From Desulfurococcus sp. (GTDB lineage Archaea; Thermoproteota; Thermoprotei_A; Sulfolobales; Desulfurococcaceae), in assembly GCA_026626905.1 (NCBI GenBank), contig JAPNUX010000003.1, positions 1 to 64,000 on the forward strand: 64,000 nucleotides of DNA, written 5' to 3'. Position 1 is the stretch's first letter, and each line of letters opens with the position of its first letter. This document shows, one piece after another, positions 1 to 64,000 of this stretch. The notes beneath the pieces were generated by a model. That model did not search any database. It was not told where the DNA came from and saw nothing but the letters and a program-made list of their open reading frames with translations. Both the position numbers and the translations under genes were made by a program.

Positions 1-101
1 TACCGTCATGCCCAGTAGCCTTTAAATCTACATTCACCAAATATAAGTGGGTGGTAAGACTAAAGATACCTGGTATCACGTGGCTAAGTAGATGCTGATA
101 T

Positions 102-788
102 ATGGTAGTAAACAGGCTAGCAGAGAACTCGGGAGGCTACTGCTTCATGGAGCGCTCAGCGAATACAGGTTTAAGGAACAGCGGATTAAAGATGTCACTT
201 ACTACTCTCGTTCTCGTGGTGGAGGCTGGCTCAGCAGGCTTTTATGTGACGGTGACTCGAAGCTTAGCTCCGATTTTCATGGCGTTCCTCGGATTCAGTA
301 TCACAGGTATCATGCTTGTGACATCTATTGCTTACCTGATTGCTCTAGCTGTAATCCTGCTTTTACGTTGGCATGGTGTTCGAAGAATCCGCAACATGCT
401 GCTAGTTTCACATGGTGTTGAACGAGTAGCGTGGGGGCTGCTCCCTTTAACCGCTGTACTCGACTGGAGGATGCTTGTAGCCGTGTATGCTCTTGCAGTA
501 AGCTTTGCAGCTATAACAGGCCTGCTGATTGGTGTCGTCGTCTACAATGTTCCCGGCGAGAATGGGCCTCGTCGTTTAATTGCCTACCGTAATGCAGCGT
601 TTACCGCGACTAGTATTATTGGTAGTCTAACAAGTATTATTGTACTTGCGGCGATGAGCAGTTACTTCAAGTACATCTACCTCTACACTCTAGCAGCTAT
701 TATTGGATTACTCGCTACAATTCTGCTAGCTTTAGTAAAATTACCGGTAGCTGATGAAGCCTCCGCAATTAATAGCACAGTGACTTAG
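102..788 (+). pseudogene. MFS transporter, N-terminal half, ended by an in-frame TAG
   Basis: This encodes about six hydrophobic segments followed by a hydrophilic stretch, as in the first half of a 12-helix major facilitator. It has a short basic loop after the second segment (GVRRIR) and a PGENGPRRLIAYRNAAF loop, both typical of MFS_1 proteins. The frame stops at TAG 786-788 and then stays open in the same frame through 1517, so one base change separates it from a full transporter of about 470 residues. The start may be ATG 102 or a later Met near codon 31, just before the first helix. The substrate cannot be told. The halves could also be made separately or by readthrough; I call it a pseudogene with moderate confidence. 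Confidence 0.6.
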
Positions 789-1517
789 AGTGATGTAGAA
801 GTCAAGTCTAGTGTAGTCTTCACCTTCATGGTTTTATTCATGGCTTCTAGCGCGGTGCTTAACGTTGAATGGGGACCCTACATAATGCATGAGCTTAGAG
901 CACCCGACTACACTGCAGCCCTGCTGGGTTTCACAGGCATGATTACTAGTATTATAGCTAACTTATACTGGCTTAGAGTAGACTACTCAGCCTATAAACG
1001 CTCACTGCTAATCCTACCCCTGGTACCAGTAGCTGTAGTACTTGTAAGAAGCCTTCCACTTCACTTCGGGCTTAACGCGATATACGCGTTCGCAGCGACT
1101 GGGGCATCTCTACTAGCCAGCTTCCTCTACGCTGATATGTCTAGGAAACTGGGAGCATTTACATCATCACTTATGACGACAATAGCTTTTCTCTCATCGC
1201 AGGCGGTAGGATTGCTTACAGCACTAGCAGTTTTTCAGGCGGGTACCTGGGCTACATTCCTCTCTGCAACCGCATATGCTACTCTAGCAGTCTTTACAGC
1301 TTTCTACTCGCTGCCAGAGGTAGCTGTAGTGCCGCGGGATCAAGCGTTACTCCACGCTAGGAGGCTGCATCTAGTTGCTAGTTCCACGTTCACTGTGGTA
1401 GTTGTGGCTTCAAGGCGAACAATTATAGTAGTCTTGAGAACACTGGCATTCACGCTTGCTCTACTCATACTCTTATTCCTCTACAGGCTTCTCTACCTGC
1501 TATTAATACCCATGTAA
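789..1517 (+). pseudogene. MFS transporter, C-terminal half, same frame after the TAG
   Basis: The same reading frame continues after TAG 786-788 with no further stop until 1515-1517. Codons 789-827 already encode the linker and the start of the seventh helix (KSSVVFTFMVLFMASSAVL), so an internal start at ATG 828 would cut that helix in two. This argues that the two parts were one gene. About six hydrophobic segments follow, with a late hydrophobic C-terminus after a basic loop near codon 180. No clear ribosome-binding site precedes ATG 828. A sequencing error, a recent amber mutation or programmed readthrough would all give this picture. Confidence 0.6.
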
Positions 1518-1542
1518 AGCAATTAATGCTCTAAGTGTCAGA

Positions 1543-2157
1543 GTGCCTGAGGTGGTTGCCGTGAACCCGAGTGAGATTATAGAGTCAATTATAATGAGCG
1601 TGGGGGGCCTTGTACCGAGGCTAGCTGTCTCGGCTCTAGCTGCAGCAATATTTGCGTTGGTCTCGGTGCTAGTATTCAAGCTAGTCTCGATTCTTCTCTC
1701 AATCTCGAGAGTTGACGACTTCACCACCCCTATGTTGAAACGCTATAGAATACCCTTCACGCTCTCCTCCCTAGTAAAGGGATTGCTAGCCTTCGCGTTA
1801 GCCCTGTTAACTCTATATGCATCTATAGCAGCAGGGTTCCCAGAGTACACTCAGCTTGCATCTGAGATTATTGTTGTCTCAGCTAGGATTGCAAGCGTTA
1901 TATCCATGATAATTCTCGCCTATATTGCAGTTAACTACCTAGTGGAGATGCTGGGGATGAGGAAAGGTCTTGGAGGATTCATGGCGCTATTAATGTTCAA
2001 TATAACACTCATACTAGTGGTTGATATAGCTGTTCTAACCCCTGAGGTCAAGCAGGCGTTAACATGGGGGTTGAGCCTCGGGCTGGGTTTAACAATAGCT
2101 GTCTTTGCAGTATGGTACTTCTTTGGGGATGTATGTAGCAGAGTTCGGCAGGCTTAA
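1543..2157 (+). CDS. Integral membrane protein of unknown function
   Basis: This is a 204-residue protein starting at GTG 1543, with about five predicted membrane helices (around residues 25-50, 70-95, 105-130, 140-160 and 170-195). A polar loop lies near residues 52-65 (SRVDDFTTPMLKRYRIP). The arrangement of a hydrophobic bundle after a short amphipathic N-terminus recalls small mechanosensitive-channel-like or TM-helix-repeat proteins, but I see no diagnostic motif. It lies 25 bases after the broken transporter and ends 15 bases before the convergent hxlB. Function is not assigned. Confidence 0.7.
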   Translation: MPEVVAVNPSEIIESIIMSVGGLVPRLAVSALAAAIFALVSVLVFKLVSILLSISRVDDFTTPMLKRYRIPFTLSSLVKGLLAFALALLTLYASIAAGFPEYTQLASEIIVVSARIASVISMIILAYIAVNYLVEMLGMRKGLGGFMALLMFNITLILVVDIAVLTPEVKQALTWGLSLGLGLTIAVFAVWYFFGDVCSRVRQA

Positions 2158-2172
2158 CGAGAAGGCTTTAAT

Positions 2173-2778
2173 TTACTCTATGTTAGCGTGACGGTTCCTT
2201 AAGTCTTCCTCGGATACCCCGAGCTTCTCCATGAGCTCAGCTATTACGCCGTCAAGGAATACTAGTAGTGTATCCTCGAAGAGCGTGCCTAGAGGAGCTA
2301 GTGGTTCATGCATGCCTAGTATCTGCCTACTCACGTAGTCGTCTTCTCTGGCACTCTTAGTTCTACCCGGTACTCTTACTACTATATCAGCTAGCTTTCC
2401 GAGAGGACTATCAGGGTATGTGGTGATAGCTACTACTCTAACGCCAACACTCTTCGCGACTTCAGCTGCCGAGACGACAAGCTTTGTCTGCCCGGAACCT
2501 GATATTGCTACAAGGATATCGCCTGGCGAGGATTTCGTCAGGATAGTTTCACCGATTACGTACACGTTAAAGACTAAGTGTAGGAGCCTCATTGCAAACG
2601 CCTTAGCAACTAAACCACTTCTCCCAGCACCAACAACAAAGATTTTCCTCCCAGTCTTTGATGCTTCAATAAGCGTGTCGATGAATCTATTTTTCTCCTC
2701 ATCGCTTATGATCTCAATGCTTCTGAGGGCAAAGTCTATTATTGTAAGCATTGCATCCCTTGTCTTCCCGGAGACCAT
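2173..2778 (-). CDS. hxlB: 6-phospho-3-hexuloisomerase (SIS domain)
   Basis: A single SIS sugar-isomerase domain of 201 residues, the normal length for archaeal 6-phospho-3-hexuloisomerase. The phosphosugar-binding loops are visible as GAGRSG at residues 50-55 and SGSGQT at 93-98, and the C-terminal part has LGTLFEDTLLVFLD. The enzyme interconverts 3-hexulose 6-phosphate and fructose 6-phosphate. In archaea it usually runs in reverse, with 3-hexulose-6-phosphate synthase, to give ribulose 5-phosphate for nucleotides. The synthase gene is not in this window. It starts at ATG 2778, and a TATA-like box sits about 37 bases upstream, so it has its own promoter. It is convergent with the membrane protein gene. 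Confidence 0.85.
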   Translation of the reverse strand: MVSGKTRDAMLTIIDFALRSIEIISDEEKNRFIDTLIEASKTGRKIFVVGAGRSGLVAKAFAMRLLHLVFNVYVIGETILTKSSPGDILVAISGSGQTKLVVSAAEVAKSVGVRVVAITTYPDSPLGKLADIVVRVPGRTKSAREDDYVSRQILGMHEPLAPLGTLFEDTLLVFLDGVIAELMEKLGVSEEDLRNRHANIE

Positions 2779-2810
2779 TCGTATCCCTTAAACTGGTATT
2801 CTCTATGAGG

Positions 2811-2820
2811 CTTTTTAAAG
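2811..2820 (-). promoter_or_regulatory. TATA box of hxlB
   Basis: CTTTAAAAAG on the minus strand is centred about 37 bases upstream of the hxlB start. With the usual archaeal spacing of about 26 bases to the transcript start, this gives a leader of about 10 bases. Confidence 0.55.
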
Positions 2821-2842
2821 TAAGCTACGTAATCACTCATTG

Positions 2843-2930
2843 ACACCTGCAGTTGAGGTGAAACGGTGAGTCGCAGGACACCGGGCTACCCTCGGGAACT
2901 AGCAGGTATCTCTGAGACTGTAGTAGTCGT
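2843..2930. other. GC-rich inverted repeats between hxlB and serA; possible structured RNA
   Basis: The gap 2779-3110 holds no convincing protein gene. Within it a block richer in G+C than its AT-rich surroundings carries nested inverted repeats. ACCTGC (2845-2850) can pair with GCAGGT (2902-2907), and CCGGG (2881-2885) with CTCGG (2891-2895, one G-T pair). CACCT (2844-2848) can instead pair with AGGTG (2856-2860). GC-rich islands in hyperthermophile intergenic DNA often mark RNA genes, but I recognise no known RNA family here and the strand is undetermined. The rest of the gap is AT-rich and includes a possible promoter for serA near 3043-3052 (CTTAAAAG). Confidence 0.3.
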
Positions 2931-3110
2931 AATTGAAGGGTATTAATGATAAATGCTGGTAGTAGTCTAGGATCCCCGTATAGCTAGATCAAGCTTCTCT
3001 ATAATACCTATATTGAAATGTATTAATTTAAGTGGTGTTAGTTCTTAAAAGTTTTCCGCCCACATCAATTATAACCCCTGCCTTAAATGATTACTTTGAA
3101 GGGGTGCTAC

Positions 3111-4055
3111 ATGACCTCTCAACTCAGATACAGGATATTAGTAGCCAGTCATATACACGAGAAGGCTATAGAAGCGTTAAAAGCTAGTGGATTCGATGTA
3201 GCTGTGAAAGAGGAGCCGAGTGAGGAGGAGCTAGCTTCAATTATCAAAGGATTCCATGCTCTAATAGTCCGCAGTAAACCACTGGTTACCCGGAGAGTAA
3301 TAGAGGAAGCTGACTCCCTTAGAGTTATAGCTAGAGCCGGGGTGGGAGTAGATAACATTGATGTCGAGGCAGCGAGGAGCCGGGGTATAGAGGTTATTAC
3401 GGCTCCTGAGGCTTCAACTGTAAGTGTAGCCGAGCTGACAGTTGGATTAATGATCTCGGTTGCCAGAAAAATAGCTTTTAGCGATAGACACATGAGGAGA
3501 GGGGAGTGGCCTAAGAAGCAGGCCATAGGGGTAGAACTCTACGGTAAAACCCTCGGGGTGGTAGGGGCAGGGAGAATCGGGTCAACTGTAGCAAGAATAT
3601 GCAAGCTAGGCTTTAACATGAACATTCTCTATTATAATCTCTCTAGGAGGGAAGACCTCGAGAAAGAACTTAATGCAAAGTTTGTTGACTTGGAAACACT
3701 CTTAAGGGAGTCAGATGTTGTAACAATACATGTACCTCTAACACCTGAAACACACCACTTAATCAACGAGGAGAGATTAAAACTCATGAAGAAGACTGCC
3801 ATCATAATTAATACCTCCAGGGGGCAAGTCATCGATACCAAAGCGCTGGTAAAAGCATTAAAGGAAGGGTGGATTGCAGGAGCAGGATTAGACGTATACG
3901 AGGAGGAACCGCTTCCAGAAAACCACCCGTTACTAGAGCTTGAGAATGTTGTTTTAACACCACACATAGGTGCTAGCACCGTAGAGGCTCAGGAGAGAGC
4001 CGGCTTAGAGGTTGCCAGTAAGATAATCGAGTACTTTAAGAGCCGGGTGGTGTAG
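3111..4055 (+). CDS. serA: D-3-phosphoglycerate dehydrogenase
   Basis: A short-form 2-hydroxyacid dehydrogenase of 314 residues, without the C-terminal ACT domain of bacterial SerA. It shows the Rossmann motif GAGRIGS near residue 150, the NTSRG segment with the catalytic Arg near 235, Glu in the DVYEEEP segment near 260, and catalytic His in LTPHIGAST near 285. [11 protein letters not shown] and [10 protein letters not shown] are family signatures. It oxidises 3-phosphoglycerate to phosphohydroxypyruvate, the first step of serine synthesis. I prefer ATG 3111 over the in-frame ATG 3087 because GGGGTG lies just before it. It ends 4 bases before serK, so the two are probably cotranscribed. Confidence 0.9.
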
Positions 4056-4059
4056 GCGG

Positions 4060-4827
4060 GTGAGTAGTGAAAGCGGCAGGGTGATAATAAAGCTACCTAA
4101 GACCAGCATACCCTACAAGTATATTGAACCTGTACTCATAGACATCGATAACCTAGTCATCCACGAGGAGATCGTGGAGGCAAGGTTAAAAGAGCTTACG
4201 GAGAAGATTAGAAGAGAGAATGCTGTTGACATGCCTATAGTGGTAGCACCGATCCCGGGGACCAGCAAGTACCTCATAGTAGACGGGCATCATAGATGGG
4301 CTGCTGTAAAAGCCCTTGGCTACAGGAGGATCCCCTGTATAGTTATCGACTACTACAGCCCTGATGTAAAGCTGAAAACATGGCTACCAGGTATTATCGG
4401 GGACGTGAAGCCTGTTCTCGAAGAAGTAGCTAGAAGGGGGTTGAAGACATCGACCTGCGATTACACTATAGATAGCGTGTTAGAACTGGATCCAGGGCTC
4501 CTCGAGAAATCATCCTTCATAGTGCTTGGAAGAGAGCTCTGTGTAGCAATTAATGGTGGAATTGAGGGACAAAAAATAGTTTCCCGAGTGCTCAGTGATC
4601 TAAATCTAAAGGATCTCGTAACCTTAGTATACTACGGTGAACTTGTAGAAGCGGTTGAAGACTTGAAGACAGGCTGGCTATCCTACCTATTCGTGCGTAA
4701 AGCTCTCACCAAGGAGGATGTCATGAACTACGTTAAGAACGGAGGAGTCTATGCTCCTAAGACCACCAGGCACATCCTACCATTCTACCCTGCTAAAACG
4801 TACACGCCGCTAGATAAGCTCCAATAA
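4060..4827 (+). CDS. serK: SerK-like free serine kinase (ParB/sulfiredoxin-fold domain)
   Basis: A 255-residue protein with an N-terminal ParB/Srx-like nucleotide-binding domain, including [14 protein letters not shown] at about residues 74-87, and a C-terminal part like archaeal SerK. In Thermococcus, SerK phosphorylates free L-serine with ADP to give O-phosphoserine. GTG 4060 follows the serA stop by 4 bases. Sharing a transcript with serA supports a role in serine/phosphoserine metabolism, not chromosome partitioning. The function is inferred from domain and context; I did not check individual catalytic residues by alignment. Confidence 0.75.
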
Positions 4828-4877
4828 GCAGATTTTTCGACACCAATATAATACTACACCGTCAAGGAAATCGGAGA

Positions 4878-4980
4878 AGCCGCCGGCGGGATTTGAACCC
4901 GCGTCCACCGGCTTTCTCAACGGGCCTTACCAACCAGCCGCTTACAAGGCCGGCGCTCCACCGGGCTGAGCTACGGCGGC
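4878..4980 (-). tRNA. tRNA-Thr (anticodon TGT) with a 29-nt intron
   Basis: Read on the minus strand: acceptor GCCGCCG pairs with CGGCGGC, D-stem GCTC/GAGC, anticodon stem CCGGC/GCCGG, T-stem GCGGG/CCCGC with loop TTCAAAT, discriminator T. The anticodon loop CTTGTAA gives TGT, hence Thr (ACA codons). Between tRNA positions 37 and 38 there is a 29-base insert at 4914-4942, the canonical archaeal site for a splicing-endonuclease intron. Mature length is 74 including the discriminator, and CCA is not encoded. A TATA-like TTTTTAAGCC lies on the minus strand at 5013-5022. Confidence 0.93.
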
Positions 4981-5130
4981 GTATAAACCAGTATTCGATT
5001 AACTCCTAGATAGGCTTAAAAATTAACAGCTTGCTGGATCTCCTGCAGGCGGTATTCGAGCTAATTCATTAGGATGCTTTCATGTTATTAATATTAATTG
5101 AGATATTTTGAGATATTGTAGCCTGCTCTA

Positions 5131-5592
5131 CTAGTATATGGCTTTTTGCGTCTTCTTATCAAAGAAGTACAAGTGATCCTCATCGGGCTTCCAGGTTATT
5201 TCATCGCCTATACTAATCTTAACTCTGCTTGGAATAACTGCTGTATAGTCGATGTCTCCTTTTATAGTGAAGTGAATGATAGTCTCTGTGCCTGTTAGTT
5301 CGCAGCCTGTTACTCTTGCTGTGTAACCCTCAGAACTCCTAGCTCCAATGATTATGTTCTGCGGCCTTACCCCTAGTACTATGTTTTTACCAATATACTC
5401 CTTCAGCTGGTCGCGGTACTTACTGGGGATTCTAATAGAGTACGCCTCTACATCTAGGAGTAAGGAGCCATCTTTCTCTAGAAGTGTCCCCTCAATAAAG
5501 TTCATTGGTGGTACACCTATGAAGCCTGCTACAAACATGTCTAAGGGTTTTTCGAAAAGCCTTGGTGGAGTATCAACCTGCGCTATACTACC
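5131..5592 (-). pseudogene. 3' remnant of a MalK/UgpC-type sugar ABC-transporter ATPase
   Basis: The sequence encodes only the C-terminal regulatory/OB part of a sugar ABC ATPase: GSIAQVDTPPRLFEKPLD, then FVAGFIG-PPMNF, then VLGVRPQNI. Family homology can be followed back past ATG 5538 to about 5592. Upstream of that the frame holds unrelated residues and meets a stop at 5626-5628. The Walker A, signature and Walker B motifs are all missing, so the ATPase domain has been deleted. ATG 5538 could still give a 135-residue fragment, but with no ATPase domain it is unlikely to work. Confidence 0.8.
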
Positions 5593-5921
5593 CTGGGGAT
5601 CTCGCAGTGAACTACGACTACTATATTAAGAGGACAACTCACGAATCCTCACTTTCAATACCAATGTATGCAACAGCGGCTGCAATCATCGGAAAACACG
5701 GTGATGCATTAGAGCTCTTCAAGAGGGCGTTGAGAACAGATACTGAAGACTACTACGGTAATACACGCGACGGATTTCATGTAGCAGCGGCAGGAGGCTT
5801 ATGGTGGATAATACTCCACGGATTCCTCGGCGTGAAATTCAAGGGTGGTAAAGCGGTCATCGGCAGAGAGAGATTACAAGGTGGAATCCAGGTTTCATCC
5901 CCGTTAATTTCAATCCAGTAG
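5592..5921 (+). pseudogene. Remnant of a GH65 glycoside phosphorylase (trehalose/maltose/kojibiose phosphorylase family)
   Basis: The translation carries hallmark sequence from the late catalytic domain of GH65 enzymes: NYDYYIKRTTHESSLS, then TRDGFHVAAAGGLWW and a FLGVKF segment. The N-terminal domain and most of the alpha/alpha-barrel, including the catalytic Glu, are absent, and the C-terminal cap is cut off at the stop 5919-5921. The frame opens at GTG 5562, but 5562-5591 overlaps the transporter remnant, so I place the joint near 5592. GH65 enzymes split disaccharides with phosphate, so this marks a lost sugar-use locus. Confidence 0.8.
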
Positions 5922-6019
5922 CTTCTAGTTTTATCTCAGTTACTTTATTCGATGGTTTCTAGGAGGAGATACCACGATGAATACACTATATTCACGATTC
6001 ATAGCAGGTAATCCATTAG
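5922..6019. other. Gap after the GH65 remnant; orphan ribosome-binding site
   Basis: No recognisable gene is present. AGGAGGAGAT at 5961-5970 is a very strong ribosome-binding site, placed 6 bases before ATG 5977, which opens a 35-codon frame (5977-6084). The peptide matches no family I know and its 3' part overlaps a candidate C/D-box RNA on the other strand. It may be the leftover translation start of a gene removed when the sugar locus decayed. Confidence 0.3.
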
Positions 6020-6077
6020 TGTCAGCCGGGGATTCAGGGCTCATCAATTGCCTGCGGCAGGGCGTCATCATCCAGAA
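6020..6077 (-). ncRNA. Candidate C/D-box sRNA
   Basis: On the minus strand the order is ATGATGA (C box, 6071-6065), an 18-base spacer, TGATGA (C' box, 6046-6041), a 15-base spacer containing one CTGA (6037-6034), and CTGA (D box, 6025-6022). The C-to-D distance is 50 bases, the usual size for archaeal C/D guide RNAs. A minus-strand TATAAA at 6106-6101 would place the transcript start about 5 bases before the C box. The D' box is degenerate and the C'-D spacer is longer than the usual 12, so this stays a candidate. Nop5 and fibrillarin, which bind such RNAs, are encoded at 37174-39110. Confidence 0.4.
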
Positions 6078-6100
6078 TAATTAAATAACCCTCAATGAGG

Positions 6101-6107
6101 TTTATAA
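6101..6107. promoter_or_regulatory. Near-symmetric TATA element, possibly used in both directions
   Basis: TTTATAA reads as a TATA box on both strands. On the minus strand it fits the candidate C/D-box RNA. On the plus strand a start about 26 bases downstream falls at TTG 6129, an in-frame codon 9 bases inside the next gene. Confidence 0.4.
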
Positions 6108-6119
6108 CCCTAATACAAG

Positions 6120-7181
6120 GTGTCCTGGTTGCAGGGGTCACTGGACAAAATTGTAGATAAAGTATTGAAGGGCGGAGTCCACGTAGTCTTTAGGCCTCTA
6201 GACGTACAGTTGCATGGATACTACTCTAAGGAGAGTTTAACTCTCCCCATGACTGGTAGAAGAGGTAGAAGCATTGGACTTGGAGTACTAGAGGTAGTAG
6301 TAGAATCTAATAGCACTAGCATCGACTGGAGGCTCAAGTTGAATGGTATAAGTGTCACCAGGGAGTTTAAGCCCCACTATACAGTTAAGTATAGGGATAA
6401 AATTGTCTCTAAATTCGTCTACGATGTCACATCATTCTTAAATGTCGAGGAGTCCAGGGAGAGAGACTGGGTTAATCTCACTGTTAAATATGAAGGTGGA
6501 GAGGCCTTCAAGCTCAAGAAGATTCAGCTTATATCACTGTACGAGGAGCAGTATTCCACTACGGATCTAAGATATCAGACAGGGATACTATTGTTAAACC
6601 CAGGGGAAGCCTTCCCTCTAAGCGACCTATCGAGTAGAGTGCCTGATGCCGGGGTAAGCGAGCTGCGAGTAGCAGGGTATGTGACGAAGACTTCATGCCG
6701 GTTATCTGTAGCCGTCGACGGAGTAAAGCATGAGTTCGCTGGGAGTAGTGTAGAGGGATTTGAGGAGTTCGTGATACCGGGTGCTCTAGGCTCTTCAGGT
6801 AGTATTGCGAGTATTATGAATGAAGGCGTGGATGGAGCCGTGATTATCTCAAGTATCCTGCAGTACGCTTCGCTAATGAGTATACCCCGTCTTGAGGTTG
6901 AGGATGTCAGCGTTAAACGGCTTGGAGAAGGCTTAACGGTGAATGTATCACTGGTGAATAAAGGTGAGGCTCCACCAGACTACATTATCTACGTTGTAAT
7001 GGATAGAGGAAGTATACTAGCATCTCACAGAGTCCATATCCCCTTGAAGCCTGGTGAAGTATTCAGTAAGGAGATAGTTATTCCCAGGGTACCTAACTCT
7101 CTTAGAGGAGTGACAGTGAGGATTATATGGGGAAGGCTTGCTAGAGTATGGATGACTGAAAGAAGCGTGGACTTGAATTAA
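6120..7181 (+). CDS. Uncharacterised protein with a C-terminal CARDB-like domain
   Basis: A 353-residue soluble protein with no signal peptide or membrane helix. The last 90 residues or so (LEVEDVSVKRLGEGLTVNVSLVNKGEAPPDYIIYVV...) have the alternating beta pattern and VNKGEAP turn of CARDB/Ig-like domains. The rest looks all-beta, with no catalytic motif that I recognise. The open frame begins at GTG 6120, which has no ribosome-binding site. A leaderless start at TTG 6129 fits the TATA element at 6101-6107 better. It is convergent with dtdA, overlapping it by 4 bases. Function unknown. Confidence 0.65.
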   Translation: MSWLQGSLDKIVDKVLKGGVHVVFRPLDVQLHGYYSKESLTLPMTGRRGRSIGLGVLEVVVESNSTSIDWRLKLNGISVTREFKPHYTVKYRDKIVSKFVYDVTSFLNVEESRERDWVNLTVKYEGGEAFKLKKIQLISLYEEQYSTTDLRYQTGILLLNPGEAFPLSDLSSRVPDAGVSELRVAGYVTKTSCRLSVAVDGVKHEFAGSSVEGFEEFVIPGALGSSGSIASIMNEGVDGAVIISSILQYASLMSIPRLEVEDVSVKRLGEGLTVNVSLVNKGEAPPDYIIYVVMDRGSILASHRVHIPLKPGEVFSKEIVIPRVPNSLRGVTVRIIWGRLARVWMTERSVDLN

Positions 7182-7996
7182 ATGTATTCTACCTGCAACC
7201 CCCTCTCAGCTGCGAACTCCTCGATAAGGGCTCTATGCTCCAGCCTAGTCCCCTTCTTCTCGACTACTAGAGCTTCAGGCTTAACAATGCTTCTTTCAAC
7301 CATGGATTTCAATATCTGCTTAGAGAGGTTTTCTAGAGAGTACTTAGCCATTATGTGGCCATAGCACACCGGCTGTGTTAAAGCTATCTCGGAGTGCTTG
7401 CGCGGGTAGTGTCCTCCACCAATACCTGCTACCGGCCTGCAATCATCTTTAATCCATCCTAGTAGAAAGCCCATTACGGCATCCCCGATAACCTTATGGT
7501 TAACGGGATCGCTCCACTCATCCAGTGTACTACCGATCTCCACGAACACTACTGGCTTGGAGAGACTTGTTGGACCATGGTGTGTCGCTTCATAGCCCAC
7601 ATAGTACTCTCCTCTACCATAGCTATCTCTGTGAGTCTTTACTAGTCTAAGAAGCCTCCATGCTGTAACTGGTGATGCAACTCCAAGCTCCATGGGTTTC
7701 CCGCCGTAGAGAGCCTCCCTACCGTAGTTCCCTGTATGGTGTACTGTATAGCTTTTAACACCGGCTTCACTGCTATGCCGTGATAACACTATGTACTCGG
7801 ATGCGAAGGGAATCTTCTCCTCTAGGAAATCAAAGTATATTACATCCTCTTCGAAGCCGGCTAGAACGAAGCCATTGCCTTCAAAGTACTCGGGGATCCC
7901 GGGCTTCTCCACTGCATGGAGATTTAAGGATTCAGTAATATGCTTTGCGATTCCTCTACCAGCTGGATCCCTTATACTGTAGACTAAGCCTATCAA
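7178..7996 (-). CDS. dtdA: D-aminoacyl-tRNA deacylase, archaeal type (DTD2)
   Basis: A 272-residue protein of the archaeal/plant D-Tyr-tRNA deacylase family. Conserved segments are HHTGNYG near residue 87, GYEATHHGPTSL near 134, FVEIGST near 150 and GIGGGHYPRKHSEIAL near 193. It hydrolyses D-amino acids wrongly attached to tRNA, protecting translation from D-amino acids. It starts at TTG 7996 after a GGTGGAG ribosome-binding site. It stands alone on its strand and is divergent from taw3, another tRNA-related gene. Confidence 0.92.
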   Translation of the reverse strand: MIGLVYSIRDPAGRGIAKHITESLNLHAVEKPGIPEYFEGNGFVLAGFEEDVIYFDFLEEKIPFASEYIVLSRHSSEAGVKSYTVHHTGNYGREALYGGKPMELGVASPVTAWRLLRLVKTHRDSYGRGEYYVGYEATHHGPTSLSKPVVFVEIGSTLDEWSDPVNHKVIGDAVMGFLLGWIKDDCRPVAGIGGGHYPRKHSEIALTQPVCYGHIMAKYSLENLSKQILKSMVERSIVKPEALVVEKKGTRLEHRALIEEFAAERGLQVEYI

Positions 7997-8083
7997 AGCT
8001 TACTCCACCTTCACTGAGCACGCCAGCTAGATATAGAGGTTTAACACGTATTATATATTAATAAGAGCGGGGAGCCTGCAAGA

Positions 8084-8788
8084 GTGAGGGAATTGCAGAA
8101 GAACCTGTGGATTGAGAGGAAGAGGAAGTTCTGGCTTAGACTATGGGAGGACCTAGAGATAGGATACCTAGATAAGGATCTCCTTCCTCTACTAGTAGTC
8201 CTAAATACCGAGGAGAAGATATACACCATGAGTAGCTGTAGCGGCAGGATATCAGCAAGCGACTCGGAGACTCCTTGGAGCAGGAGCCTGGATTCCACAG
8301 TCATTTTCAAAAAGCATACCCCAATAGTATTAGAGGAAGTGCTTAAGCTCTACGAGATACCAGTCTACAGGAGGATATGGCTTAATGTAACCGGGCCTAT
8401 AATCCACTTATCGACAGCGGATCTAGCAACAGCAGTTAAAGTATTAAGGATTGCAAGAGCAAGCGGCTACAAGCATAGCGGTATCCTAAGTATCAGTAGA
8501 AGTAAAGGGGTTATTGTAGAGCTTACAACAGGCATCTATCTCTCCCTGCTCTTAAGAACTAGAGACACTGATATAGTTAAGCAGAGTGAGCTCAGCAGAG
8601 TAACCCAGTTAGTCAATGAAACCCTCTACGAAGGAAAGAAGAAGCTTTCAATACTATACGTGGAGCTAAAGAAAATTCTACCGTGGAGCCTCGACGAATA
8701 TGTTGTAAGATACCTTGAGGAGAGAAGGATAAGAGTACATGAGAGGAACCCTATAGATGTCTTCGAAGAGCTCTCTAAAAGCATATAA
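8084..8788 (+). CDS. taw3: tRNA wybutosine-synthesis methyltransferase TYW3/Taw3
   Basis: A 234-residue protein of the TYW3 family, recognised by the SSCSGRIS motif near residue 50 and the STADLATAVKVLRIARASGYKHSGI segment in the middle. In archaea it methylates the tricyclic 4-demethylwyosine-type base at position 37 of tRNA-Phe in the wyosine pathway, using S-adenosylmethionine. It starts at GTG 8084. The next gene begins close to or inside its 3' end, suggesting cotranscription of two tRNA-related genes. Confidence 0.88.
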   Translation: MRELQKNLWIERKRKFWLRLWEDLEIGYLDKDLLPLLVVLNTEEKIYTMSSCSGRISASDSETPWSRSLDSTVIFKKHTPIVLEEVLKLYEIPVYRRIWLNVTGPIIHLSTADLATAVKVLRIARASGYKHSGILSISRSKGVIVELTTGIYLSLLLRTRDTDIVKQSELSRVTQLVNETLYEGKKKLSILYVELKKILPWSLDEYVVRYLEERRIRVHERNPIDVFEELSKSI

Positions 8789-8825
8789 AAATCAACAAGA
8801 GAATCAAGTGCAAGTGGTGGGCTCA

Positions 8826-9152
8826 GTGGAGCAGATTGGAGTAGAAGAATTCAAGAAGATTGATCTAAGAGTAGGATTTGTTAAATCGGCAGAAAGAATC
8901 CCCGGTAGCGAGAAACTTATTAAACTAGTAGTGGATTTAGGTGAGCTAGGTGAGAGAGTAGTAATTGCAGGCTTAGGTAAATGGTATCAACCCGAGGAAT
9001 TCCAGGGTAAACACGTAGTAGTTGTCGCCAACTTAAAGCCTAAGAGAATGATGGGCTATGAAAGCCAGGGGATGCTGCTAGCCACAGATACAGAACCCCC
9101 AGTACTAGCAACAGTTGAAAAACCAGTTAAACCCGGCTCGAAACTTCTCTAG
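8826..9152 (+). CDS. metG2: Methionyl-tRNA synthetase C-terminal (beta) tRNA-binding protein
   Basis: A stand-alone EMAP-II-like OB-fold: EEFKKIDLRVGFVKSAERIPGSEKLIKLVVDLGE and MGYESQGMLLATD are the classic tRNA-binding domain signatures. In many archaea this domain is a separate subunit that binds tRNA for methionyl-tRNA synthetase. GTG 8826 follows GGTGGG at a good distance and gives 108 residues, the usual length. The frame is open back to ATG 8757, inside taw3, so a longer form cannot be excluded. The catalytic MetG gene is not in this window. Confidence 0.85.
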   Translation: MEQIGVEEFKKIDLRVGFVKSAERIPGSEKLIKLVVDLGELGERVVIAGLGKWYQPEEFQGKHVVVVANLKPKRMMGYESQGMLLATDTEPPVLATVEKPVKPGSKLL

Positions 9153-9277
9153 AAGCCCCTAGAGTTGTTTACAGCCGCTTGAATTGATTAAGCAGTAGTT
9201 AAAAACCTCCTGGAGTCTAACGTGTTTTACGATGGCTTGATTTTCATTGAATACACGCCTATACTTCTAGAGATCCT

Positions 9278-10660
9278 TCAGCTAGTTGAAGCAGCTAATC
9301 GCTCCAGGTACTTCTTGTAGCTTATCATCTTTGAGAGAGCGTGGACAGCTCGCTCAGGTGACGGGTATGCTGGTATGTTGTGTCTATTCAGGTATTTTAT
9401 AGCCTCATAAGTGTCCTCGCCACCTACGAAGCCTGCTAGAGTTGTCTTGTCTATTTTCTCGGTCTCATAGAACTCTACGATCGCCTTAGCTAGATCCCGA
9501 GGGTCTAGTACTGCCGTCCTACAGTACAGTATGACAATATTATCGATTTCATCCGATTCATGCGCTATCTTTAACGCGTTAATATAGTTCTCGACTACCG
9601 CCTGGCCTGTTAAATCTACAGGATTCTTAGGACTACCGAACCAGGGCATTACTGATTTAAACTTCTCTTTTAGCTCTGGGCTTGGGTCAAGCAGCTTTAC
9701 GCCGCTTAGTTCTGCAGCATCGGTTGCGAGTACTCCGACACCGCCGCCATTAGTTATAATAATCGTGTTCTCGCCTCTTGGTAGTGGCTGGGTTGCGAAA
9801 GCTCTCGCTACATCGAACATTTCTTCAACCGTGTAAGCTCTTATCACGCCAGCCTGCTTGAATGCTGCCTCGTAGAGGCTATCGCTTCCAGCTAGGCTAC
9901 CGGTATGGCTTGCTGCAGCTGCCGCTCCTCTCATGCTTCTTCCAGCTTTCACTATGATCACGGGTTTCTTCGCGGTAACCCTTCTCATTCCCTCAACGAA
10001 CTTCTGGCCTTGCCCAGGTTTCAGTCCCTCAAGGTATACTGTTATAACAGCTGTATTAGGGTCGTCGGCCAGGTACTCTGAGAGCTCTACGACATCTAAG
10101 TCAGCCATGTTTCCAACGCTCAGGAGTGCTGAAATACCTATTTCATTCATTATTGTCCAGCCCATTAACGCTATTCCGAGAGCACCGCTCTGCGAGATCA
10201 ATGCTATATTACCTCTGGAAACCTCCAGTGGCCCGAATGTAGCATTAATACTGGAGGGAGTGTAGACGTAGCCGAAGATGTTGGGGCCGAGAATTCTCAT
10301 TCCATACTTTCTAGCGGTTTCTACAATCCTATTCTCGAGGTCTACATTGCCGACTTCAGAGAATCCTGAGGTTATCACGACGGCTACTTTAACACCCTTC
10401 CTGCCGGATTCCTCGATAACCTCAGGTACAGCGTTGGCTGGGACAGATATTATAACTACGTCGACTTCATCTGGAACATCGAGTATCGAGGGATAAGCCT
10501 TGTACCCTAGTATCTCCTCGGCTTGAGGGTTTATAGGGTATACTTTACCTTGGAACCCGTACCCCTTTATATTTCTGAGGATAACGTGACCTATTTTCCT
10601 CGGGTCACGGCTGGCTCCTACTACAGCTATGCTTCTAGGCTTAAACAATTCTTTAACCAT
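9278..10660 (-). CDS. acdA: ADP-forming acetyl/acyl-CoA synthetase, alpha subunit
   Basis: A 460-residue protein with the CoA-binding fold first (FKPRSIAVVGASRDPRKIGHVILRN), then succinyl-CoA-ligase-like domains with ALISQSGALG and the phosphohistidine segment AASHTGSLAG near residue 255. The enzyme makes acetate or another acid plus ATP from the acyl-CoA, ADP and phosphate, the main energy step when these archaea ferment peptides or sugars. It stands alone; the matching ATP-grasp beta subunit is not next to it. A second alpha with its beta lies at 52441-54548. It starts at ATG 10660. Confidence 0.92.
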   Translation of the reverse strand: MVKELFKPRSIAVVGASRDPRKIGHVILRNIKGYGFQGKVYPINPQAEEILGYKAYPSILDVPDEVDVVIISVPANAVPEVIEESGRKGVKVAVVITSGFSEVGNVDLENRIVETARKYGMRILGPNIFGYVYTPSSINATFGPLEVSRGNIALISQSGALGIALMGWTIMNEIGISALLSVGNMADLDVVELSEYLADDPNTAVITVYLEGLKPGQGQKFVEGMRRVTAKKPVIIVKAGRSMRGAAAAASHTGSLAGSDSLYEAAFKQAGVIRAYTVEEMFDVARAFATQPLPRGENTIIITNGGGVGVLATDAAELSGVKLLDPSPELKEKFKSVMPWFGSPKNPVDLTGQAVVENYINALKIAHESDEIDNIVILYCRTAVLDPRDLAKAIVEFYETEKIDKTTLAGFVGGEDTYEAIKYLNRHNIPAYPSPERAVHALSKMISYKKYLERLAASTS

Positions 10661-10695
10661 AGCGGCATCACCGATTAGGGTTAAACTCCCACCTC

Positions 10696-11274
10696 CTATT
10701 TAAAGAGTAGACTTTTTATTAGAGTCTTAAACTCCTTTAATTCAACTTTATAGGTATGGTTGTATATCTCTATAAACGCGTAGCTTCCTCTCCAAGCGCT
10801 TCCAGGGAATACAGTGTTCTCCAGCACACGTGGGGTTACGCATGAACCGGCTACTACGAGTAGAGGTTTTACCTCCTGGATTATCCTTCTAACGGTATCA
10901 CTGTAAACGCTACAGTACTCTACTCCCGGCTTATATGTTGCCAGAACATCTACCTTAACTCTCCCAGGGTATATGGGGATGACACCTAAGCCCATTACCC
11001 TATATCCTTCTAGCTCGACTACTCTGCTTTCCAGCAACCCATTATAGTTCTTTAGTGACTGAGCGATTGATGCATCATCAAGCCTTCCGAGAACTCCGAG
11101 TACTCTAATACCACACTCCTCTACAAGCCATTTGATGATGCCTGGTGATACTGTGTCGCCTAGTAGCAGGATCGTGTTGGCGTTTAATACACGTGAAGCT
11201 ATGCAGAGAAGTCTTGAGAGGCTTCTAGACCCTCGTAGATCGTGGACGGCGATTAATCTGAGGTTTCCAGTCAA
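10696..11274 (-). CDS. Divergent metallophosphoesterase-like protein
   Basis: A 192-residue protein with an eroded calcineurin-type phosphoesterase pattern. HDLRG stands where D-x-H-G is usual, LLLGDTVSPG matches the GD motif, and GRLDD replaces the GN-x-D/H motif. Late His pairs are not evident. A compact alternating alpha/beta order agrees with the fold. Loss of metal ligands suggests weak or no phosphoesterase activity. Its TTG start overlaps the stop of the upstream nucleotidyltransferase-like gene (TTGA), so the two are translationally coupled. Confidence 0.5.
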   Translation of the reverse strand: MTGNLRLIAVHDLRGSRSLSRLLCIASRVLNANTILLLGDTVSPGIIKWLVEECGIRVLGVLGRLDDASIAQSLKNYNGLLESRVVELEGYRVMGLGVIPIYPGRVKVDVLATYKPGVEYCSVYSDTVRRIIQEVKPLLVVAGSCVTPRVLENTVFPGSAWRGSYAFIEIYNHTYKVELKEFKTLIKSLLFK

Positions 11275-12284
11275 GCCTGCTGCACCGGGGCGATTAACCC
11301 TTTCTCCTCGATAACCCCTACTAGAATCCTACACTCACCTCTGCTACACTGTAGAAGTCCTCGAGTAAAAGCTTTTCCACCCTCGTAGAGCAGGGGTATG
11401 TAGAGGGATTCAAAGCTCTCAACAAACAATATATCTGCTGGGGGAACGACTCCCCTGATAACTTTATACCTGTCAACTCTACTTCGGGAGGGGTAGTTTA
11501 ACGCCTCAACACCTCCTGCAAGTGATACTTCAGCTTCAATAACTCCGAGAGTCTTAAAGAATCTCTCACTCGCTGATAGACCGTGGACTCCACTACTATA
11601 TATAATAGAGTATTCTCTTCCATTGAAGACCCCGCGCCTCCAGTTCCTCTGGAGTGCTATAGCCTGCTTTAAGGTTAAACCCGTCCTCTCGGAGACTCTA
11701 ACCGCCCACTCGTAAAGCCTGCCTCCAGTTAGAGGCTTGAATATATCCTTGTTCTCGGAGATTCCTTCAAGCAGGTCTACAGCCATCCTCCACCCGTAGA
11801 CTACTAAGTCTATGTCACTACGCTCAGGATTATGGATGCCTGGGAGAAGTGAGCCGGTAACTCCTAGCTCATTTAAACTCCCTGTTAAATCACCCAGGTA
11901 GCTGTACATTCTAGCTGCACTGGCTTCAAGAATGTCTCTGGGAGAGCTAATTATCTCCATGAAGCGTTCAACCGGGTTGTATACTCTTACAACGTGAGCT
12001 CTAGGAGCGTAGGGGAGAACTGCATCATAGTAGGGCACGTAGATCCTCCAAGGTGTCCCCTCGTAGATTTCTTTCACTTCATACCATTTAACAAGCCTCT
12101 CTAGAGGAAGCCCTTGAAAGACCCACTGAGATGATCTTGTGCTGAGAGGACAGTACTTCACGTAGCCTATGAATCCACAGCTTAAATGCCTCTCGCCGGC
12201 TACAACGAAAAAGCAGTTATTGTACAACCTGAGATAGTAGTGGTCGAGTACCCTGTGAAACTCTTCCTGCACAGTGAACCCCAA
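11271..12284 (-). CDS. Predicted nucleotidyltransferase
   Basis: A 337-residue protein with a Pol-beta-type nucleotidyltransferase core near residues 140-165: GVTGSLLPGIHNPERSDIDLVVYG, matching the GS-x(n)-SDxD catalytic pattern. The N-terminal 130 residues include a His/Cys-containing part (ERHLSCGFIGYVKYCPLS). Similar archaeal proteins (COG1665-like) have no established substrate. It starts at TTG 12284 and is coupled to the metallophosphoesterase-like gene behind it. It is divergent from the HAD gene at 12333. Confidence 0.7.
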   Translation of the reverse strand: MGFTVQEEFHRVLDHYYLRLYNNCFFVVAGERHLSCGFIGYVKYCPLSTRSSQWVFQGLPLERLVKWYEVKEIYEGTPWRIYVPYYDAVLPYAPRAHVVRVYNPVERFMEIISSPRDILEASAARMYSYLGDLTGSLNELGVTGSLLPGIHNPERSDIDLVVYGWRMAVDLLEGISENKDIFKPLTGGRLYEWAVRVSERTGLTLKQAIALQRNWRRGVFNGREYSIIYSSGVHGLSASERFFKTLGVIEAEVSLAGGVEALNYPSRSRVDRYKVIRGVVPPADILFVESFESLYIPLLYEGGKAFTRGLLQCSRGECRILVGVIEEKGLIAPVQQA

Positions 12285-12332
12285 TGATGTTTAAAGTAAG
12301 AGGGCTTCAATAATTATTAGTGGTGGCCTGCT

Positions 12333-13013
12333 GTGAAAGCGATTGCAGTAGCCTTAGATTACGATGGAGTCCTCGTTGACAGCTATAAGGGCGTCCCAGT
12401 ATTCTACACAGAGGATCTTCCATCCCTAAGTAGCGTAAGCTACGATTACGCTAAACGCCTCCTCTACATCGAGTATCTCGCCGAGGGGCTCGGGCTGCTG
12501 AGAGAAGACATATGGTTTAAATTCATACCCGGCTTAACGAGTAGCATGCTCGACGAGCTAATATCAAGGTACTGGGAGCGGAGGATCGAGTACTCGACTA
12601 GCCTCCCGGGATCCAGGCATGCTCTCGAGAAGCTCAGCTCTATGAACATCAGTGTATACCATGTTGGGTACAGGGATGATATATACGGGTTGAAAGAGCA
12701 TAGGATTGAAAGCGACGGCTTCACAAGGTACTTTAGAGAAATCTACGTTGTCGGCGAGAACACGTCTTCAAGACTTCACGCGCTCCTAGAGATACTCGGA
12801 GGCCACGATGTAGTCATCTACGTGGATGACAAGCCGTTAAATCTAGCAGTAGTAGAAGCAGGCTTGAGAGACGAGCTTAAAGGTAGAGTTATCCTCGTTA
12901 AGCACAACTTTAAACCACCCTATAGCCCGGCGTGGGTAGGCCCCCATGGTGAATACATAGAAGTCAGCAATCTACTCGATGTAGTGAGGCTTGTAAAGAA
13001 GCAGGCTGGCTAG
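12333..13013 (+). CDS. HAD-superfamily hydrolase
   Basis: A 226-residue haloacid-dehalogenase-like protein. Motif I is DYDGVLVDS near residue 9, motif IV is YVDDKPLN near 165, and a helical cap lies between residues 30 and 85. Motif II is unusual: VYHVGYRDD stands where a Ser/Thr is expected. The likely substrate is a phosphorylated metabolite, but nothing in the sequence names it. It starts at GTG 12333 and overlaps pncB tail to tail by 4 bases. Confidence 0.7.
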
Positions 13014-14188
13014 TCTAGTATCTCAGGCTCTGGTAGTTCTCTCAGCTGCTCTATCACGTATCTTCTAATATCGTTTAGGCTTGGTAGCTTCCGGGTTAAC
13101 TTGCCGTCCTCTAGATACTTCTCTAGTAGAGGAGTATATCCTTCTGGAACTCCTTCAGGCTTCTCCATTAGCGTGACCACATCGTTTAATCCAGGCCTCT
13201 TCCTGTAAACCTGCTTAGCGCCTGGTAGCTTCCCTCTCTTCGTGACAGGCTTCCACTCACCATCCTCGTATACCTCAACGATATCCGCGCTTATATCCAC
13301 GCTGACCGGCATTGCTATGCTAGTTCCTACTCCGAATGCATCCACGATATCCTTCAACCTGGCGATCTCCTTCTCGCTGAGCCCGCCGCTTACAACTATC
13401 TTGACATGCTTGAAGCCGTGTATATCGAGGGTCCATCTAACCTCCTCTACAATCTGCCTCATGTCTCCACGCCTGCTGCTCGGGGTATCGAGTCTTACAC
13501 CGTAGAGCCTGCTACCTAGGAGCCTGGCTGCCCTTAAAGCCTCCTCGCGTTCATCTAGGAAGGTGTCAACTAGCATTATCCTTGGTACGTCTTGCTCGAC
13601 TACTTCATCGAAGGCCTTCCAGGCTTCACCTTGATCCCCGAAGACTATGATTAATGCGTGAGGCATGGTTCCAGACGGCTTTAAGCCGAGGTATCTTTCA
13701 CTTAAAACGCCTGAGACAGCGTCGACGCCACCTATGTATGCTGCTCGATCAGCCATTGGAGCTATTGCTGGATGAATAGCTCTCAAGCCGAAGAATAATA
13801 CTGTTTTATCCATGGCCAGCCTCTTGATGCGGGCAGCTTTACTCGCTATGCTCGAGTAGTGTCTTAGGATGCCTAGGATTGGAGTCTCATATAATGCGAA
13901 GTCATCATAGTAGCCTTCGATTATAAGTAGTGGTTCTTTGGCCTTAAACAACGTGCCCTCCGGCATCGAGTATACTGTCACAGGCTTATCTTTCAGCAGG
14001 TATAGTACTTCCTCGAGGCCAGCGTAGACAGCCCACTCGTACCCTTTAGGTAGCTTCATAGCATGAAACTCCATTCTCACCTTTCTTCTAATACCCTTAG
14101 CCTTAAGGATCCTATGGGTTCTCTCAAAGTATATGTCTGTAGCATCCCCCCTTAGTATCTCCTCCTCACTAGCAATGTAGAGCTTCAA
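13010..14188 (-). CDS. pncB: Nicotinate phosphoribosyltransferase
   Basis: A 392-residue archaeal-type nicotinate phosphoribosyltransferase. It has the N-terminal [13 protein letters not shown] segment, [27 protein letters not shown] in the middle, [19 protein letters not shown], and the phosphate-binding [10 protein letters not shown] with FGVGTSI near residues 270-295. It joins nicotinate and PRPP to give nicotinate mononucleotide, for NAD salvage. The start is TTG 14188. It lies 2 bases after yjbQ on the same strand, so they are probably one transcript. Confidence 0.9.
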
Positions 14189-14190
14189 GG

Positions 14191-14616
14191 CTACTCACCT
14201 ATAACTGTCACAATAACTTCTCTCGTGGAGCGGGGGCCATCCATCTCCACGAAGAACACGTTCTGCCAGGTCCCCCTAGCTATCCTACCCTCTACTACTG
14301 GAAGTATTCTCTCAGCACCGATTATTGCTGAACCTATATGGGCGTGGGCATTATCATCTATAAGGTTGTGCCTCCACCTTCTGCTCCCGGGCTCAGTTAG
14401 ATCTTTAAGCTTATCAATAATATCATTGATTAAGCCTTCCTCATTCTCATTGAGTACTATGGCTGCTGTAGCATGAGGGGCGTGAACAACTACGATTCCA
14501 TTGCGTACACCAGACTTTCCTACAGCCTCCTCTACTATACTGGTGATATCAATTAACTGGAATTTCTCTCTAGTCGAGAACCTGGCGACATGATGGTATA
14601 CCTTCAATAAGACCAC
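14191..14616 (-). CDS. yjbQ: YjbQ/UPF0047 family protein
   Basis: A 141-residue single-domain protein with family signatures [20 protein letters not shown] near residues 43-62, RRWRHN near 80, [12 protein letters not shown] near 90 and [16 protein letters not shown] near 113. The conserved His residues suggest a metal site. Bacterial members have been linked to thiamine-phosphate synthase side activity, but the true role is uncertain. The frame opens at GTG 14616; TTG 14607, just after GGGTGGT, is an equally good start. Confidence 0.85.
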
Positions 14617-14700
14617 CCTGTTAGCACACTAGATTCTAAAATATTGTAATCGGGTTAAGTTAAAATAAGGATTAAGGTATACTGAAACATGGTGGTGTAA

Positions 14701-15276
14701 TTGGTGGATGAATGGTGGCGTAGGAGGAGGAGAACTTACTGGGATGAAGACGTATTCGAGGAGTTTGACAAGATATTCGAGGAAATGGAGAGAACTATGT
14801 GGGAGCTTATGAGGAGGTTCACCAGAGGATTCACGGAAGAAGACTTCAAGAGGCTGGAGAAAGAGCTTGAGAAACAAGGAGTTACACCATACATCTACGG
14901 CTTCAGTATAACAATAGGGCCTGATGGAAGACCACTAATAAAGGAGTTCGGTAACGTGAGGAGAGTACACGGTAAACCCGTTATAACAGAGGAGAGAGAG
15001 CCGTTAATTGATGTCTTTGAATCTAAGGATGAAATTACAGTTATAGCTGAGATACCTGGTGTAGACAAGGATAAAATCGATGTTAAAGTACTAGAGGATG
15101 GAAGTACACTAGTGATAAGTGCAAGCGATACTAATAGAAGATACTATAAGGAGGTGGAGCTCCCCGCTAGAGTAGACCCCTCCTCAGCGAAAGCATCGTA
15201 TAAAAATGGTGTACTAGAGGTTAAACTGAAGAAGGCTGCTGGAGAGCGGAGAGGAGTCAAGATAAGCGTCGAGTAG
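14701..15276 (+). CDS. hsp20: Small heat-shock protein (Hsp20/alpha-crystallin)
   Basis: A 191-residue protein with a charged, Trp-rich N-terminal arm (about residues 1-70) and an alpha-crystallin domain at about 98-180 (EPLIDVFESKDEITVIAEIPGV ... KASYKNGVLEVKLKK). It ends in a VKISV stretch resembling the I-x-I/V tail used for oligomer assembly. It should act as an ATP-independent holdase for unfolding proteins. Start is TTG 14701 or GTG 14704. It is divergent from yjbQ, with an AT-rich promoter region at 14640-14690. Confidence 0.9.
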   Translation: MVDEWWRRRRRTYWDEDVFEEFDKIFEEMERTMWELMRRFTRGFTEEDFKRLEKELEKQGVTPYIYGFSITIGPDGRPLIKEFGNVRRVHGKPVITEEREPLIDVFESKDEITVIAEIPGVDKDKIDVKVLEDGSTLVISASDTNRRYYKEVELPARVDPSSAKASYKNGVLEVKLKKAAGERRGVKISVE

Positions 15277-15315
15277 TTTTTTAGCGCCTAGCTTACAGGC
15301 CCCTGGGATCCTCTC

Positions 15316-15837
15316 ATGCTAGTCGGAGTTATCAGCGACACGCATGACAATATTAGTGCAACTAGGAGGGTTATCAACGAGCTGTTAAAACAGGGTGTTG
15401 AACTAGTAATTCACCTCGGGGATGTAGTAAGCCCATTCACGTTAAAATACATGAGGGAGGCTGCTGGAAACCTAAAGTTCATTATCATCAAGGGAAATAA
15501 TGATGGAGATGTATACATGCTTAGCAAGCTCTCAGAAAGCTACGGCTGGAGGTTCTACGATGGATTAACCATCATAGAGCTGGATGGCAGGAGGATACTG
15601 GCTATGCACGGCTACGGGGATACATTAACCGTGGAAGGCTTAGTTAACAGTCTAGCAGGCTCTACAGGAGTGGATGGAGTCCTCTACGGGCATACCCATA
15701 GAGCTAGGCTAGAGCATGTCGGCGGCAAACTGATTCTAAACCCCGGCGAGGTATGCGGCTATCTAACTGGTAGATCCACCTATGGACTAATTGATACTAG
15801 AACCATGAAAGCGAATATAATTACTCTTGAATCATAG
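15316..15837 (+). CDS. MJ0936/YfcE-type metallophosphodiesterase
   Basis: A 173-residue calcineurin-like phosphoesterase with all metal motifs intact: ISDTHDN at residues 6-12, HLGDVV near 35, KGNNDGD near 58, MHGYGD near 98 and YGHTHRA near 119. Family members hydrolyse phosphodiesters or cyclic nucleotides with Mn or Ni; the natural substrate is not known. Its intact motifs contrast with the eroded relative at 10696-11274. It stands between hsp20 and the uridine phosphorylase gene on the same strand. Confidence 0.85.
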   Translation: MLVGVISDTHDNISATRRVINELLKQGVELVIHLGDVVSPFTLKYMREAAGNLKFIIIKGNNDGDVYMLSKLSESYGWRFYDGLTIIELDGRRILAMHGYGDTLTVEGLVNSLAGSTGVDGVLYGHTHRARLEHVGGKLILNPGEVCGYLTGRSTYGLIDTRTMKANIITLES

Positions 15838-15869
15838 CATGATGAGTATACAGGTAAAGGGTGTAGGCT

Positions 15870-16727
15870 ATGAGCGAGAGGCTTAAGAGTGCAAGCCGCC
15901 CTGAAAGCGGAGAGGGCAGACAGTACCATCTGCAAGTTAAACCTGGTGATGTAAGCCGGTACATCCTCCTGCCAGGGGACCCCGAGCGGGTTCCATGGAT
16001 AGCTAGCTTCTGGGATAAATCATGGCTGGTCGCTAAGCACAGGGAGTACGTGACTTACAGCGGCTACTATCATGGAGTCTTCATATCAGCAACTAGCACA
16101 GGTATAGGTGCTCCAGCTACTGCAATAGCTGTTGAAGAGCTGGCAAGGGTAGGCGGGGACACGTTCATCAGGGTGGGTACTACAGGTGCTCTTAAACGCG
16201 AGATCAGTGTTGGAGACCTGGTGATTTCGACTGGAGCAGTGAGGCTTGAAGGCACGAGTAGGCACTACGCGATACCAGAATACCCTGCTGTTGCAAACTA
16301 TGATGTAGTCTTAGCTCTAATAGAGGCGGCTGAGACTCTTGGAGTTAGATACCATGTAGGGTTAACAGCTAGCAGTGATAGCTTCTACGTGGGCCAGGAG
16401 AGACCTGGATTCAAGGACTACCTACCTCCCTTCCAGAAAGGCTTAATCTCGTATCTTAGAAGCATGAACGTGTTGAACTTTGAGATGGAGGCTTCAATAA
16501 TATTCACACTTGCCAGCATCTACGGGTTGAGAGCTGGAGCTGTCTGCGCAGCTGTAGCTAACAGGGAGACAGAGGAGTTCGTAGTCAACGCTGGTGTTGA
16601 AGACGCTATAAGAGTAGCGAACGAGGCTGTCAGAATACTAAGTGAATGGGATGAAGAAGCTAAGAGGAAGGGGAAGAAGCATATTACTGCATCAATAATA
16701 AAGAATGCTGGTAGAGGAGGAAGCTGA
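15870..16727 (+). CDS. udp: Uridine phosphorylase-like nucleoside phosphorylase
   Basis: A 285-residue member of the PNP/UDP family. YILLPGDPERVPWIA is the N-terminal phosphate-binding loop, followed by TSTGIGAPATAIAVEEL, RVGTTGAL near residue 108, SSDSFYVGQ and NFEMEASIIFTLA, the sugar-binding segment. It splits uridine (or a related nucleoside) with phosphate into base and ribose 1-phosphate. The next gene, a PfkB kinase, starts immediately after its stop, so the sugar phosphate may be passed on to it. It starts at ATG 15870. Confidence 0.85.
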   Translation: MSERLKSASRPESGEGRQYHLQVKPGDVSRYILLPGDPERVPWIASFWDKSWLVAKHREYVTYSGYYHGVFISATSTGIGAPATAIAVEELARVGGDTFIRVGTTGALKREISVGDLVISTGAVRLEGTSRHYAIPEYPAVANYDVVLALIEAAETLGVRYHVGLTASSDSFYVGQERPGFKDYLPPFQKGLISYLRSMNVLNFEMEASIIFTLASIYGLRAGAVCAAVANRETEEFVVNAGVEDAIRVANEAVRILSEWDEEAKRKGKKHITASIIKNAGRGGS

Positions 16728-17660
16728 TTGAGTAGTAGCTGGAAGCCACTTCATGTTAGCATAGGCAACTTCAACATAGATATAGCACTATACATTGATA
16801 GAATACCAGGCTTAGACGAGGATGTTCTGGCAAGAAGTATAGATGTAAGGCCTGGAGGAGCTGCTACAAACTACGCTGTAGCAGTAGCACGCTACGGCCA
16901 CCATGCAACACTAGTAGCCTCTGTCGCAGACAGCCCGCTAGTGAGAGAAAGCCTCGACATCCTAAGAGAGCTGGGAGTCAACTTGCATTTGAAACATGTG
17001 AACGCTCACCCTGGAATGGTCGTGATACTCGTCTACTCTAATAGCGCTCGGTCAATGATAACTAGCCCGGGAGCAAACGCGTATCTCACGCCAGGCGAAG
17101 TAGAGCAGAGCCTACTGGATTCAGCAAGCGTGGTTCACATGGCTACAATACCCCCTGGGAAAGCCCTTGAAGCTGCAAGAAGAGTTAGAGAAGCCCTGGT
17201 CACCTACGACCCGGGGAGGCATGCTAGAGCATCTTGGAGCGAGTTGCGTAGCCTGCTAGAGCATGTAGACGTATTCTTCATGAATAGAAGAGAGTACAAG
17301 GAACTAGCTAGTAAAACCAGCATCAAGGAGATATTCGATCTAGGTGTTGAAACAGTAGTGGTAAAACTAGGCGAGAAGGGTGCTGTAGCCCTCACAAGAG
17401 ATGGGGGAATATACCATGCGTACGTTAAGCCTCAGGGAGAACCAGTTGACTCCACGGGGGCGGGCGACGCCTTCGACGCCTTCTATAATGCATCATACAT
17501 AGATACTAAGAGCGTGGTGGAAGCACTTAAACACGGAGTTTCAGCTGGAGCACTAAAAACACTCTGCGAGGGTAGCCTGTTGACATGCTGGAGTAGAGAT
17601 CTATTCAATAAGCACTTAGAGTCAACAGTGATCAGAGAAGTCGAGGAAATACCTGAATGA
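16728..17660 (+). CDS. PfkB/ribokinase-family sugar or nucleoside kinase
   Basis: A 310-residue PfkB kinase. It has an N-terminal RPGGAATNYAVAVARYG, DYDPGRH in the middle, and the C-terminal anion hole and catalytic base DSTGAGDAFDAF near residue 240. Its TTG start abuts the udp stop. Archaeal PfkB enzymes include a ribose-1-phosphate kinase of the pentose bisphosphate route for nucleosides; a phosphorylase partner makes that idea attractive here, but ribokinase or a nucleoside kinase are equally possible from sequence alone. Confidence 0.8.
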   Translation: MSSSWKPLHVSIGNFNIDIALYIDRIPGLDEDVLARSIDVRPGGAATNYAVAVARYGHHATLVASVADSPLVRESLDILRELGVNLHLKHVNAHPGMVVILVYSNSARSMITSPGANAYLTPGEVEQSLLDSASVVHMATIPPGKALEAARRVREALVTYDPGRHARASWSELRSLLEHVDVFFMNRREYKELASKTSIKEIFDLGVETVVVKLGEKGAVALTRDGGIYHAYVKPQGEPVDSTGAGDAFDAFYNASYIDTKSVVEALKHGVSAGALKTLCEGSLLTCWSRDLFNKHLESTVIREVEEIPE

Positions 17661-18025
17661 TTAAAGCAGGCAGCCGGGATGCCGAGCTTATAGGAGACAT
17701 TATAGCTGCTTGGAGTCGTAGCACGCTGAACATACTGGAGTGCGGGCCCCGCATAAGGGTATCTTTCACTGATCCCCTTCTAGCCGGGAAGTATGGTGCT
17801 GGAGCCGTAATTCAAGCTTCAAGAATACACCTAGTTCCCCCTATGCTCTCCCTGGATGAAACCTTTGAGAGATACATCGAAGTCTACAAGTATTTATCTA
17901 GCTTTGCTTCAAGTATCCAGTGCTTTAAGGTGATTGTAGTATTAGACGACTGCAGTGAGGAGTACAATAGAACACTGTTAATTCACGAGGCTCTACTAGA
18001 GCTCCTGAAACCCGGGATAGAATAA
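17657..18025 (+). CDS. Hypothetical protein in the udp-kinase operon
   Basis: A 122-residue protein starting with ATG in an ATGA overlap with the kinase stop, so it is translated in the same operon. The sequence is soluble, with alternating alpha/beta elements and late Cys residues (SSIQCFKVIVVLDDCSEEYN). I recognise no family. A role connected with the nucleoside phosphorylase and kinase is possible only by context. Confidence 0.6.
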   Translation: MIKAGSRDAELIGDIIAAWSRSTLNILECGPRIRVSFTDPLLAGKYGAGAVIQASRIHLVPPMLSLDETFERYIEVYKYLSSFASSIQCFKVIVVLDDCSEEYNRTLLIHEALLELLKPGIE

Positions 18026-18043
18026 CTAAGACTCAGTATAATC

Positions 18044-18508
18044 TTGGAGAGGCTCTTGAGATATAGTAGCGAGCTCAAAGCACTCGATAGAATAGATGTC
18101 AGTGAAGACGAGTACTTAAGGTATCAGGAGCTCCGCGAAAAAGTCAGCAGGCTTATACGAGAAGGCTTAAAGATAACTGGGAGCGAGGAAGTGATGATTA
18201 AAGCTCTAAGCCTTGCCGAGGAAGCGTTAAGGAAGACAGGGAAAGCTGTGTTGAACACTAGTCTCCTAGATAGCATACTCGGCTTGAACACTGGAGGTAG
18301 CATGATCACAGTCAGGCTCTCTAGTCTCGTAGAGAAGTGCAGTGGAAAGTATGCTGAGCTCTACAAGAGGATGGTGGAGAAGCTGGAGGCAGTGTACGGT
18401 AACATATACCTCGTCCTCACACCAGAGTACTCAATCCTTAAACGCTTGCCAGGCATGGAAGAGAAGACTGTAGTCATCGAGTGGTCGTTAAGCTATAAGA
18501 GTATATAG
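18044..18508 (+). CDS. Hypothetical helical protein
   Basis: A 154-residue protein, largely alpha-helical over its first 70 residues (RYQELREKVSRLIREG ... SLAEEALRKTGKAV), with a mixed C-terminal half ending in VVIEWSLSYKSI. TTG 18044 follows CTTGGAGAGG-like sequence and lies 18 bases after the previous stop. No family was recognised. It may continue the udp-kinase operon. Confidence 0.55.
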   Translation: MERLLRYSSELKALDRIDVSEDEYLRYQELREKVSRLIREGLKITGSEEVMIKALSLAEEALRKTGKAVLNTSLLDSILGLNTGGSMITVRLSSLVEKCSGKYAELYKRMVEKLEAVYGNIYLVLTPEYSILKRLPGMEEKTVVIEWSLSYKSI

Positions 18509-18605
18509 TGTGGCGAGAGGTAGATAGGAAGGAGCGTGAAGATTCAAGTAGCCCTAGAAGCTGTTAGAGAACCAAGGTGGGTACAACGCATAGTATTAGG
18601 CTTTA

Positions 18606-19595
18606 ATGGGGGAGCTAATAGTGCCGGTGGCCAGGGTACTCTTAGTAGCAGGCTATGGGGGTCACGCCGGCCTAGCCTTCAGTATAGGGTACTATCTCGC
18701 TAGGAGGGGAGTTGAGCTTGATGTATTAGTTCCTAGAGGCTACGAGTGGGTTGAGAGAAAGATGAGCACTCTCGGCAGGATTGTAAAGGCTACACTACCT
18801 AGGAGACCGGCTGAACCACTATATAGAGGGCTTCATAGATGGCTTCGTGCATTTAGTGAGTCGCTAAGTATATGCAGGGAGGGATACAGTACTGTATTCG
18901 CATCCGGCTCTAACTTCTCAATACCTCCGGCAATCCTCTGTAGGGTTAGAGGCTCGAGGATACTAGCTGTAGAGGATGTAGCCAGGTTTACTGAGAGGTC
19001 GAGGGCTGTTAGCGTACTCTATAAACTGGGAGCCACGGTGTTTCTCCACTGGGAGGAGCAGGTGAAGCTGTATAAGAGAGGGGTGGTGGCAGGCCCAGTG
19101 TACGAGCCGGCAGTATATGAGCCTAGAGATGAAGGCTATATTCTAGTCACTACAGGCACCTTCGGGCATAGAGAGCTCTTTAATGCTGTAAGCGAGTTAA
19201 ACCCTGGAAGAGTAGTCTTGCAGACAGGTGATGTAGACCCTGAGCCCTACAGGAGAAGGCATCCCGAGTGGATTGTATTCCAGTACACAGATGACATACA
19301 CAAGTGGATAGCGGGGGCAAGCGCCGTCATCACACACTACCCGGGTACAACAGCACTTACAGCTAGACTCTCATATGGTAAGCCTGTTGTAATGGTTTAC
19401 TCCCCGAGACATAAGCTGGCTGCTCCTAGAGAAGACGCCTGGATACTATCAGGTAAGCTCAACGCAGTGTACCTTGAGAGGCCGGATGCCGAGAGGCTTG
19501 AAGAAGCACTGAAGGAGGCTTCCAGGATGCCGGTTCCAGCATACCCTAACGGCGGTGAATATATCGCAGAGTACATTGCTAGGCTAGTGGACTGA
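18606..19595 (+). CDS. Fused Alg14-Alg13-like glycosyltransferase (GT28 type)
   Basis: A 329-residue protein. Its N-terminal half resembles Alg14 (VLLVAGYGGHAGLAFSIGYYL; FASGSNFSIPPAILCRV; ILAVEDVARFTERSRAVSVLYKLG). Its C-terminal half resembles Alg13 (YILVTTGTFGHRELFNAV near residue 178; ASAVITHYPGTTALTARLSYGKPVV near 240). In eukaryotes these two proteins together add the second GlcNAc to dolichol-diphosphate-GlcNAc; here they form one chain. The eukaryotic membrane anchor is missing, so it is probably peripheral. A MATE/MOP transporter follows after 12 bases. The sugar transferred cannot be told. Confidence 0.75.
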   Translation: MGELIVPVARVLLVAGYGGHAGLAFSIGYYLARRGVELDVLVPRGYEWVERKMSTLGRIVKATLPRRPAEPLYRGLHRWLRAFSESLSICREGYSTVFASGSNFSIPPAILCRVRGSRILAVEDVARFTERSRAVSVLYKLGATVFLHWEEQVKLYKRGVVAGPVYEPAVYEPRDEGYILVTTGTFGHRELFNAVSELNPGRVVLQTGDVDPEPYRRRHPEWIVFQYTDDIHKWIAGASAVITHYPGTTALTARLSYGKPVVMVYSPRHKLAAPREDAWILSGKLNAVYLERPDAERLEEALKEASRMPVPAYPNGGEYIAEYIARLVD

Positions 19596-19607
19596 GAGGT
19601 TATAGGA

Positions 19608-20951
19608 GTGAAAATACCTAGTGTTACAGACGACCCGGAGGTTAAATCAGCTCTTAAAACAGCACTACCCCTAGTATTCGTTGAACTCGCTAATAGCATC
19701 TACTCGCTGACAGATACCTTCTTCGTTAAAGGACTCGGCAGTGATGCTATTGCAGCTCTCGGCATAGCCGGGTACCTGCTAATGCTTCTCCAAGTATTCT
19801 TCACTCTCTTCCAGACTCCTCTCCTAGTGCTGGCCTCGCAGAGTCTTGGCGCAGGGGATACACGGGGAGCTAGGCTTGTAGCTGGAAGCATAATTCTCGA
19901 GGGTGTTTTCTACATGATCCTCGTGTCAGCAATACTGTACCCTTTCTCCCCTGTAATTATCCAGCTTCAATCCGGGGCTTCAGGCCCCGTGCTCGACTAC
20001 TCACTAGAGTACTTTAGGATAAGGCTTGCAGGATTTACCATTCTATTCGTCTCCCTAGCTTTAGATACCATGATAATTGCTAGCGGTAAAACCTTTTTAT
20101 CTCTCATATCTAACTCGCTGGGACTTACAGCTAATGTAGTATTAGACCCCTTGATGATATACGGGCTATACGGGTTTCCAAAGCTCGGTGTAGCTGGAGC
20201 AGCCTGGGCTACAGTTGTTTCTTCAGTGATGGTGATTCCTCTTCAATTATACTACTTGAGGAAGCTTAAGCTCCTTCCAGCCACCTCTATAACACCATTC
20301 AATCCCTCAATGATGAAAACAGTGGTTAAACTCGGGCTACCAGCCTTTATAGAGAGAGGAGTACTCTCCTTTGGCCATAATGTATACGCTGGGGTAATAT
20401 CGAGGCTCGGCGCCACAGCAATGTCAGCCCATAGTATTGGGATTAGAGTTGAGAGTCTCATCTACATGCCTGCCTTTGCATTCTCCATTACTGCTTCAAC
20501 ACTAGTAGGGAGACGTGTTGGGGAAGGAGACCTTGAAGGTGCTAGAAGGCTGGGTGTTAAAGTCGTATGGCTTGGCGCCATCGTAGAGGGAGTACTAGGT
20601 GTTATAGTAGCCTTGTTAAGCTACTATATTACAGAACCATTCTCTCCATCCAGCGAGATCCACTCACTGGCGTCAATCTACTTAATTATAGCCGGCTTCA
20701 GCGAGCTAGGATTAGGGCTTGGAGTAATCTCGAGTGGAGCAATGAGAGGAGCTGGAAACACGAAAATACCGTTCGCTATTAACTCACTATCCATCATAGT
20801 CTTCAGGATAACTCCCTCTTTCATTCTAGCCAGGTACCTAGGCGTTATAGGCCCGTGGCTCGCAATGTTCATGGATGTATATTTCAGGGGTATTGTAGCT
20901 TTTATTGTGCTTACAAGGTACTTCCAGAGGATCGCGAGAAGAGTTATATAG
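19608..20951 (+). CDS. MATE-family (MOP superfamily) transporter
   Basis: A 447-residue protein with about 12 hydrophobic helices and MATE signatures: the N-terminal ALPLVFVELANSIYSLTDTFFVKGLGSDAIAALGIAG and a second-half repeat beginning near residue 235 (VVKLGLPAFIERGVLSFGHNVYAGVISRLGA). MATE proteins usually export drugs or metabolites with Na+ or H+. The MOP superfamily also contains lipid-linked oligosaccharide flippases. Its place between a glycosyltransferase and an NDP-sugar pyrophosphorylase gene makes a glycan role worth considering. It starts at GTG 19608. Confidence 0.88.
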   Translation: MKIPSVTDDPEVKSALKTALPLVFVELANSIYSLTDTFFVKGLGSDAIAALGIAGYLLMLLQVFFTLFQTPLLVLASQSLGAGDTRGARLVAGSIILEGVFYMILVSAILYPFSPVIIQLQSGASGPVLDYSLEYFRIRLAGFTILFVSLALDTMIIASGKTFLSLISNSLGLTANVVLDPLMIYGLYGFPKLGVAGAAWATVVSSVMVIPLQLYYLRKLKLLPATSITPFNPSMMKTVVKLGLPAFIERGVLSFGHNVYAGVISRLGATAMSAHSIGIRVESLIYMPAFAFSITASTLVGRRVGEGDLEGARRLGVKVVWLGAIVEGVLGVIVALLSYYITEPFSPSSEIHSLASIYLIIAGFSELGLGLGVISSGAMRGAGNTKIPFAINSLSIIVFRITPSFILARYLGVIGPWLAMFMDVYFRGIVAFIVLTRYFQRIARRVI

Positions 20952-20987
20952 AAGGCTGCTCATTACTAGGTATTAGAGGAGGTCTTC

Positions 20988-21740
20988 ATGGCAGCTGCTC
21001 TCAGTGATACCATGGCTCTCGTGCTAGCTGGCGGGCAGGGTTCGCGGTTCCGCCCTTACACTGATATTCTCCCTAAACCCATGATCCCGGTCGGATTAAA
21101 CGAGAAACCCGTCTTAGAATTAATCATTAAATGGCTTAGAAAGCACGGTGTAAGAGATATACTTCTCCTAGTAAACTACAAGTGGAAGTATATCTACAAC
21201 TACTTTGAAGACGGCTCTAGATTCAACGTGAAGATAAGGTATTCTATCGAGGAGGGAGCAGAGTACACGGGTACTGGCGGAGCAGTATTGAAAGTGTTCA
21301 GGGAGGGCTTAGTTGGAAGCAGGGCTATTATATGGTATGGTGACATACTAGCTCCACTAGACGTGAATAAGCTAGTGGAGTACCATGTAAAATCGAAGAG
21401 TGATCTAACACTCGTAGTTGCAGGCAAGTATAAGGTGCCAGTGGGTGTTGTCAGAATTGACGGAGAGAACAATATTATTGAGATACGGGAGAAGCCCGTG
21501 ATAGATATGAATGTGACGATAGGTGTAGGCGTGCTAGAACCCTACCTATTTGATGAAAAAATTGAAGAGGAATTAGGGAAGAACTTCGACTTCATGGGGG
21601 AATTCGTTCCATGGCTAATCAGCAGAGGCTATAGGGTTAAAGCCTACGTCTACGAGGATGTATGGGTTGATGTAGGAAGCCTTGAGAGCTATAAAAAACT
21701 AGATATGGAGTGGGTATCCAGGATCTTCGAGGAGTACTAG
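20988..21740 (+). CDS. Sugar-phosphate nucleotidyltransferase
   Basis: A 250-residue GT-A-fold nucleotidyltransferase with the pyrophosphorylase signature LAGGQGSRFRPYTDILPKPMIPV at about residues 12-34, TGTGGAV near 85, GDILAPLD (metal Asp) near 118 and VWVDVGSLESY at the C-terminus. It lacks the left-handed beta-helix acyltransferase domain of GlmU, so it only makes an NDP-sugar, perhaps GDP-mannose or UDP/dTDP-glucose. It fits with the glycosyltransferase upstream as a glycan supply gene. It overlaps upp tail to tail by 4 bases. Confidence 0.85.
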   Translation: MAAALSDTMALVLAGGQGSRFRPYTDILPKPMIPVGLNEKPVLELIIKWLRKHGVRDILLLVNYKWKYIYNYFEDGSRFNVKIRYSIEEGAEYTGTGGAVLKVFREGLVGSRAIIWYGDILAPLDVNKLVEYHVKSKSDLTLVVAGKYKVPVGVVRIDGENNIIEIREKPVIDMNVTIGVGVLEPYLFDEKIEEELGKNFDFMGEFVPWLISRGYRVKAYVYEDVWVDVGSLESYKKLDMEWVSRIFEEY

Positions 21741-22402
21741 GATCCAAACGCTCTATCGCCTGCATCGCCGAGGCCGGGCACTATATAGCCTTCATCGTTT
21801 ACCTCAGGATCCACGGCTATCGTGTAAAGCTTTAAGTCTAATCCTCTCTCCTCAGAGTAGCGTTTAAGCCTGCTTATAGCGAGCGGTGTTGTTATCACTG
21901 AAGCCACATAGTATCTCTTCGCTTCTCCAAGCTCTCTCAGCTTATCTAGGACTCTTACCAGCGTTGAGCCTGTTGCAATCATTACATCACTTACTACAAC
22001 TATATCGTTTCTAGTAATTCTCGGCGCTTTAACGTACGATATCTCCACTTTGAATACTCCATTCTTCATCCCTTCTTCCTCGACTCTCCTAGCAGCTATC
22101 ACGCCCTGTCTAGCAGTATACAGTATTTTTATAAGGCCTTCTGTGAGAGGCCATGCTGCTCTCAGCACTGTCACCACTATAATATTCTCCAGATCCTTGA
22201 TTCTACACCCCTCCGCTTTAACACCAAGTGGCGTTTTAACATCAATTCTCTCGCACTCGAAGTCCTCGATTATTTCTAACCCGAGTATCCGGCCGAGCCT
22301 CACCAGCCCTTTACGGAACTCTATCTGACTGGTGTTCTCGTCTCGCAGGCTTGTGAGAATAGCTTGTGCATACTTTCTGCTAACAACTCTAACCTCGAAC
22401 AT
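21737..22402 (-). CDS. upp: Uracil phosphoribosyltransferase
   Basis: A 221-residue type I phosphoribosyltransferase. It shows VTVLRAAWPLTEGL near residue 75, the PRPP loop VVSDVMIATGSTLV near 138-152 and the uracil-binding YIVPGLGDAGDRAFG at the C-terminus. It joins uracil and PRPP to make UMP. It complements the uridine phosphorylase at 15870, which would release uracil. It starts at ATG 22402 and has its own TATA box. Confidence 0.93.
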   Translation of the reverse strand: MFEVRVVSRKYAQAILTSLRDENTSQIEFRKGLVRLGRILGLEIIEDFECERIDVKTPLGVKAEGCRIKDLENIIVVTVLRAAWPLTEGLIKILYTARQGVIAARRVEEEGMKNGVFKVEISYVKAPRITRNDIVVVSDVMIATGSTLVRVLDKLRELGEAKRYYVASVITTPLAISRLKRYSEERGLDLKLYTIAVDPEVNDEGYIVPGLGDAGDRAFGS

Positions 22403-22430
22403 TGAAGCCCTGAGTGGATATGTGAAGCCG

Positions 22431-22440
22431 TGGTTATAAA
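22431..22440 (-). promoter_or_regulatory. TATA box of upp
   Basis: TTTATAACCA on the minus strand is centred about 34 bases upstream of the upp ATG, giving a leader of only about 8 bases. Confidence 0.55.
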
Positions 22441-22514
22441 TCCAATTGAACTAGGAGTTAACGATTAGATTTTAACCGTCTTGAACGAGGATTAAATGTA
22501 TTTAGGGAGCTGCC

Positions 22515-22685
22515 GTGAGGAAAGCTTATGTAGCGGGAAGCATCGTAGTAATGCTAGTCTTCTTTCTAGTACCCTACCTATTGCTGGAGAATACACGCGG
22601 GTTTGAATTACTCTTATTCTGGAGCCTTCTAACTGCTGCCTGGATAGCTGTATCAGCAATCTACCTGTGGAGGAGTACGCCTTGA
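22515..22685 (+). CDS. Small membrane protein, likely partner of the sodium:solute symporter
   Basis: A 56-residue frame from GTG 22515, preceded by GGGAGCTGCC, encodes two hydrophobic helices (AGSIVVMLVFFLVPYLLLE and LLLFWSLLTAAWIAVSAIYLW). Small two-helix proteins of this kind (DUF3311-like) are commonly encoded directly before SSS-family transporters. The symporter frame overlaps its end, either by 4 bases (TTGA, TTG 22682) or by 19 bases (GTG 22667). The helix pattern and position make it credible despite its size. Confidence 0.65.
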   Translation: MRKAYVAGSIVVMLVFFLVPYLLLENTRGFELLLFWSLLTAAWIAVSAIYLWRSTP

Positions 22686-24127
22686 CCACCTTTATCGCCG
22701 CTTTAATCCTCTACATTTTAGCCGGTACGCTGATAGCACTTGCATCGAGTAGGCTTGGTGTTAGAAGTGCTGAAGACTATATTAAAGCAGGTGGCAGAGT
22801 TGGCGGGCTACTCAGCTTCGCATCCTATGCTGCAGCAACCTACAGTGCATTCATGATGATAGGTCTCGTTGGATTAACCTATGCTACAGGTGCTGGAGCC
22901 CTTGGATTCGAGCTCTCCTATCTACTAGCGACAGTAATACTGCTCTCCACAGCAGGATATAAGATATGGAGTCTTTCAAGAAAAAGAGGCTGGATGACCC
23001 CGCCTCAAATGCTCAGGGATCTCTACTCCTCTAAGCTTCTAGGCCTGCTTACAACAGGACTCTACATTATTGCAATGATACCCTATATTGCAGCGCAAAT
23101 CCAGGGTCTCACCGTGGTATTCAATTACGCTGGATTTAATCCAGAGTTAGGCGTAGTTGTAAGTGCTATCATAGCTTACCTGTGGATACTTTCAGCAGGA
23201 ATGTGGAGTCTTGCTACAACTGGCTTGTACCGGGATCTCGTGACTCTCGCCGGCAGTATTGTATTTATTACAGGGCTCCTAGATGTTTCTGGAGTCACCG
23301 CTCTCAATGCTCTCAGCACGGCTGGCGAAAAAGGCTACCTTGGGTTAACAGGCTTCTGGACTCCTCAGGTTTTCCTAGCTTATACTACTCCATGGGTTTT
23401 CTTCGCTGTCACAAACCCGCAGGTTGTTGTAAAGCTGTTTATTCAGAGAGATAGTAGAGCGTATAAGAGAAGCGTGGTTTTCTTCGCTGTCTTCGGGCTG
23501 GCGTACACATTGATGGTAGTGATAGCCGGGCTTATAGCAAGAGGGTTAACCGAGATGGGGTTGCTGCCCTTGATAGCTAGACGTGATGATGTAACAGTAT
23601 GCCTGCTCTCCAGGTTCTTTGATCCAGTATCATCATCGCTTATTGCAGTGTCAATTACAGCTGCAGCAGTTTCAGTTACCAGTAATATTATCCACGTTAT
23701 CGCTAGCAGCATCTACTCGGAGCTTACCGGTAGAGTAAGAAGCAACCCTCTACTAGTACTCAATGTGCTCGGCTTAGCTGTGACAGCAGTATCCTCTACT
23801 ATAGCTTACGCTAGAGTTTCACACATAGTGGATTTAAGCGTGATGACATCGGTATTCCTGCTCCCTCTAGCCCCTCTTACCCTTCTAGGCGTCTACTTCG
23901 AGAAGCATGTAGGCAGGTATACGAGGACTGCTTCTATAATCTCTCTTGTCACGGGGGCAGGTATAGCTGGTGCTAGCACTTTGATTAATGGGGCTAGAAA
24001 TGCTTTCACAGCAGTATATATGGGTATCCCGGTGTCGCTCTGGGTTCTCGTGGCTTCTACTACAGTGCTCACAGCAGGTTTAATACTGGATTCGGCAATC
24101 CATGGTAAGCAAAGTTTAAAAGTGTAG
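22667..24127 (+). CDS. Sodium:solute symporter (SSS family)
   Basis: A 486-residue protein with about 13 membrane helices and SSS features: SAEDYIKAGGRVGGLLSFASYAAATYSAFMMIG at the start, and a MIPYIAAQIQGL segment. The solute may be a carboxylate, amino acid or sugar; proline-specific residues were not assessed. GTG 22667 is the longest start, but TTG 22682, overlapping the stop of the small upstream protein, is also likely. It precedes reverse gyrase by 33 bases, though shared function is not expected. Confidence 0.85.
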   Translation: MEEYALTTFIAALILYILAGTLIALASSRLGVRSAEDYIKAGGRVGGLLSFASYAAATYSAFMMIGLVGLTYATGAGALGFELSYLLATVILLSTAGYKIWSLSRKRGWMTPPQMLRDLYSSKLLGLLTTGLYIIAMIPYIAAQIQGLTVVFNYAGFNPELGVVVSAIIAYLWILSAGMWSLATTGLYRDLVTLAGSIVFITGLLDVSGVTALNALSTAGEKGYLGLTGFWTPQVFLAYTTPWVFFAVTNPQVVVKLFIQRDSRAYKRSVVFFAVFGLAYTLMVVIAGLIARGLTEMGLLPLIARRDDVTVCLLSRFFDPVSSSLIAVSITAAAVSVTSNIIHVIASSIYSELTGRVRSNPLLVLNVLGLAVTAVSSTIAYARVSHIVDLSVMTSVFLLPLAPLTLLGVYFEKHVGRYTRTASIISLVTGAGIAGASTLINGARNAFTAVYMGIPVSLWVLVASTTVLTAGLILDSAIHGKQSLKV

Positions 24128-24160
24128 TATAACCCGCCATTTAATGATGGTGATTGAAGA

Positions 24161-27100
24161 GTGCCTGCTTCCAGTCAACCATTTATATTTGATTTCAGAG
24201 AACACGGTATTTACAGGCATGCATGCCCTAACTGTGGTGGCTGGATAAGCGATGAAAGACTCTTATTTAAAGCTCCATGCAAGAAATGCTTGAGGGAGAA
24301 GGATTTCAGGGAAGTTAAAGAGCAGTTGAAGAATAATAGCGGGCTCAGCCGTCTACAAGTGCTCGAGCTGTACGAGAGCAGGATGAGTGAAAAGAAAAAG
24401 AAGATGATAAAGCAGCTTATAGAAGAAGAGAAAAGGCTAAAGGACTTCGAGGAGTTCTTCGAGAAGGCTACTGGAGGCCTTAGAATGTGGAGTGCTCAGA
24501 GAATGTGGGCTAGACGCCTCCTCAAGAAGTCATCGTTTAGTATTATAGCGCCGACAGGCATGGGTAAAACTGTGTTCTCGCTTATAGCATCACTATACTT
24601 AGTAGCTAACAGTAAGGGGCATGGTAAGGAGGATCAGCAGTCTAAAGCCTACCTAGTCTTCCCGACTACACCACTCCTGCGTCAAGCCGAGGAGAAGATA
24701 AGATTATTTGCGGAGAATATAGGTAGGAAGCCTTGTAGCAGCGAGGAGTGGGGAGAAAACTGTTTAAGAATACTCTGCGTGCACGGGCGGCTCAGTAAAG
24801 AGGAAAGAGAGCGAGCTCTCGAAAAGCTCAGTAAAGGAGACTTCGATATACTCATGTCGACAAACGCCTTCATGCATAAGAGCTTCGAGCTCTTAAAGAA
24901 CAAGGGTTTCAAGCTAATTGTAATGGATGATGTCGATGCTGTTCTAAGAAGTGGTAAAGCTGTGAGGAGACTCCTAGAGATAATAGGTGTTGAAGGAGAA
25001 TTCATTGATAAAGCATTAAACCTAGTTAAAGCCCAGTTCAAGCTGGGGTCTCTAAGCGGTGAGGAAAGAAATAAGCTTGAAGAAGAAATCAGAGGGCTTA
25101 AAGAGGAAGTCAATAACGTGAGAAAGAAGCTAGATACAATACTCCTCGTTAACAGTGCTACAGGCAGGCCGAGAGGCATCTACCCGAAGCTATTTAAAGT
25201 CCTCCTGGGCTTCGAAGCTGGATCCAAGCCTGAAGCCATAAGAAACATAGTAGACACCTACGTTGAACCCTCTGAGGGGGTTGAGGAAGAGCTAGTTAAA
25301 CTAGTCTCTATTCTCGGAAACGGGATCCTAGTATTCGTGCCTGCTGATAAAGGAGTAGAGTATGCTGAGAAAATAACTGAGCTCCTTAAATCCAGAGGTT
25401 TTAAGGCTGAAACATTCCACTCAAAGAAGCCGTTGAAAATACTGAAGGCGTTTGAAAACGGCGAGATAGACGTGCTGGTGGGAGTAGCCACCTACTACGG
25501 TGTCATGGTTAGAGGCTTAGATATGCCTGAGAGAGTAAAGTACGTTGTGTTTACTGGAGTCCCCCGCCATAAGTTTAGCTCGACGCTTGAGGAGCCCTCA
25601 CCAACCGACATCCTGAGGATACTCCTCGTGCTCCAGCATGTTGTCGAAGGCGATAGGAAGAATGTAATCGAGAAGTTGGCTGGGAGGATATCGAGGAGAA
25701 TCAAAGCTATGAGTCCTGCAGCCGTCATGAGGATCAAGGAGGATCTAGCTAGAAAGCTTAAAGGCGAGGAGGTAGAGGAGACACCGCTTCTAAGAGACCT
25801 TCTGGAGGCGCGTGAAATAATAGTAGAAGAGCTCTCCAGAGGGGAGACATGGAGGAAAATCTCTGATCTAGGCGATGTCGGGATTATTAGGGAGAATGGA
25901 AAGCACTTCATGCTGATACCGGATTCAGCAACATACATCCAGGCCAGCGGTAGGGCTTCAAGACTATATCCAGGCGGGATAACAAAAGGTCTCTCGATTA
26001 TAATAGTCGATGATAAAAGACTCCTCAACGGCTTAGTGAAGAAGCTGAGATGGATCTACGAGGACTTCGCAATAAAGCCTCTAAGCCAGGTAAACCTGAA
26101 CGAGCTAGTAAAGCAGATAGAAGAAGAGAGGGTAAAGGTAGCAGAGATCCTAAAGAAAGGTATTACAGCCGTCCAGCAAGCTGCCGACCCGGTTAAAACA
26201 GCCTTAATGATAGTTGAATCCCCCAATAAGGCTAAAACTATAGCCAACTTCTTCGGTAAGCCGAGCGTGAGAGTAATTAGCAACGTACTACAAGCATACG
26301 AGGTGACAATAGGAAACTACGTTCTCACAATAGCGGCTACAGGCGGCCATGTATACGATCTAGTAGCCTATAGGGATTCTGATCCACCTGAGGCAGGCGG
26401 GAGAAAACACCTCTATGGAGTAATAGTAGGAGAAAAAGAATTCCTACCCATATACACGGATATCAAGAAGTGTTCTAATGGACATCAATTCACAGAGGAT
26501 CCCTCTGAAGAAAACGGGAGGCTCGAGTGCCCTAGATGCAAGCTGGAGAATAAGTCCTCGGAGGTTGCAAGGAAGCTAGATATTGTCAATGCTTTAAGAG
26601 AGCTCTCAAAGGAAGTTGATGTAGTCTTAATAGCTACAGACCCGGACTCTGAAGGGGAGAAGATAGCATGGGATCTAAGAGTACTCCTCGAACCCTACGC
26701 GAACGAGATTAGAAGAGTAGAATTCCATGAGGTTACACGGAGAGCAATATTAAACGCTATTAGGGAGCCGAGAGACTTCAACCTCTCGCTTGTGGAATCG
26801 CAGATTGTTAGGAGAATAGAGGATAGATGGCTGGGCTTCTCGCTCTCAGAGAAAGTTCAAAAGTACGCCTGGCTTAAATACTGCCTAGAATACCTTGCTA
26901 GTAGACGCGAGGAGAGTAAATCAAGGTGCTGTAAACCCAATAATAACTTTAGTGCCGGTAGAGTCCAGACACCTGTTCTAGAGTACATTGTAAGTGAAAC
27001 TGAGAGAAGAAAGAGACGCGAGGAATGGAGGTATAAGCTCACAATATACGTGGAGGATATAGGGGACTTCATATATACTACTATTCCGTACAAGGATGCC

Positions 27101-28174
27101 GAGGAACTAGGAGTTTTAAAGCGCGTTAAAAACAAGAAGCCAACACCCGTTGACATAGAAGTCGTAGCCAAGGATGTAGAAGAAGTAAACCCCCCACCCC
27201 CCTTCACTACAGACACGCTTATTGAGGAGGCTTCAAGACTACTCGGGTTCACTGCAACTAGAACTATGGAGCTAGCCCAGAATCTCTTCGAGGTAGGACT
27301 TATAACATACCACAGGACTGACAGCACGCGCATCAGCGATGTCGGTATAGCTATTGCCAGGCAGTACCTCGAAGAGAAGTACGGAGCAGACTCACAGTTA
27401 TTCTTTAAGCCGAGAACATGGGGGGAGGGCGGAGCTCACGAAGCCATACGCCCCACTAGACCAATAGATGCTGAGAGACTAGTCGACTTAATGAGGGAGG
27501 GCTCTCTCGCATTCCCTGTCAAGTTGACCCGAGACCACCTAAGGCTCTACGACCTAGTATTCCGAAGATTTATGGCGAGCCAGATGAAAGCGGCTAGACT
27601 GGAGAAGCTGAAATTCAAGGTTACAATAGGAGAGCGTAGCTATGATGTTGAAACCTACACAGGCGTAGTGGAGAAAGGATACTTAGACGTATACGGTAAT
27701 GTGAAAGTAGTTGAAGCCAGCTTAAAACTCGAACCGGGTATGAAAGTCCGCGGAGAGATACATGGTGGAGATGTAGTTAAACCACCAATGCTGAGATTCC
27801 ACGATATCGTTAAATGGATGAAGGAGCAGGGGATTGGAAGACCCAGCACGTACGCTAAGATAATACAAACCATAATTGATAGAAGATACGTAATTGTAAG
27901 TGGTAAAACTAAATCACTGATACCAGTCACCCGTGGTAAATACGTGTTGAAATTCCTTGAAGACTACTATAGCGACATAGTTAGCGTGGAGACGACTAGG
28001 AAGCTCGAGGAATACATGGAAAAGATAAGCCTAAGCGATGATAGAAGCGAGTACCTGGAGATCCTCAGTGAAATATACAATGAAGTCGTGGATAAGATAC
28101 TCGAGAACAAGGAGGTAAACGGGAAGCTCGAAGACATGTATAAAGAAATGTGTCTTAGTGGAGGCTTAGAATAG
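24161..28174 (+). CDS. rgy: Reverse gyrase
   Basis: An intact 1,337-residue reverse gyrase. In order: N-terminal zinc finger (Cys22, Cys25, Cys40, Cys43), an SF2 helicase-like domain with APTGMGKT at 130-137 and DDVDA at 256-260, a latch, then a topoisomerase IA domain with TOPRIM start IVESPNKAKT near 684 and DPDSEG near 827. A second Cys/His cluster (CSNGH ... CPRC) lies near 770-795, and the active-site Tyr is about 1050 in GLITYHRTDSTR. It adds positive supercoils to DNA using ATP and is the hallmark of hyperthermophiles. It starts at GTG 24161; the next gene begins directly after its stop. Confidence 0.97.
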   Translation: MPASSQPFIFDFREHGIYRHACPNCGGWISDERLLFKAPCKKCLREKDFREVKEQLKNNSGLSRLQVLELYESRMSEKKKKMIKQLIEEEKRLKDFEEFFEKATGGLRMWSAQRMWARRLLKKSSFSIIAPTGMGKTVFSLIASLYLVANSKGHGKEDQQSKAYLVFPTTPLLRQAEEKIRLFAENIGRKPCSSEEWGENCLRILCVHGRLSKEERERALEKLSKGDFDILMSTNAFMHKSFELLKNKGFKLIVMDDVDAVLRSGKAVRRLLEIIGVEGEFIDKALNLVKAQFKLGSLSGEERNKLEEEIRGLKEEVNNVRKKLDTILLVNSATGRPRGIYPKLFKVLLGFEAGSKPEAIRNIVDTYVEPSEGVEEELVKLVSILGNGILVFVPADKGVEYAEKITELLKSRGFKAETFHSKKPLKILKAFENGEIDVLVGVATYYGVMVRGLDMPERVKYVVFTGVPRHKFSSTLEEPSPTDILRILLVLQHVVEGDRKNVIEKLAGRISRRIKAMSPAAVMRIKEDLARKLKGEEVEETPLLRDLLEAREIIVEELSRGETWRKISDLGDVGIIRENGKHFMLIPDSATYIQASGRASRLYPGGITKGLSIIIVDDKRLLNGLVKKLRWIYEDFAIKPLSQVNLNELVKQIEEERVKVAEILKKGITAVQQAADPVKTALMIVESPNKAKTIANFFGKPSVRVISNVLQAYEVTIGNYVLTIAATGGHVYDLVAYRDSDPPEAGGRKHLYGVIVGEKEFLPIYTDIKKCSNGHQFTEDPSEENGRLECPRCKLENKSSEVARKLDIVNALRELSKEVDVVLIATDPDSEGEKIAWDLRVLLEPYANEIRRVEFHEVTRRAILNAIREPRDFNLSLVESQIVRRIEDRWLGFSLSEKVQKYAWLKYCLEYLASRREESKSRCCKPNNNFSAGRVQTPVLEYIVSETERRKRREEWRYKLTIYVEDIGDFIYTTIPYKDAEELGVLKRVKNKKPTPVDIEVVAKDVEEVNPPPPFTTDTLIEEASRLLGFTATRTMELAQNLFEVGLITYHRTDSTRISDVGIAIARQYLEEKYGADSQLFFKPRTWGEGGAHEAIRPTRPIDAERLVDLMREGSLAFPVKLTRDHLRLYDLVFRRFMASQMKAARLEKLKFKVTIGERSYDVETYTGVVEKGYLDVYGNVKVVEASLKLEPGMKVRGEIHGGDVVKPPMLRFHDIVKWMKEQGIGRPSTYAKIIQTIIDRRYVIVSGKTKSLIPVTRGKYVLKFLEDYYSDIVSVETTRKLEEYMEKISLSDDRSEYLEILSEIYNEVVDKILENKEVNGKLEDMYKEMCLSGGLE

Positions 28175-29065
28175 TTGAGTACAGCAGGCTTTAAGCTAGT
28201 AGAACTAGATGGAGAGCCGGGTTCGAAGCTAGGTATTGCTCACATACCAGTGGTACTAGACGCTTTCGGCGCCAACCTAAGACATATCCGTAAAGTAGTA
28301 TTCTACGCGAGCGAGATAGGTGTTGAAACCTTAATTCTCCCATACTCTTCAGCATTCGGGCAGGTCATAGAAGTGTACTCTAACCGCATGGAACCCGGAG
28401 AGCTACGTAGAAGGTACGCCATTGACGCTGAACACCCGTATATTAAAGCCCTCAGATACCTCTCAACCAGCTACGGAGTCAGCATAGCCTCACCTGGTGT
28501 AATTGAGCGAATACGAGGCTGGTACTACATATCTACTATATTCGTGCATAAAGATAGCGGCACTCTCATCTCTCAGAGGAAGATAGTGGTCTCCAGCGAG
28601 GAGAAGAGAGTGGGAGTGAGACCCGGCCGCGAGATTGTAGTCTTCGATGACGGGCGGTTGAAGTACCTGGTGCTTCTATCGAATGAGATACTAGCTCCAG
28701 AGATAGGTAGGCTGGGGGTTATTGAAGGTGGTAATATATTGATAACTGTTCTTCCCCCGTTAAAACCACTAGAGGATTACACCACTATTCTTAAAGCTAT
28801 TGCCAGGATGCTAGGAGTCTGGGTGGTTAATGTTGGCGGCTTATACCTCATTGAGAGTAACCTCCACGCGTTGAACTCAATGGTCATTGATCCAGGCGGG
28901 AGAACAGTACTATTACACCAGGATTCAACACCAGGATTAATAACAATATCCTTCAAGAAAATAAGGCAGTTACTTGAAGCCGATGAACGTGAATTCAACG
29001 CTACAGATGTTCTCAAACTAGTATTAAAGCACTATAGGAGAACCCGGGGCAAGAGCTCATTTTAA
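28175..29065 (+). CDS. Nitrilase-fold protein lacking catalytic residues
   Basis: A 296-residue protein with the carbon-nitrogen hydrolase order of elements: KLGIAHIPVVLDAFGANLRHIRK, the LILP segment, SQRKIVVSSEEKR, and a C-terminal NVGGLYLIESNLHALNSMVIDPGGRTV. The Glu expected after LP is replaced (LPYSSAFG), and the usual CYD nucleophile segment reads LLSNEI, so the Cys is gone; only the Lys segment remains. It is therefore probably a non-catalytic relative. TTG 28175 directly abuts the reverse-gyrase stop, suggesting cotranscription. Confidence 0.7.
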   Translation: MSTAGFKLVELDGEPGSKLGIAHIPVVLDAFGANLRHIRKVVFYASEIGVETLILPYSSAFGQVIEVYSNRMEPGELRRRYAIDAEHPYIKALRYLSTSYGVSIASPGVIERIRGWYYISTIFVHKDSGTLISQRKIVVSSEEKRVGVRPGREIVVFDDGRLKYLVLLSNEILAPEIGRLGVIEGGNILITVLPPLKPLEDYTTILKAIARMLGVWVVNVGGLYLIESNLHALNSMVIDPGGRTVLLHQDSTPGLITISFKKIRQLLEADEREFNATDVLKLVLKHYRRTRGKSSF

Positions 29066-29074
29066 GTTATTATT

Positions 29075-29464
29075 ATGATGATATTTAAAGAGGTGGTGGG
29101 AGTCTTGGATTCCATAGAGAAAGTAGTCCCAGTAAAGCTTTCATCACTCAACGATCTAGTTAGGTTAGCAGCATCCACAATGATTCCAGGCCAGTTCGGC
29201 GCCTACATTATTAGATTCGAGTATAAGGGTAGATTGTATCTGGGTATGCTGGGAGTCTTCAGAGACTACTACAAGTACTATGGTATTCCAGTCTTCTACT
29301 ACTATCCTCTTGAAGGTGAGAGCAGGGATGCTGGAAGCGCTAACTATATCGTGATTAGCACAAGCGATGAAAGAATAGAGTTCTCTAAAAATCCTAAGCC
29401 AGGTGTATCAATACCTATTGTATCTCTTGCTGAGAAACCCGTTTTCGTGCCGGATGATATCTAA
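29075..29464 (+). CDS. Hypothetical protein, operonic with the nitrilase-fold gene
   Basis: A 129-residue mixed alpha/beta protein rich in Tyr ([16 protein letters not shown] near residue 72). The frame opens at ATG 29075; a later in-frame TTG near 29105 (after GGTGGGAG) would remove the first ten residues and has the better ribosome-binding site. No family was recognised. It is last in the apparent reverse gyrase-nitrilase-fold run and overlaps aIF5A tail to tail by 4 bases. Confidence 0.6.
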
Positions 29465-29859
29465 CGTAAGCGCACTATAATTCTTTTATTCATTACAATC
29501 CAGTATTCTACTTCAGAGCCTACACTCATCTTACTTCTTACCTCATCGTCAATTAACTCTTTTTCAACCTCGAATGTCTCATAGGTCTCCATATCCATGA
29601 TCTGATAGGATGCTCCCATATCAGCGATAACCTGGCCTACACGCTTCTCTATAATGGGTACTTCAACCTGCGTGTCTACGGGGGCTATAAGGGTCTTCTT
29701 AGATTTCGTGAAAAGGCTGATTGCAACCACGTTAGCCTTAGCGCTTCCATGCTTACCTGTTTTAGCACGCGTCATTTCAACTATCCTGCAGGGCTCGCCG
29801 TCGATAATAATGAAGCTTCCAACCTTTAGGTTCCCTAGTGTCTCATATGTTTTACTCAA
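29461..29859 (-). CDS. eif5A: Translation initiation factor aIF5A
   Basis: A 132-residue archaeal eIF5A with the hypusine loop [10 protein letters not shown] near residues 32-41, in which the central Lys is modified, and a C-terminal OB domain ([22 protein letters not shown]...). It binds the ribosome near the P site and eases stalled peptide-bond formation and termination. The start is TTG 29859 after GAGAGGTGATC. A TATA-like AATATATT lies on the minus strand at 29901-29908. Confidence 0.95.
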
Positions 29860-29900
29860 ATTTGATCACCTCTCACGGTTTCTTTGATCCCACTTTGAAC

Positions 29901-29909
29901 AATATATTC
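29901..29909 (-). promoter_or_regulatory. TATA box of aIF5A gene
   Basis: AATATATT, centred about 45 bases before TTG 29859, predicts a leader of about 19 bases that contains the GAGAGGTGATC ribosome-binding site. Confidence 0.5.
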
Positions 29910-29941
29910 TTTTCTCTCCTGCTCCTCGGTATCTCAGCCTC

Positions 29942-29960
29942 CAGTAGCCTCCGGCTACTG
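29942..29960 (-). terminator. Perfect 8-bp hairpin after the HTH gene
   Basis: CAGTAGCC (29942-29949) and GGCTACTG (29953-29960) form a perfect 8-bp stem with a 3-base loop. It lies about 50 bases past the HTH gene stop on the minus strand. Archaeal termination mostly uses T-runs, and a pyrimidine-rich stretch follows only on the plus strand, so a terminator or 3'-end-protecting role is a guess. Confidence 0.3.
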
Positions 29961-30010
29961 TTTCATAGAGCAGGCTTGTAAGCTCTCCACATGGAGTTAA
30001 AGCTGAGAGT

Positions 30011-30910
30011 CTAATAGACCTCGATAACAGGGTATATGTAGTAGGATGCTTTCTCCACTGGGTCATGCCCTCTCTTTGAATCGTAGAGTGCTTCAAGCGA
30101 GATCCACGCGTGAATTACGCCTAGGAATGGCTCTGTGCTTACAGCGTTTACTTGCTCTAGATCTAATATTATCCTAGCGCTGGCTAGCTGGGCTAGTAGG
30201 GCTGTAAGAGTGCTAGGGGTATCGGCTGAGGCTAATATTAATGCGTAGACACCGCTATCCCTGTAAATGTATTTTCTTCGAGTTAAAGCGTGAACATGCC
30301 GTGTTAAATGATAGAATGCATCCTTTAAGCCGGTGCTGCTCTCTAGTCTCTCAGCGAGCTCTTTAACCCTCCAGTTACCTATCGGGGAGGGATTGAAGAC
30401 TCTAAATAACTCTAATGCTATCTCGCTATCTACTTCATCCGTGTGCACTTTACTCCTAGCGACATCCTTTGAGTCGAGGAGTCTAATAGTACTGCTCTCT
30501 GGATCCATGAGTGGGATGAGTACTTTCTTAACCCTCTCATGTAGAATAAGCCTGCAGGCACGTATAGTGGAGAATTCTACAATAGCTTCTCCATAATCTC
30601 CTTTCACGTAGCTTAAAACGACTGGGCGCCCTATGTAAGAGTAATACGATACTACCACAGGCGGTTTCTCATAGAAGCATTGGAGGTCGCGGGTTTTTTG
30701 GCGTAGCTCGTAGATTAGTATTGATACAGGTGTAGCTAAGTGGTCTATTAGTACATTCAGGTACTTGACTATCACGCCTCTCTCAATGGCTCTACTAAGC
30801 CTTCTAGAGAGCTGGGATGCATTCAAGTTTAATGCTCTAGCTGCCTCCATGAGGTTCATGCCAGTGTTCAATAGTGATATAGCTTTGAGAAGAGTGTAGT
30901 CATCGATCAC
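30011..30910 (-). CDS. HTH transcriptional regulator, archaeal type
   Basis: A 299-residue protein. Residues 3-45 form a helix-turn-helix (LLKAISLLNTGMNLMEAARALNLNASQLSRRLSRAIERGVI). A second winged-helix-like segment appears near 175-220 (NWRVKELAERLESSTGLKDAFYHLTRHVHALTRRKYIY). The middle looks like an effector or dimerisation domain. I do not recognise the family beyond the HTH. It starts at GTG 30910 and stands alone. Its targets are unknown. Confidence 0.6.
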   Translation of the reverse strand: MIDDYTLLKAISLLNTGMNLMEAARALNLNASQLSRRLSRAIERGVIVKYLNVLIDHLATPVSILIYELRQKTRDLQCFYEKPPVVVSYYSYIGRPVVLSYVKGDYGEAIVEFSTIRACRLILHERVKKVLIPLMDPESSTIRLLDSKDVARSKVHTDEVDSEIALELFRVFNPSPIGNWRVKELAERLESSTGLKDAFYHLTRHVHALTRRKYIYRDSGVYALILASADTPSTLTALLAQLASARIILDLEQVNAVSTEPFLGVIHAWISLEALYDSKRGHDPVEKASYYIYPVIEVY

Positions 30911-30984
30911 TAGTAGCCCACCAGGGTGTATTCAAGCATAGTATTACTCATAACACCAGGCACTCCTTCACGCTTGACGCCGGG

Positions 30985-31103
30985 TAGGATAAAGAGGGTC
31001 GGAGGCTACCATTCAACGTCACCTGCCCGTGGAAGGGCATCCAAGCGGCCAAGGAACCTCATCCACAGTAAACCCATGCTTACCGGGGCTTTAAATATAG
31101 GTG
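30985..31103 (-). other. GC-rich, TATA-preceded block upstream of the HTH gene; possible leader or RNA gene
   Basis: The gap 30911-31244 holds no convincing protein gene. On the minus strand TATATTTAAAGCC at 31091-31103 is a good TATA box, predicting transcription from about 31065. The transcribed DNA to about 30985 is markedly GC-rich with short inverted repeats, such as TGCCC/GGGCA and GTGGA/TCCAC. The transcript could be a leader of about 150 bases for the HTH gene or a separate RNA. I could not match it to SRP RNA, RNase P RNA or tRNA. Confidence 0.3.
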
Positions 31104-31109
31104 GTAGAA

Positions 31110-31172
31110 GGGTTCAGCACGCTCGTGCGATCTCATCGCTCTCATCCTCGAGTATTCTTCCTTCATCACAAC
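31110..31172 (-). ncRNA. Weak candidate C/D-box sRNA
   Basis: On the minus strand GTGATGA (31169-31163) and CTGA (31117-31114) bracket 56 bases, with a possible C' box GCGATGA between them, 15 bases before the D box. No convincing D' box is present and no promoter was found directly upstream. Size and order fit archaeal C/D RNAs, but chance is not excluded. Confidence 0.22.
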
Positions 31173-31244
31173 CCGCGAAGGCTATTGTAGTGGAATGCTC
31201 AGTCAAATGCCTTCCAATCACCTGTCATTGCCGGGAGTAATTCT

Positions 31245-33185
31245 TCATTGCTGGGATCTAGAATTACTATGACCCTCTATTAAACTCTTTAGTTTCTCTC
31301 TTACTTTTTCAGCCACTACTGAGCCATCTATTTTCCCTCTAGCTACCTTCATGACTTCACTCATAACTATCTGGAAAGCCTTCTCCCACCTAGCTTTTAT
31401 CTTCTCGATATTCCTGGCTATAGCTTCATCAATCAACTGGTCGAGTTCCTGTAGCCCGAGCCTTGTTAACCCCAGCTCTTTTACAACATCGCCTACCTTT
31501 CTCTCAGGGTTTCTCGCAACACTAGATAGAACAAGAGGTATAGCCTCCTTAGCTATAATGCCTTTAGCAACGAGATCCAGGGTTTCCTCGATGTCATCGT
31601 CATCTATGTTCTCTATTGGCACCCCCTCCCGTCTTAATGATGGAATAGTATTAATTAGTGTGGAGGCTATAAGAGATGGAGGCAGTTTCTCCCTGTACTT
31701 CTCCACAAGCTCCTCGTAGAGGTTTAATCTAATATCATTTAAAACAGCTCTAGCAAGCTCCACGCTTAAACCGTGCTCCTCAACAAGCCTCTTAAGCTTA
31801 ACTTCAGGGGGCTCGGGTATTAATCTAGACGCTTCCTCTATGATCTCAGAGGTTACAAGTATTGGAGGAATATCAGTTTCAGGGTACATTCTAGCTGAGC
31901 CTGGACGGGGACGCATGTACTTTGTTGTACCATCAGGGTTTGATGCACGGGTTTCCTCGGGTACTCCTATGAGAGCTAGTTTAGCCCTCTCGTAGACAGC
32001 CTTGAGAGCCTCACGAGCTTTAATAGCGGTGTCAGCGACGATCACTATTGCATCTCTTTCAGGTGATGCCCCTAGTGCTCCGTACAGCTTTTTAACTTCA
32101 TCCTCTGTTATCCCGTAGCCTGGTAGCTCATCTGTATGGAATATTCCTCCCACGCCTCCCCAGACCCTAGCGTAGTCTGCTAGCTCTGTCCCAAACCTCC
32201 TGCCCGGCTGGACTTCTACTCCAAGTAGTCCTTTGAATCCTGGTAGTGTAAGCGCGTAAACACCGCCCCCGGGTGTTGAAATAGCCTTCCTGATAATCTT
32301 CGAGGATGTATTCTTGAAGATCTCTGTTACATCGATGATCTTCTCCTCGATATCCTCTGGTTTCACGCCACGCCTTAATAATTCATCACGGATCTCCAGT
32401 AGCTTAAGCTGTCTTTGAACCTCGTACTCAATGATCCTTGGGATCAAGTAGAGGTGCTGGACGCCTTTAATCTCAATTTTAGCTCCACCTTTAATGCTCA
32501 CGTTGAGGTCTTGTCTTATCGAGCCGAGGCCGCGTTTAGCTTTACCTGTTAGCCTGATCAGCTGGCCGATTCTTAGTGCTACACGCATAGCTTGCTCGGG
32601 ATCCCGTATATCTGGTGCAGTTGAAACCTCTATAAGCGGTATTCCAAGCCTATCAATACGGTATTTTACTGTATCCTCGCTCTCTTCAATTTTTCTCGCT
32701 GCATCTTCCTCGAGGCATAGTGTTTCAATACCTATTCTTTCATCTCCATCACTGATATAGCCTTTAACAGCTATTAGTGCAGTACGCTGAAAACCGCTGA
32801 CGTTGCTTCCATCTATAACGATCTTCCTCATCACGTGGATCTCGTCAACTATCCTCATGTTCATTGCACGGGCTACTGCTATAGCAACTGTAAGTGCCTC
32901 TCTATTCATCTCGTGAGGAGGTTCTTCGTCGGCTTCTACAAGACATGATGAAGATAATGGAGCCTCGTACTCGTACCTCTTGCTCTTCCTCCACTCGAGG
33001 AGTGCTGCAGGATCGACTTCACCAGTCTCGCTTTTAGCAGGCCTTAGATACCTTGATATCAGCATGATGCCTGTATCACTCAGGACCGCTGGACACCTGC
33101 AGAAGAGTTTCTCGGATGTATTAAGCTGAACGTGGATTTCAAGGCCTACCTTCAAGCCTATATCACTATAGTTTACTCTACTCAT
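31245..33185 (-). CDS. gatE: Glu-tRNA(Gln) amidotransferase subunit E
   Basis: A 646-residue archaeal GatE. It has the GatB-like core beginning [23 protein letters not shown], the [25 protein letters not shown] segment, an inserted AspRS-like domain near residues 270-400 and a C-terminal YqeY-like helical tail that recognises tRNA. With GatD it converts Glu-tRNA(Gln) to Gln-tRNA(Gln), so no glutaminyl-tRNA synthetase is required. It overlaps gatD by 8 bases on the same strand. It starts at ATG 33185. Confidence 0.96.
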
Positions 33186-34542
33186 GATTCCACCTTGGAT
33201 AGAGGTCTAGTGTATGCCTCTCATTGATCTCGCCGGCAATATTGGTTAGAAGAATCCTCCTGACATCACTTAAGTCTCTTGAAATACTACCTAGGATCCA
33301 TGAGAGCTTCACATAAGCTGTTTCAGGAAGCATGTCTGAGGCTGGTATTACCCCAGCCTCCAGCAGCCTCCTCCCAGTACTGTAGACGTTAAGGTTTACT
33401 CTACCGAATAAGCATTGGCTTGTCATTACAACTGGTATCCCGTTTTCAACAGCTCTTTCTACAGTCGGGATCAGCTTGTTAGCTATGTGGCCGAGCCCGC
33501 TCCCCTCTAACACTATGCCGTGGAACCCCTTGTCTACAAGGTACTCGATGATCTCGGGTTGCAGCCCCGGATACATCTTCACGAGGGCTACTCTATCATC
33601 GAACTTGTTCTTCAGCTCAGTATTCTTCGCCACCCCCCTGTACTCTACTATCCTGCCGGTAATCTTGACCTCGCCTGTATCAGGATATATTTTGGCGATC
33701 GGCTTATCATTAATTGACTGAAAGGCATCTCTCCTACTCGTATGCATTTTCCTCGCTTTAACCCCCCTGTGAGCTAGCGCGTAGGAGTCGGAGGATTCTC
33801 CATGCATTACTATAACGGATTCAGCGAATGGGGCTTTAACAGCTGTTATGAAGGCTGCCTTCAAGTTGAATGCTGAATCGCTGCTAGGCCTGTCGCTACT
33901 TCTCTGGGAGCCCACGAAGACTACTGGAACAGGTTTACCGATGATTGAGAATGCTACAGCTGACGCTGAGTACGACATTGTGTCTGTTCCATGTGTTACA
34001 ATAACACCTGCTACCCCATTCATTATCTCCTTGTATACCTCGCTTGAGATTAGCTCCCAGTGGCGTGGCTCTATATCCTCGCTGAACACCTTCATTACCT
34101 CCTTAACATCGAAGACTGCTATGTCTTCGAGTTCAGGCATCCATTCAAGTATATCCTCTGCTGTAAGCGCGGGGGTGACCCCTCCGGTTTCATAGTCTAC
34201 TCTTGAAGCTATTGTCCCACCAGTGTTAACTAGTGATACGCGCGGTAGTCCGCCTACCCTACTCTTCTCCTCAGTGCGTCGATGATGCTCCTGTTTCTTT
34301 GCTACCAGCTTTAACTCGCTTACCTCGTTAACGTTTAATCCAATATTATAGCCGTTCTCCAACTTGATCACTAGTATAGGTCTCTCAGCATACAATGCTT
34401 GACGTGGCATTAGCACGCCGGTGAAAAACGAGCCATCCTTTAGGACTATGGTCACCTTGTCACCTGGCTCCGCGTTAATACTCTTAAGCATTCTCGCGGC
34501 GATACCAGTATAGCCGTAGTAGAGCTCCACAACAGCCACCAT
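33178..34542 (-). CDS. gatD: Glu-tRNA(Gln) amidotransferase subunit D
   Basis: An asparaginase-type subunit that frees ammonia from glutamine or asparagine for GatE. A small N-terminal beta-barrel ([13 protein letters not shown] ... [18 protein letters not shown]) precedes the L-asparaginase fold with catalytic Thr segments [13 protein letters not shown] and [12 protein letters not shown], plus [15 protein letters not shown] choose ATG 34542, which gives 454 residues and a normal N-terminus; the frame opens 60 bases earlier at 34602, overlapping the divergent kbl promoter. Confidence 0.94.
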
Positions 34543-34609
34543 GCTAGAAAAGGTATGCTGGGTTAACCCTAATAACTCTAATAGTGTTTTATGAGGCTTC
34601 ATAATTCTA

Positions 34610-34636
34610 GATATAAATTCATATATAACATATATA
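34610..34636 (+). promoter_or_regulatory. Very AT-rich promoter region between gatD and kbl
   Basis: Repeated TATATA-type motifs (ATATAAATTC, ATATATAACATATATATG) lie between the divergent gatD and kbl starts. A transcript start about 26 bases downstream would fall near 34655, shortly before the kbl ribosome-binding site. Confidence 0.5.
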
Positions 34637-34674
34637 TGTCTCCTAGACTAACACAATACATGGAGGTGGTGGTC

Positions 34675-35865
34675 TTGGCTAAGCAGTGGGTTAGAGAGTA
34701 CTATAAGGCTAAGCTCGCTGAGCTGATTGAGCGAGGCGAGATATGGGAGATCAAGAGGCTGGCGACTCCAGCAGGCCCTAGAGCAGTAGTAGAGGGGAGA
34801 GAGGTTGTAGTATTAGCATCTAACAACTACTTGAATCTAGCAAACGACCCTAGATTAAAGCAGGCTGCAATCGAAGCCATGGAGAAGTATGGATGGGGGC
34901 CTGGTGCAGTCTGGGCTATAGCAGGCTATCATGAGATACTCGATGCACTCCACAAGAAGGTTGCTGAATTCAAGGGGACTGAAGCAGCCTTAGTCTTCCC
35001 CACGGGCTTTGCAGCTAACGCTGGCAGTATACCAGCGCTAGTTGAGCAAGGCGACCTCATACTATCCGATGAATTAAACCATGGCAGCATAATCGACGGC
35101 ATAAGGCTCTCAAGAGCCGACAAGATGATCTACAAGCATTGCGATGCAGGTGACCTAGAGGACAAGTTGAGGCAGGCTCAAGGTAAATACAGGAAAATCC
35201 TTATTGTGACAGATGGAGTCTTCTCGATGGACGGGGATACCGCGCCTCTAAAGGATATCGTTAAGCTTGCAAGAGAGTACAATGCAATCGTGTACGTTGA
35301 CGATGCACACGGTGAAGGAGTGCTCGGAGAGGGCCGTGGAACCCCAGCACACTACGGTGTTGAAGGAGACGTAGACATACACATGGGGACTTTCTCGAAG
35401 GCTCTAGGCTCTACTGGCGGCATGATTGGATCAGACTACGAGATCGTAGAGTACATTAGAAACAGAGCTAGAACATGGCTTCTAAGCACAGGGTACCCGC
35501 CGGCTGTTGCTGCAGCTAACCTGAAAGCCCTTGAGATAGTGATGAGTAGTGAGGGAAAAGAGAGGATTAGGAGACTCTGGGATAACAGAGAGTACTTTAA
35601 GAGAGAGCTGGATAGCATGGGCTTTAATACTGGTAGGAGTGAGACGCCGATAATACCAGTTATAGTAGGCGATACAAAGAAAACACGTGAGCTAGCTAAA
35701 GCTCTCTTCGATGAAGGAGTATTCGTCGTGCCGATAGTGTATCCAATGGTACCTAGAGGCACAGAGAGAATCAGAAACCAGGTTAGCGCTGGGCACACCC
35801 GGGAGGACCTGGAGAAAGCTCTCGCAGCATACGAGAAGCACGGGAGAAAACTCGGCATAATCTAG
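34675..35865 (+). CDS. kbl: Glycine C-acetyltransferase (2-amino-3-ketobutyrate CoA ligase)
   Basis: A PLP-dependent alpha-oxoamine synthase of about 396 residues. It shows ASNNYLNLANDPRLKQAA, FPTGFAANAG, DELNHGSIIDGIRLS, VDDAHGEGVLG and the PLP-lysine segment TFSKALGSTGG near residue 243. It splits 2-amino-3-ketobutyrate with CoA into glycine and acetyl-CoA. TTG 34675 fits best because GGAGGTGGT lies 5 bases before it; upstream in-frame ATGs at 34591, 34636 and 34660 would place that site inside the gene. The tdh gene follows. Confidence 0.92.
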   Translation: MAKQWVREYYKAKLAELIERGEIWEIKRLATPAGPRAVVEGREVVVLASNNYLNLANDPRLKQAAIEAMEKYGWGPGAVWAIAGYHEILDALHKKVAEFKGTEAALVFPTGFAANAGSIPALVEQGDLILSDELNHGSIIDGIRLSRADKMIYKHCDAGDLEDKLRQAQGKYRKILIVTDGVFSMDGDTAPLKDIVKLAREYNAIVYVDDAHGEGVLGEGRGTPAHYGVEGDVDIHMGTFSKALGSTGGMIGSDYEIVEYIRNRARTWLLSTGYPPAVAAANLKALEIVMSSEGKERIRRLWDNREYFKRELDSMGFNTGRSETPIIPVIVGDTKKTRELAKALFDEGVFVVPIVYPMVPRGTERIRNQVSAGHTREDLEKALAAYEKHGRKLGII

Positions 35866-35890
35866 ACGTGTAATCAGGGGTGCGAGTTAA

Positions 35891-36853
35891 TTGACAAAGA
35901 TACTAGTGATAGGTGCCACAGGACAGATCGGTGCAGCTCTAGTACCAGAATTAAGAAGGAGGTATGGGAAAGACAACGTTATAGCTGGCTACCACTCAAG
36001 GAAGCCTGAGCAGCCTGAACTCCTAGACGGCCCTCTAGAGCAAGTGGATGTAACTAGTAGAGAGCAGCTTGAAAGAGTTATTGGAAAGCTTGATGTAAGC
36101 GTGGTCTACCATCTTGCTGCTATACTCTCAGCGAGAGGCGAGAAGGACCCCATGCTAGCCTGGAGAGTGAACATGGATGGATTAATCAACGTACTTGAAG
36201 CCGCAAGAGAGTACGGGCTTAGAGTATTCTGGCCGAGCTCTATAGCAGTATACGGGCCTAGTGCTCCCAGAGACCATGCCCCCCAGTTTACCGTGATAGA
36301 TCCTACAACAATGTACGGGATCACGAAGTACACTGGTGAACTACTCGCTAGATACTACGCTTTAAAGTTTAACGTGGATGTAAGAGGTGTTAGATACCCC
36401 GGCTTAATAAGCAGTGAAGCTCTTCCAGGGGGAGGCACCACCGACTACGCTGTTGAAATGTTCTACTATGCTCTAAAAGGAGAGAGATATAAGTGCTATC
36501 TTAGACCGGATACCATGCTCCCCATGATGTACATGCCGGATGCTGTAAAAGCCGCAATACAGTTGATGGAGGCTGATAGATCCAGGCTTAAACTCATGGT
36601 TGGATACAATATTGCAGCTTTCAGCTTCACTCCAGAGCAGCTTGCCAGCGAGATCAGAAAGTATATACCGGGCTTCCAAGTAGACTACGAGCCTGACTAC
36701 AGGCAGAGCATAGCTGACTCCTGGCCTCGATCAATAGATGACTCTATAGCGAGAGAGGAGTGGGGCTGGAGGCCTGAGTGGAGTTTTGAAGCCATGGTGA
36801 AAGACATGCTTGTAAAACTAAGCAGGAGACTCGGTGTGACTCCCCCTATATAA
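35891..36853 (+). CDS. tdh: L-threonine 3-dehydrogenase, SDR (epimerase-like) type
   Basis: A 320-residue short-chain dehydrogenase with NAD motif GATGQIG at residues 8-14, SSIAVYGP near 115 and the catalytic YGITK near 139-143. It belongs to the extended-SDR threonine dehydrogenases known from Thermoplasma and some bacteria, not the zinc type of Thermococcales. It oxidises threonine to 2-amino-3-ketobutyrate, which Kbl then cleaves. TTG 35891 follows AGGGGTG. The 25-base gap after kbl supports one operon. Confidence 0.9.
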   Translation: MTKILVIGATGQIGAALVPELRRRYGKDNVIAGYHSRKPEQPELLDGPLEQVDVTSREQLERVIGKLDVSVVYHLAAILSARGEKDPMLAWRVNMDGLINVLEAAREYGLRVFWPSSIAVYGPSAPRDHAPQFTVIDPTTMYGITKYTGELLARYYALKFNVDVRGVRYPGLISSEALPGGGTTDYAVEMFYYALKGERYKCYLRPDTMLPMMYMPDAVKAAIQLMEADRSRLKLMVGYNIAAFSFTPEQLASEIRKYIPGFQVDYEPDYRQSIADSWPRSIDDSIAREEWGWRPEWSFEAMVKDMLVKLSRRLGVTPPI

Positions 36854-36924
36854 CTTCTATGTAGATTTTTCCCGCACCCCAGACAATTGTACCTGCTACT
36901 TATGAAACTAATTTAATACTTGAA

Positions 36925-37077
36925 TTAGGCTGCCTCCTTCGCAGCTGCTTCTACTCTCCTAGTGTACTCCCATCTATTTCTTACTCTAGGTGGCTTATTC
37001 TTCTTGGGTTTAGGTGGGATTTTAGGTGTCTGGCTTCTAACTTTACCAGCCTTTGTTAGTGATCCGTGGCTCGGCAT
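36925..37077 (-). CDS. rps30e: Ribosomal protein S30e
   Basis: A 50-residue frame beginning [18 protein letters not shown] and continuing with a Lys/Pro/Arg-rich middle ([14 protein letters not shown]), the standard S30e pattern. It is a small-subunit ribosomal protein shared by crenarchaea and eukaryotes and usually absent from euryarchaea, supporting the assignment of the genome. It is easily missed because of its length. It is divergent from nop5, with about 97 bases between the starts. Confidence 0.92.
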
Positions 37078-37123
37078 AGGTTTCCCCCATCTTGTAGTCT
37101 AGGATTGAATAGCTTGTTAGAGG

Positions 37124-37132
37124 TATTTAAAT
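37124..37132 (+). promoter_or_regulatory. TATA box of the nop5-fibrillarin operon
   Basis: TATTTAAAT lies about 46 bases before the nop5 ATG; the expected leader of about 20 bases holds GAAGGGTG as ribosome-binding site. Confidence 0.55.
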
Positions 37133-37173
37133 GCGGCTTCACGATACTATTGTGAGAGAAGGGTGTTGTAGTA

Positions 37174-38400
37174 ATGGGTAAAGCCTACATAGTTGAGAGT
37201 GTTATAGGGGTTTTAGCTCTCGATGATAACGGCTCGCTGATAGCTTACTCTAGGGCCCCCGTGAACCTAGATGAAAACGTAGAGTACCTGTTAAGCGTTG
37301 AGAGAGGAGAGGAGACACCTCAGCACGTAGAAGTGCTAGCTAAGCTGAAAGAACTGAATATTAACAGCGTGGTTGTCGAGGCGGTATCAACAGCTAAAAT
37401 AGCTTCAGCCCACGGCTTAACCCCTGAAGTGAACCCTGGCGCACCAGTATTCGTTAAGACGAGAAGTGAGATCCCGGAGATAGCTGTTAGAGAAGGGTTT
37501 GCTGGAAGCGTAGAAGAATTCTTCGAGAAGCTTCACAGCATAATGCTTGAATGCACTAGGAGAAAGCTTAGAAGAGAGGCTCAGAAAAGGGATCTACTAG
37601 CGGTTCAATCCATTAGGGCAATCGACGATATAGATAAAACCATAAACCTCTATGTTGCGAGACTCAGGGAGTGGTATAGTGTACACTTCCCTGAGCTTGA
37701 CGAGCTGATAGAAGACCACCCGGAGTACGCTAGATTAGTATACGAGCTCGGACACCGCTCTAACTACACTGTTGAAAACCTTACTAGGCTAGGGTACAGT
37801 AGTGAGAAGGCATCTAAGATCAGCGAGGCTGCTAAGAACAGTATAGGTGCAGACTTAAGCGACTTCGATATAAACTACATTAAGGTGCTGGCTGGAATAA
37901 TACTAGACCTCTACCGCTTAAGAGGAACCCTCGACGAGTACATAGAGGCAGTGATGAAGGAGGTTGCACCAAATATAACAGCTCTTGTAGGAGCAAAGCT
38001 AGGCGCCAGGCTGCTAAGCCTGGCTGGCGGGCTAGAAGAGCTTGCAAAACTTCCTGCAAGCACGATACAGGTTCTTGGAGCAGAGAAAGCATTATTTAGA
38101 GCTTTAAGAACAGGAGGCAAGCCACCTAAACACGGAGTAATCTTCCAGCACCCCTACATTCATAAGAGCCCGAGATGGCAGAGAGGAAAGATAGCTAGAG
38201 CACTGGCAACAAAGCTCTCAATAGCTGCTAAAGTAGACCAGTTTAGCGGTAGATTCGTCGGCGATAAACTCGTGAAGGAGTTCGAGGAGAGAGTAGAAGA
38301 GATTAGAAAACTTTATCCTAGACCACCACCTAGAAGAGAAGAGGAGCGTACCAGGCCTGCTCGTGCAGGCCGTAAGCGTGGAGGTAGAGAGGGAAGGTGA
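37174..38400 (+). CDS. nop5: Nop5 (Nop56/58-like) C/D-box sRNP core protein
   Basis: A 408-residue protein with an N-terminal fibrillarin-binding domain (about 1-110), a long coiled coil (about 120-250) and the C-terminal Nop domain with GAKLGARLLSLAGGLEELAKLPASTIQVLGAEKALFRAL near residues 272-310. A Lys/Arg-rich tail ends the chain. It bridges L7Ae-bound C/D guide RNA and fibrillarin for 2'-O-methylation of rRNA and tRNA. Fibrillarin starts 5 bases after its stop. Confidence 0.95.
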   Translation: MGKAYIVESVIGVLALDDNGSLIAYSRAPVNLDENVEYLLSVERGEETPQHVEVLAKLKELNINSVVVEAVSTAKIASAHGLTPEVNPGAPVFVKTRSEIPEIAVREGFAGSVEEFFEKLHSIMLECTRRKLRREAQKRDLLAVQSIRAIDDIDKTINLYVARLREWYSVHFPELDELIEDHPEYARLVYELGHRSNYTVENLTRLGYSSEKASKISEAAKNSIGADLSDFDINYIKVLAGIILDLYRLRGTLDEYIEAVMKEVAPNITALVGAKLGARLLSLAGGLEELAKLPASTIQVLGAEKALFRALRTGGKPPKHGVIFQHPYIHKSPRWQRGKIARALATKLSIAAKVDQFSGRFVGDKLVKEFEERVEEIRKLYPRPPPRREEERTRPARAGRKRGGREGR

Positions 38401-38405
38401 TGTAG

Positions 38406-39110
38406 ATGAGTCAGCCTGTCTCTGTGAAACCCCATGAGAAATACTATGAGGTCTATGTTATCGAGCTAGACGATGGAAGCGTTAGATTAGCAACCAGGAA
38501 CCTAGTGCCAGGCCATAGAGTCTACGGTGAGAGACTCTTCAGGGTTGGAAACGTCGAGTATAGAGAGTGGAATCTCTACAGGAGCAAGCTAGCCGGTGCT
38601 CTAGCAAACGGTCTCGCTGAGCAGCCAATACGAGAAGGCCACAGGATACTATACCTTGGCATAGCTTCCGGTACAACTGCAAGCCATATATCGGATATTG
38701 TAGGCTCCAAGGGGAGAATATACGGAGTAGAGTTTGCTCCAAGAGTTATGAGGGAACTAGTGTTAGTTGCAGACGTCAGGAAGAACATCTACCCTATTCT
38801 CAGCGACGCGAGAAAACCATACGAGTACAGGCATATAGTTGAAACAGTTGATGGACTCTACGCTGATATAGCTCAGCCGGATCAAGCATCCATAGTAGCT
38901 GATAACGCTGAGCTATTCTTGAAGGACCAAGGCTACCTGCTGCTTGCAGTAAAAGCTAGAAGCATTGATGTGACAAAAGAGCCTAGCGAAGTATACCGTA
39001 GGGAGATAGATACATTAAAACAGCGGGGCTTCGAGATAATAGATGTCGTGCACTTGGAACCCTACGATAAGGACCACGCAATGGTTTATGCTGTATATAG
39101 GAGGAACTAG
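38406..39110 (+). CDS. flpA: Fibrillarin-like 2'-O-methyltransferase
   Basis: A 234-residue archaeal fibrillarin without the eukaryotic Gly/Arg-rich tail. SAM-binding [18 protein letters not shown] lies near residue 80, the [11 protein letters not shown] segment near 106 and the catalytic region [11 protein letters not shown] near 156. It catalyses guide-RNA-directed 2'-O-methylation with Nop5, its operon partner. Confidence 0.96.
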
Positions 39111-39196
39111 CTGGAAGATAAGAGTGTAAAGCTTTAATACACTGTAAGTTCACCATCAACTATTAGACCCAGGTTAAACCTAGACCGGGGTTTGTT

Positions 39197-40099
39197 TTGA
39201 GCGTCAGCAGTCATGTAGAGGTTATCTCAGAGGAGGTTTCAAGAACCCTGAGGAAAGCTGGATTTAGAGTTGAGGTTCTCTCATACCCCAGCTACACTAG
39301 AAGCATAGATATCGTGGCCTGCCGGGGTGAGACAAGAGTAATCTTGAAGATTGTTGGGGATGCTGGAAAGATAAGTAGCATGGAGGTTAAGGATCTAAAG
39401 AGATCCAGTATCGTGTACAACTCAGGTGTTGCTGTAATAGCTGAAAGCGAGCATAAGAGGAAGCTAGAGGATGACGTCGTATACGTGAGACACGGCATAA
39501 ACGTTGTGTCCCCTGAATCCTTTAACAGGTATATAGTTAGCAATGAGAAGCCTCTTATCGTAAACATCAAAGGCAACTATTACCTTAAAATATCGCCTCA
39601 ACGCCTGCAGGAGAAGAGAAGGGAGATTGGATTGAGGAGAGGAGAGCTAGCTGAACTCATAGGGGTTAGCAGGAAGGCCGTGTACATGTATGAGAGGGGA
39701 GAGCTTATGATATCGCTTCAAAAAGGTTTAGAGCTAGCTCAACTCGTGGGTGAAGATGTCTTCGAGGAGATTGATCCACTCAAGATAAACGTTGATGCCG
39801 TAGAGGACGATAACACTGTAAGGGAATCCGAGCTAGTAGACAGCTTAGAGAAAACCTTATGGAGCTCGCTCAACAGGCTGAGCAGCCTCGTTGTTAAACT
39901 CCATAGAACACCAGTCGACTTTGTTGCCAAAAGTAGAAGAGTTATCACTATAACCAGGCTGGATAGAGCCGAGAAGAAGCCAGAGAAGCTCGAGAACGCT
40001 GAGAAGATAGCGGATACCACCGGCTCCAAGCTCATAGCAATTAAGAGTGCAAGCGATTTAAAGAATATTGAGGAGATACTGTTAGACGAGCAGACCTAG
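39197..40099 (+). CDS. COG1395-type HTH (XRE-like) regulator
   Basis: A 300-residue protein. The first 120 residues resemble a restriction-endonuclease-like/archaeal-Holliday-like fold (AGFRVEVLSYPSYTRSIDIVACRG ... VAVIAE). An XRE-type helix-turn-helix lies at about 138-190 (LQEKRREIGLRRGELAELIGVSRKAVYMYERGELMISL). The last 90 residues repeat the N-terminal pattern. These proteins are universal in archaea and annotated as putative transcription regulators without a known regulon. It starts at TTG 39197. Confidence 0.78.
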   Translation: MSVSSHVEVISEEVSRTLRKAGFRVEVLSYPSYTRSIDIVACRGETRVILKIVGDAGKISSMEVKDLKRSSIVYNSGVAVIAESEHKRKLEDDVVYVRHGINVVSPESFNRYIVSNEKPLIVNIKGNYYLKISPQRLQEKRREIGLRRGELAELIGVSRKAVYMYERGELMISLQKGLELAQLVGEDVFEEIDPLKINVDAVEDDNTVRESELVDSLEKTLWSSLNRLSSLVVKLHRTPVDFVAKSRRVITITRLDRAEKKPEKLENAEKIADTTGSKLIAIKSASDLKNIEEILLDEQT

Positions 40100-40113
40100 A
40101 TTAAAACCATGGA

Positions 40114-40686
40114 ATGAGAAATTTGCATCCCCCCAGAGTAGTTATAACCGGGCCCCCGGGTTCAGGAAAATCCACATTATTCAGCGAGATTATTAACAGT
40201 TTAGTTAAAGCAGGCTTAACAGTGGGTGGAGTCAGAGCCCCCGAGGTAAGAGTACAGGGCTACAGAATAGGATTTAAAGTCATCGATATTCTCAGCGGTG
40301 AGGAAGCCTGGCTAGCTAGGAAGAATGCCCCGGGTTCTGTAAGAGTGGGATCCTACACTGTCCTAGTGGATGAAGCTTCAAGAATAATGAGCAAGGCTTT
40401 AACCCGGGCTCTCGATGAAGCGGATGTCATCGGTATAGACGAGGTAGGCCCCATGGAATTAAAGATACCAGTTTTCACACCTCTACTATACAGAGTGCTG
40501 GATTCCACGAAGCCATTAATACTAGTAGTACACTACAAGCTGAGGGATCCCGTGATACTGGGGAAGCTAGGCAACGCCGACTGGATCTCCGTGACTATCG
40601 AGAACAGAGAGGCCCTTAAGGCAAGCATTATTGGGCAACTGGTGGAGAAGATAGCAGGCTACGTGAAGCATGCTAAGGGATGCTAG
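40114..40686 (+). CDS. THEP1-family nucleoside triphosphatase
   Basis: A 190-residue P-loop protein: Walker A GPPGSGKST at about residues 12-20, Walker B IGIDEVGPMEL near 108. Family members hydrolyse ATP, GTP and other NTPs to the diphosphate, perhaps with RNA-processing or nucleotide-pool roles. A GTG/ATG start near 40114 overlaps nothing; its 3' end overlaps trm1 by 17 bases, so they are coupled. Confidence 0.85.
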   Translation: MRNLHPPRVVITGPPGSGKSTLFSEIINSLVKAGLTVGGVRAPEVRVQGYRIGFKVIDILSGEEAWLARKNAPGSVRVGSYTVLVDEASRIMSKALTRALDEADVIGIDEVGPMELKIPVFTPLLYRVLDSTKPLILVVHYKLRDPVILGKLGNADWISVTIENREALKASIIGQLVEKIAGYVKHAKGC

Positions 40687-41869
40687 CGTGAGAGTTAGTG
40701 CTCACGAGCAGGTTGTAAGCGAGGGACTCGTGAAAATAGTAGTCCCCAGGCTAGAGTTGTATATGAGAAGCGATGGCTCCCTCGAGCCAGCCTGGATGCC
40801 TGTCTTCTACAATCCTGCAGCTGTAGTGAGCCGGGATTTAACTATAGCTGTGCTTAAAGCCTTCTATGGTTCACGTGATATAGCTTTCATTGAGCCGCTG
40901 GCTGGCACAGGAGTCCGCGGGATCAGGATAGCTGTTGAGAAAGGCGGCTGGGGGATTCTAAACGATGTTGACCCGAGAGCCTTATACTACATGTCTAGGA
41001 ATATTGAACTCAATAATCTCAGCCCGGAGAAGATAGAAGTGTACTCGCAGGAAGCCAACTCCCTGCTGAATAATGCAACATTCACAGGCATAGCTTTCGA
41101 CTACATTGACTTAGACCCCTACGGCTCTCCAACTCCATTCATCGACTCAGCATTTAAGCCTCTAGCAAGAAGTGCTCTAATAGGTATATCAGCAACTGAT
41201 ACTGCACCATTAACATGCAGTCACTCCAGGAAAGCATTAAGGAGATATTGGATTAGATGCCTAGATGTAGACTTCGAGAAGGAGCTGGGGATGAGGCTGC
41301 TTACAGCCTACATAGCGAGGCGAGCAGCCGCGCTGGATACAGCGGTTAAACCACTAGTGGCCTTCATGCATAGACACTACTACAGGCTCTTCTTTAAAAC
41401 TACGAGGAACGCTGAAGAAGCCTATAGGCTGATTGATGAGTGCATAGGCTACATATGGTACTGCCCATCAACTCTTGAGAGAGGATTCGCGAGGAAACCC
41501 GAGGAAGCTGAAAGCCGTATCTGCCTCAACGGCGGTAAACCAGTGCTCTTAGAAGGGGTCTGGATATGCAGTCTAGGAGATAAAGCCTTCATAAATAGCG
41601 TTAAATCTGAAGTAGAGAATACATGGTGGTTTAGTAGAGAGACGAGAAAACTCATCAATATTATCTCAGATGAAGTAGAAGTAAACAACCCTTATGTGAG
41701 AATAGATAAATTATGCTCTATACTTAAGAAGAGCATGCCGAAATATGAGGTTATAATTGAAAGACTACGAGAGCTAGGTGTTAAAGCTACCCGCACTCAC
41801 TTCGATCCACGAGGACTGAGAGTGAATAGTGATGTAGGGGTACTCTACGAGGTATTAAAGCACTTATAG
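40670..41869 (+). CDS. trm1: tRNA (guanine-26-N2) dimethyltransferase
   Basis: A 399-residue Trm1. It has VFYNPAAVVSRDLTIAVL, the SAM site EPLAGTGVRGIRIA near residue 75 and the catalytic DYIDLDPYGSPTPFIDSAF near 140, followed by the C-terminal zinc-like Cys residues (WYCPSTLERGF ... ICLNGGKP ... WICSLGD). It dimethylates G26 of tRNA. The true start may be TTG/ATG near 40670 or a GTG at 40688. It overlaps the NTPase gene. Confidence 0.93.
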   Translation: MLRDASVRVSAHEQVVSEGLVKIVVPRLELYMRSDGSLEPAWMPVFYNPAAVVSRDLTIAVLKAFYGSRDIAFIEPLAGTGVRGIRIAVEKGGWGILNDVDPRALYYMSRNIELNNLSPEKIEVYSQEANSLLNNATFTGIAFDYIDLDPYGSPTPFIDSAFKPLARSALIGISATDTAPLTCSHSRKALRRYWIRCLDVDFEKELGMRLLTAYIARRAAALDTAVKPLVAFMHRHYYRLFFKTTRNAEEAYRLIDECIGYIWYCPSTLERGFARKPEEAESRICLNGGKPVLLEGVWICSLGDKAFINSVKSEVENTWWFSRETRKLINIISDEVEVNNPYVRIDKLCSILKKSMPKYEVIIERLRELGVKATRTHFDPRGLRVNSDVGVLYEVLKHL

Positions 41870-41933
41870 TATACAGTGTTGACAGGAAAACATTAATATT
41901 CTTCTTCGAGCTACAAGAGTAACGGGGGTATTC

Positions 41934-42263
41934 TTGGGCCTAGCTGAAGAGGTACGTAGCAGTATATTGAAGCATCTAGCAGAATCTTCACGAGGTGTCA
42001 TCCTGACTATAAGAGTGAAGCCAGGTGAAGAAGAATATCTCACCCTAGAGGGCGGAGAGCTAGTATTCTACTCCAGCGAGCAACTAGGAGGTGGCAGGGA
42101 TAACGCTGTGCTAGTGAGATTCCTCTCGAGAGGATTAAAGATACCTGTATCGAAGATAGACATAGTCTACGGTCAACGCCACTCGCTTAAAAAGCTACTA
42201 CTTCAAGATGTAAGCATGGATGTAGTAGCTGATAGGTTAGTCAGGCTTGTAAGACTCATATAA
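41934..42263 (+). CDS. YggU/UPF0235 (DUF167) family protein
   Basis: A 109-residue protein with the DUF167 pattern: VILTIRVKPGEEE near residue 23, GRDNAVLVRFLSRGLKIPVSKIDIVYGQRHSLKKLLL near 54-90. The function is unknown although it is widely conserved. TTG 41934 follows GGGGGTATTC. It lies between trm1 and a small zinc-ribbon regulator, all on the plus strand. Confidence 0.75.
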   Translation: MGLAEEVRSSILKHLAESSRGVILTIRVKPGEEEYLTLEGGELVFYSSEQLGGGRDNAVLVRFLSRGLKIPVSKIDIVYGQRHSLKKLLLQDVSMDVVADRLVRLVRLI

Positions 42264-42301
42264 CTGAATGAAAGCTGTGTAAGCTGAAGCAGGGTTTAAG
42301 C

Positions 42302-42622
42302 ATGAACACCTTTGAAACCCGTAGAGAAGTTATCACAAGGCTGTTACGGGAGACAGGGAGACCACTTACAGTCTACGAGATCATGGCTACCCTGGGAATA
42401 AGGGTTCCACCCGAAGAAATATACCTTGACCTCCAGCATATCGCTAAGAGCATTCGAGCTAAGTCTAATGGTAGTGAAGTACTATTAATGGAGCCGCCTA
42501 GATGCAAGAAATGCGGTTACGTATTTTCAGACATGGAGAAGCCGAAGGAGCCTTCAAGGTGCCCTAGGTGTAAGAGCGAGTGGATAGAACCTCCACGCTT
42601 CATCATAACATCAAAACCTTAG
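42302..42622 (+). CDS. HTH-zinc-ribbon fusion, predicted transcription regulator (COG3357-like)
   Basis: A 106-residue protein. The first half is a winged-helix segment (REVITRLLRETGRPLTVYEIMATLGI ... LDLQHIAKSIRA). The second half is a rubredoxin-like zinc ribbon with CKKCGYVF and CPRCKSEW (two CxxC pairs near residues 65-92). Such archaeal proteins are predicted regulators or RNA-polymerase-associated; no targets are known. Confidence 0.8.
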   Translation: MNTFETRREVITRLLRETGRPLTVYEIMATLGIRVPPEEIYLDLQHIAKSIRAKSNGSEVLLMEPPRCKKCGYVFSDMEKPKEPSRCPRCKSEWIEPPRFIITSKP

Positions 42623-42688
42623 AGTTTTAATCTGCATCTAGTGCTTCAATTAAATTTTCAAACTCTAAGTTCCTTATCCTTCCTCTAT

Positions 42689-43327
42689 TTACTCTCTAAG
42701 TATACTTATGATGTCTTCAAGGCTTGCTACCACGTGTTTTGCATGCATGCAGGCATTCCCACACGGCTTTAACGCGATTGAATTCTCAATAACCTTGAAG
42801 ACCTCGATATCCCACTCGCTATCTCCAATATAGTATACGTTCTCGGGTTCTATGGAGAGGCTCTTGGCAAGCTTTACTATTATAGAGGGCTTCTCCTTTA
42901 ACGGGACAAGTGCTTCACCGCCAGGTATTAGCTCATCTCCATGGAATCTAAGCTTGTTGTAAAAGCACATCTCTATTCCTAGTTCCCTGCAGACTCTCTC
43001 GACTAGTATATCGATACCACTGCTTACAACAGCGAGAGTATACCCTAAGTTCCTCAAGGCGTCAACTACCCTTCTAGCTTCAGGTCTCACTTTAATACTC
43101 GAGAGTACTCTCTCAACATCCATTCTAGTTATGGGTTTACCCCATGCACTTATCATTAAAGCTACATCAATCTTCATCCAATCAAGATACGAGATGAGAT
43201 TCCTCCTGTACAGCTCCTCGAAATACCTGCTGCTACGGCTTCCAAAATACTTATGCATTACCTCCCAACTGCTAGCATCCTCGGTTAATACGCCGTCACA
43301 GTCGAAGACCACTAATCTTCTTGGCAA
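42689..43327 (-). CDS. HAD phosphatase, SerB-like
   Basis: A 212-residue HAD enzyme with DxDGxLT motif I (VFDCDGVLTED near residue 7), motif II VVSSGID near 100, a motif III Lys near 140 and motif IV YIGDSEWDIEVF near 165. The layout is that of phosphoserine phosphatase-like proteins, so it could complete serine synthesis started by SerA, but no substrate is proven. It starts at TTG 43327 and overlaps the gene upstream by 32 bases. Confidence 0.75.
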   Translation of the reverse strand: MPRRLVVFDCDGVLTEDASSWEVMHKYFGSRSSRYFEELYRRNLISYLDWMKIDVALMISAWGKPITRMDVERVLSSIKVRPEARRVVDALRNLGYTLAVVSSGIDILVERVCRELGIEMCFYNKLRFHGDELIPGGEALVPLKEKPSIIVKLAKSLSIEPENVYYIGDSEWDIEVFKVIENSIALKPCGNACMHAKHVVASLEDIISILRE

Positions 43328-43889
43328 GCTCCACCACTCTCCCTATAAATCCTTCTAATCTCCCTTCGTAGCTTTCTGTGTAGGTTAACTTGAGTCTTAA
43401 ACCTTTTTTAAGAGCTGTTACCTCTAATCGCCAGCCTTCACGGGTTTCAGCTATAATGCTATTATTCTTGACTTCTACGTGCTCGAATAAACCAGTGCTC
43501 TGGAGGATCCTCTCTAAGGTCTTCAATTGATCCGTCTTTGAGTTCGCTTGACCCGTGCTACTTAGTAGCTGTTCTACGGCTTCTCGAACCTCGCTTAGAT
43601 CGCTGTAGGCCTCTAGTGTTTCCCTCAGTATTTCATCTATAATATGCTTCATGCCTGCTGATTCAAGCATGCTTACTATACTAGAGAAGAGGCTACTCTT
43701 CAAGAACACAGCAATATTAAGAGGATTACCACCGTACACGCTGAAACCGTAAGTGCTTTCACCCTGCTGGAACATTCTTCGAACTTCGCTTAAAATCTTC
43801 GCGTTCTCAGGGGTAGTCATATACTTATTCAACACGGGGTTCACTATATGCCTAATGAAATCCTTACGCATTGAAGTCAACCCGGCCAC
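43296..43889 (-). CDS. Hypothetical protein
   Basis: A 197-residue protein: a helical N-terminal two thirds followed by a beta-hairpin-like C-terminal segment (VEVKNNSIIAETREGWRLEVTALKKGLRLKLTY). No family was recognised. It has start options at GTG 43889, TTG 43880 and ATG 43871. Its 3' end overlaps the HAD phosphatase, implying cotranslation. Confidence 0.55.
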   Translation of the reverse strand: MAGLTSMRKDFIRHIVNPVLNKYMTTPENAKILSEVRRMFQQGESTYGFSVYGGNPLNIAVFLKSSLFSSIVSMLESAGMKHIIDEILRETLEAYSDLSEVREAVEQLLSSTGQANSKTDQLKTLERILQSTGLFEHVEVKNNSIIAETREGWRLEVTALKKGLRLKLTYTESYEGRLEGFIGRVVELAKKISGLRL

Positions 43890-44032
43890 GCTAGCTTGAA
43901 GATGCAGATAGTATTCTTACCCCTAAGTATAGAGTTAAACCAGCATAAATTAAGACTCCCAGCGTTTAATGTTCTAGTACACGTTAACACAGGGTAGGGT
44001 GGAGGATAGATTAGAGAAGGATCTCGGGCTAC

Positions 44033-44839
44033 TTATCTACCGAATCTCCTCTCACGCATCTGGTAGCTTCTAATAGCTCTCCAGAAATCTATTCTCCTGA
44101 ATTCAGGCCAGAATACATCGCAGAAGTAGAGCTCGCTGTACGCTAACTGCCAGAGTAGAAAGTTGCTTATGCGTTCCTCACCACTAGTTCTAATGATGAG
44201 GTCGGGGTCTGGCATGCCACCTGTATATAATCGCTTGCTGAAGACCTCCTCACTGATGTCTTCAAGCCTTAGCCTTCCTTCTACTACATCCCGGGCGATT
44301 GATCTCACAGCTTCAACTATCTCCTGTCTACCCCCATAACAGAGAGCTACGTTTAGGTGATATGAGTTGTAGCTTGAGGTTTCAGCTTCAAGCTCTCTGG
44401 CTAGCTTCACGATGTCACCGGGAACTAGGTCTAGTAGCCCGAAAACCTTTACTCTTACTTTCTTCTCATGTATTTCCTTCATGCTTTTCAATTCAATGAA
44501 GCCCTTCCTAGCTAGATTAAAGAGGTTTTCCCGTTCACCTTCATCCCTGTAAATACAGTTCTCAGTGCTCATAGCATATATCGTCACATACTTAATCCCG
44601 AGATCCCATATCCATTTCAAGACCTCCTTGAGCTTCTCGTAGCCGTAGAAGTGGCCCATTGAGGGGTCGATACCCAGCCTTCGAGCCCATCTTCTATTGC
44701 CGTCAGGGATAATGCCTATATGTCTCGGGAAGGGTCCATCCCGTATCTGCATCCAAAGCCATTTCTCATAGATTTTATATAGCGGCTTCGAAAGATGCAG
44801 AGCAGCTTTAAACATAAGTCTTCGAAAAACTCTACTCAT
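44033..44839 (-). CDS. uppS: cis-Prenyltransferase (polyprenyl diphosphate synthase)
   Basis: A 268-residue undecaprenyl/dolichyl-type synthase. HIGIIPDGNRRWARRLG near residue 40 holds the catalytic Asp. GHFYGYEKLKEVLKW, YAMSTENC, LNVALCYGGRQEIVEAVR near 160 and PDPDLIIRTSGEERISNFLLWQLAYSELYF near 207-236 are all present. It extends farnesyl- or geranylgeranyl-diphosphate with isopentenyl units to the long lipid carrier used for N-glycans. It starts at ATG 44839. Confidence 0.93.
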   Translation of the reverse strand: MSRVFRRLMFKAALHLSKPLYKIYEKWLWMQIRDGPFPRHIGIIPDGNRRWARRLGIDPSMGHFYGYEKLKEVLKWIWDLGIKYVTIYAMSTENCIYRDEGERENLFNLARKGFIELKSMKEIHEKKVRVKVFGLLDLVPGDIVKLARELEAETSSYNSYHLNVALCYGGRQEIVEAVRSIARDVVEGRLRLEDISEEVFSKRLYTGGMPDPDLIIRTSGEERISNFLLWQLAYSELYFCDVFWPEFRRIDFWRAIRSYQMRERRFGR

Positions 44840-44913
44840 GTTAATCTAGCCCTCAACTGAAAAACAGTAGTAGGTAGCTGAGAATTAAAGCCTATATTAA
44901 TACTAATGTTCTA

Positions 44914-44932
44914 AGCTCTAAGACGTAGAGCT
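44914..44932. other. Perfect 7-bp hairpin between cdvA and uppS
   Basis: AGCTCTA (44914-44920) and TAGAGCT (44926-44932) form a perfect 7-bp stem with a 5-base loop, about 45 bases past the cdvA stop on the minus strand. It could mark the cdvA transcript end or be a regulator site upstream of uppS. Confidence 0.3.
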
Positions 44933-44976
44933 GGCAGGCTTACCGCTATCCTTGAATCCTGTAAGCAGGTGAAAAA

Positions 44977-45669
44977 CTATGATTCAACTAGTACTACTTG
45001 AATTGGCTGATTGGATTTAGGGGCTGATTCACTTGCAACACTGACTTTTATAGCTGTGTCGACAGGGAGGTTTTCAAGGGCTTCAATCTTATCCAGGTGT
45101 TTCTTAACACTTGCCTTCTCGTTGTTTAAGATATCGAGGCTCTTCCTCAAGTGATCCATTGAAGCCCTGTACGCTTTCTCCGAGATCTCCCCGCTTATAT
45201 AGCTGACTTTTACTGCTGTCACTGCTTTCTCAAGCTCAACTATCATGTCTTCTATTTCGTGCATTCTCTTTGTGAGAGTTTCCTTGACGCTTTTAGTCTC
45301 CTCTTTAAGCTTGAGTAGGGTGTCGTTAAGCTTCTTCTTAAACTCCTCGTACGTGTAGCTTGGAATCTCCTTTCTACTGTAGAGTTCCTCGAGGCCGGCG
45401 AAACGCTTCTTAACTCTTTCAAGCCTCCCCTCTAATACGAGTGCATTGTACTCCCATTCAGGTATCAGTATTATATTGCCGCTTTCAATGCGAAATCTAT
45501 CAACACTAATCTGCCTAAAATCTACATCGTTGAAGCTAACTTCAAATGATGCAACCTTTCCATCAGAGTCACTGTAGAATCCTACTAGGAAGCCAACACG
45601 CCTGCCGTAAGGATCGCTTACAGGCTTCCCAAGGTACTCATCCACCTTGTCAACTGTTACCTCTAACAT
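44977..45669 (-). CDS. cdvA: CdvA, ESCRT-dependent cell division protein
   Basis: A 230-residue protein with an N-terminal PRC-barrel-like beta domain (about 1-75: YLGKPVSDPYGRRVGFLVGFYSD ... ILIPEWEYNAL), then a coiled coil (about 78-205) with LEELYSRKEIPSYTYEEFKKKL and SYISGEISEKAYRASMDHLRKS, and a short tail ending QPIQVVLVES. Domain order and these segments match crenarchaeal CdvA, which marks the mid-cell membrane and recruits the ESCRT-III protein CdvB through its C-terminus. No cdvB or cdvC lies beside it here. ATG 45669. Confidence 0.78.
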   Translation of the reverse strand: MLEVTVDKVDEYLGKPVSDPYGRRVGFLVGFYSDSDGKVASFEVSFNDVDFRQISVDRFRIESGNIILIPEWEYNALVLEGRLERVKKRFAGLEELYSRKEIPSYTYEEFKKKLNDTLLKLKEETKSVKETLTKRMHEIEDMIVELEKAVTAVKVSYISGEISEKAYRASMDHLRKSLDILNNEKASVKKHLDKIEALENLPVDTAIKVSVASESAPKSNQPIQVVLVES

Positions 45670-45763
45670 CCCATGACACCTATCCAGTCATCCAGCTGGA
45701 ATAGTTTAAAAACTAGGGGTCTAGATTCCACTGAGAGAGCCCGTTTATTAAGGCTGCCATCTG

Positions 45764-46225
45764 CTAAATCACGTACACTGCCACGTGCTCGTTTTCTTCA
45801 AAGTAGACTTCCCGCTTACCTTGGAGAACTATAACTGTGGAGTCCTTGGTGACGACAACATAGTTTACTAGTGAGTAGCCTGGTGTAATTATGGTTGTAT
45901 AGCTACCAGTGTAGAGCCGCGTGCTTCTTACAATGTAGTCGCCGAAGTCTACTTCATCAGTAGCCCCCTCGCACTTCTTCAATGCTGATACAGCCTGGTG
46001 GTGTATGTAGACTACTTTCCCCCGGGACCCGTAGACCTCCTTAACTTCAACACTTCTAGCCCCTTTTACTAATACAACTCGAGGAGATAACTCTACTGAG
46101 AAGTTCTCGCCGGCTACTATAAGCCTCTCCCCGGAGCGCTTTACCTCCAGGCACCCATCATTAAACAAGACTCCGCGGGAAAGCAACACCAGCACCCTTG
46201 CTACACTAGAGGTTAATCTAAGCAA
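45764..46225 (-). CDS. Hypothetical beta-rich protein upstream of cdvA
   Basis: A 153-residue protein, mostly beta-strand, with no membrane helix or known motif (VVLVKGARSVEVKEVYGSRGKVVYIHH in the middle). TTG 46225 start. It lies upstream of cdvA on the same strand with a 94-base gap, so cotranscription is possible but not clear. Function unknown. Confidence 0.5.
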   Translation of the reverse strand: MLRLTSSVARVLVLLSRGVLFNDGCLEVKRSGERLIVAGENFSVELSPRVVLVKGARSVEVKEVYGSRGKVVYIHHQAVSALKKCEGATDEVDFGDYIVRSTRLYTGSYTTIITPGYSLVNYVVVTKDSTVIVLQGKREVYFEENEHVAVYVI

Positions 46226-46333
46226 AGCCGTCTGCGATTAAATGGTTAGTGGACGCCATATAATAATTATTCCTTCAAGCAGTCTCATGGCTCCCCACTT
46301 AAGAGTTTAAGCCTGGGAAACCCGTATAAGAGG

Positions 46334-47215
46334 GTGAAGGTGGTTGAAACGCTACCGGAGGTAGCCTGCGAAGCACCAGCATCATACTGCGGGCTACTAG
46401 AAGAGGTTTTCGCGGATCTAGGCTACCACATAATAGTCTATGAGGAGGGTAGTACACTTCCAGTCGACGTGATGGTATATGCCGGCGGGTCTACAGGGCT
46501 TAGAGAGCTAGCTAAAAGAGTAAAGAGACATAGGATTAAACTCGTAGTTATCCCGGAGAACGTGGCCCTTGATAAGGATATCACAGAGGAGTTAAGAAGC
46601 CTAGGGAATAATGTAAGGGTGTTTATAATAGCACACTCGCTGAGAGACCATAAAATACTACAGGATAAACTGCGCGACTCAAGAATAGCCTACATCCCCA
46701 TACACCTGTACACGCCTAAAGTAGATAGTATAAGAGATCCAATACCGGTAAGTGGGGGTATAGCAGCAGGCAGCAACGACTGCAAATGGCTAGAGGAGGT
46801 AGCCGAGCAGCTAAGCGATGTGGGCTTTAACCCTTTAATAATAAACTTCTCTACTCGGGCTTGTAGTAGCCCGTGGATTATAAGCGTGGTCACAGATAGA
46901 GTATTCAGCTTAACACCACGTATAACCATCGGAATAGTGCGGGGTGGAGAGCTAGCAGGCTACCCTGTCTTCAATGCTCTCTACAGGAATACCCGTCCCA
47001 TTATAGCATGCGGTGATATAGAGGTACCCGTGGAATCTAAGACTATTATTAAAACCCTGGATTGTAGCGTAGACAGCCTTGTTAAAACACTAGTATTCAT
47101 GCAGGGGAGAATAGAATACTATAGAAGGGCTGGTGTATCAAGACCACGCTACACTAGTCTAGATAGTGAAGACCTCTCAGAGTTAAAGGTATTCCTGGCT
47201 GAGCATCTAGGCTGA
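46334..47215 (+). CDS. Hypothetical protein, possibly GT-B-like
   Basis: A 293-residue soluble protein with two Rossmann-like halves separated near residue 140 (SGGIAAGSNDCKWLEEVAEQLSDVGFNPLIINF). The alternation and late IGIVRGGELAGYPVFNALYRNTRPIIACG suggest a glycosyltransferase-B-like fold, but I see no decisive motif. GTG 46334 start. It overlaps the next gene, on the other strand, tail to tail by 9 bases. Confidence 0.5.
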   Translation: MKVVETLPEVACEAPASYCGLLEEVFADLGYHIIVYEEGSTLPVDVMVYAGGSTGLRELAKRVKRHRIKLVVIPENVALDKDITEELRSLGNNVRVFIIAHSLRDHKILQDKLRDSRIAYIPIHLYTPKVDSIRDPIPVSGGIAAGSNDCKWLEEVAEQLSDVGFNPLIINFSTRACSSPWIISVVTDRVFSLTPRITIGIVRGGELAGYPVFNALYRNTRPIIACGDIEVPVESKTIIKTLDCSVDSLVKTLVFMQGRIEYYRRAGVSRPRYTSLDSEDLSELKVFLAEHLG

Positions 47216-47437
47216 TAGAGAAGACAATAGTGATTTAACTTCACCTGCCACCTTTACTGCATCATCTCTGCTCGTCACCGAGGAAACCCTTGTCTTAAGA
47301 TTCAATACGGCGACCCTCCCGGACGCCTTATCCCTAACTCTTATAACATCTTTGTCACGAAAGCTGTATAAGTCTAAGAGCTCGATATCAAGCTTAGCTA
47401 ACGCTTCTCTCAACAGCACGCTAGCAGTCTTAGGCAT
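47207..47437 (-). CDS. Small hypothetical protein
   Basis: A 76-residue protein from ATG 47437 (MPKTASVLLREALAKLDIELLDLYSF...). The frame is open to 47554, but the extra N-terminal 39 residues look unlike a protein, so the shorter form is preferred. It is basic and alpha/beta, perhaps a small nucleic-acid-binding protein; no family was recognised. Confidence 0.45.
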   Translation of the reverse strand: MPKTASVLLREALAKLDIELLDLYSFRDKDVIRVRDKASGRVAVLNLKTRVSSVTSRDDAVKVAGEVKSLLSSLSA

Positions 47438-47603
47438 TCTGCACCACGCTCCTATTAAATACTCCAAGAATATCAAAGAGCTTATAAATAAAACGGGATT
47501 ATTAATAAAGCTACTCTCACCTACAACAAGCACACTCCCTAGTACTTGAAACAATAGAGTTTAAAACAGCAGGATACCCTGGCTGGAGACCGCCTAGGAA
47601 AAC

Positions 47604-47609
47604 TATAAA
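47604..47609 (+). promoter_or_regulatory. TATA box of the TRAM-protein gene
   Basis: TATAAA about 66 bases before GTG 47673, which predicts a leader of about 40 bases. Confidence 0.45.
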
Positions 47610-47672
47610 TTACCCTGATACCATGATTCACAGTAAACTAGATTGCCGATGTGAAGTGAGTGGGATACAGTC

Positions 47673-47975
47673 GTGAGCAGGATTCAGAAAAAGCATAACT
47701 GGAACCCCTATACCAGTGATGTTCAAAGATTCAGCGTATACCCTAGAATACAGGTTCCACAGGAGGATTCAGTGAAGCCTGGCAAGATTATGACTGTTGA
47801 AATAGGTGATGTAGATAAGCGTGGCAACGGCATAGTCAACTACAAGGGAGTAAAGATAATAGTGTTCAACGCCAGCTTAGGCTCGAAGGTTAAGATAAGA
47901 ATAGCTAGAGTCAACAATGACGTAGCCTACGGGGAGATCCTTGAGACTCTGAGTGAGACTGATGAGAGATACTAG
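47673..47975 (+). CDS. TRAM-domain RNA-binding protein
   Basis: A 100-residue protein whose last 60 residues form a TRAM domain (GKIMTVEIGDVDKRGNGIVNYKGVKIIVFNASLGSKVKIRIARVNNDVAYGEIL). The N-terminal 35 residues are polar and probably flexible. Archaeal stand-alone TRAM proteins bind RNA and act as cold-shock-like RNA chaperones in some species. GTG 47673 start, single gene, own promoter. Confidence 0.85.
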   Translation: MSRIQKKHNWNPYTSDVQRFSVYPRIQVPQEDSVKPGKIMTVEIGDVDKRGNGIVNYKGVKIIVFNASLGSKVKIRIARVNNDVAYGEILETLSETDERY

Positions 47976-48039
47976 GGAGAGCGTAGAGCACGGAGTTCTA
48001 AAATTATTTAGTTAAGGAGCTTTAGATTCTAAGCCAATA

Positions 48040-48528
48040 TTATTTTTTATAGCCTATTCTCCTAAGGAACTCTCTCCTCTCCTCTCTATCCCTATCCCCC
48101 TCCACGCCTAGAGGAGGGAATCCGTCGACAACCCCTATTACAGCTCTCCCCTGGTTTGTCTCAGCTAATACCACTTGTACCGGGTTGCCTGTAGCCACAT
48201 ATAGTGAGACTACTTCATGAATGTTCTTCAGCTGGTTTAAGATATTGATCGGGTAAGCATTTCTAATGAATAGGATGAAGGTGTGCCCTGCTCCTATCTG
48301 CAGGGCGGCGTCGATGGCAGCTTTAACTAGCTCTTCATCGTTCCCCTCGTATCTAACAAGTCTTTTACCACTAGCCTCGTTGAATGCAAGCCCGAATCTT
48401 ATACCGGGTACACTGGTTACCAGTGCCTCATAGATGTCTTCAACGGTCTTTATGAAGTGGCTGCGCCCAATGATCACGTTTGCTCCTTCAGGTATCTTAA
48501 TATCTAGGACACGTATTGTGACGCTCAT
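48040..48528 (-). CDS. Adenosine-specific kinase family protein
   Basis: A 162-residue protein of the family annotated adenosine-specific kinase (DUF355/PAE2307-like). Signatures are [25 protein letters not shown] near residue 13, [20 protein letters not shown] near 46, [22 protein letters not shown] near 78 and [25 protein letters not shown] near 118. The activity is inferred from structure-based annotation and remains uncertain. ATG 48528 after GGGGAGGC. Two nucleoside phosphorylases are also in this window. Confidence 0.8.
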
Positions 48529-48630
48529 ATGCCTCCCCTAAATTAAAATAACACTAGTGATGCTTTAAAGATGGAGAGATAATAACATTGTGAAGATAGG
48601 GGAATACAACGTATTACAGGTGTTATAGGC

Positions 48631-49293
48631 TTGAAGCTGATAGTCGAGTCATTCAAGCTCACCTCATCAGAGGAGGCTGGTGAAGGCTTTAAAACTATAC
48701 TTTACAAGCGTGGAGAGGAAGAGTGGAGTGAAGTACTAGTTAACGTAGATGAGTCTAATAGCGAGGTACTTTTAAATAGAATGCTTGAATTAGCTGGTAA
48801 TAAACTCACAGTTAAACACGCGAGGAGGGAGAGCGGAGAATACACCTTCATCAATGTTAAAGCTCCTGGAGCAAGCATAACTCTAGGTGAAGGTTCATCA
48901 AGCATCGCTGAGACCATGCTTTCACCTAAGCCTAAATCATTAATCGGGGTGCGCCTAGTTAAAGTAGATAGTGAAGGAAAATACAGTGTTATCCGCTGGC
49001 TTAAACCATCAGGTGAATCTATTGCTTACGAGGGCTCTATAAAAATCGAGGACCCCGGAGTTCAATACGACCTAGTACTCCTGGATCTAGAGGATGATGT
49101 AAGAATACTACTACCCCACGAGTTAAGCTTACCTAAGCTACGGATCCCTGAGAGGAGAGCTAAAGAGAAGCCTTCTGAGAGGAAGAGTAGGAAGAGCAAG
49201 AAGAAAAAGAGTAAAAGAACAAAGAGGAAGAGTAGGAGAGGGAGAAGCAGAAAGAAAAGTAAAAAGAAGAAGGGTAAGTCTAAGAAGACTTAA
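48631..49293 (+). CDS. Hypothetical protein with a 50-residue Lys/Arg/Ser tail
   Basis: A 220-residue protein. Residues 1-165 are a mixed alpha/beta region with no recognised motif. From about 168 the chain is nearly all Lys, Arg and Ser (KSRKSKKKKSKRTKRKSRRG and on), resembling a histone H1-like or nucleic-acid-binding tail. A strongly basic, unfolded tail on an ordered domain suggests contact with DNA, rRNA or the ribosome. TTG 48631 start. The PNP gene starts 18 bases after its stop. Confidence 0.6.
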   Translation: MKLIVESFKLTSSEEAGEGFKTILYKRGEEEWSEVLVNVDESNSEVLLNRMLELAGNKLTVKHARRESGEYTFINVKAPGASITLGEGSSSIAETMLSPKPKSLIGVRLVKVDSEGKYSVIRWLKPSGESIAYEGSIKIEDPGVQYDLVLLDLEDDVRILLPHELSLPKLRIPERRAKEKPSERKSRKSKKKKSKRTKRKSRRGRSRKKSKKKKGKSKKT

Positions 49294-49311
49294 AGCGGAG
49301 ATGGTGAGAGC

Positions 49312-50037
49312 ATGCCTATACACCTCAGAGATGCTTCACACGGTGATATATCCGAGAATGTTATTGCTGTAGGAGACCCGGCACGCGTAGACCTTTTATC
49401 AAGCCTCCTCTCGGATGTAAAAACAGTAAATCTGCATCGTGGATTCAAAACTGTGACAGGATTCTACAAGGGTAGAAAAGTATCTATTGCAACCCATGGA
49501 ATTGGAGCTCCAAGCGCAGCAATAGTCTTCGAGGAACTCCATCAGCTCGGCGCTAAGAGAATAGTGAGAGTTGGAACAGCTGGTGGTGTGAGAAGGGATA
49601 CAAGGATAGGTGATGTAGTTGTAGCGACGGGAGCATCGTATACTGTGAATGGCTGTGGTTTAGGACAGTATATGCCTGGTTTATGCGGCCCAGCCGCTCC
49701 TGACCCTCTTCTAACAGCAAGGATTATACAAGAGCTTGAGGAGAGGAAACTAAGCGTTAAGAAGGGGCCTGTTTTCTCCAGCGATGCCTTCTATGCTGAA
49801 GACCCCTCAATCGCTGAGAGATTATCTCGCTACGGTATAGTAGCTATAGAGATGGAGGCAGCCATACTCTTCACTCTCGGGTGGATGCGCGGTCTTGAAA
49901 CCTCGTGTGTTCTAGTCATAAGTGATGTTCTACACGGCGAAGAGGCGATGAAGGAGTTCCTGTCAACTAAGGAGCTTGCTGAAATCTTCTTGAAGGTTGG
50001 TGAAGTCGTCTTAGAAGTGTTTAACAGGTACTACTAG
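49312..50037 (+). CDS. Purine nucleoside phosphorylase / MTA phosphorylase
   Basis: A 241-residue PNP/UDP-family enzyme. It shows VIAVGDPARVDLLSSLL near residue 17, ATHGIGAPSAAIVFEEL near 57, RVGTAGGVRRD near 82, SSDAFYAED near 158 and AIEMEAAILFTL near 180. Crenarchaeal relatives cleave methylthioadenosine, adenosine and guanosine, giving the base and the sugar 1-phosphate. Its specificity is not settled by the sequence. ATG 49312; cysS starts 9 bases after. Confidence 0.85.
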   Translation: MPIHLRDASHGDISENVIAVGDPARVDLLSSLLSDVKTVNLHRGFKTVTGFYKGRKVSIATHGIGAPSAAIVFEELHQLGAKRIVRVGTAGGVRRDTRIGDVVVATGASYTVNGCGLGQYMPGLCGPAAPDPLLTARIIQELEERKLSVKKGPVFSSDAFYAEDPSIAERLSRYGIVAIEMEAAILFTLGWMRGLETSCVLVISDVLHGEEAMKEFLSTKELAEIFLKVGEVVLEVFNRYY

Positions 50038-50046
50038 GTAATCGCC

Positions 50047-51489
50047 ATGCTTCCAGCTGTAAGAATACAGGATACACTTTCAAAGGAGCTTAAAGAGCTT
50101 AAACCAGTAGAGCCCGGCGTAATCAAGATGTATGTGTGTGGTCCAACAGTATACGATTACACTCACATAGGACATGGTAGAACGTACGTTGTCTACGATG
50201 CCTTCAAGAGGTATCTCTCACTGAGAGGCTACCACGTAGTCCACGTGATGAATATAACTGATATAGATGATAAGATCATAAACCGCTCGCGAGAAGAGGG
50301 AAGAGATTGGAGAGAGATAGCTGAAGAGTACACGAGGGATTACATTTCATCACTCCAGAAACTTAATATCACAGTAGACCATCACCCGAGGGTCACAGAC
50401 CACATTAACGATATAATAGAATTCATCCAGGGATTAATTGAAAAAGACTACGCTTATATCGCCCCGAGTGGAAGCGTCTACTTTAACGTCGACAAGTACG
50501 CTGACTACGGCCGTCTCTCAGGACGCTTAAGCAGGGAAACATGGAGCCAGGAGCAGGAGTTTATCTCAGAGAAAAAGAATCCATACGATTTCGCCTTATG
50601 GAAGGCTGCTAAACCAGGGGAACCATACTGGGAGAGCCCGTGGGGTAAGGGGAGGCCTGGATGGCACATAGAGTGCAGCGTGATGAGTAGCCGCTACCTG
50701 GGCTCTAGATTCGATATTCATGGCGGTGGAACAGACCTAATATTCCCGCACCACGAGAATGAGAGAGCGCAGAGCGAAGCCTTCTTCGGCTCCCAGCCAT
50801 GGGTGAGTATATGGATGCACACCGGGCTTGTAATGGTTGGAAGGGAAAAGATGAGTAAAAGCCTAGGTAACATAATACCATTAAAAGAGGCATTCGAGAA
50901 ATGGGGTCCCATGCCTTTAAGGCTATGGTATCTCTCAGCACACTACCGTAAACCCCTCTACTTCTCCGAGGAGTCTATAGAGAGCTCAGTTAAGCTGTAT
51001 GATAAACTGATTGCAGCTACCCAGCTACTTTCAAGGCTAGCTAGAGAGTCCACCGGGCTCCACTACGCTAGCGATGATGATTTAAGAACGTTAAACCAGC
51101 TTATCACGCTGCATAAAAGATTCCATGAAGCACTCAGCACGGATTTTAATACTCCTGAGGCTCTAGCAGTCCTCAACGAGTATCTGACAATACTCTTCAG
51201 GGATATACAGTATAATCCTAAGCACATCTTAGTATCAACCAGCATAAAACTCCTCAGAGACTTCAATACTGTGCTCGGCGTGCTGGGTGAGGAAGTCAGA
51301 GTTCTCGAGGAGGCTGAATCTCTAGTCGACGAGCTAATCGAGGTGATCGTAGAGGTTAGAAGAGAGCTGCGTAAGAGAGGTATATATGATCTATCAGACA
51401 CCATTAGAAGCGAGCTCGCACGGCTAGGTGTCCAGTTAATGGATAAAGGACTTGAAACCACTTGGATTAAAACTAGAAAGCAGGCTTAA
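50047..51489 (+). CDS. cysS: Cysteinyl-tRNA synthetase
   Basis: A 480-residue class I synthetase with [24 protein letters not shown] (zinc Cys and HIGH motif, residues 28-50), [15 protein letters not shown] near 210, [18 protein letters not shown] and the KMSKS loop [11 protein letters not shown] near 268. It charges tRNA-Cys with cysteine. It is close to full bacterial length, and the C-terminal anticodon-binding helices are present. It is preceded by the PNP gene in the same direction. Confidence 0.96.
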
Positions 51490-51520
51490 CTTTAAACCCG
51501 AGGCTTCCAGTATTCCTGGG

Positions 51521-52429
51521 TTACTGCTCTTCCATGAAGTCTTCGGGCTCGCCGTAAATTATCTTTAATTCATCTATCCCTAGACGCTTCTTCCCCTGTG
51601 TCTTCTCGAGTATCTCGCGCTTTTTCTCCTCTAGAATCAAGCTTAGCTTTGCTTTCTTTAAATCCCTGTTAAGATCGTTTAGCTTGCTTCTCAGCTCGAC
51701 AAGCTTAGAGTTAAGATTCTCCAGCTCCTTTGAGATTTCATCTATATTCTTCTGTAGTGTCTGAACAGTATTCTTCAAGTTATTGTAGGTGTTTACTGCA
51801 TCTTCAAGCTGTTTTCTCAAAGCATCCCTTATCTCAGTCAGCTTAGCTATCTGCTCTCTCAGAGATTGGAGCTTGCTTGTTATATCCTTAACCTGTATTC
51901 TCAAGCTGGAGTATAACGCCTTGAACTCTAGTACCTCATTTCTCTCTTTCCGCAGCTTCTCAGCTTTCTCGAGCAGGTCTTTAAGCTTCTTAATCTTCTG
52001 TACTACTCTATTCTCCTCCTCCAGTGTAAGCGTGTTTGTCTGGAGGTACCATTCAAGCCTCTCTATTTCTCCTCTAAGCACGCTTACAGGGGTTCTAGCC
52101 TCTCTTGACATGCTCTGAAGAATACTGTTTTTCTCCGTGATTAACTCTCTAAGTGTTTTCAACTCCTCGATCTTGCTTTTTCTCTCCTCGGCGAGCTTCT
52201 TGTACTCCTCTATGAGCTTTCTCCTCTCCTCGGATGTTTTTCTTAATTTTTCTTTAAGCTCTCTTATCTTATCCAGTTTCTCCTTCTTCTCGACTCTCTT
52301 CGCGCTTACTTCCTCTATGAGCTTTCTCCTTTCCTCCTTCAGCTGTTTTATTCTCTCTCTTACATCCCCTAGTTGTTTTGCTACCTCGTTTATCATTGCC
52401 TGCAGGCTGTCTAGGCTGGCCTCGGGCAT
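51521..52429 (-). CDS. Long coiled-coil protein (COG1340-like)
   Basis: A 302-residue protein that is almost entirely heptad-repeat coiled coil, rich in Glu, Lys and Leu (VRERIKQLKEERRKLIEE ... KLNDLNRDLKKAKLSLI). It ends in a short conserved-looking GKKRLGIDELKIIYGEPEDF tail near 278. Such archaeal coiled-coil proteins are universal in some groups with unknown role, perhaps scaffold or SMC-like. It is the last gene of the ADP-forming acyl-CoA synthetase operon: 11 bases separate it from the beta gene. Confidence 0.7.
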   Translation of the reverse strand: MPEASLDSLQAMINEVAKQLGDVRERIKQLKEERRKLIEEVSAKRVEKKEKLDKIRELKEKLRKTSEERRKLIEEYKKLAEERKSKIEELKTLRELITEKNSILQSMSREARTPVSVLRGEIERLEWYLQTNTLTLEEENRVVQKIKKLKDLLEKAEKLRKERNEVLEFKALYSSLRIQVKDITSKLQSLREQIAKLTEIRDALRKQLEDAVNTYNNLKNTVQTLQKNIDEISKELENLNSKLVELRSKLNDLNRDLKKAKLSLILEEKKREILEKTQGKKRLGIDELKIIYGEPEDFMEEQ

Positions 52430-52440
52430 ATCATGCTCGC

Positions 52441-53139
52441 CTATCTATTACTCAAGATTACTCTAGCGTCTACTGCAATGGCACCTTTAGAGTAAGCCAT
52501 AACTGGGTTGAGGTCTATTGACTCGATCTCCGGGTTTTCCTCCATGAGTCTCGCTGTCTTAACTATTATGTCTGCAATCGCCTTCTTATCGATTGCTGGC
52601 TGCCCTCTATAGCCTTCAAGTATTTTAGCTGACTTAACCTCGCTTAGCATGTCTAAGGCGTCGTTAAGTGTTATAGGGGTTATCCTGAATGATACATCCT
52701 TTAATACCTCTACGAATATGCCGCCTAAGCCGAACATTATTACCGGCCCGAATATGCCGTCTCTTACGCCGCCTACTATTACTTCAAGACCCTGTGGCGC
52801 CATATTATACATGAGGACACCTACGATCCTGGCGTTAGGAGCCCTGCTCTTCACGGTTTTAAGCATTTCATCAACAGCTCTCGCGGTTTCCTCAGCATTC
52901 TTTAATCCTAGCTTGACTCCTCCTACATCACTCTTATGTGTTATATCCGGTGAAACTATTTTCAGTGCTACCGGGTAGCCTACTCTATCAGCGAGCTCTC
53001 TAGCCTCCTCAGGGCTTTTAACAACTACTACCTCTGGTGAAGGTATTCCATAGTACTTCACGAGCTGGAATGCCTCGTGCTCGAGGAGCTTTATTCTACC
53101 CTCCTTTAAAGCACTAGCTATTATTTCACGGGGCGTCAA
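52441..53139 (-). CDS. acdB: ADP-forming acyl-CoA synthetase, beta subunit (ATP-grasp)
   Basis: A 232-residue ATP-grasp protein: LLEHEAFQLVKYYGIPSPE at the start, YPVALKIVSPDITHKSDVGGVKLGL (with the His segment) near residue 55, GAPQGLEVIVGGVRDGIFGPVIMFGLGGIFVE near 115 and ESIDLNPVMAY near 210. It accepts phosphate from the alpha-subunit histidine and makes ATP from ADP. TTG 53139 start. It lies 11 bases from the alpha gene in the same operon. Confidence 0.93.
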   Translation of the reverse strand: MTPREIIASALKEGRIKLLEHEAFQLVKYYGIPSPEVVVVKSPEEARELADRVGYPVALKIVSPDITHKSDVGGVKLGLKNAEETARAVDEMLKTVKSRAPNARIVGVLMYNMAPQGLEVIVGGVRDGIFGPVIMFGLGGIFVEVLKDVSFRITPITLNDALDMLSEVKSAKILEGYRGQPAIDKKAIADIIVKTARLMEENPEIESIDLNPVMAYSKGAIAVDARVILSNR

Positions 53140-53150
53140 GCTTTAACCAC

Positions 53151-54548
53151 CTATTCTAGTGTTGCTTTCAACTTAATCATACTGTAGGTATATAATATTT
53201 TGAGTGCTCTGGCAGCTCTCTCCGGCGACTCGAAGACTGTGACACCGTTCTCCTGGAGCCTCCTCGATATTCTAGCGGCTTCTTCTCCCCCGATGACGAC
53301 AGCTATAATAGGCTTCTCGTACTTCCTCTTGGCTTCAACCAGGTATTCTACTAGCGTGCCTTTTACACCGGGTACCTGGGGAAGTGCTACTACTATGACT
53401 GCGTCTACATCGCTTCGGGGAATTATCTTCTCGAGAACCGTGATATATCTTTCATCGCTTGTATCACCTGTTAAATCTATCGGGTTATCTACTATGCAGT
53501 GGGATGGTAGAATAGCCTTCAACTCCTCTCTCAGGTCAGCGGGTGTTCTCGGCACCTCGAAGCCCTGGAGGGTTAGCGCGTCGGTTAGCATCACGCCTAC
53601 TCCACCTGCATCGGTGACCACGTAGACTCTGCCCCCCTTCATTAACGGCTGGTCTAAAAGTATTCTCACAGCATCCATCATTTCATCAAAGCTCTCCACC
53701 TCTACAACCCCGGCCTGCTTGAAAGCCGACCTGTACACCGAGTAGTCTCCTGCGAGGGCAGCTGTATGGCTTGCTGCAGCCATGCTGCCACGGCTTGTCT
53801 TACCGGCTTTAAACGCTATGATCGGCTTAATTCTGCTGACTCGTCTAGCTGTCTCTATAAATGCTCTACCCCTGCCGTCCTTCAAGCCCTCTACGTACAT
53901 GAGTATAATCTTAGTTTTATCATCGCGGGCTAGGTACTCTAGGAGGTCGACGTCATCTACGTCTACTTTATTACCGTAGCTTATAGCTCTTGAAACCCCT
54001 ATATTATTATAGGCCATCCAATCCATTAACGCCGACGCGAAAGCCCCGCTCTGACTGATGAAGGCTACATGTCCTCTGGGAGGCCGCTTCATCTTCTCCT
54101 CAGGCAGGAAGAATGTGTCTACACCACTCCAGTTATCGCTTACTCCAATACAGTTGGGGCCGAGAATCCTCATACCGTATTCAACACCTATCTTCCTGAC
54201 TTCCTCCTCGAGTCTTGCTCCCTCAGGTGTACCAGTCTCCCTGAATCCACCGCTTATTATGATTACAGCCTTACACCCCTTCTCGCCGAGCTCTCTTAGA
54301 ACTCCTGGAACACTTGGTGCCGGAATAGCTATGACAGCGAGGTCGGGTGGCTCAGGTAGATCCCTCACGCTCCTATAGCACTTTAAACCTAGTATCTCAT
54401 CGTAGCCTGGGTTAACCGGGTATATCCGCCCCTTGAACCTCCTAGCTAGGACTTCCAGTATCACTCTGCCGACCTTGCCTTCCTTAGGGGTTGCACCTAT
54501 TACTGCAATACTCTGCGGATTGAACATTTTCTCCAGGGGATTAGGCAT
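53151..54548 (-). CDS. acdA: ADP-forming acyl-CoA synthetase, alpha subunit (second copy)
   Basis: A 465-residue alpha subunit: FNPQSIAVIGATPKEGKVGRVILEVL (CoA-binding), ILGPNCIGV, AFISQSGAFASALMDWM near 175 and the phosphohistidine segment AASHTAALAGDYSVYRSAF near 260. It is a second version of the gene at 9278-10660, with differences such as HTAALAG for HTGSLAG, which may reflect a different acyl-CoA preference. With acdB it forms the ATP-making enzyme for peptide or sugar fermentation. ATG 54548. Confidence 0.93.
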   Translation of the reverse strand: MPNPLEKMFNPQSIAVIGATPKEGKVGRVILEVLARRFKGRIYPVNPGYDEILGLKCYRSVRDLPEPPDLAVIAIPAPSVPGVLRELGEKGCKAVIIISGGFRETGTPEGARLEEEVRKIGVEYGMRILGPNCIGVSDNWSGVDTFFLPEEKMKRPPRGHVAFISQSGAFASALMDWMAYNNIGVSRAISYGNKVDVDDVDLLEYLARDDKTKIILMYVEGLKDGRGRAFIETARRVSRIKPIIAFKAGKTSRGSMAAASHTAALAGDYSVYRSAFKQAGVVEVESFDEMMDAVRILLDQPLMKGGRVYVVTDAGGVGVMLTDALTLQGFEVPRTPADLREELKAILPSHCIVDNPIDLTGDTSDERYITVLEKIIPRSDVDAVIVVALPQVPGVKGTLVEYLVEAKRKYEKPIIAVVIGGEEAARISRRLQENGVTVFESPERAARALKILYTYSMIKLKATLE

Positions 54549-54646
54549 TTAAGCCACCATAAGGATCTTCAATGCGAACCTCAGGGTAAAATATTATTTA
54601 ATGCCAGCCTTGTATTAGCTAGTGGAATCGATTAAGGGGGTGCAGG

Positions 54647-55198
54647 ATGGTTACACTACTCGAGCTATTCGTTGAGTTCTTGAAGATAGGGTTCTTCATG
54701 TTCGGTGGCGGGTACGGGGGGATAGCCTTAATCTACAAGGAGCTCGTTGAGATAAAGAAGTGGATTACCAGTGAGGAGTTCACGGAGCTCCTCGGTATAG
54801 CTGAAAGCACCCCTGGACCCATAGCGATAAATTCTGCGACATGGATCGGCTATGTGCTTAAAGGAATACCTGGCTCTATAGTGGCGACTCTGGGAGTAGT
54901 TCTACCAGCATACCTAGTAATACTATCTATAGTAATAGTTCTTAGACCCTACATGAATAGTGAGGTAGTGAAAGTACTTTTCCGAGGTATAAATGCAGCT
55001 GTAGTTGCACTAATACTCTACGCTCTACTCAGGGTTGGCGAAGGCGTTCTCCTCTCGAATAACACTGTAAACTACATTACGGTAGCAATATTCATACTCG
55101 CGTTCACTCTACTATACGGGTGGAACCTGCATCCAATAATAGTGATACTAGCGTCGGCAGCTATAAGCCTCATCCTGAAATACTTTCTCGGAATATAG
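54647..55198 (+). CDS. Chromate transporter-type (CHR) half-size membrane protein
   Basis: A 183-residue CHR domain with FFMFGGGYGGIALIYKEL near residue 17 and AESTPGPIAINSATWIGY near 50, then hydrophobic helices to the end. Short CHR proteins usually come as two adjacent genes that form a pair; only one is present here, with none next to it. Export of chromate is known for some family members, but the natural substrate is uncertain. ATG 54647 after GGGGGTGCAGG. Confidence 0.88.
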   Translation: MVTLLELFVEFLKIGFFMFGGGYGGIALIYKELVEIKKWITSEEFTELLGIAESTPGPIAINSATWIGYVLKGIPGSIVATLGVVLPAYLVILSIVIVLRPYMNSEVVKVLFRGINAAVVALILYALLRVGEGVLLSNNTVNYITVAIFILAFTLLYGWNLHPIIVILASAAISLILKYFLGI

Positions 55199-55234
55199 AA
55201 CCGCATTCTTCTTTTAACTTAAATAATCCTTAAG

Positions 55235-55242
55235 TTTTATAA
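55235..55242 (+). promoter_or_regulatory. TATA box of the S8e gene
   Basis: TTTTATAA, centred about 46 bases before GTG 55285, predicts a transcript start near 55264, just before the hairpin over the ribosome-binding site. Confidence 0.5.
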
Positions 55243-55264
55243 TCAGGAGGTGTTAGTCAATAGA

Positions 55265-55280
55265 AGCACCAGGAGGTGCT
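55265..55280 (+). promoter_or_regulatory. Hairpin covering the S8e ribosome-binding site
   Basis: AGCACC (55265-55270) and GGTGCT (55275-55280) form a 6-bp stem with loop AGGA. Part of the AGGAGGTG ribosome-binding site of the S8e gene (55271-55278) is thus in the loop and stem, 4 bases before GTG 55285. Confidence 0.45.
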
Positions 55281-55284
55281 TGAA

Positions 55285-55671
55285 GTGTCCTACTACCAGG
55301 GCAATGATTTGAGAAAACCTTCAGGCGGGTTGAAGGGCAAGCATAGAGGTAAGAGGAAGCACGAGCTCGGCTCTCCACCTACAAACACTAGTATAGGGGA
55401 GAGCGATGTGAAAGTAGCTGTGAGAACCTATGGAGGCAACTATAAGATTAGATTGAAGAAAGCACTCTACGTTAATGTAGCTATACCGAGAGAGAAGACA
55501 GCGAGGAAAGTGAAGATAATTGATGTTGTTGAGACGCCATCAAACCCCCAGAATGCTAGATTCAAGATAATATCGAAGGGTAGTATTGTGAGAACAGAGT
55601 TAGGGCTAGTCAAGATTACATCAAGGCCCGGGCAAGAAGGCGTATTAAACGGCATCCTCGTGAAGCAGTAG
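55285..55671 (+). CDS. rps8e: Ribosomal protein S8e
   Basis: A 128-residue ribosomal protein with YYQGNDLRKPSGGLKGKHRGKRKHELG at the start, the S8e signature, and VVETPSNPQNARFKIISKGSIV later. The frame can be read from GTG 55276, but GTG 55285 gives the family's usual N-terminus and lies at the proper distance from AGGAGGTG. It belongs to the small subunit. SRP19 follows 12-24 bases later. Confidence 0.93.
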   Translation: MSYYQGNDLRKPSGGLKGKHRGKRKHELGSPPTNTSIGESDVKVAVRTYGGNYKIRLKKALYVNVAIPREKTARKVKIIDVVETPSNPQNARFKIISKGSIVRTELGLVKITSRPGQEGVLNGILVKQ

Positions 55672-55694
55672 GATTCTAGGCGGTGAGGGTCTTT

Positions 55695-55991
55695 TTGAGC
55701 ACCCGTGACTACGAGGGAAGAAGAATCATCATCTACCCTCACTACATTGATGCTAGGAGAAGCCGGAGGAAGGGGCGGAAGATAAGTCTAAGCAAGGCTG
55801 TCCCTTCTCCGAGTATAAGCGAGATATTAAAAGCCTGCGAGAAGCTAGGCTTAAACCCTACACACGAGGATAAAAGTAGTCCTAGAAGCTATGATATCAG
55901 GGGGCGTGTAGTAATCGATAAGAAGGCGAGGAAACTAGAACTGCTGCACGCAATAGCGAGAGAGATTAAAGCTATGAGGTCTCCAAGATAG
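55695..55991 (+). CDS. srp19: Signal recognition particle protein SRP19
   Basis: A 98-residue protein: IIIYPHYIDARRSRRKGRKISLSKAVPSPSISEI is the SRP19 signature, with SYDIRGRVVIDKKARK near residue 76 and a basic end. It binds SRP RNA and helps load SRP54 for membrane targeting. TTG 55695, 5 bases after GGTGAGGGT, gives the usual N-terminus; GTG 55683 is an alternative in-frame start. The SRP RNA gene was not found in the window. Confidence 0.9.
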   Translation: MSTRDYEGRRIIIYPHYIDARRSRRKGRKISLSKAVPSPSISEILKACEKLGLNPTHEDKSSPRSYDIRGRVVIDKKARKLELLHAIAREIKAMRSPR

Positions 55992-56122
55992 TATCCTCTA
56001 TTAAGAATCCTATGGCATTTGGTAGAGATACATGAACGTATTACTGGCTTTTTTAATCGTTTATGTTGAAAATATAATAATACATTTCCTTTGTATTAAA
56101 CTGCATCTAAGGGGCGTCTCCC

Positions 56123-56129
56123 TTATATA
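56123..56129 (+). promoter_or_regulatory. TATA box of the gar1-tfb operon
   Basis: TTATATA predicts a transcript start near 56152. This lies after ATG 56150, which supports ATG 56177 as the gar1 start. The surrounding gap 55992-56149 is AT-rich and otherwise empty, apart from a short AAGGG/CCCTT inverted repeat at 56109-56124. Confidence 0.5.
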
Positions 56130-56176
56130 CAAACCAAGATAGATCATATATGACGCTAACCTTACAGGTGGCGCTT

Positions 56177-56431
56177 ATGCGTAGATTAGGCTTTATCGAA
56201 GTAGCCTTGAGAAGCGGCCTCCTCGTTGTCAAGCCACGCGGGGTAGATGTGACCAGGTTGCTGAACTCTCCAGTCTACGATGAAAGCTACAGGAGGGTGG
56301 GGAGGATAGTAGATGTTATCGGTAGAGTAGATGACCCAAGAGTTATCGTGAAGCTGGAAAGCGGGGCTCAGGTATCATCTTCCCTCCTCTACTACTCAGC
56401 TAGAGAGAAGCGTAGAGGGAGAAGGCGTTGA
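56177..56431 (+). CDS. gar1: H/ACA sRNP protein Gar1
   Basis: An 84-residue small beta-barrel protein (MRRLGFIEVALRSGLLVVKPRGVD ... LNSPVYDESYRRVGRIVDVIGRVDDPRVIVKL), matching archaeal Gar1, with an Arg-rich tail. It joins Cbf5, Nop10 and L7Ae in guide-directed pseudouridylation and supports substrate turnover. ATG 56177 follows GGTGGC. Its stop overlaps the TFB start (TTGA), the common gar1-tfb pairing in archaea. Confidence 0.9.
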   Translation: MRRLGFIEVALRSGLLVVKPRGVDVTRLLNSPVYDESYRRVGRIVDVIGRVDDPRVIVKLESGAQVSSSLLYYSAREKRRGRRR

Positions 56432-57309
56432 AGAGCCCGTTGAGATGTCGCTACTGCGGCTCCACGAATATAATCTACGACCCTGAGCACGACGCCTATG
56501 TATGCCAGGTGTGTGGTTCAGTGCTAGATGAAAGACCAGCTTACCAGGGCTATGAAGGCTTCTCTAAGAGCGAGAACACCCCCCGCTACAGTGGAGCCTT
56601 CACGCACATGGTTCACGACCATGGGGTTGGAGGCACGGAGATAGCAGGAAGCTTCATGAAGCATATTAGAGAGGGGAGGGGGTGGGTTAGAGCTAACAGC
56701 GAGATCAGAGTTGAGAAGAAGGATAGAAGACTTAAGAGAGCACTCCAAGAGCTCAACGAGTACCTCAGGATACTGGATCCACCTATAGCGATAAGAGAGA
56801 CTGCTGCAAGACTCATCCACGAGACTGTCAGAGGCAGGAACTACAAGGAGAAGACTATTAGGAGGATAGTTCTAGCAGCCATATACCTGTCATATAAGAT
56901 CCATAAGCAGCCAAGATCCCCTAAGCTCTTCTCGCAGGAGCTAGGAATATCAGAGAGCGATCTATGGGATGGCGTTAGAATGATACGTGAAGCCACTAGT
57001 AGCGTTAAGCTGGGAAGCGAGCACTACGATCCACGCCACTACGTGGGCTTCATAACCCGCAGGTTAAACATGCCTCCCGTGGTTGAAGCACTCGCTAACC
57101 TAATAGTCACTAGCGTAGAGGAACACGGCTTCATAAGTGGTAAGAATCCTGCAAGCCTAGCAGCTGCATCAGTATACCTAGCAGGCATCCTCAGCAACAA
57201 TAAGAGGAATCAAACAGAGGTTGCAGAGAAGGTAGGCCTCACTGATGTTGCGATTAGAAACACATACGACTCGATAATAAGGAACATAGATATTGAAATC
57301 CTGCTTTAA
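56428..57309 (+). CDS. tfb: Transcription initiation factor B (TFB)
   Basis: A 293-residue TFIIB homologue. It has a zinc ribbon CRYCGSTNIIYDPEHDAYVCQVCGSV at residues 7-32, a B-reader/linker, then two cyclin-like repeats (about 105-190 and 200-293), with NKRNQTEVAEKVGLTDVAIRNTY near 265-287 in the second. It binds TBP-TATA and BRE and recruits RNA polymerase. Start is TTG 56428, coupled to gar1. Confidence 0.96.
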   Translation: MKSPLRCRYCGSTNIIYDPEHDAYVCQVCGSVLDERPAYQGYEGFSKSENTPRYSGAFTHMVHDHGVGGTEIAGSFMKHIREGRGWVRANSEIRVEKKDRRLKRALQELNEYLRILDPPIAIRETAARLIHETVRGRNYKEKTIRRIVLAAIYLSYKIHKQPRSPKLFSQELGISESDLWDGVRMIREATSSVKLGSEHYDPRHYVGFITRRLNMPPVVEALANLIVTSVEEHGFISGKNPASLAAASVYLAGILSNNKRNQTEVAEKVGLTDVAIRNTYDSIIRNIDIEILL

Positions 57310-57345
57310 GCTACCACAGCATTTTCTTGAAGACTGCGAGCTGAA

Positions 57346-57420
57346 TGGGCCCGCGGGGATTTGAACCCCGGGCCTCCGCCGTGTGAGGGCGGCGTCCTAA
57401 CCAGGCTAGACGACGGGCCC
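57346..57420 (-). tRNA. tRNA-Val (anticodon CAC)
   Basis: On the minus strand: acceptor GGGCCCG/CGGGCCC, D-stem GTCT/GGAC, anticodon stem CCGCC/GGCGG with loop CTCACAC giving anticodon CAC (Val, GUG), T-stem CGGGG/CCCCG with loop TTCAAAT, discriminator A. There is no intron and CCA is not encoded. Length is 75 with the discriminator. It lies in the gap between tfb and a divergent amidotransferase gene. Confidence 0.95.
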
Positions 57421-57466
57421 TATCGGTTAAATGAGATGAATTGCTGGGAGCTAATAAGTCTTAGGC

Positions 57467-57476
57467 TTAATATATA
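57467..57476 (+). promoter_or_regulatory. TATA box of the class II amidotransferase gene
   Basis: TTAATATATA is centred near 57472. The expected start of transcription near 57497 coincides with GTG 57495, so the mRNA would be leaderless or nearly so. Confidence 0.5.
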
Positions 57477-57494
57477 GCATTCAGGGTGCTGGGT

Positions 57495-58331
57495 GTGTGC
57501 AGGCTCCTAGCTGCATGGTTTAGCAGAGAAGGCATGAGCCTCCTGGATGAAGTAGTAGATGCATTCGTAGAGGGTAGTAGACGCGACCCGTATCTTGAAA
57601 AGGCGACTGGGGGGAGAAGTAGCGCCCATGATGATGGATGGGGGATTGCAGCAGTAGGCTACGGGGATACCCCCAGCGTTATCTATCATAGAATGTTGGA
57701 GCCCATATTCTCGGAGAGTAGTATTAGAGCACTAGAATTCATCAAAAAGAGGTTGAAGAGGTATAGAGAGGTCTACCTGCTAATCCACTCCCGTAAATCC
57801 TCTAGAAATGAACCCTACGGGTACGATTATACTCACCCATTCATAAGACTCATGGAGAACGGTGTACTGTGGTTTGCTCACAACGGGGGAGCCCGGAAGG
57901 AGGAGCTTGCTAGAGTACTCGGCGTCTACCCGTGGGTGAGAGTAGACTCAGAGCTCCTAGGATACTATATTATGGGGAGGATTGACGAGTGTATTGAAAA
58001 CAACAGTATTGATGAGTGTGTTAGCAAAGCCTACCTGGAGGGATTAAAGTTTATTCCTGAGGGCTCAGGATACAACACGGGTCTACTAGCATTAATCTCA
58101 GAGAATGCTTCACTCTACGTATCCCATAAGGTTCCCGGTAGCCCGCTGCCAGAGCTCCTCGAGTACTATGAGATTGTAGCGTATACATCTCCAAGCATAG
58201 TGCTAGCAGGCTCTATAACACTCAGAGATTATCTTCCAAGCGTGTTCTCTACTGGATTCGAGAGAACTATACTGGAGCCGGGAGTCTACAGGATTGAGCA
58301 GGGGGGCGTCAAGTTGATCACAAGGTTGTAG
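57495..58331 (+). CDS. Class II glutamine amidotransferase-like protein
   Basis: A 278-residue Ntn-hydrolase-type amidotransferase. GTG 57495 gives MCRLLAAWF, placing the nucleophile Cys at residue 2. HDDGWGIAAVGY near 45, LIHSRKSS near 95, NGVLWFAHNGG near 118-128 and NTGLLALIS near 195 are class II features. Relatives (YafJ/EgtC-like) include gamma-glutamyl hydrolases; the acceptor or substrate is unknown. The longer start 57486 would bury the Cys. The next gene follows after 23 bases. Confidence 0.8.
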   Translation: MCRLLAAWFSREGMSLLDEVVDAFVEGSRRDPYLEKATGGRSSAHDDGWGIAAVGYGDTPSVIYHRMLEPIFSESSIRALEFIKKRLKRYREVYLLIHSRKSSRNEPYGYDYTHPFIRLMENGVLWFAHNGGARKEELARVLGVYPWVRVDSELLGYYIMGRIDECIENNSIDECVSKAYLEGLKFIPEGSGYNTGLLALISENASLYVSHKVPGSPLPELLEYYEIVAYTSPSIVLAGSITLRDYLPSVFSTGFERTILEPGVYRIEQGGVKLITRL

Positions 58332-58354
58332 TAGCAGGGATCCAGGGGAGTCTA

Positions 58355-59509
58355 GTGTTCTGCAGTAAAATCCATAGGATAGGCTTCATAGTCAACCCTA
58401 TAGCAGGCATGGGTGGCAGGGTGGGATTAAAGGGTACTGATGGCGATGCCTACAGGATAGCTCTTGAGAGAGGGGCTCAACCTATATCACCATTAAGAGC
58501 TATTGAATTCCTTAATAGTATTCAAGCCGAATGCTTCGAGATACATGCTGCACCTGGTGTAATGGGGGCTGAAGAAGTAGAGGCAAGCAGGCAGAGGAAT
58601 AGGCTTGCCGGTGTAATCGGTGAGATCAGAGGAGAGGTGACAACAAGAGATGACACTATAAGGATTGCTGCAGCTATGAAGAGAGTTGTAGATGCACTAG
58701 TCTTCGTGGGAGGAGATGGAACAGCTAGAGATATACTTGAAGCTGTTGACGGCGAGCTACCGGTTCTAGGAGTGCCGAGCGGCGTGAAAATGTATAGTAG
58801 TGTATTTGCTCTTAACCCTCGTGTAGCAGCCGAGATTCTAGCCAGGTTTATTAGAGGAGAAGCCTCCATTGAGGAACGCGAGGTACTAGATGTAGATGAA
58901 GAAGCATTCAGGTCAGATAGACTCTCACTGAAGATCCACGGCTACCTTAAAACGATAGTCTACCATGGCTTAACTCAAGCAAGCAAGACTATCATGGCTG
59001 GGGCTGACGAAGAGCTCAGCAAGAAAGCCATTGCAGAGTACATTGTGGAGAACATGGAGCCAGATGTACCCTATATTCTCGGGCCTGGCTCAACAGTTAA
59101 AGCTGTATGCAGGGAGCTGAACGTGGAGTGCACTCTACTAGGAGTTGACGTGGTCGTCGATAAAGTACTAGTCTTAAAGGATGCATGGGAGAAGCAGCTG
59201 CTCGAGATACTAGACAAGTATGGGAGAGCTAAGCTAATTGTAACCCCGATTGGAGGCCAGGGATTCCTACTCGGGAGGGGGAACCAGCAGATATCTCCGA
59301 GAGTACTATCCCGTATGAGGAGGGAGGACCTGGTGATTGTTGCCACGGAATCTAAGATCAAGCAGCTTAAAACCCTCTACGTGGATACTGGTGATCCAAT
59401 TCTAGATAGAGCTCTCGAGGGATACTATAGAGTTGTAGTCGGCTATGGGAGAAGTATTGTGGTAAAGGTTTCCTCCGGGCGCTTCTTCGAGAACAGTAAC
59501 AGTAATTAA
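58355..59509 (+). CDS. ATP-NAD kinase-like protein (COG3199)
   Basis: A 384-residue protein of the NAD/diacylglycerol-kinase superfamily: IGFIVNPIAGMGGRVGLKGTDG near residue 8 and the VFVGGDGTARDILEAV motif near 113-128. The C-terminal half has IVTPIGGQGFLLGRGNQQISPRVL. These archaeal proteins are annotated as ATP-NAD kinases, yet the main archaeal NadK is a different group, so another phosphoryl acceptor is possible. GTG 58355, in line with the amidotransferase gene. Confidence 0.8.
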   Translation: MFCSKIHRIGFIVNPIAGMGGRVGLKGTDGDAYRIALERGAQPISPLRAIEFLNSIQAECFEIHAAPGVMGAEEVEASRQRNRLAGVIGEIRGEVTTRDDTIRIAAAMKRVVDALVFVGGDGTARDILEAVDGELPVLGVPSGVKMYSSVFALNPRVAAEILARFIRGEASIEEREVLDVDEEAFRSDRLSLKIHGYLKTIVYHGLTQASKTIMAGADEELSKKAIAEYIVENMEPDVPYILGPGSTVKAVCRELNVECTLLGVDVVVDKVLVLKDAWEKQLLEILDKYGRAKLIVTPIGGQGFLLGRGNQQISPRVLSRMRREDLVIVATESKIKQLKTLYVDTGDPILDRALEGYYRVVVGYGRSIVVKVSSGRFFENSNSN

Positions 59510-59534
59510 GCCTGTCTCGATAGTAACCTTAATT

Positions 59535-60470
59535 GTGGTAGCCTTGAGCACCACCGGCGACCTCGTTAGGAGAGCCTTGGAGACAGCATCCGACTCCAGC
59601 AGACTTGAAAACCTGATATTAGAGTCTATACCACTACTCCAGGAGAATGGGGCGGCTTTTAGAGTCTACAAGCCCGGTGTCATAGAATTCCATGAGGCTA
59701 CTAGTGTATCCTTCATTGGCGATGTGCACGGAGATTTCTACTCGCTTACATCAATCCTGGAGAACGTTGTTCCAAGGATAACCAGTGGAGGTACTGCTGT
59801 ATTCCTAGGAGACTATATTGATAGAGGGTATGCTCAAGTAGAATCTATAGCACTCACATTAATCCTAAAGAACACCTACCCTGATAGAGTCGTCTTGCTT
59901 AGAGGTAACCACGAGCCGCCGGAATGGCTTAAACCATACCCCCATGACTTCCCTGATGTTCTCCGCAGGATGTTTGGTGATAAATGGGTTAGACTCTACG
60001 ACTCCTTTAAGGATCTGTTCTCAAAGCTACCTCTCATAGCCTTCAGAAGAAATGGGTTCCTGGCGGTGCATGGAGGCCCGCCTTTAAAATCCATTAGAAG
60101 CAATAGCTTCGAGGAGGCTTTCGAGATAGGGTTGCCAGGCTTCTCAGCTGAAACCTTGGAGTCAGTGCTCTGGAGTGACCCCACAGAGCTTAATGTAAGT
60201 ATTATTCCATCTCCGCGTGGAGCTGGATACCTATACGGCTTCAAATTCACGGAGAAAGCCTTAAGCTTAATTAATGGTAGATTCATTGTGAGAGGCCACG
60301 AGTATGTTAACGGGTATAAGGAGACTCATGAAGGGCGAGTTATAACAGTTTTCTCAGCTCCAATAGTATACGAGTTAAGGTACGCCGGGCTAATCATATA
60401 CGAGGAGGGGGAGGAAGGATACAAGCTAGAGAAGATCCTAGTGGAACCTAAGTACGCTAAAGGAGTTTAA
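59535..60470 (+). CDS. PPP-family serine/threonine protein phosphatase
   Basis: A 311-residue PP1/PP2A-like phosphatase with all metal motifs: FIGDVHGDFYSL near residue 53, FLGDYIDRGYAQ near 92, LLRGNHEPPEWL near 118, FLAVHGGPP near 173 and RGHEYVNGY near 253. It removes phosphate from Ser/Thr of proteins. No partner kinase gene lies nearby. Starts at GTG 59535 or TTG 59544; 25 bases after the NAD-kinase-like gene. Confidence 0.9.
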   Translation: MVALSTTGDLVRRALETASDSSRLENLILESIPLLQENGAAFRVYKPGVIEFHEATSVSFIGDVHGDFYSLTSILENVVPRITSGGTAVFLGDYIDRGYAQVESIALTLILKNTYPDRVVLLRGNHEPPEWLKPYPHDFPDVLRRMFGDKWVRLYDSFKDLFSKLPLIAFRRNGFLAVHGGPPLKSIRSNSFEEAFEIGLPGFSAETLESVLWSDPTELNVSIIPSPRGAGYLYGFKFTEKALSLINGRFIVRGHEYVNGYKETHEGRVITVFSAPIVYELRYAGLIIYEEGEEGYKLEKILVEPKYAKGV

Positions 60471-60479
60471 CTTACACAG

Positions 60480-60537
60480 GCTTACTAACACCTGCTTGAG
60501 AGGGAAGTTCAAGCCTCCACGTGCACTCCGAGTAAGC
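60480..60537. other. Nested inverted repeats after the PPP phosphatase gene
   Basis: GCTTAC (60480-60485) pairs with GTAAGC (60532-60537), and inside it GCTTGA (60494-60499) pairs with TCAAGC (60509-60514) with a 9-base loop. The two perfect 6-bp stems form a possible 58-base folded RNA or a 3'-end element about 10 bases past the phosphatase stop. No known family was recognised. Confidence 0.3.
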
Positions 60538-60613
60538 ATCTAACTGTTTCAGAAAGCGTGTAGGCACATTTAATAAGTCTCTTAGACTTCTCTACCCTCA
60601 TAGGGTGTAGGAT

Positions 60614-60928
60614 GTGCCTAGGAGAACGAGAAGAGAGCTGGCTGAAAGCGTGGAGAGAGCAGTAGGCGATATAATCGAGGAGCTCATAGAGAAATACTAT
60701 AGTGATAGAGTAGAACGCTACATGGATTACGAGGAGCTGCTATACATGATTGGAAAGGAGATTTCTAACAATGTATTCAAAGGTAGGGCGATACCAGAGG
60801 AGATTGAAGCCTACCTCTACAAGCTGAGGGAGAAGAAAGGGTATGCTAAACTAATTCTAAGCTACCTTATAGGTAAAACACTCGAATCCATGGAGGAGGT
60901 TAAAGGCTATACTACGATATCCGAGTAG
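60614..60928 (+). CDS. Small helical hypothetical protein
   Basis: A 104-residue, strongly charged, almost all-helical protein (RRTRRELAESVERAVGDIIEELIEKYYSDRVERYMDYEELLYMIG...). GTG 60614 start; a TATA-like ATTTAATAAG lies at 60569-60578. No family was recognised. It precedes a zinc-ribbon protein by 20 bases and may form a pair with it. Confidence 0.6.
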   Translation: MPRRTRRELAESVERAVGDIIEELIEKYYSDRVERYMDYEELLYMIGKEISNNVFKGRAIPEEIEAYLYKLREKKGYAKLILSYLIGKTLESMEEVKGYTTISE

Positions 60929-60948
60929 ACTCCTAGTGAGAGTAGAGG

Positions 60949-61776
60949 GTGTCGAGTATACCTAGCAGGAAGCGCGGGAAGAGGAAAAAAGAGGAAAAAG
61001 AGGAGCCTAAAGTTAAAGACAAGGGGAAGAGCCGTAAAAGCGTGTCTAAAAGGCCTGCCCGAGTCTTTGATACCAGCAGGCTTGTCGAAGAAGTCCTTGA
61101 CCAGGTTTACGCTACTCTAGGACTAGATGCACTCGACGTAGACAGGGAGGTGGCTTTACGGATAGCCCGTGAGATAGCAGAGCTTGCAGCCTCAGGGTAT
61201 ACGAGTAAGCCGAGCCTTGATGCTCTTCTAAAGAAGATCCAGCGTAATAAGGCTGTATTAAACGAGCTTATTGCTAGCAGGATCCTGGAGCTTGTTGAAA
61301 AACCATCGCTGAGGACCCTGGAGTTTGTGATCGCTAATGGAGGAAAAGCTATAGTAAGAGATATCTCGAGGCTCTACAAGCTGGCGAGAGAGCAGGGTAG
61401 AGACGACCTTATAGACGCTCTCCGCGCGGTATGGGATAAGCATGGTGTTAAAGGCCTTGTTAAGTGCCCGAGATGCGGGTTTAACAGTATCTCCCCTGAC
61501 TACTCTTGTGTTGTATGCGGCTACGTAGTTTCCGAGAAATACGTGAGAGAGGAGCTAGGCTTCAACGAGAAGTTCAAGGAGTATCTTAAGACAGCTAGTG
61601 TAGCCGAGCTCCGTACTATACTGGAGGCTAGGCTCGTGCTAGCTGATCAAAAATGGGTTTACCCTCCTAGAGGTTTGAGTTTACGTGGGGGAGAAGCCTT
61701 ATACCCTATTCACTTAACTAGAAGCGATGTAGATTTAATTGTGAATGAAATTAACAGTAGAGATATAAGGGTTTAA
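60949..61776 (+). CDS. Hypothetical zinc-ribbon protein
   Basis: A 275-residue protein: a Lys/Arg-rich N-terminal 35 residues, a helical middle (about 40-165) and a zinc ribbon with CPRCGFNSISPDYSCVVCG near residues 170-188, then a helical end. The zinc ribbon and the basic start suggest nucleic-acid binding. GTG 60949. It follows the small helical protein gene. No family was recognised. Confidence 0.6.
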   Translation: MSSIPSRKRGKRKKEEKEEPKVKDKGKSRKSVSKRPARVFDTSRLVEEVLDQVYATLGLDALDVDREVALRIAREIAELAASGYTSKPSLDALLKKIQRNKAVLNELIASRILELVEKPSLRTLEFVIANGGKAIVRDISRLYKLAREQGRDDLIDALRAVWDKHGVKGLVKCPRCGFNSISPDYSCVVCGYVVSEKYVREELGFNEKFKEYLKTASVAELRTILEARLVLADQKWVYPPRGLSLRGGEALYPIHLTRSDVDLIVNEINSRDIRV

Positions 61777-61813
61777 CCTGCTTTTCAGCTCGGGATTCAA
61801 TCCTAGGGTAGCC

Positions 61814-62164
61814 TCATACACGTATATTCACTTTAAGCGATTTGAGGACGCTTCGCAGTCCTCTTCTTAAAGCTGTTACATTTAAGTCAATTGAGCTTAG
61901 ACTACCATAGTGCTCGAATACCTTCTCACCCATATAGTATGCTTCAACATACGGGACGTCTACTTGTCTTTCAGCTAGCTCTGGTGTCTCGTTGACGTTA
62001 ACTCTGCAGAAGAGTATCCTTGGATCGGCGGCTTTCTCAATGTCTCTTAGAGCCCAGGAGATGTATTCTGAATCCTTGACGCCGGGCATGTAGTATTCTA
62101 TAATCACGACTTCATTGCTCATTATAGCCCGCATGAACTCCTCTCTGGTTCGCAGCTCGTACAT
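61814..62164 (-). CDS. Thioredoxin-fold protein without the CxxC motif
   Basis: A 116-residue protein with thioredoxin-like order: VVIIEYYMPGVKDSEYISWALRDIEKAA, ILFCRVNVNETPELAERQVDVPYVEAYYMGEKVFEHYG, including the cis-Pro segment VPYVEAYY. The position of the usual CxxC reads GVKDS, so redox activity is not expected. It may act as a chaperone-like or binding module. ATG 62164. It is divergent from the thermosome gene. Confidence 0.65.
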   Translation of the reverse strand: MYELRTREEFMRAIMSNEVVIIEYYMPGVKDSEYISWALRDIEKAADPRILFCRVNVNETPELAERQVDVPYVEAYYMGEKVFEHYGSLSSIDLNVTALRRGLRSVLKSLKVNIRV

Positions 62165-62281
62165 GTCTTACTCACGCTGAGACGCTTGCACCTCAAGTTT
62201 ATTTATTAGACGAACCCTTTAATAACAATCCTGGTTCATGCTGCCTGTACCTGGCATTTTTAAACAGTTATGGTAAAAAAG

Positions 62282-62289
62282 TTTATATA
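62282..62289 (+). promoter_or_regulatory. TATA box of the thermosome gene
   Basis: TTTATATA in an A-rich setting (AAAAAAG precedes it) is a strong archaeal TATA/BRE arrangement. A transcript start near 62311 is expected, about 33 bases before ATG 62344. Confidence 0.65.
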
Positions 62290-62293
62290 GAAG

Positions 62294-62338
62294 CTCATCC
62301 ATGAGATAGCACACGGATTCTATCATGCTATGGGTGAG
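62294..62338. promoter_or_regulatory. Long inverted repeat between TATA box and thermosome start
   Basis: CTCATCC (62294-62300) faces GGGTGAG (62332-62338, one G-T pair), and ATAGCA (62306-62311) faces TGCTAT (62326-62331). The arms flank the predicted transcript start. It may be a binding site for a heat-response regulator; if transcription began further upstream, the same DNA would fold over the ribosome-binding site GGTGAGGGG. Confidence 0.4.
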
Positions 62339-62343
62339 GGGTT

Positions 62344-64000
62344 ATGGCGTTATATGGCGTACCCGTGTTAATACTAAAGGAAGGCACGCGTAGAACAGTC
62401 GGCAGGGATGCTCTGAGAGCTAACATAGCTGCTGCTAGAGCACTCGCGGAAGTATTGAGGACGAGTCTCGGACCTAGAGGACTAGATAAAATGCTGGTAG
62501 ACAGCTTCGGCGATGTCACTGTGACAAACGATGGCGCGACAATCGTGAAGGAGATGGAGGTTCAGCACCCAGCTGCAAAGCTACTAGTTGAAGTCGCTAA
62601 AGCTCAGGATGCTGAGGTTGGAGATGGAACAACAAGCGCGGTTGTACTGGCTGGAGCCCTCCTAGCTAAAGCCGAAGAGCTCCTCGACCAGAATATTCAT
62701 CCAAGCATAATTATTGAAGGCTATACAAGAGCTATGAAGGAGGCTCTAAGAATACTCGAGGATATAGCTGTTAAGATCTCACCAACTGATAGGGAGATGC
62801 TGAGGAAGATAGTTAGCACTACTATAGCCAGCAAGTACATTGGTGGTGACGTGATATCAAAGAAGATAACTGAGCTAGCTATTGATGCAGCTTTAACGAT
62901 AGCTGAGCCTAGGCCTGATGGAACATTCAACTTCAAGGTAGATGACGTTAAAATCGAGAAGAAGAAGGGTGGCAATGTCCTAGACACTCAGCTAGTTCAC
63001 GGTATAGTTCTAGATAAGGAGGTTGTTCACCCGGGAATGCCGAGGAGAGTAGAGAATGCTAGAATAGTGCTCCTCGACGCCCCACTAGAAATAGAGAAAC
63101 CAGAGATCTCAGCTAAAATCAATATTACAAGCCCCGATCTAATAAAGGCGTTCCTAGACAAAGAGGCACAGATGCTTAAGGAAATGGTTGATAAGATTGC
63201 TAGTGTTGGTGCTAATGTTGTTGTATGCCAGAAGGGTATTGACGAGGTAGCCCAGCACTTCCTCGCCAAGAAGGGAATACTAGCAGTAAGAAGAGTAAAA
63301 AGAAGCGACCTAGAAAAACTGGAAAGGGCTTCCGGCGGTAAGATAGTCAGTAGTATAAGAGACTTGAAGCCGGAGGATCTAGGCTACGCTGAGCTAGTAG
63401 AGGAGAGAAGAATAGGCAACGATAAGATGGTGTTCATTGAGGGATGCAAGAACCCCAAGGCTGTGACAATCCTGGTTCGTGGAGCAAGCGATATGGTCAT
63501 GGATGAAATCGAGAGGAGCCTCAAGGATGCCTTAAACGTCTTAAGAAACGTTCTCTCAACACCGAAGATTGTTCCCGGCGGCGGTGCTGTGGAGATAGAG
63601 CTGGCTATGAGGCTTAGAGAGTACGCTAAGAAGATCGGCGGTAAGGAGCAGCTGGCAATAGAGGCTTTCGCAGCAGCACTAGAGGATATACCCTTAATAC
63701 TCGCGGAGACAAGCGGTAAGGAGCCACTCGATATTCTAATGAGGCTGAGGCAGCTTCACAGTGAAGGCAAGAAGTTTGCTGGCTTGAATGTTGTGACAGG
63801 GGAAGTACTAGAGGACATGATAGAGAACAACGTTATCGAGCCACTGCTAGTCAAGTCATCAATGATCAAGGCTGCAGCTGAAGCGGCAGTCACGATCCTG
63901 AAGATAGATGACATCATTGCTGCAAGCCCAGTGAAGAAAGAGAAGGAAGGCAAGAAGGAAGGCGAGAAGGAAGGCGAGGAAACTAAGACTCCTAGCTTCG
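62344..64000 (+). CDS. ths: Thermosome (group II chaperonin) subunit, 3' end beyond window
   Basis: At least 552 codons of a thermosome subunit, open at the right edge. Motifs seen: NPxx-type [16 protein letters not shown] near residue 41, NDGATI near 60, [16 protein letters not shown] near 93 (catalytic Asp in GDGTT) and [18 protein letters not shown] near 415. The Lys/Glu-rich tail has begun ([16 protein letters not shown]), so only a few residues are missing. It forms the ATP-driven protein-folding double ring. ATG 62344 after GGTGAGGGG. Confidence 0.96.

Follow-up and report, generated by a model that had tools for sequence, protein, structure and literature searches.

An MFS-fold transporter gene interrupted by a probable recent nonsense mutation in a Desulfurococcus genome

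Analysis of a 64,000-nucleotide stretch of Desulfurococcus sp. DNA (hereafter, the window) reveals a transporter gene whose reading frame is interrupted by a single in-frame TAG. Its intact homologues are uninterrupted. The TAG most likely represents a recent nonsense mutation in an ordinary transporter gene, and we infer both the loss of function of the transporter and its recency. Among the options raised in a preliminary description of this DNA, recent loss of function is the best supported, given the single lesion and the uninterrupted relatives.

The open reading frame scan of the window identified the TAG at 786-788 (plus strand) as the sole stop in the frame 102-1514, with 228 open codons before it and 242 after it. 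The terminal stop is the TAA at 1515-1517. The frame thus corresponds to the preliminary description, in which one amber codon was followed by a stop-free continuation in the same frame. The gene had also been taken to begin at 102; the frame is open from there, but the start codon is probably ATG 147 or 192, as placed by homology and by a GGGAGG motif ahead of 147 (~129-134). Based on homology and the predicted structure, the first half of the transporter (helices 1-6) is assigned to 147-788 of the plus strand. The second half (helices 7-12 and one extra C-terminal helix) follows as an open frame at 789-1517 of the same strand. In the read-through product, numbered from the Met at 192, the premature stop is residue 199.

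The structure of this read-through product was predicted with AlphaFold2 from a 16-row alignment (pLDDT 81, pTM 0.80). In the model, helix 6 spans residues 159-181 and helix 7 residues 200-233, separated by a linker (182-199) with a low-confidence core; the premature stop is located at the end of this linker. The arrangement of six plus six helices around the TAG proposed earlier is reproduced as far as the split after helix 6 is concerned, but the model adds an extra helix at the C-terminus. Two six-helix bundles with the MFS fold can be distinguished in the predicted structure, and its best Foldseek matches in the PDB are the MFS transporters NorA (8tth) and MdfA (4zow), with E-values of about 2e-7 to 7e-7, TM scores of 0.60-0.64 by query length and 13-15% identity. 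Neither the halves nor the read-through protein nor the intact relatives scored above the curated cut-off of any Pfam or NCBIfam model. Because no curated MFS profile matches and the predicted fold is the sole basis of the placement, it is worded here as "MFS-fold". As modelled, the interrupted gene encodes a 12-13-helix MFS-fold transporter, which is a single polypeptide in the relatives.

The first half alone matches 24/61 genomes and the second half 21/61 (own genome included), and these are mostly the same uninterrupted relatives. A family profile search of 40 genomes recovered an intact full-length copy in 13 and a heavily broken one in G006, with fragments or weak matches only in a few others; the transporter is missing from many genomes of the family. 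In a named collection that was scanned separately, 16/16 loci are uninterrupted (Desulfurococcales, Pyrodictiaceae, Staphylothermus sp. and other Thermoprotei), although several of these belong to the same genomes as the 13 family copies. The intact relatives are single frames of about 440-490 codons, all with a sense codon where the TAG stands here. The homologue alignment proposed in the preliminary description shows Glu in this column in 10/15 compared relatives, with Ser, Thr, Ile, Pro or Gly in the others and a stop in none (0/15).

The copy in G006 (L058, G006:C17, about 3040-4378) contains several stops and frame breaks, and the open frame of its neighbouring partner gene remains. Judged from its sequence, this decay is an independent loss of the same transporter, a loss that would then recur in the family. 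With absent or decayed copies in the genus-mates, other family genomes and G006, the transporter gene appears dispensable in this lineage.

In most relatives, the MFS gene is followed directly by the partner gene, which encodes a conserved small membrane protein; the two frequently overlap or abut. Here, the partner is found at 1561-2157 of the plus strand, preceded by its own Shine-Dalgarno-like sequence (GAGGTGG, ~1548). We infer a start at GTG 1561, with GTG 1543 as an alternative. In a relative, the partner bears a faint similarity to PF05552, the conserved helix found in mechanosensitive channels, in a match that falls short of the threshold (E 0.0017).

Both genes of the pair are absent from the two genus-mates. 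There, two unrelated genes adjoin the SIS-domain gene at the site occupied here by the MFS pair (L081 4139-5092, L082 6133-7414), and in G002 these genes lie between the SIS-domain gene and the QueT operon. The two genes have no Pfam match (tested in L081), and one of them was searched for in G000 and not found. Comparison of the SIS-adjacent sites looks like a locus replacement. In its first half, the MFS gene has a synonymous codon use that differs from that of every same-length stretch of the other window genes (0/258); that of the partner is marginal (5%) and that of the second half normal. The absence of the MFS gene and its partner from the genus-mates, the unrelated genes there and the codon use together suggest that this divergent two-gene unit may have been horizontally acquired. 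Upstream of the transporter, on contig C7, a divergent QueT-type ECF transporter operon is encoded. Elsewhere in the window, an intron-containing tRNA-Thr(TGT) was located at 4878-4980 (minus strand), which had been missed by the default tRNA scan.

The MFS gene breaks 77/150 near-invariant positions. Specific erosion of this gene was rejected, as the partner, which is intact, has diverged to the same degree (42/79); the equal divergence of the two therefore points to a divergent lineage and not to decay. In a test for faster change after the stop, invariant positions were broken at 14/31 versus 3/19, with p = 0.06 by Fisher's test; L144, a relative used as control, trends similarly. The branch leading to the MFS gene measures about 1.9 substitutions per site and carries only one stop. 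As a counterpoint to loss, a long branch with one stop is also expected under continued full-length translation. The 726 bases that follow the stop contain no second lesion, and for this reason the age of the lesion is limited. The neutral bound is below ~0.13 substitutions per site when stops alone are considered, and ~0.03 when indels are counted at an assumed rate of one tenth of the substitution rate.

Alternatively, the TAG could be an artefact of sequencing or assembly, or the assembler could have picked a variant carried by a minority strain, with the gene intact in most cells. We regard this as unlikely. The genome (1.27 Mb, 8 contigs) has several contig ends that overlap or share exactly 141 bases, a pattern typical of short-read de Bruijn assembly. 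The window starts at such a break, where the gene has its 5' end: it is the beginning of contig C3, and its positions 1-141 are exactly the reverse complement of the start of contig C7, the only other place in the genome where this sequence occurs. Because the contig breaks here, the graph branched at the 5' end of the transporter, which lends this reading some support. The stop, however, lies 645 bases beyond the shared stretch, and is consistent with a plain substitution, no homopolymer being involved. Consensus errors are rare in well-covered short-read contigs, which also counts against an error.

Partial decoding of the TAG, whether by an unusual tRNA or by a near-cognate one, to give a full-length transporter is very improbable. 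No anticodon CUA was present among the 44 tRNA genes found in the genome, a list that lacks recognised tRNAs for Trp, Cys and His and has two genes called Tyr, so that it is perhaps incomplete or partly misnamed. No PylS was detected above the cut-off; the best PylS_Cterm match, at 30.8 bits versus 178, presumably stems from an ordinary aminoacyl-tRNA synthetase. A pyrrolysine or suppressor tRNA was rejected, PylS and, among the 44 tRNA genes, a CUA tRNA having both been searched for and not found. No RNA structure was predicted 3' of the TAG (z = 0.29), which is also the commonest normal stop in the window, ending 27/55 long frames, and is shared by no relative. The readthrough option of the preliminary description is thereby disfavoured, even though the frame is otherwise intact and archaea sometimes express interrupted genes (PMC8211752). 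According to the same review, selenocysteine and pyrrolysine are the only cases in which archaeal stop readthrough has been demonstrated (PMC8211752). It is likewise very improbable that a Desulfurococcales archaeon free of pyrrolysine machinery translates UAG at a useful rate here, as regulated readthrough of an MFS-fold protein; if shown, this would fall outside both of these kinds (PMC8211752).

Functional fission, in which six-helix halves are made separately and assemble in the membrane, is likewise hardly credible: the stop lies exactly in the inter-half linker and reassembly of split membrane proteins is possible (PMC3464245), but there is no ATG, GTG or TTG in 789-827, the first possible restart (codon 14 after the stop, Met 213, window 828) lies within helix 7 without a Shine-Dalgarno-like sequence just 5' of it, and the same split occurs in none of the 13 intact family copies and 16 collection loci. 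An internal restart before the second half was rejected for lack of a start codon. The model, with helix 7 beginning at residue 200, agrees with the earlier observation that this helix starts before the first internal Met and, together with the absence of split relatives, with the claim that the second half was not built as a protein in its own right. The window contains 11 in-frame stops with at least 100 open codons on each side, including TAG 786. The distance from stop to next start codon is 14 codons at TAG 786 and 1-7 codons in 9/10 of the others. The remaining one (63386, minus strand), with 46 codons from first start to stop, lies in a frame that looks like noise.

A nonsense mutation is the plainest account, since no CUA tRNA, PylS, structure or restart was found and the gene is often missing and decays in G006. 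One codon in the poorly conserved inter-half linker would have become TAG, in this genome or in most cells of the sampled population. Translation would end once helix 6 has been made; as the second half lacks a start of its own, no working transporter would result. The event would be young, as nothing else is broken. The partner, keeping its own start and Shine-Dalgarno-like sequence, should still be translatable. For annotation, the two open frames are one interrupted gene, to be joined, and not two proteins. The transporter family, which has an MFS fold, no Pfam or NCBIfam profile and a small membrane protein as its conserved partner, is uncharacterised and occurs only patchily in this archaeal family. 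Beyond annotation, the significance is small.

In comparison with known systems, an in-frame UAG within a coding frame is common to this gene and to pyrrolysine/UAG recoding, which differs by its PylS, CUA tRNA and conserved UAG, none of them found here; neither is the product a methylamine methyltransferase. With NorA and MdfA, the predicted read-through product shares the MFS fold, but at 13-15% identity, with one extra C-terminal helix and with no Pfam or NCBIfam match. The gene also resembles young single-lesion prokaryotic transporter pseudogenes: although the lesion here is known from one assembled genome sequence alone, it has the same one stop with the rest intact, the same patchy presence and a decayed related copy.
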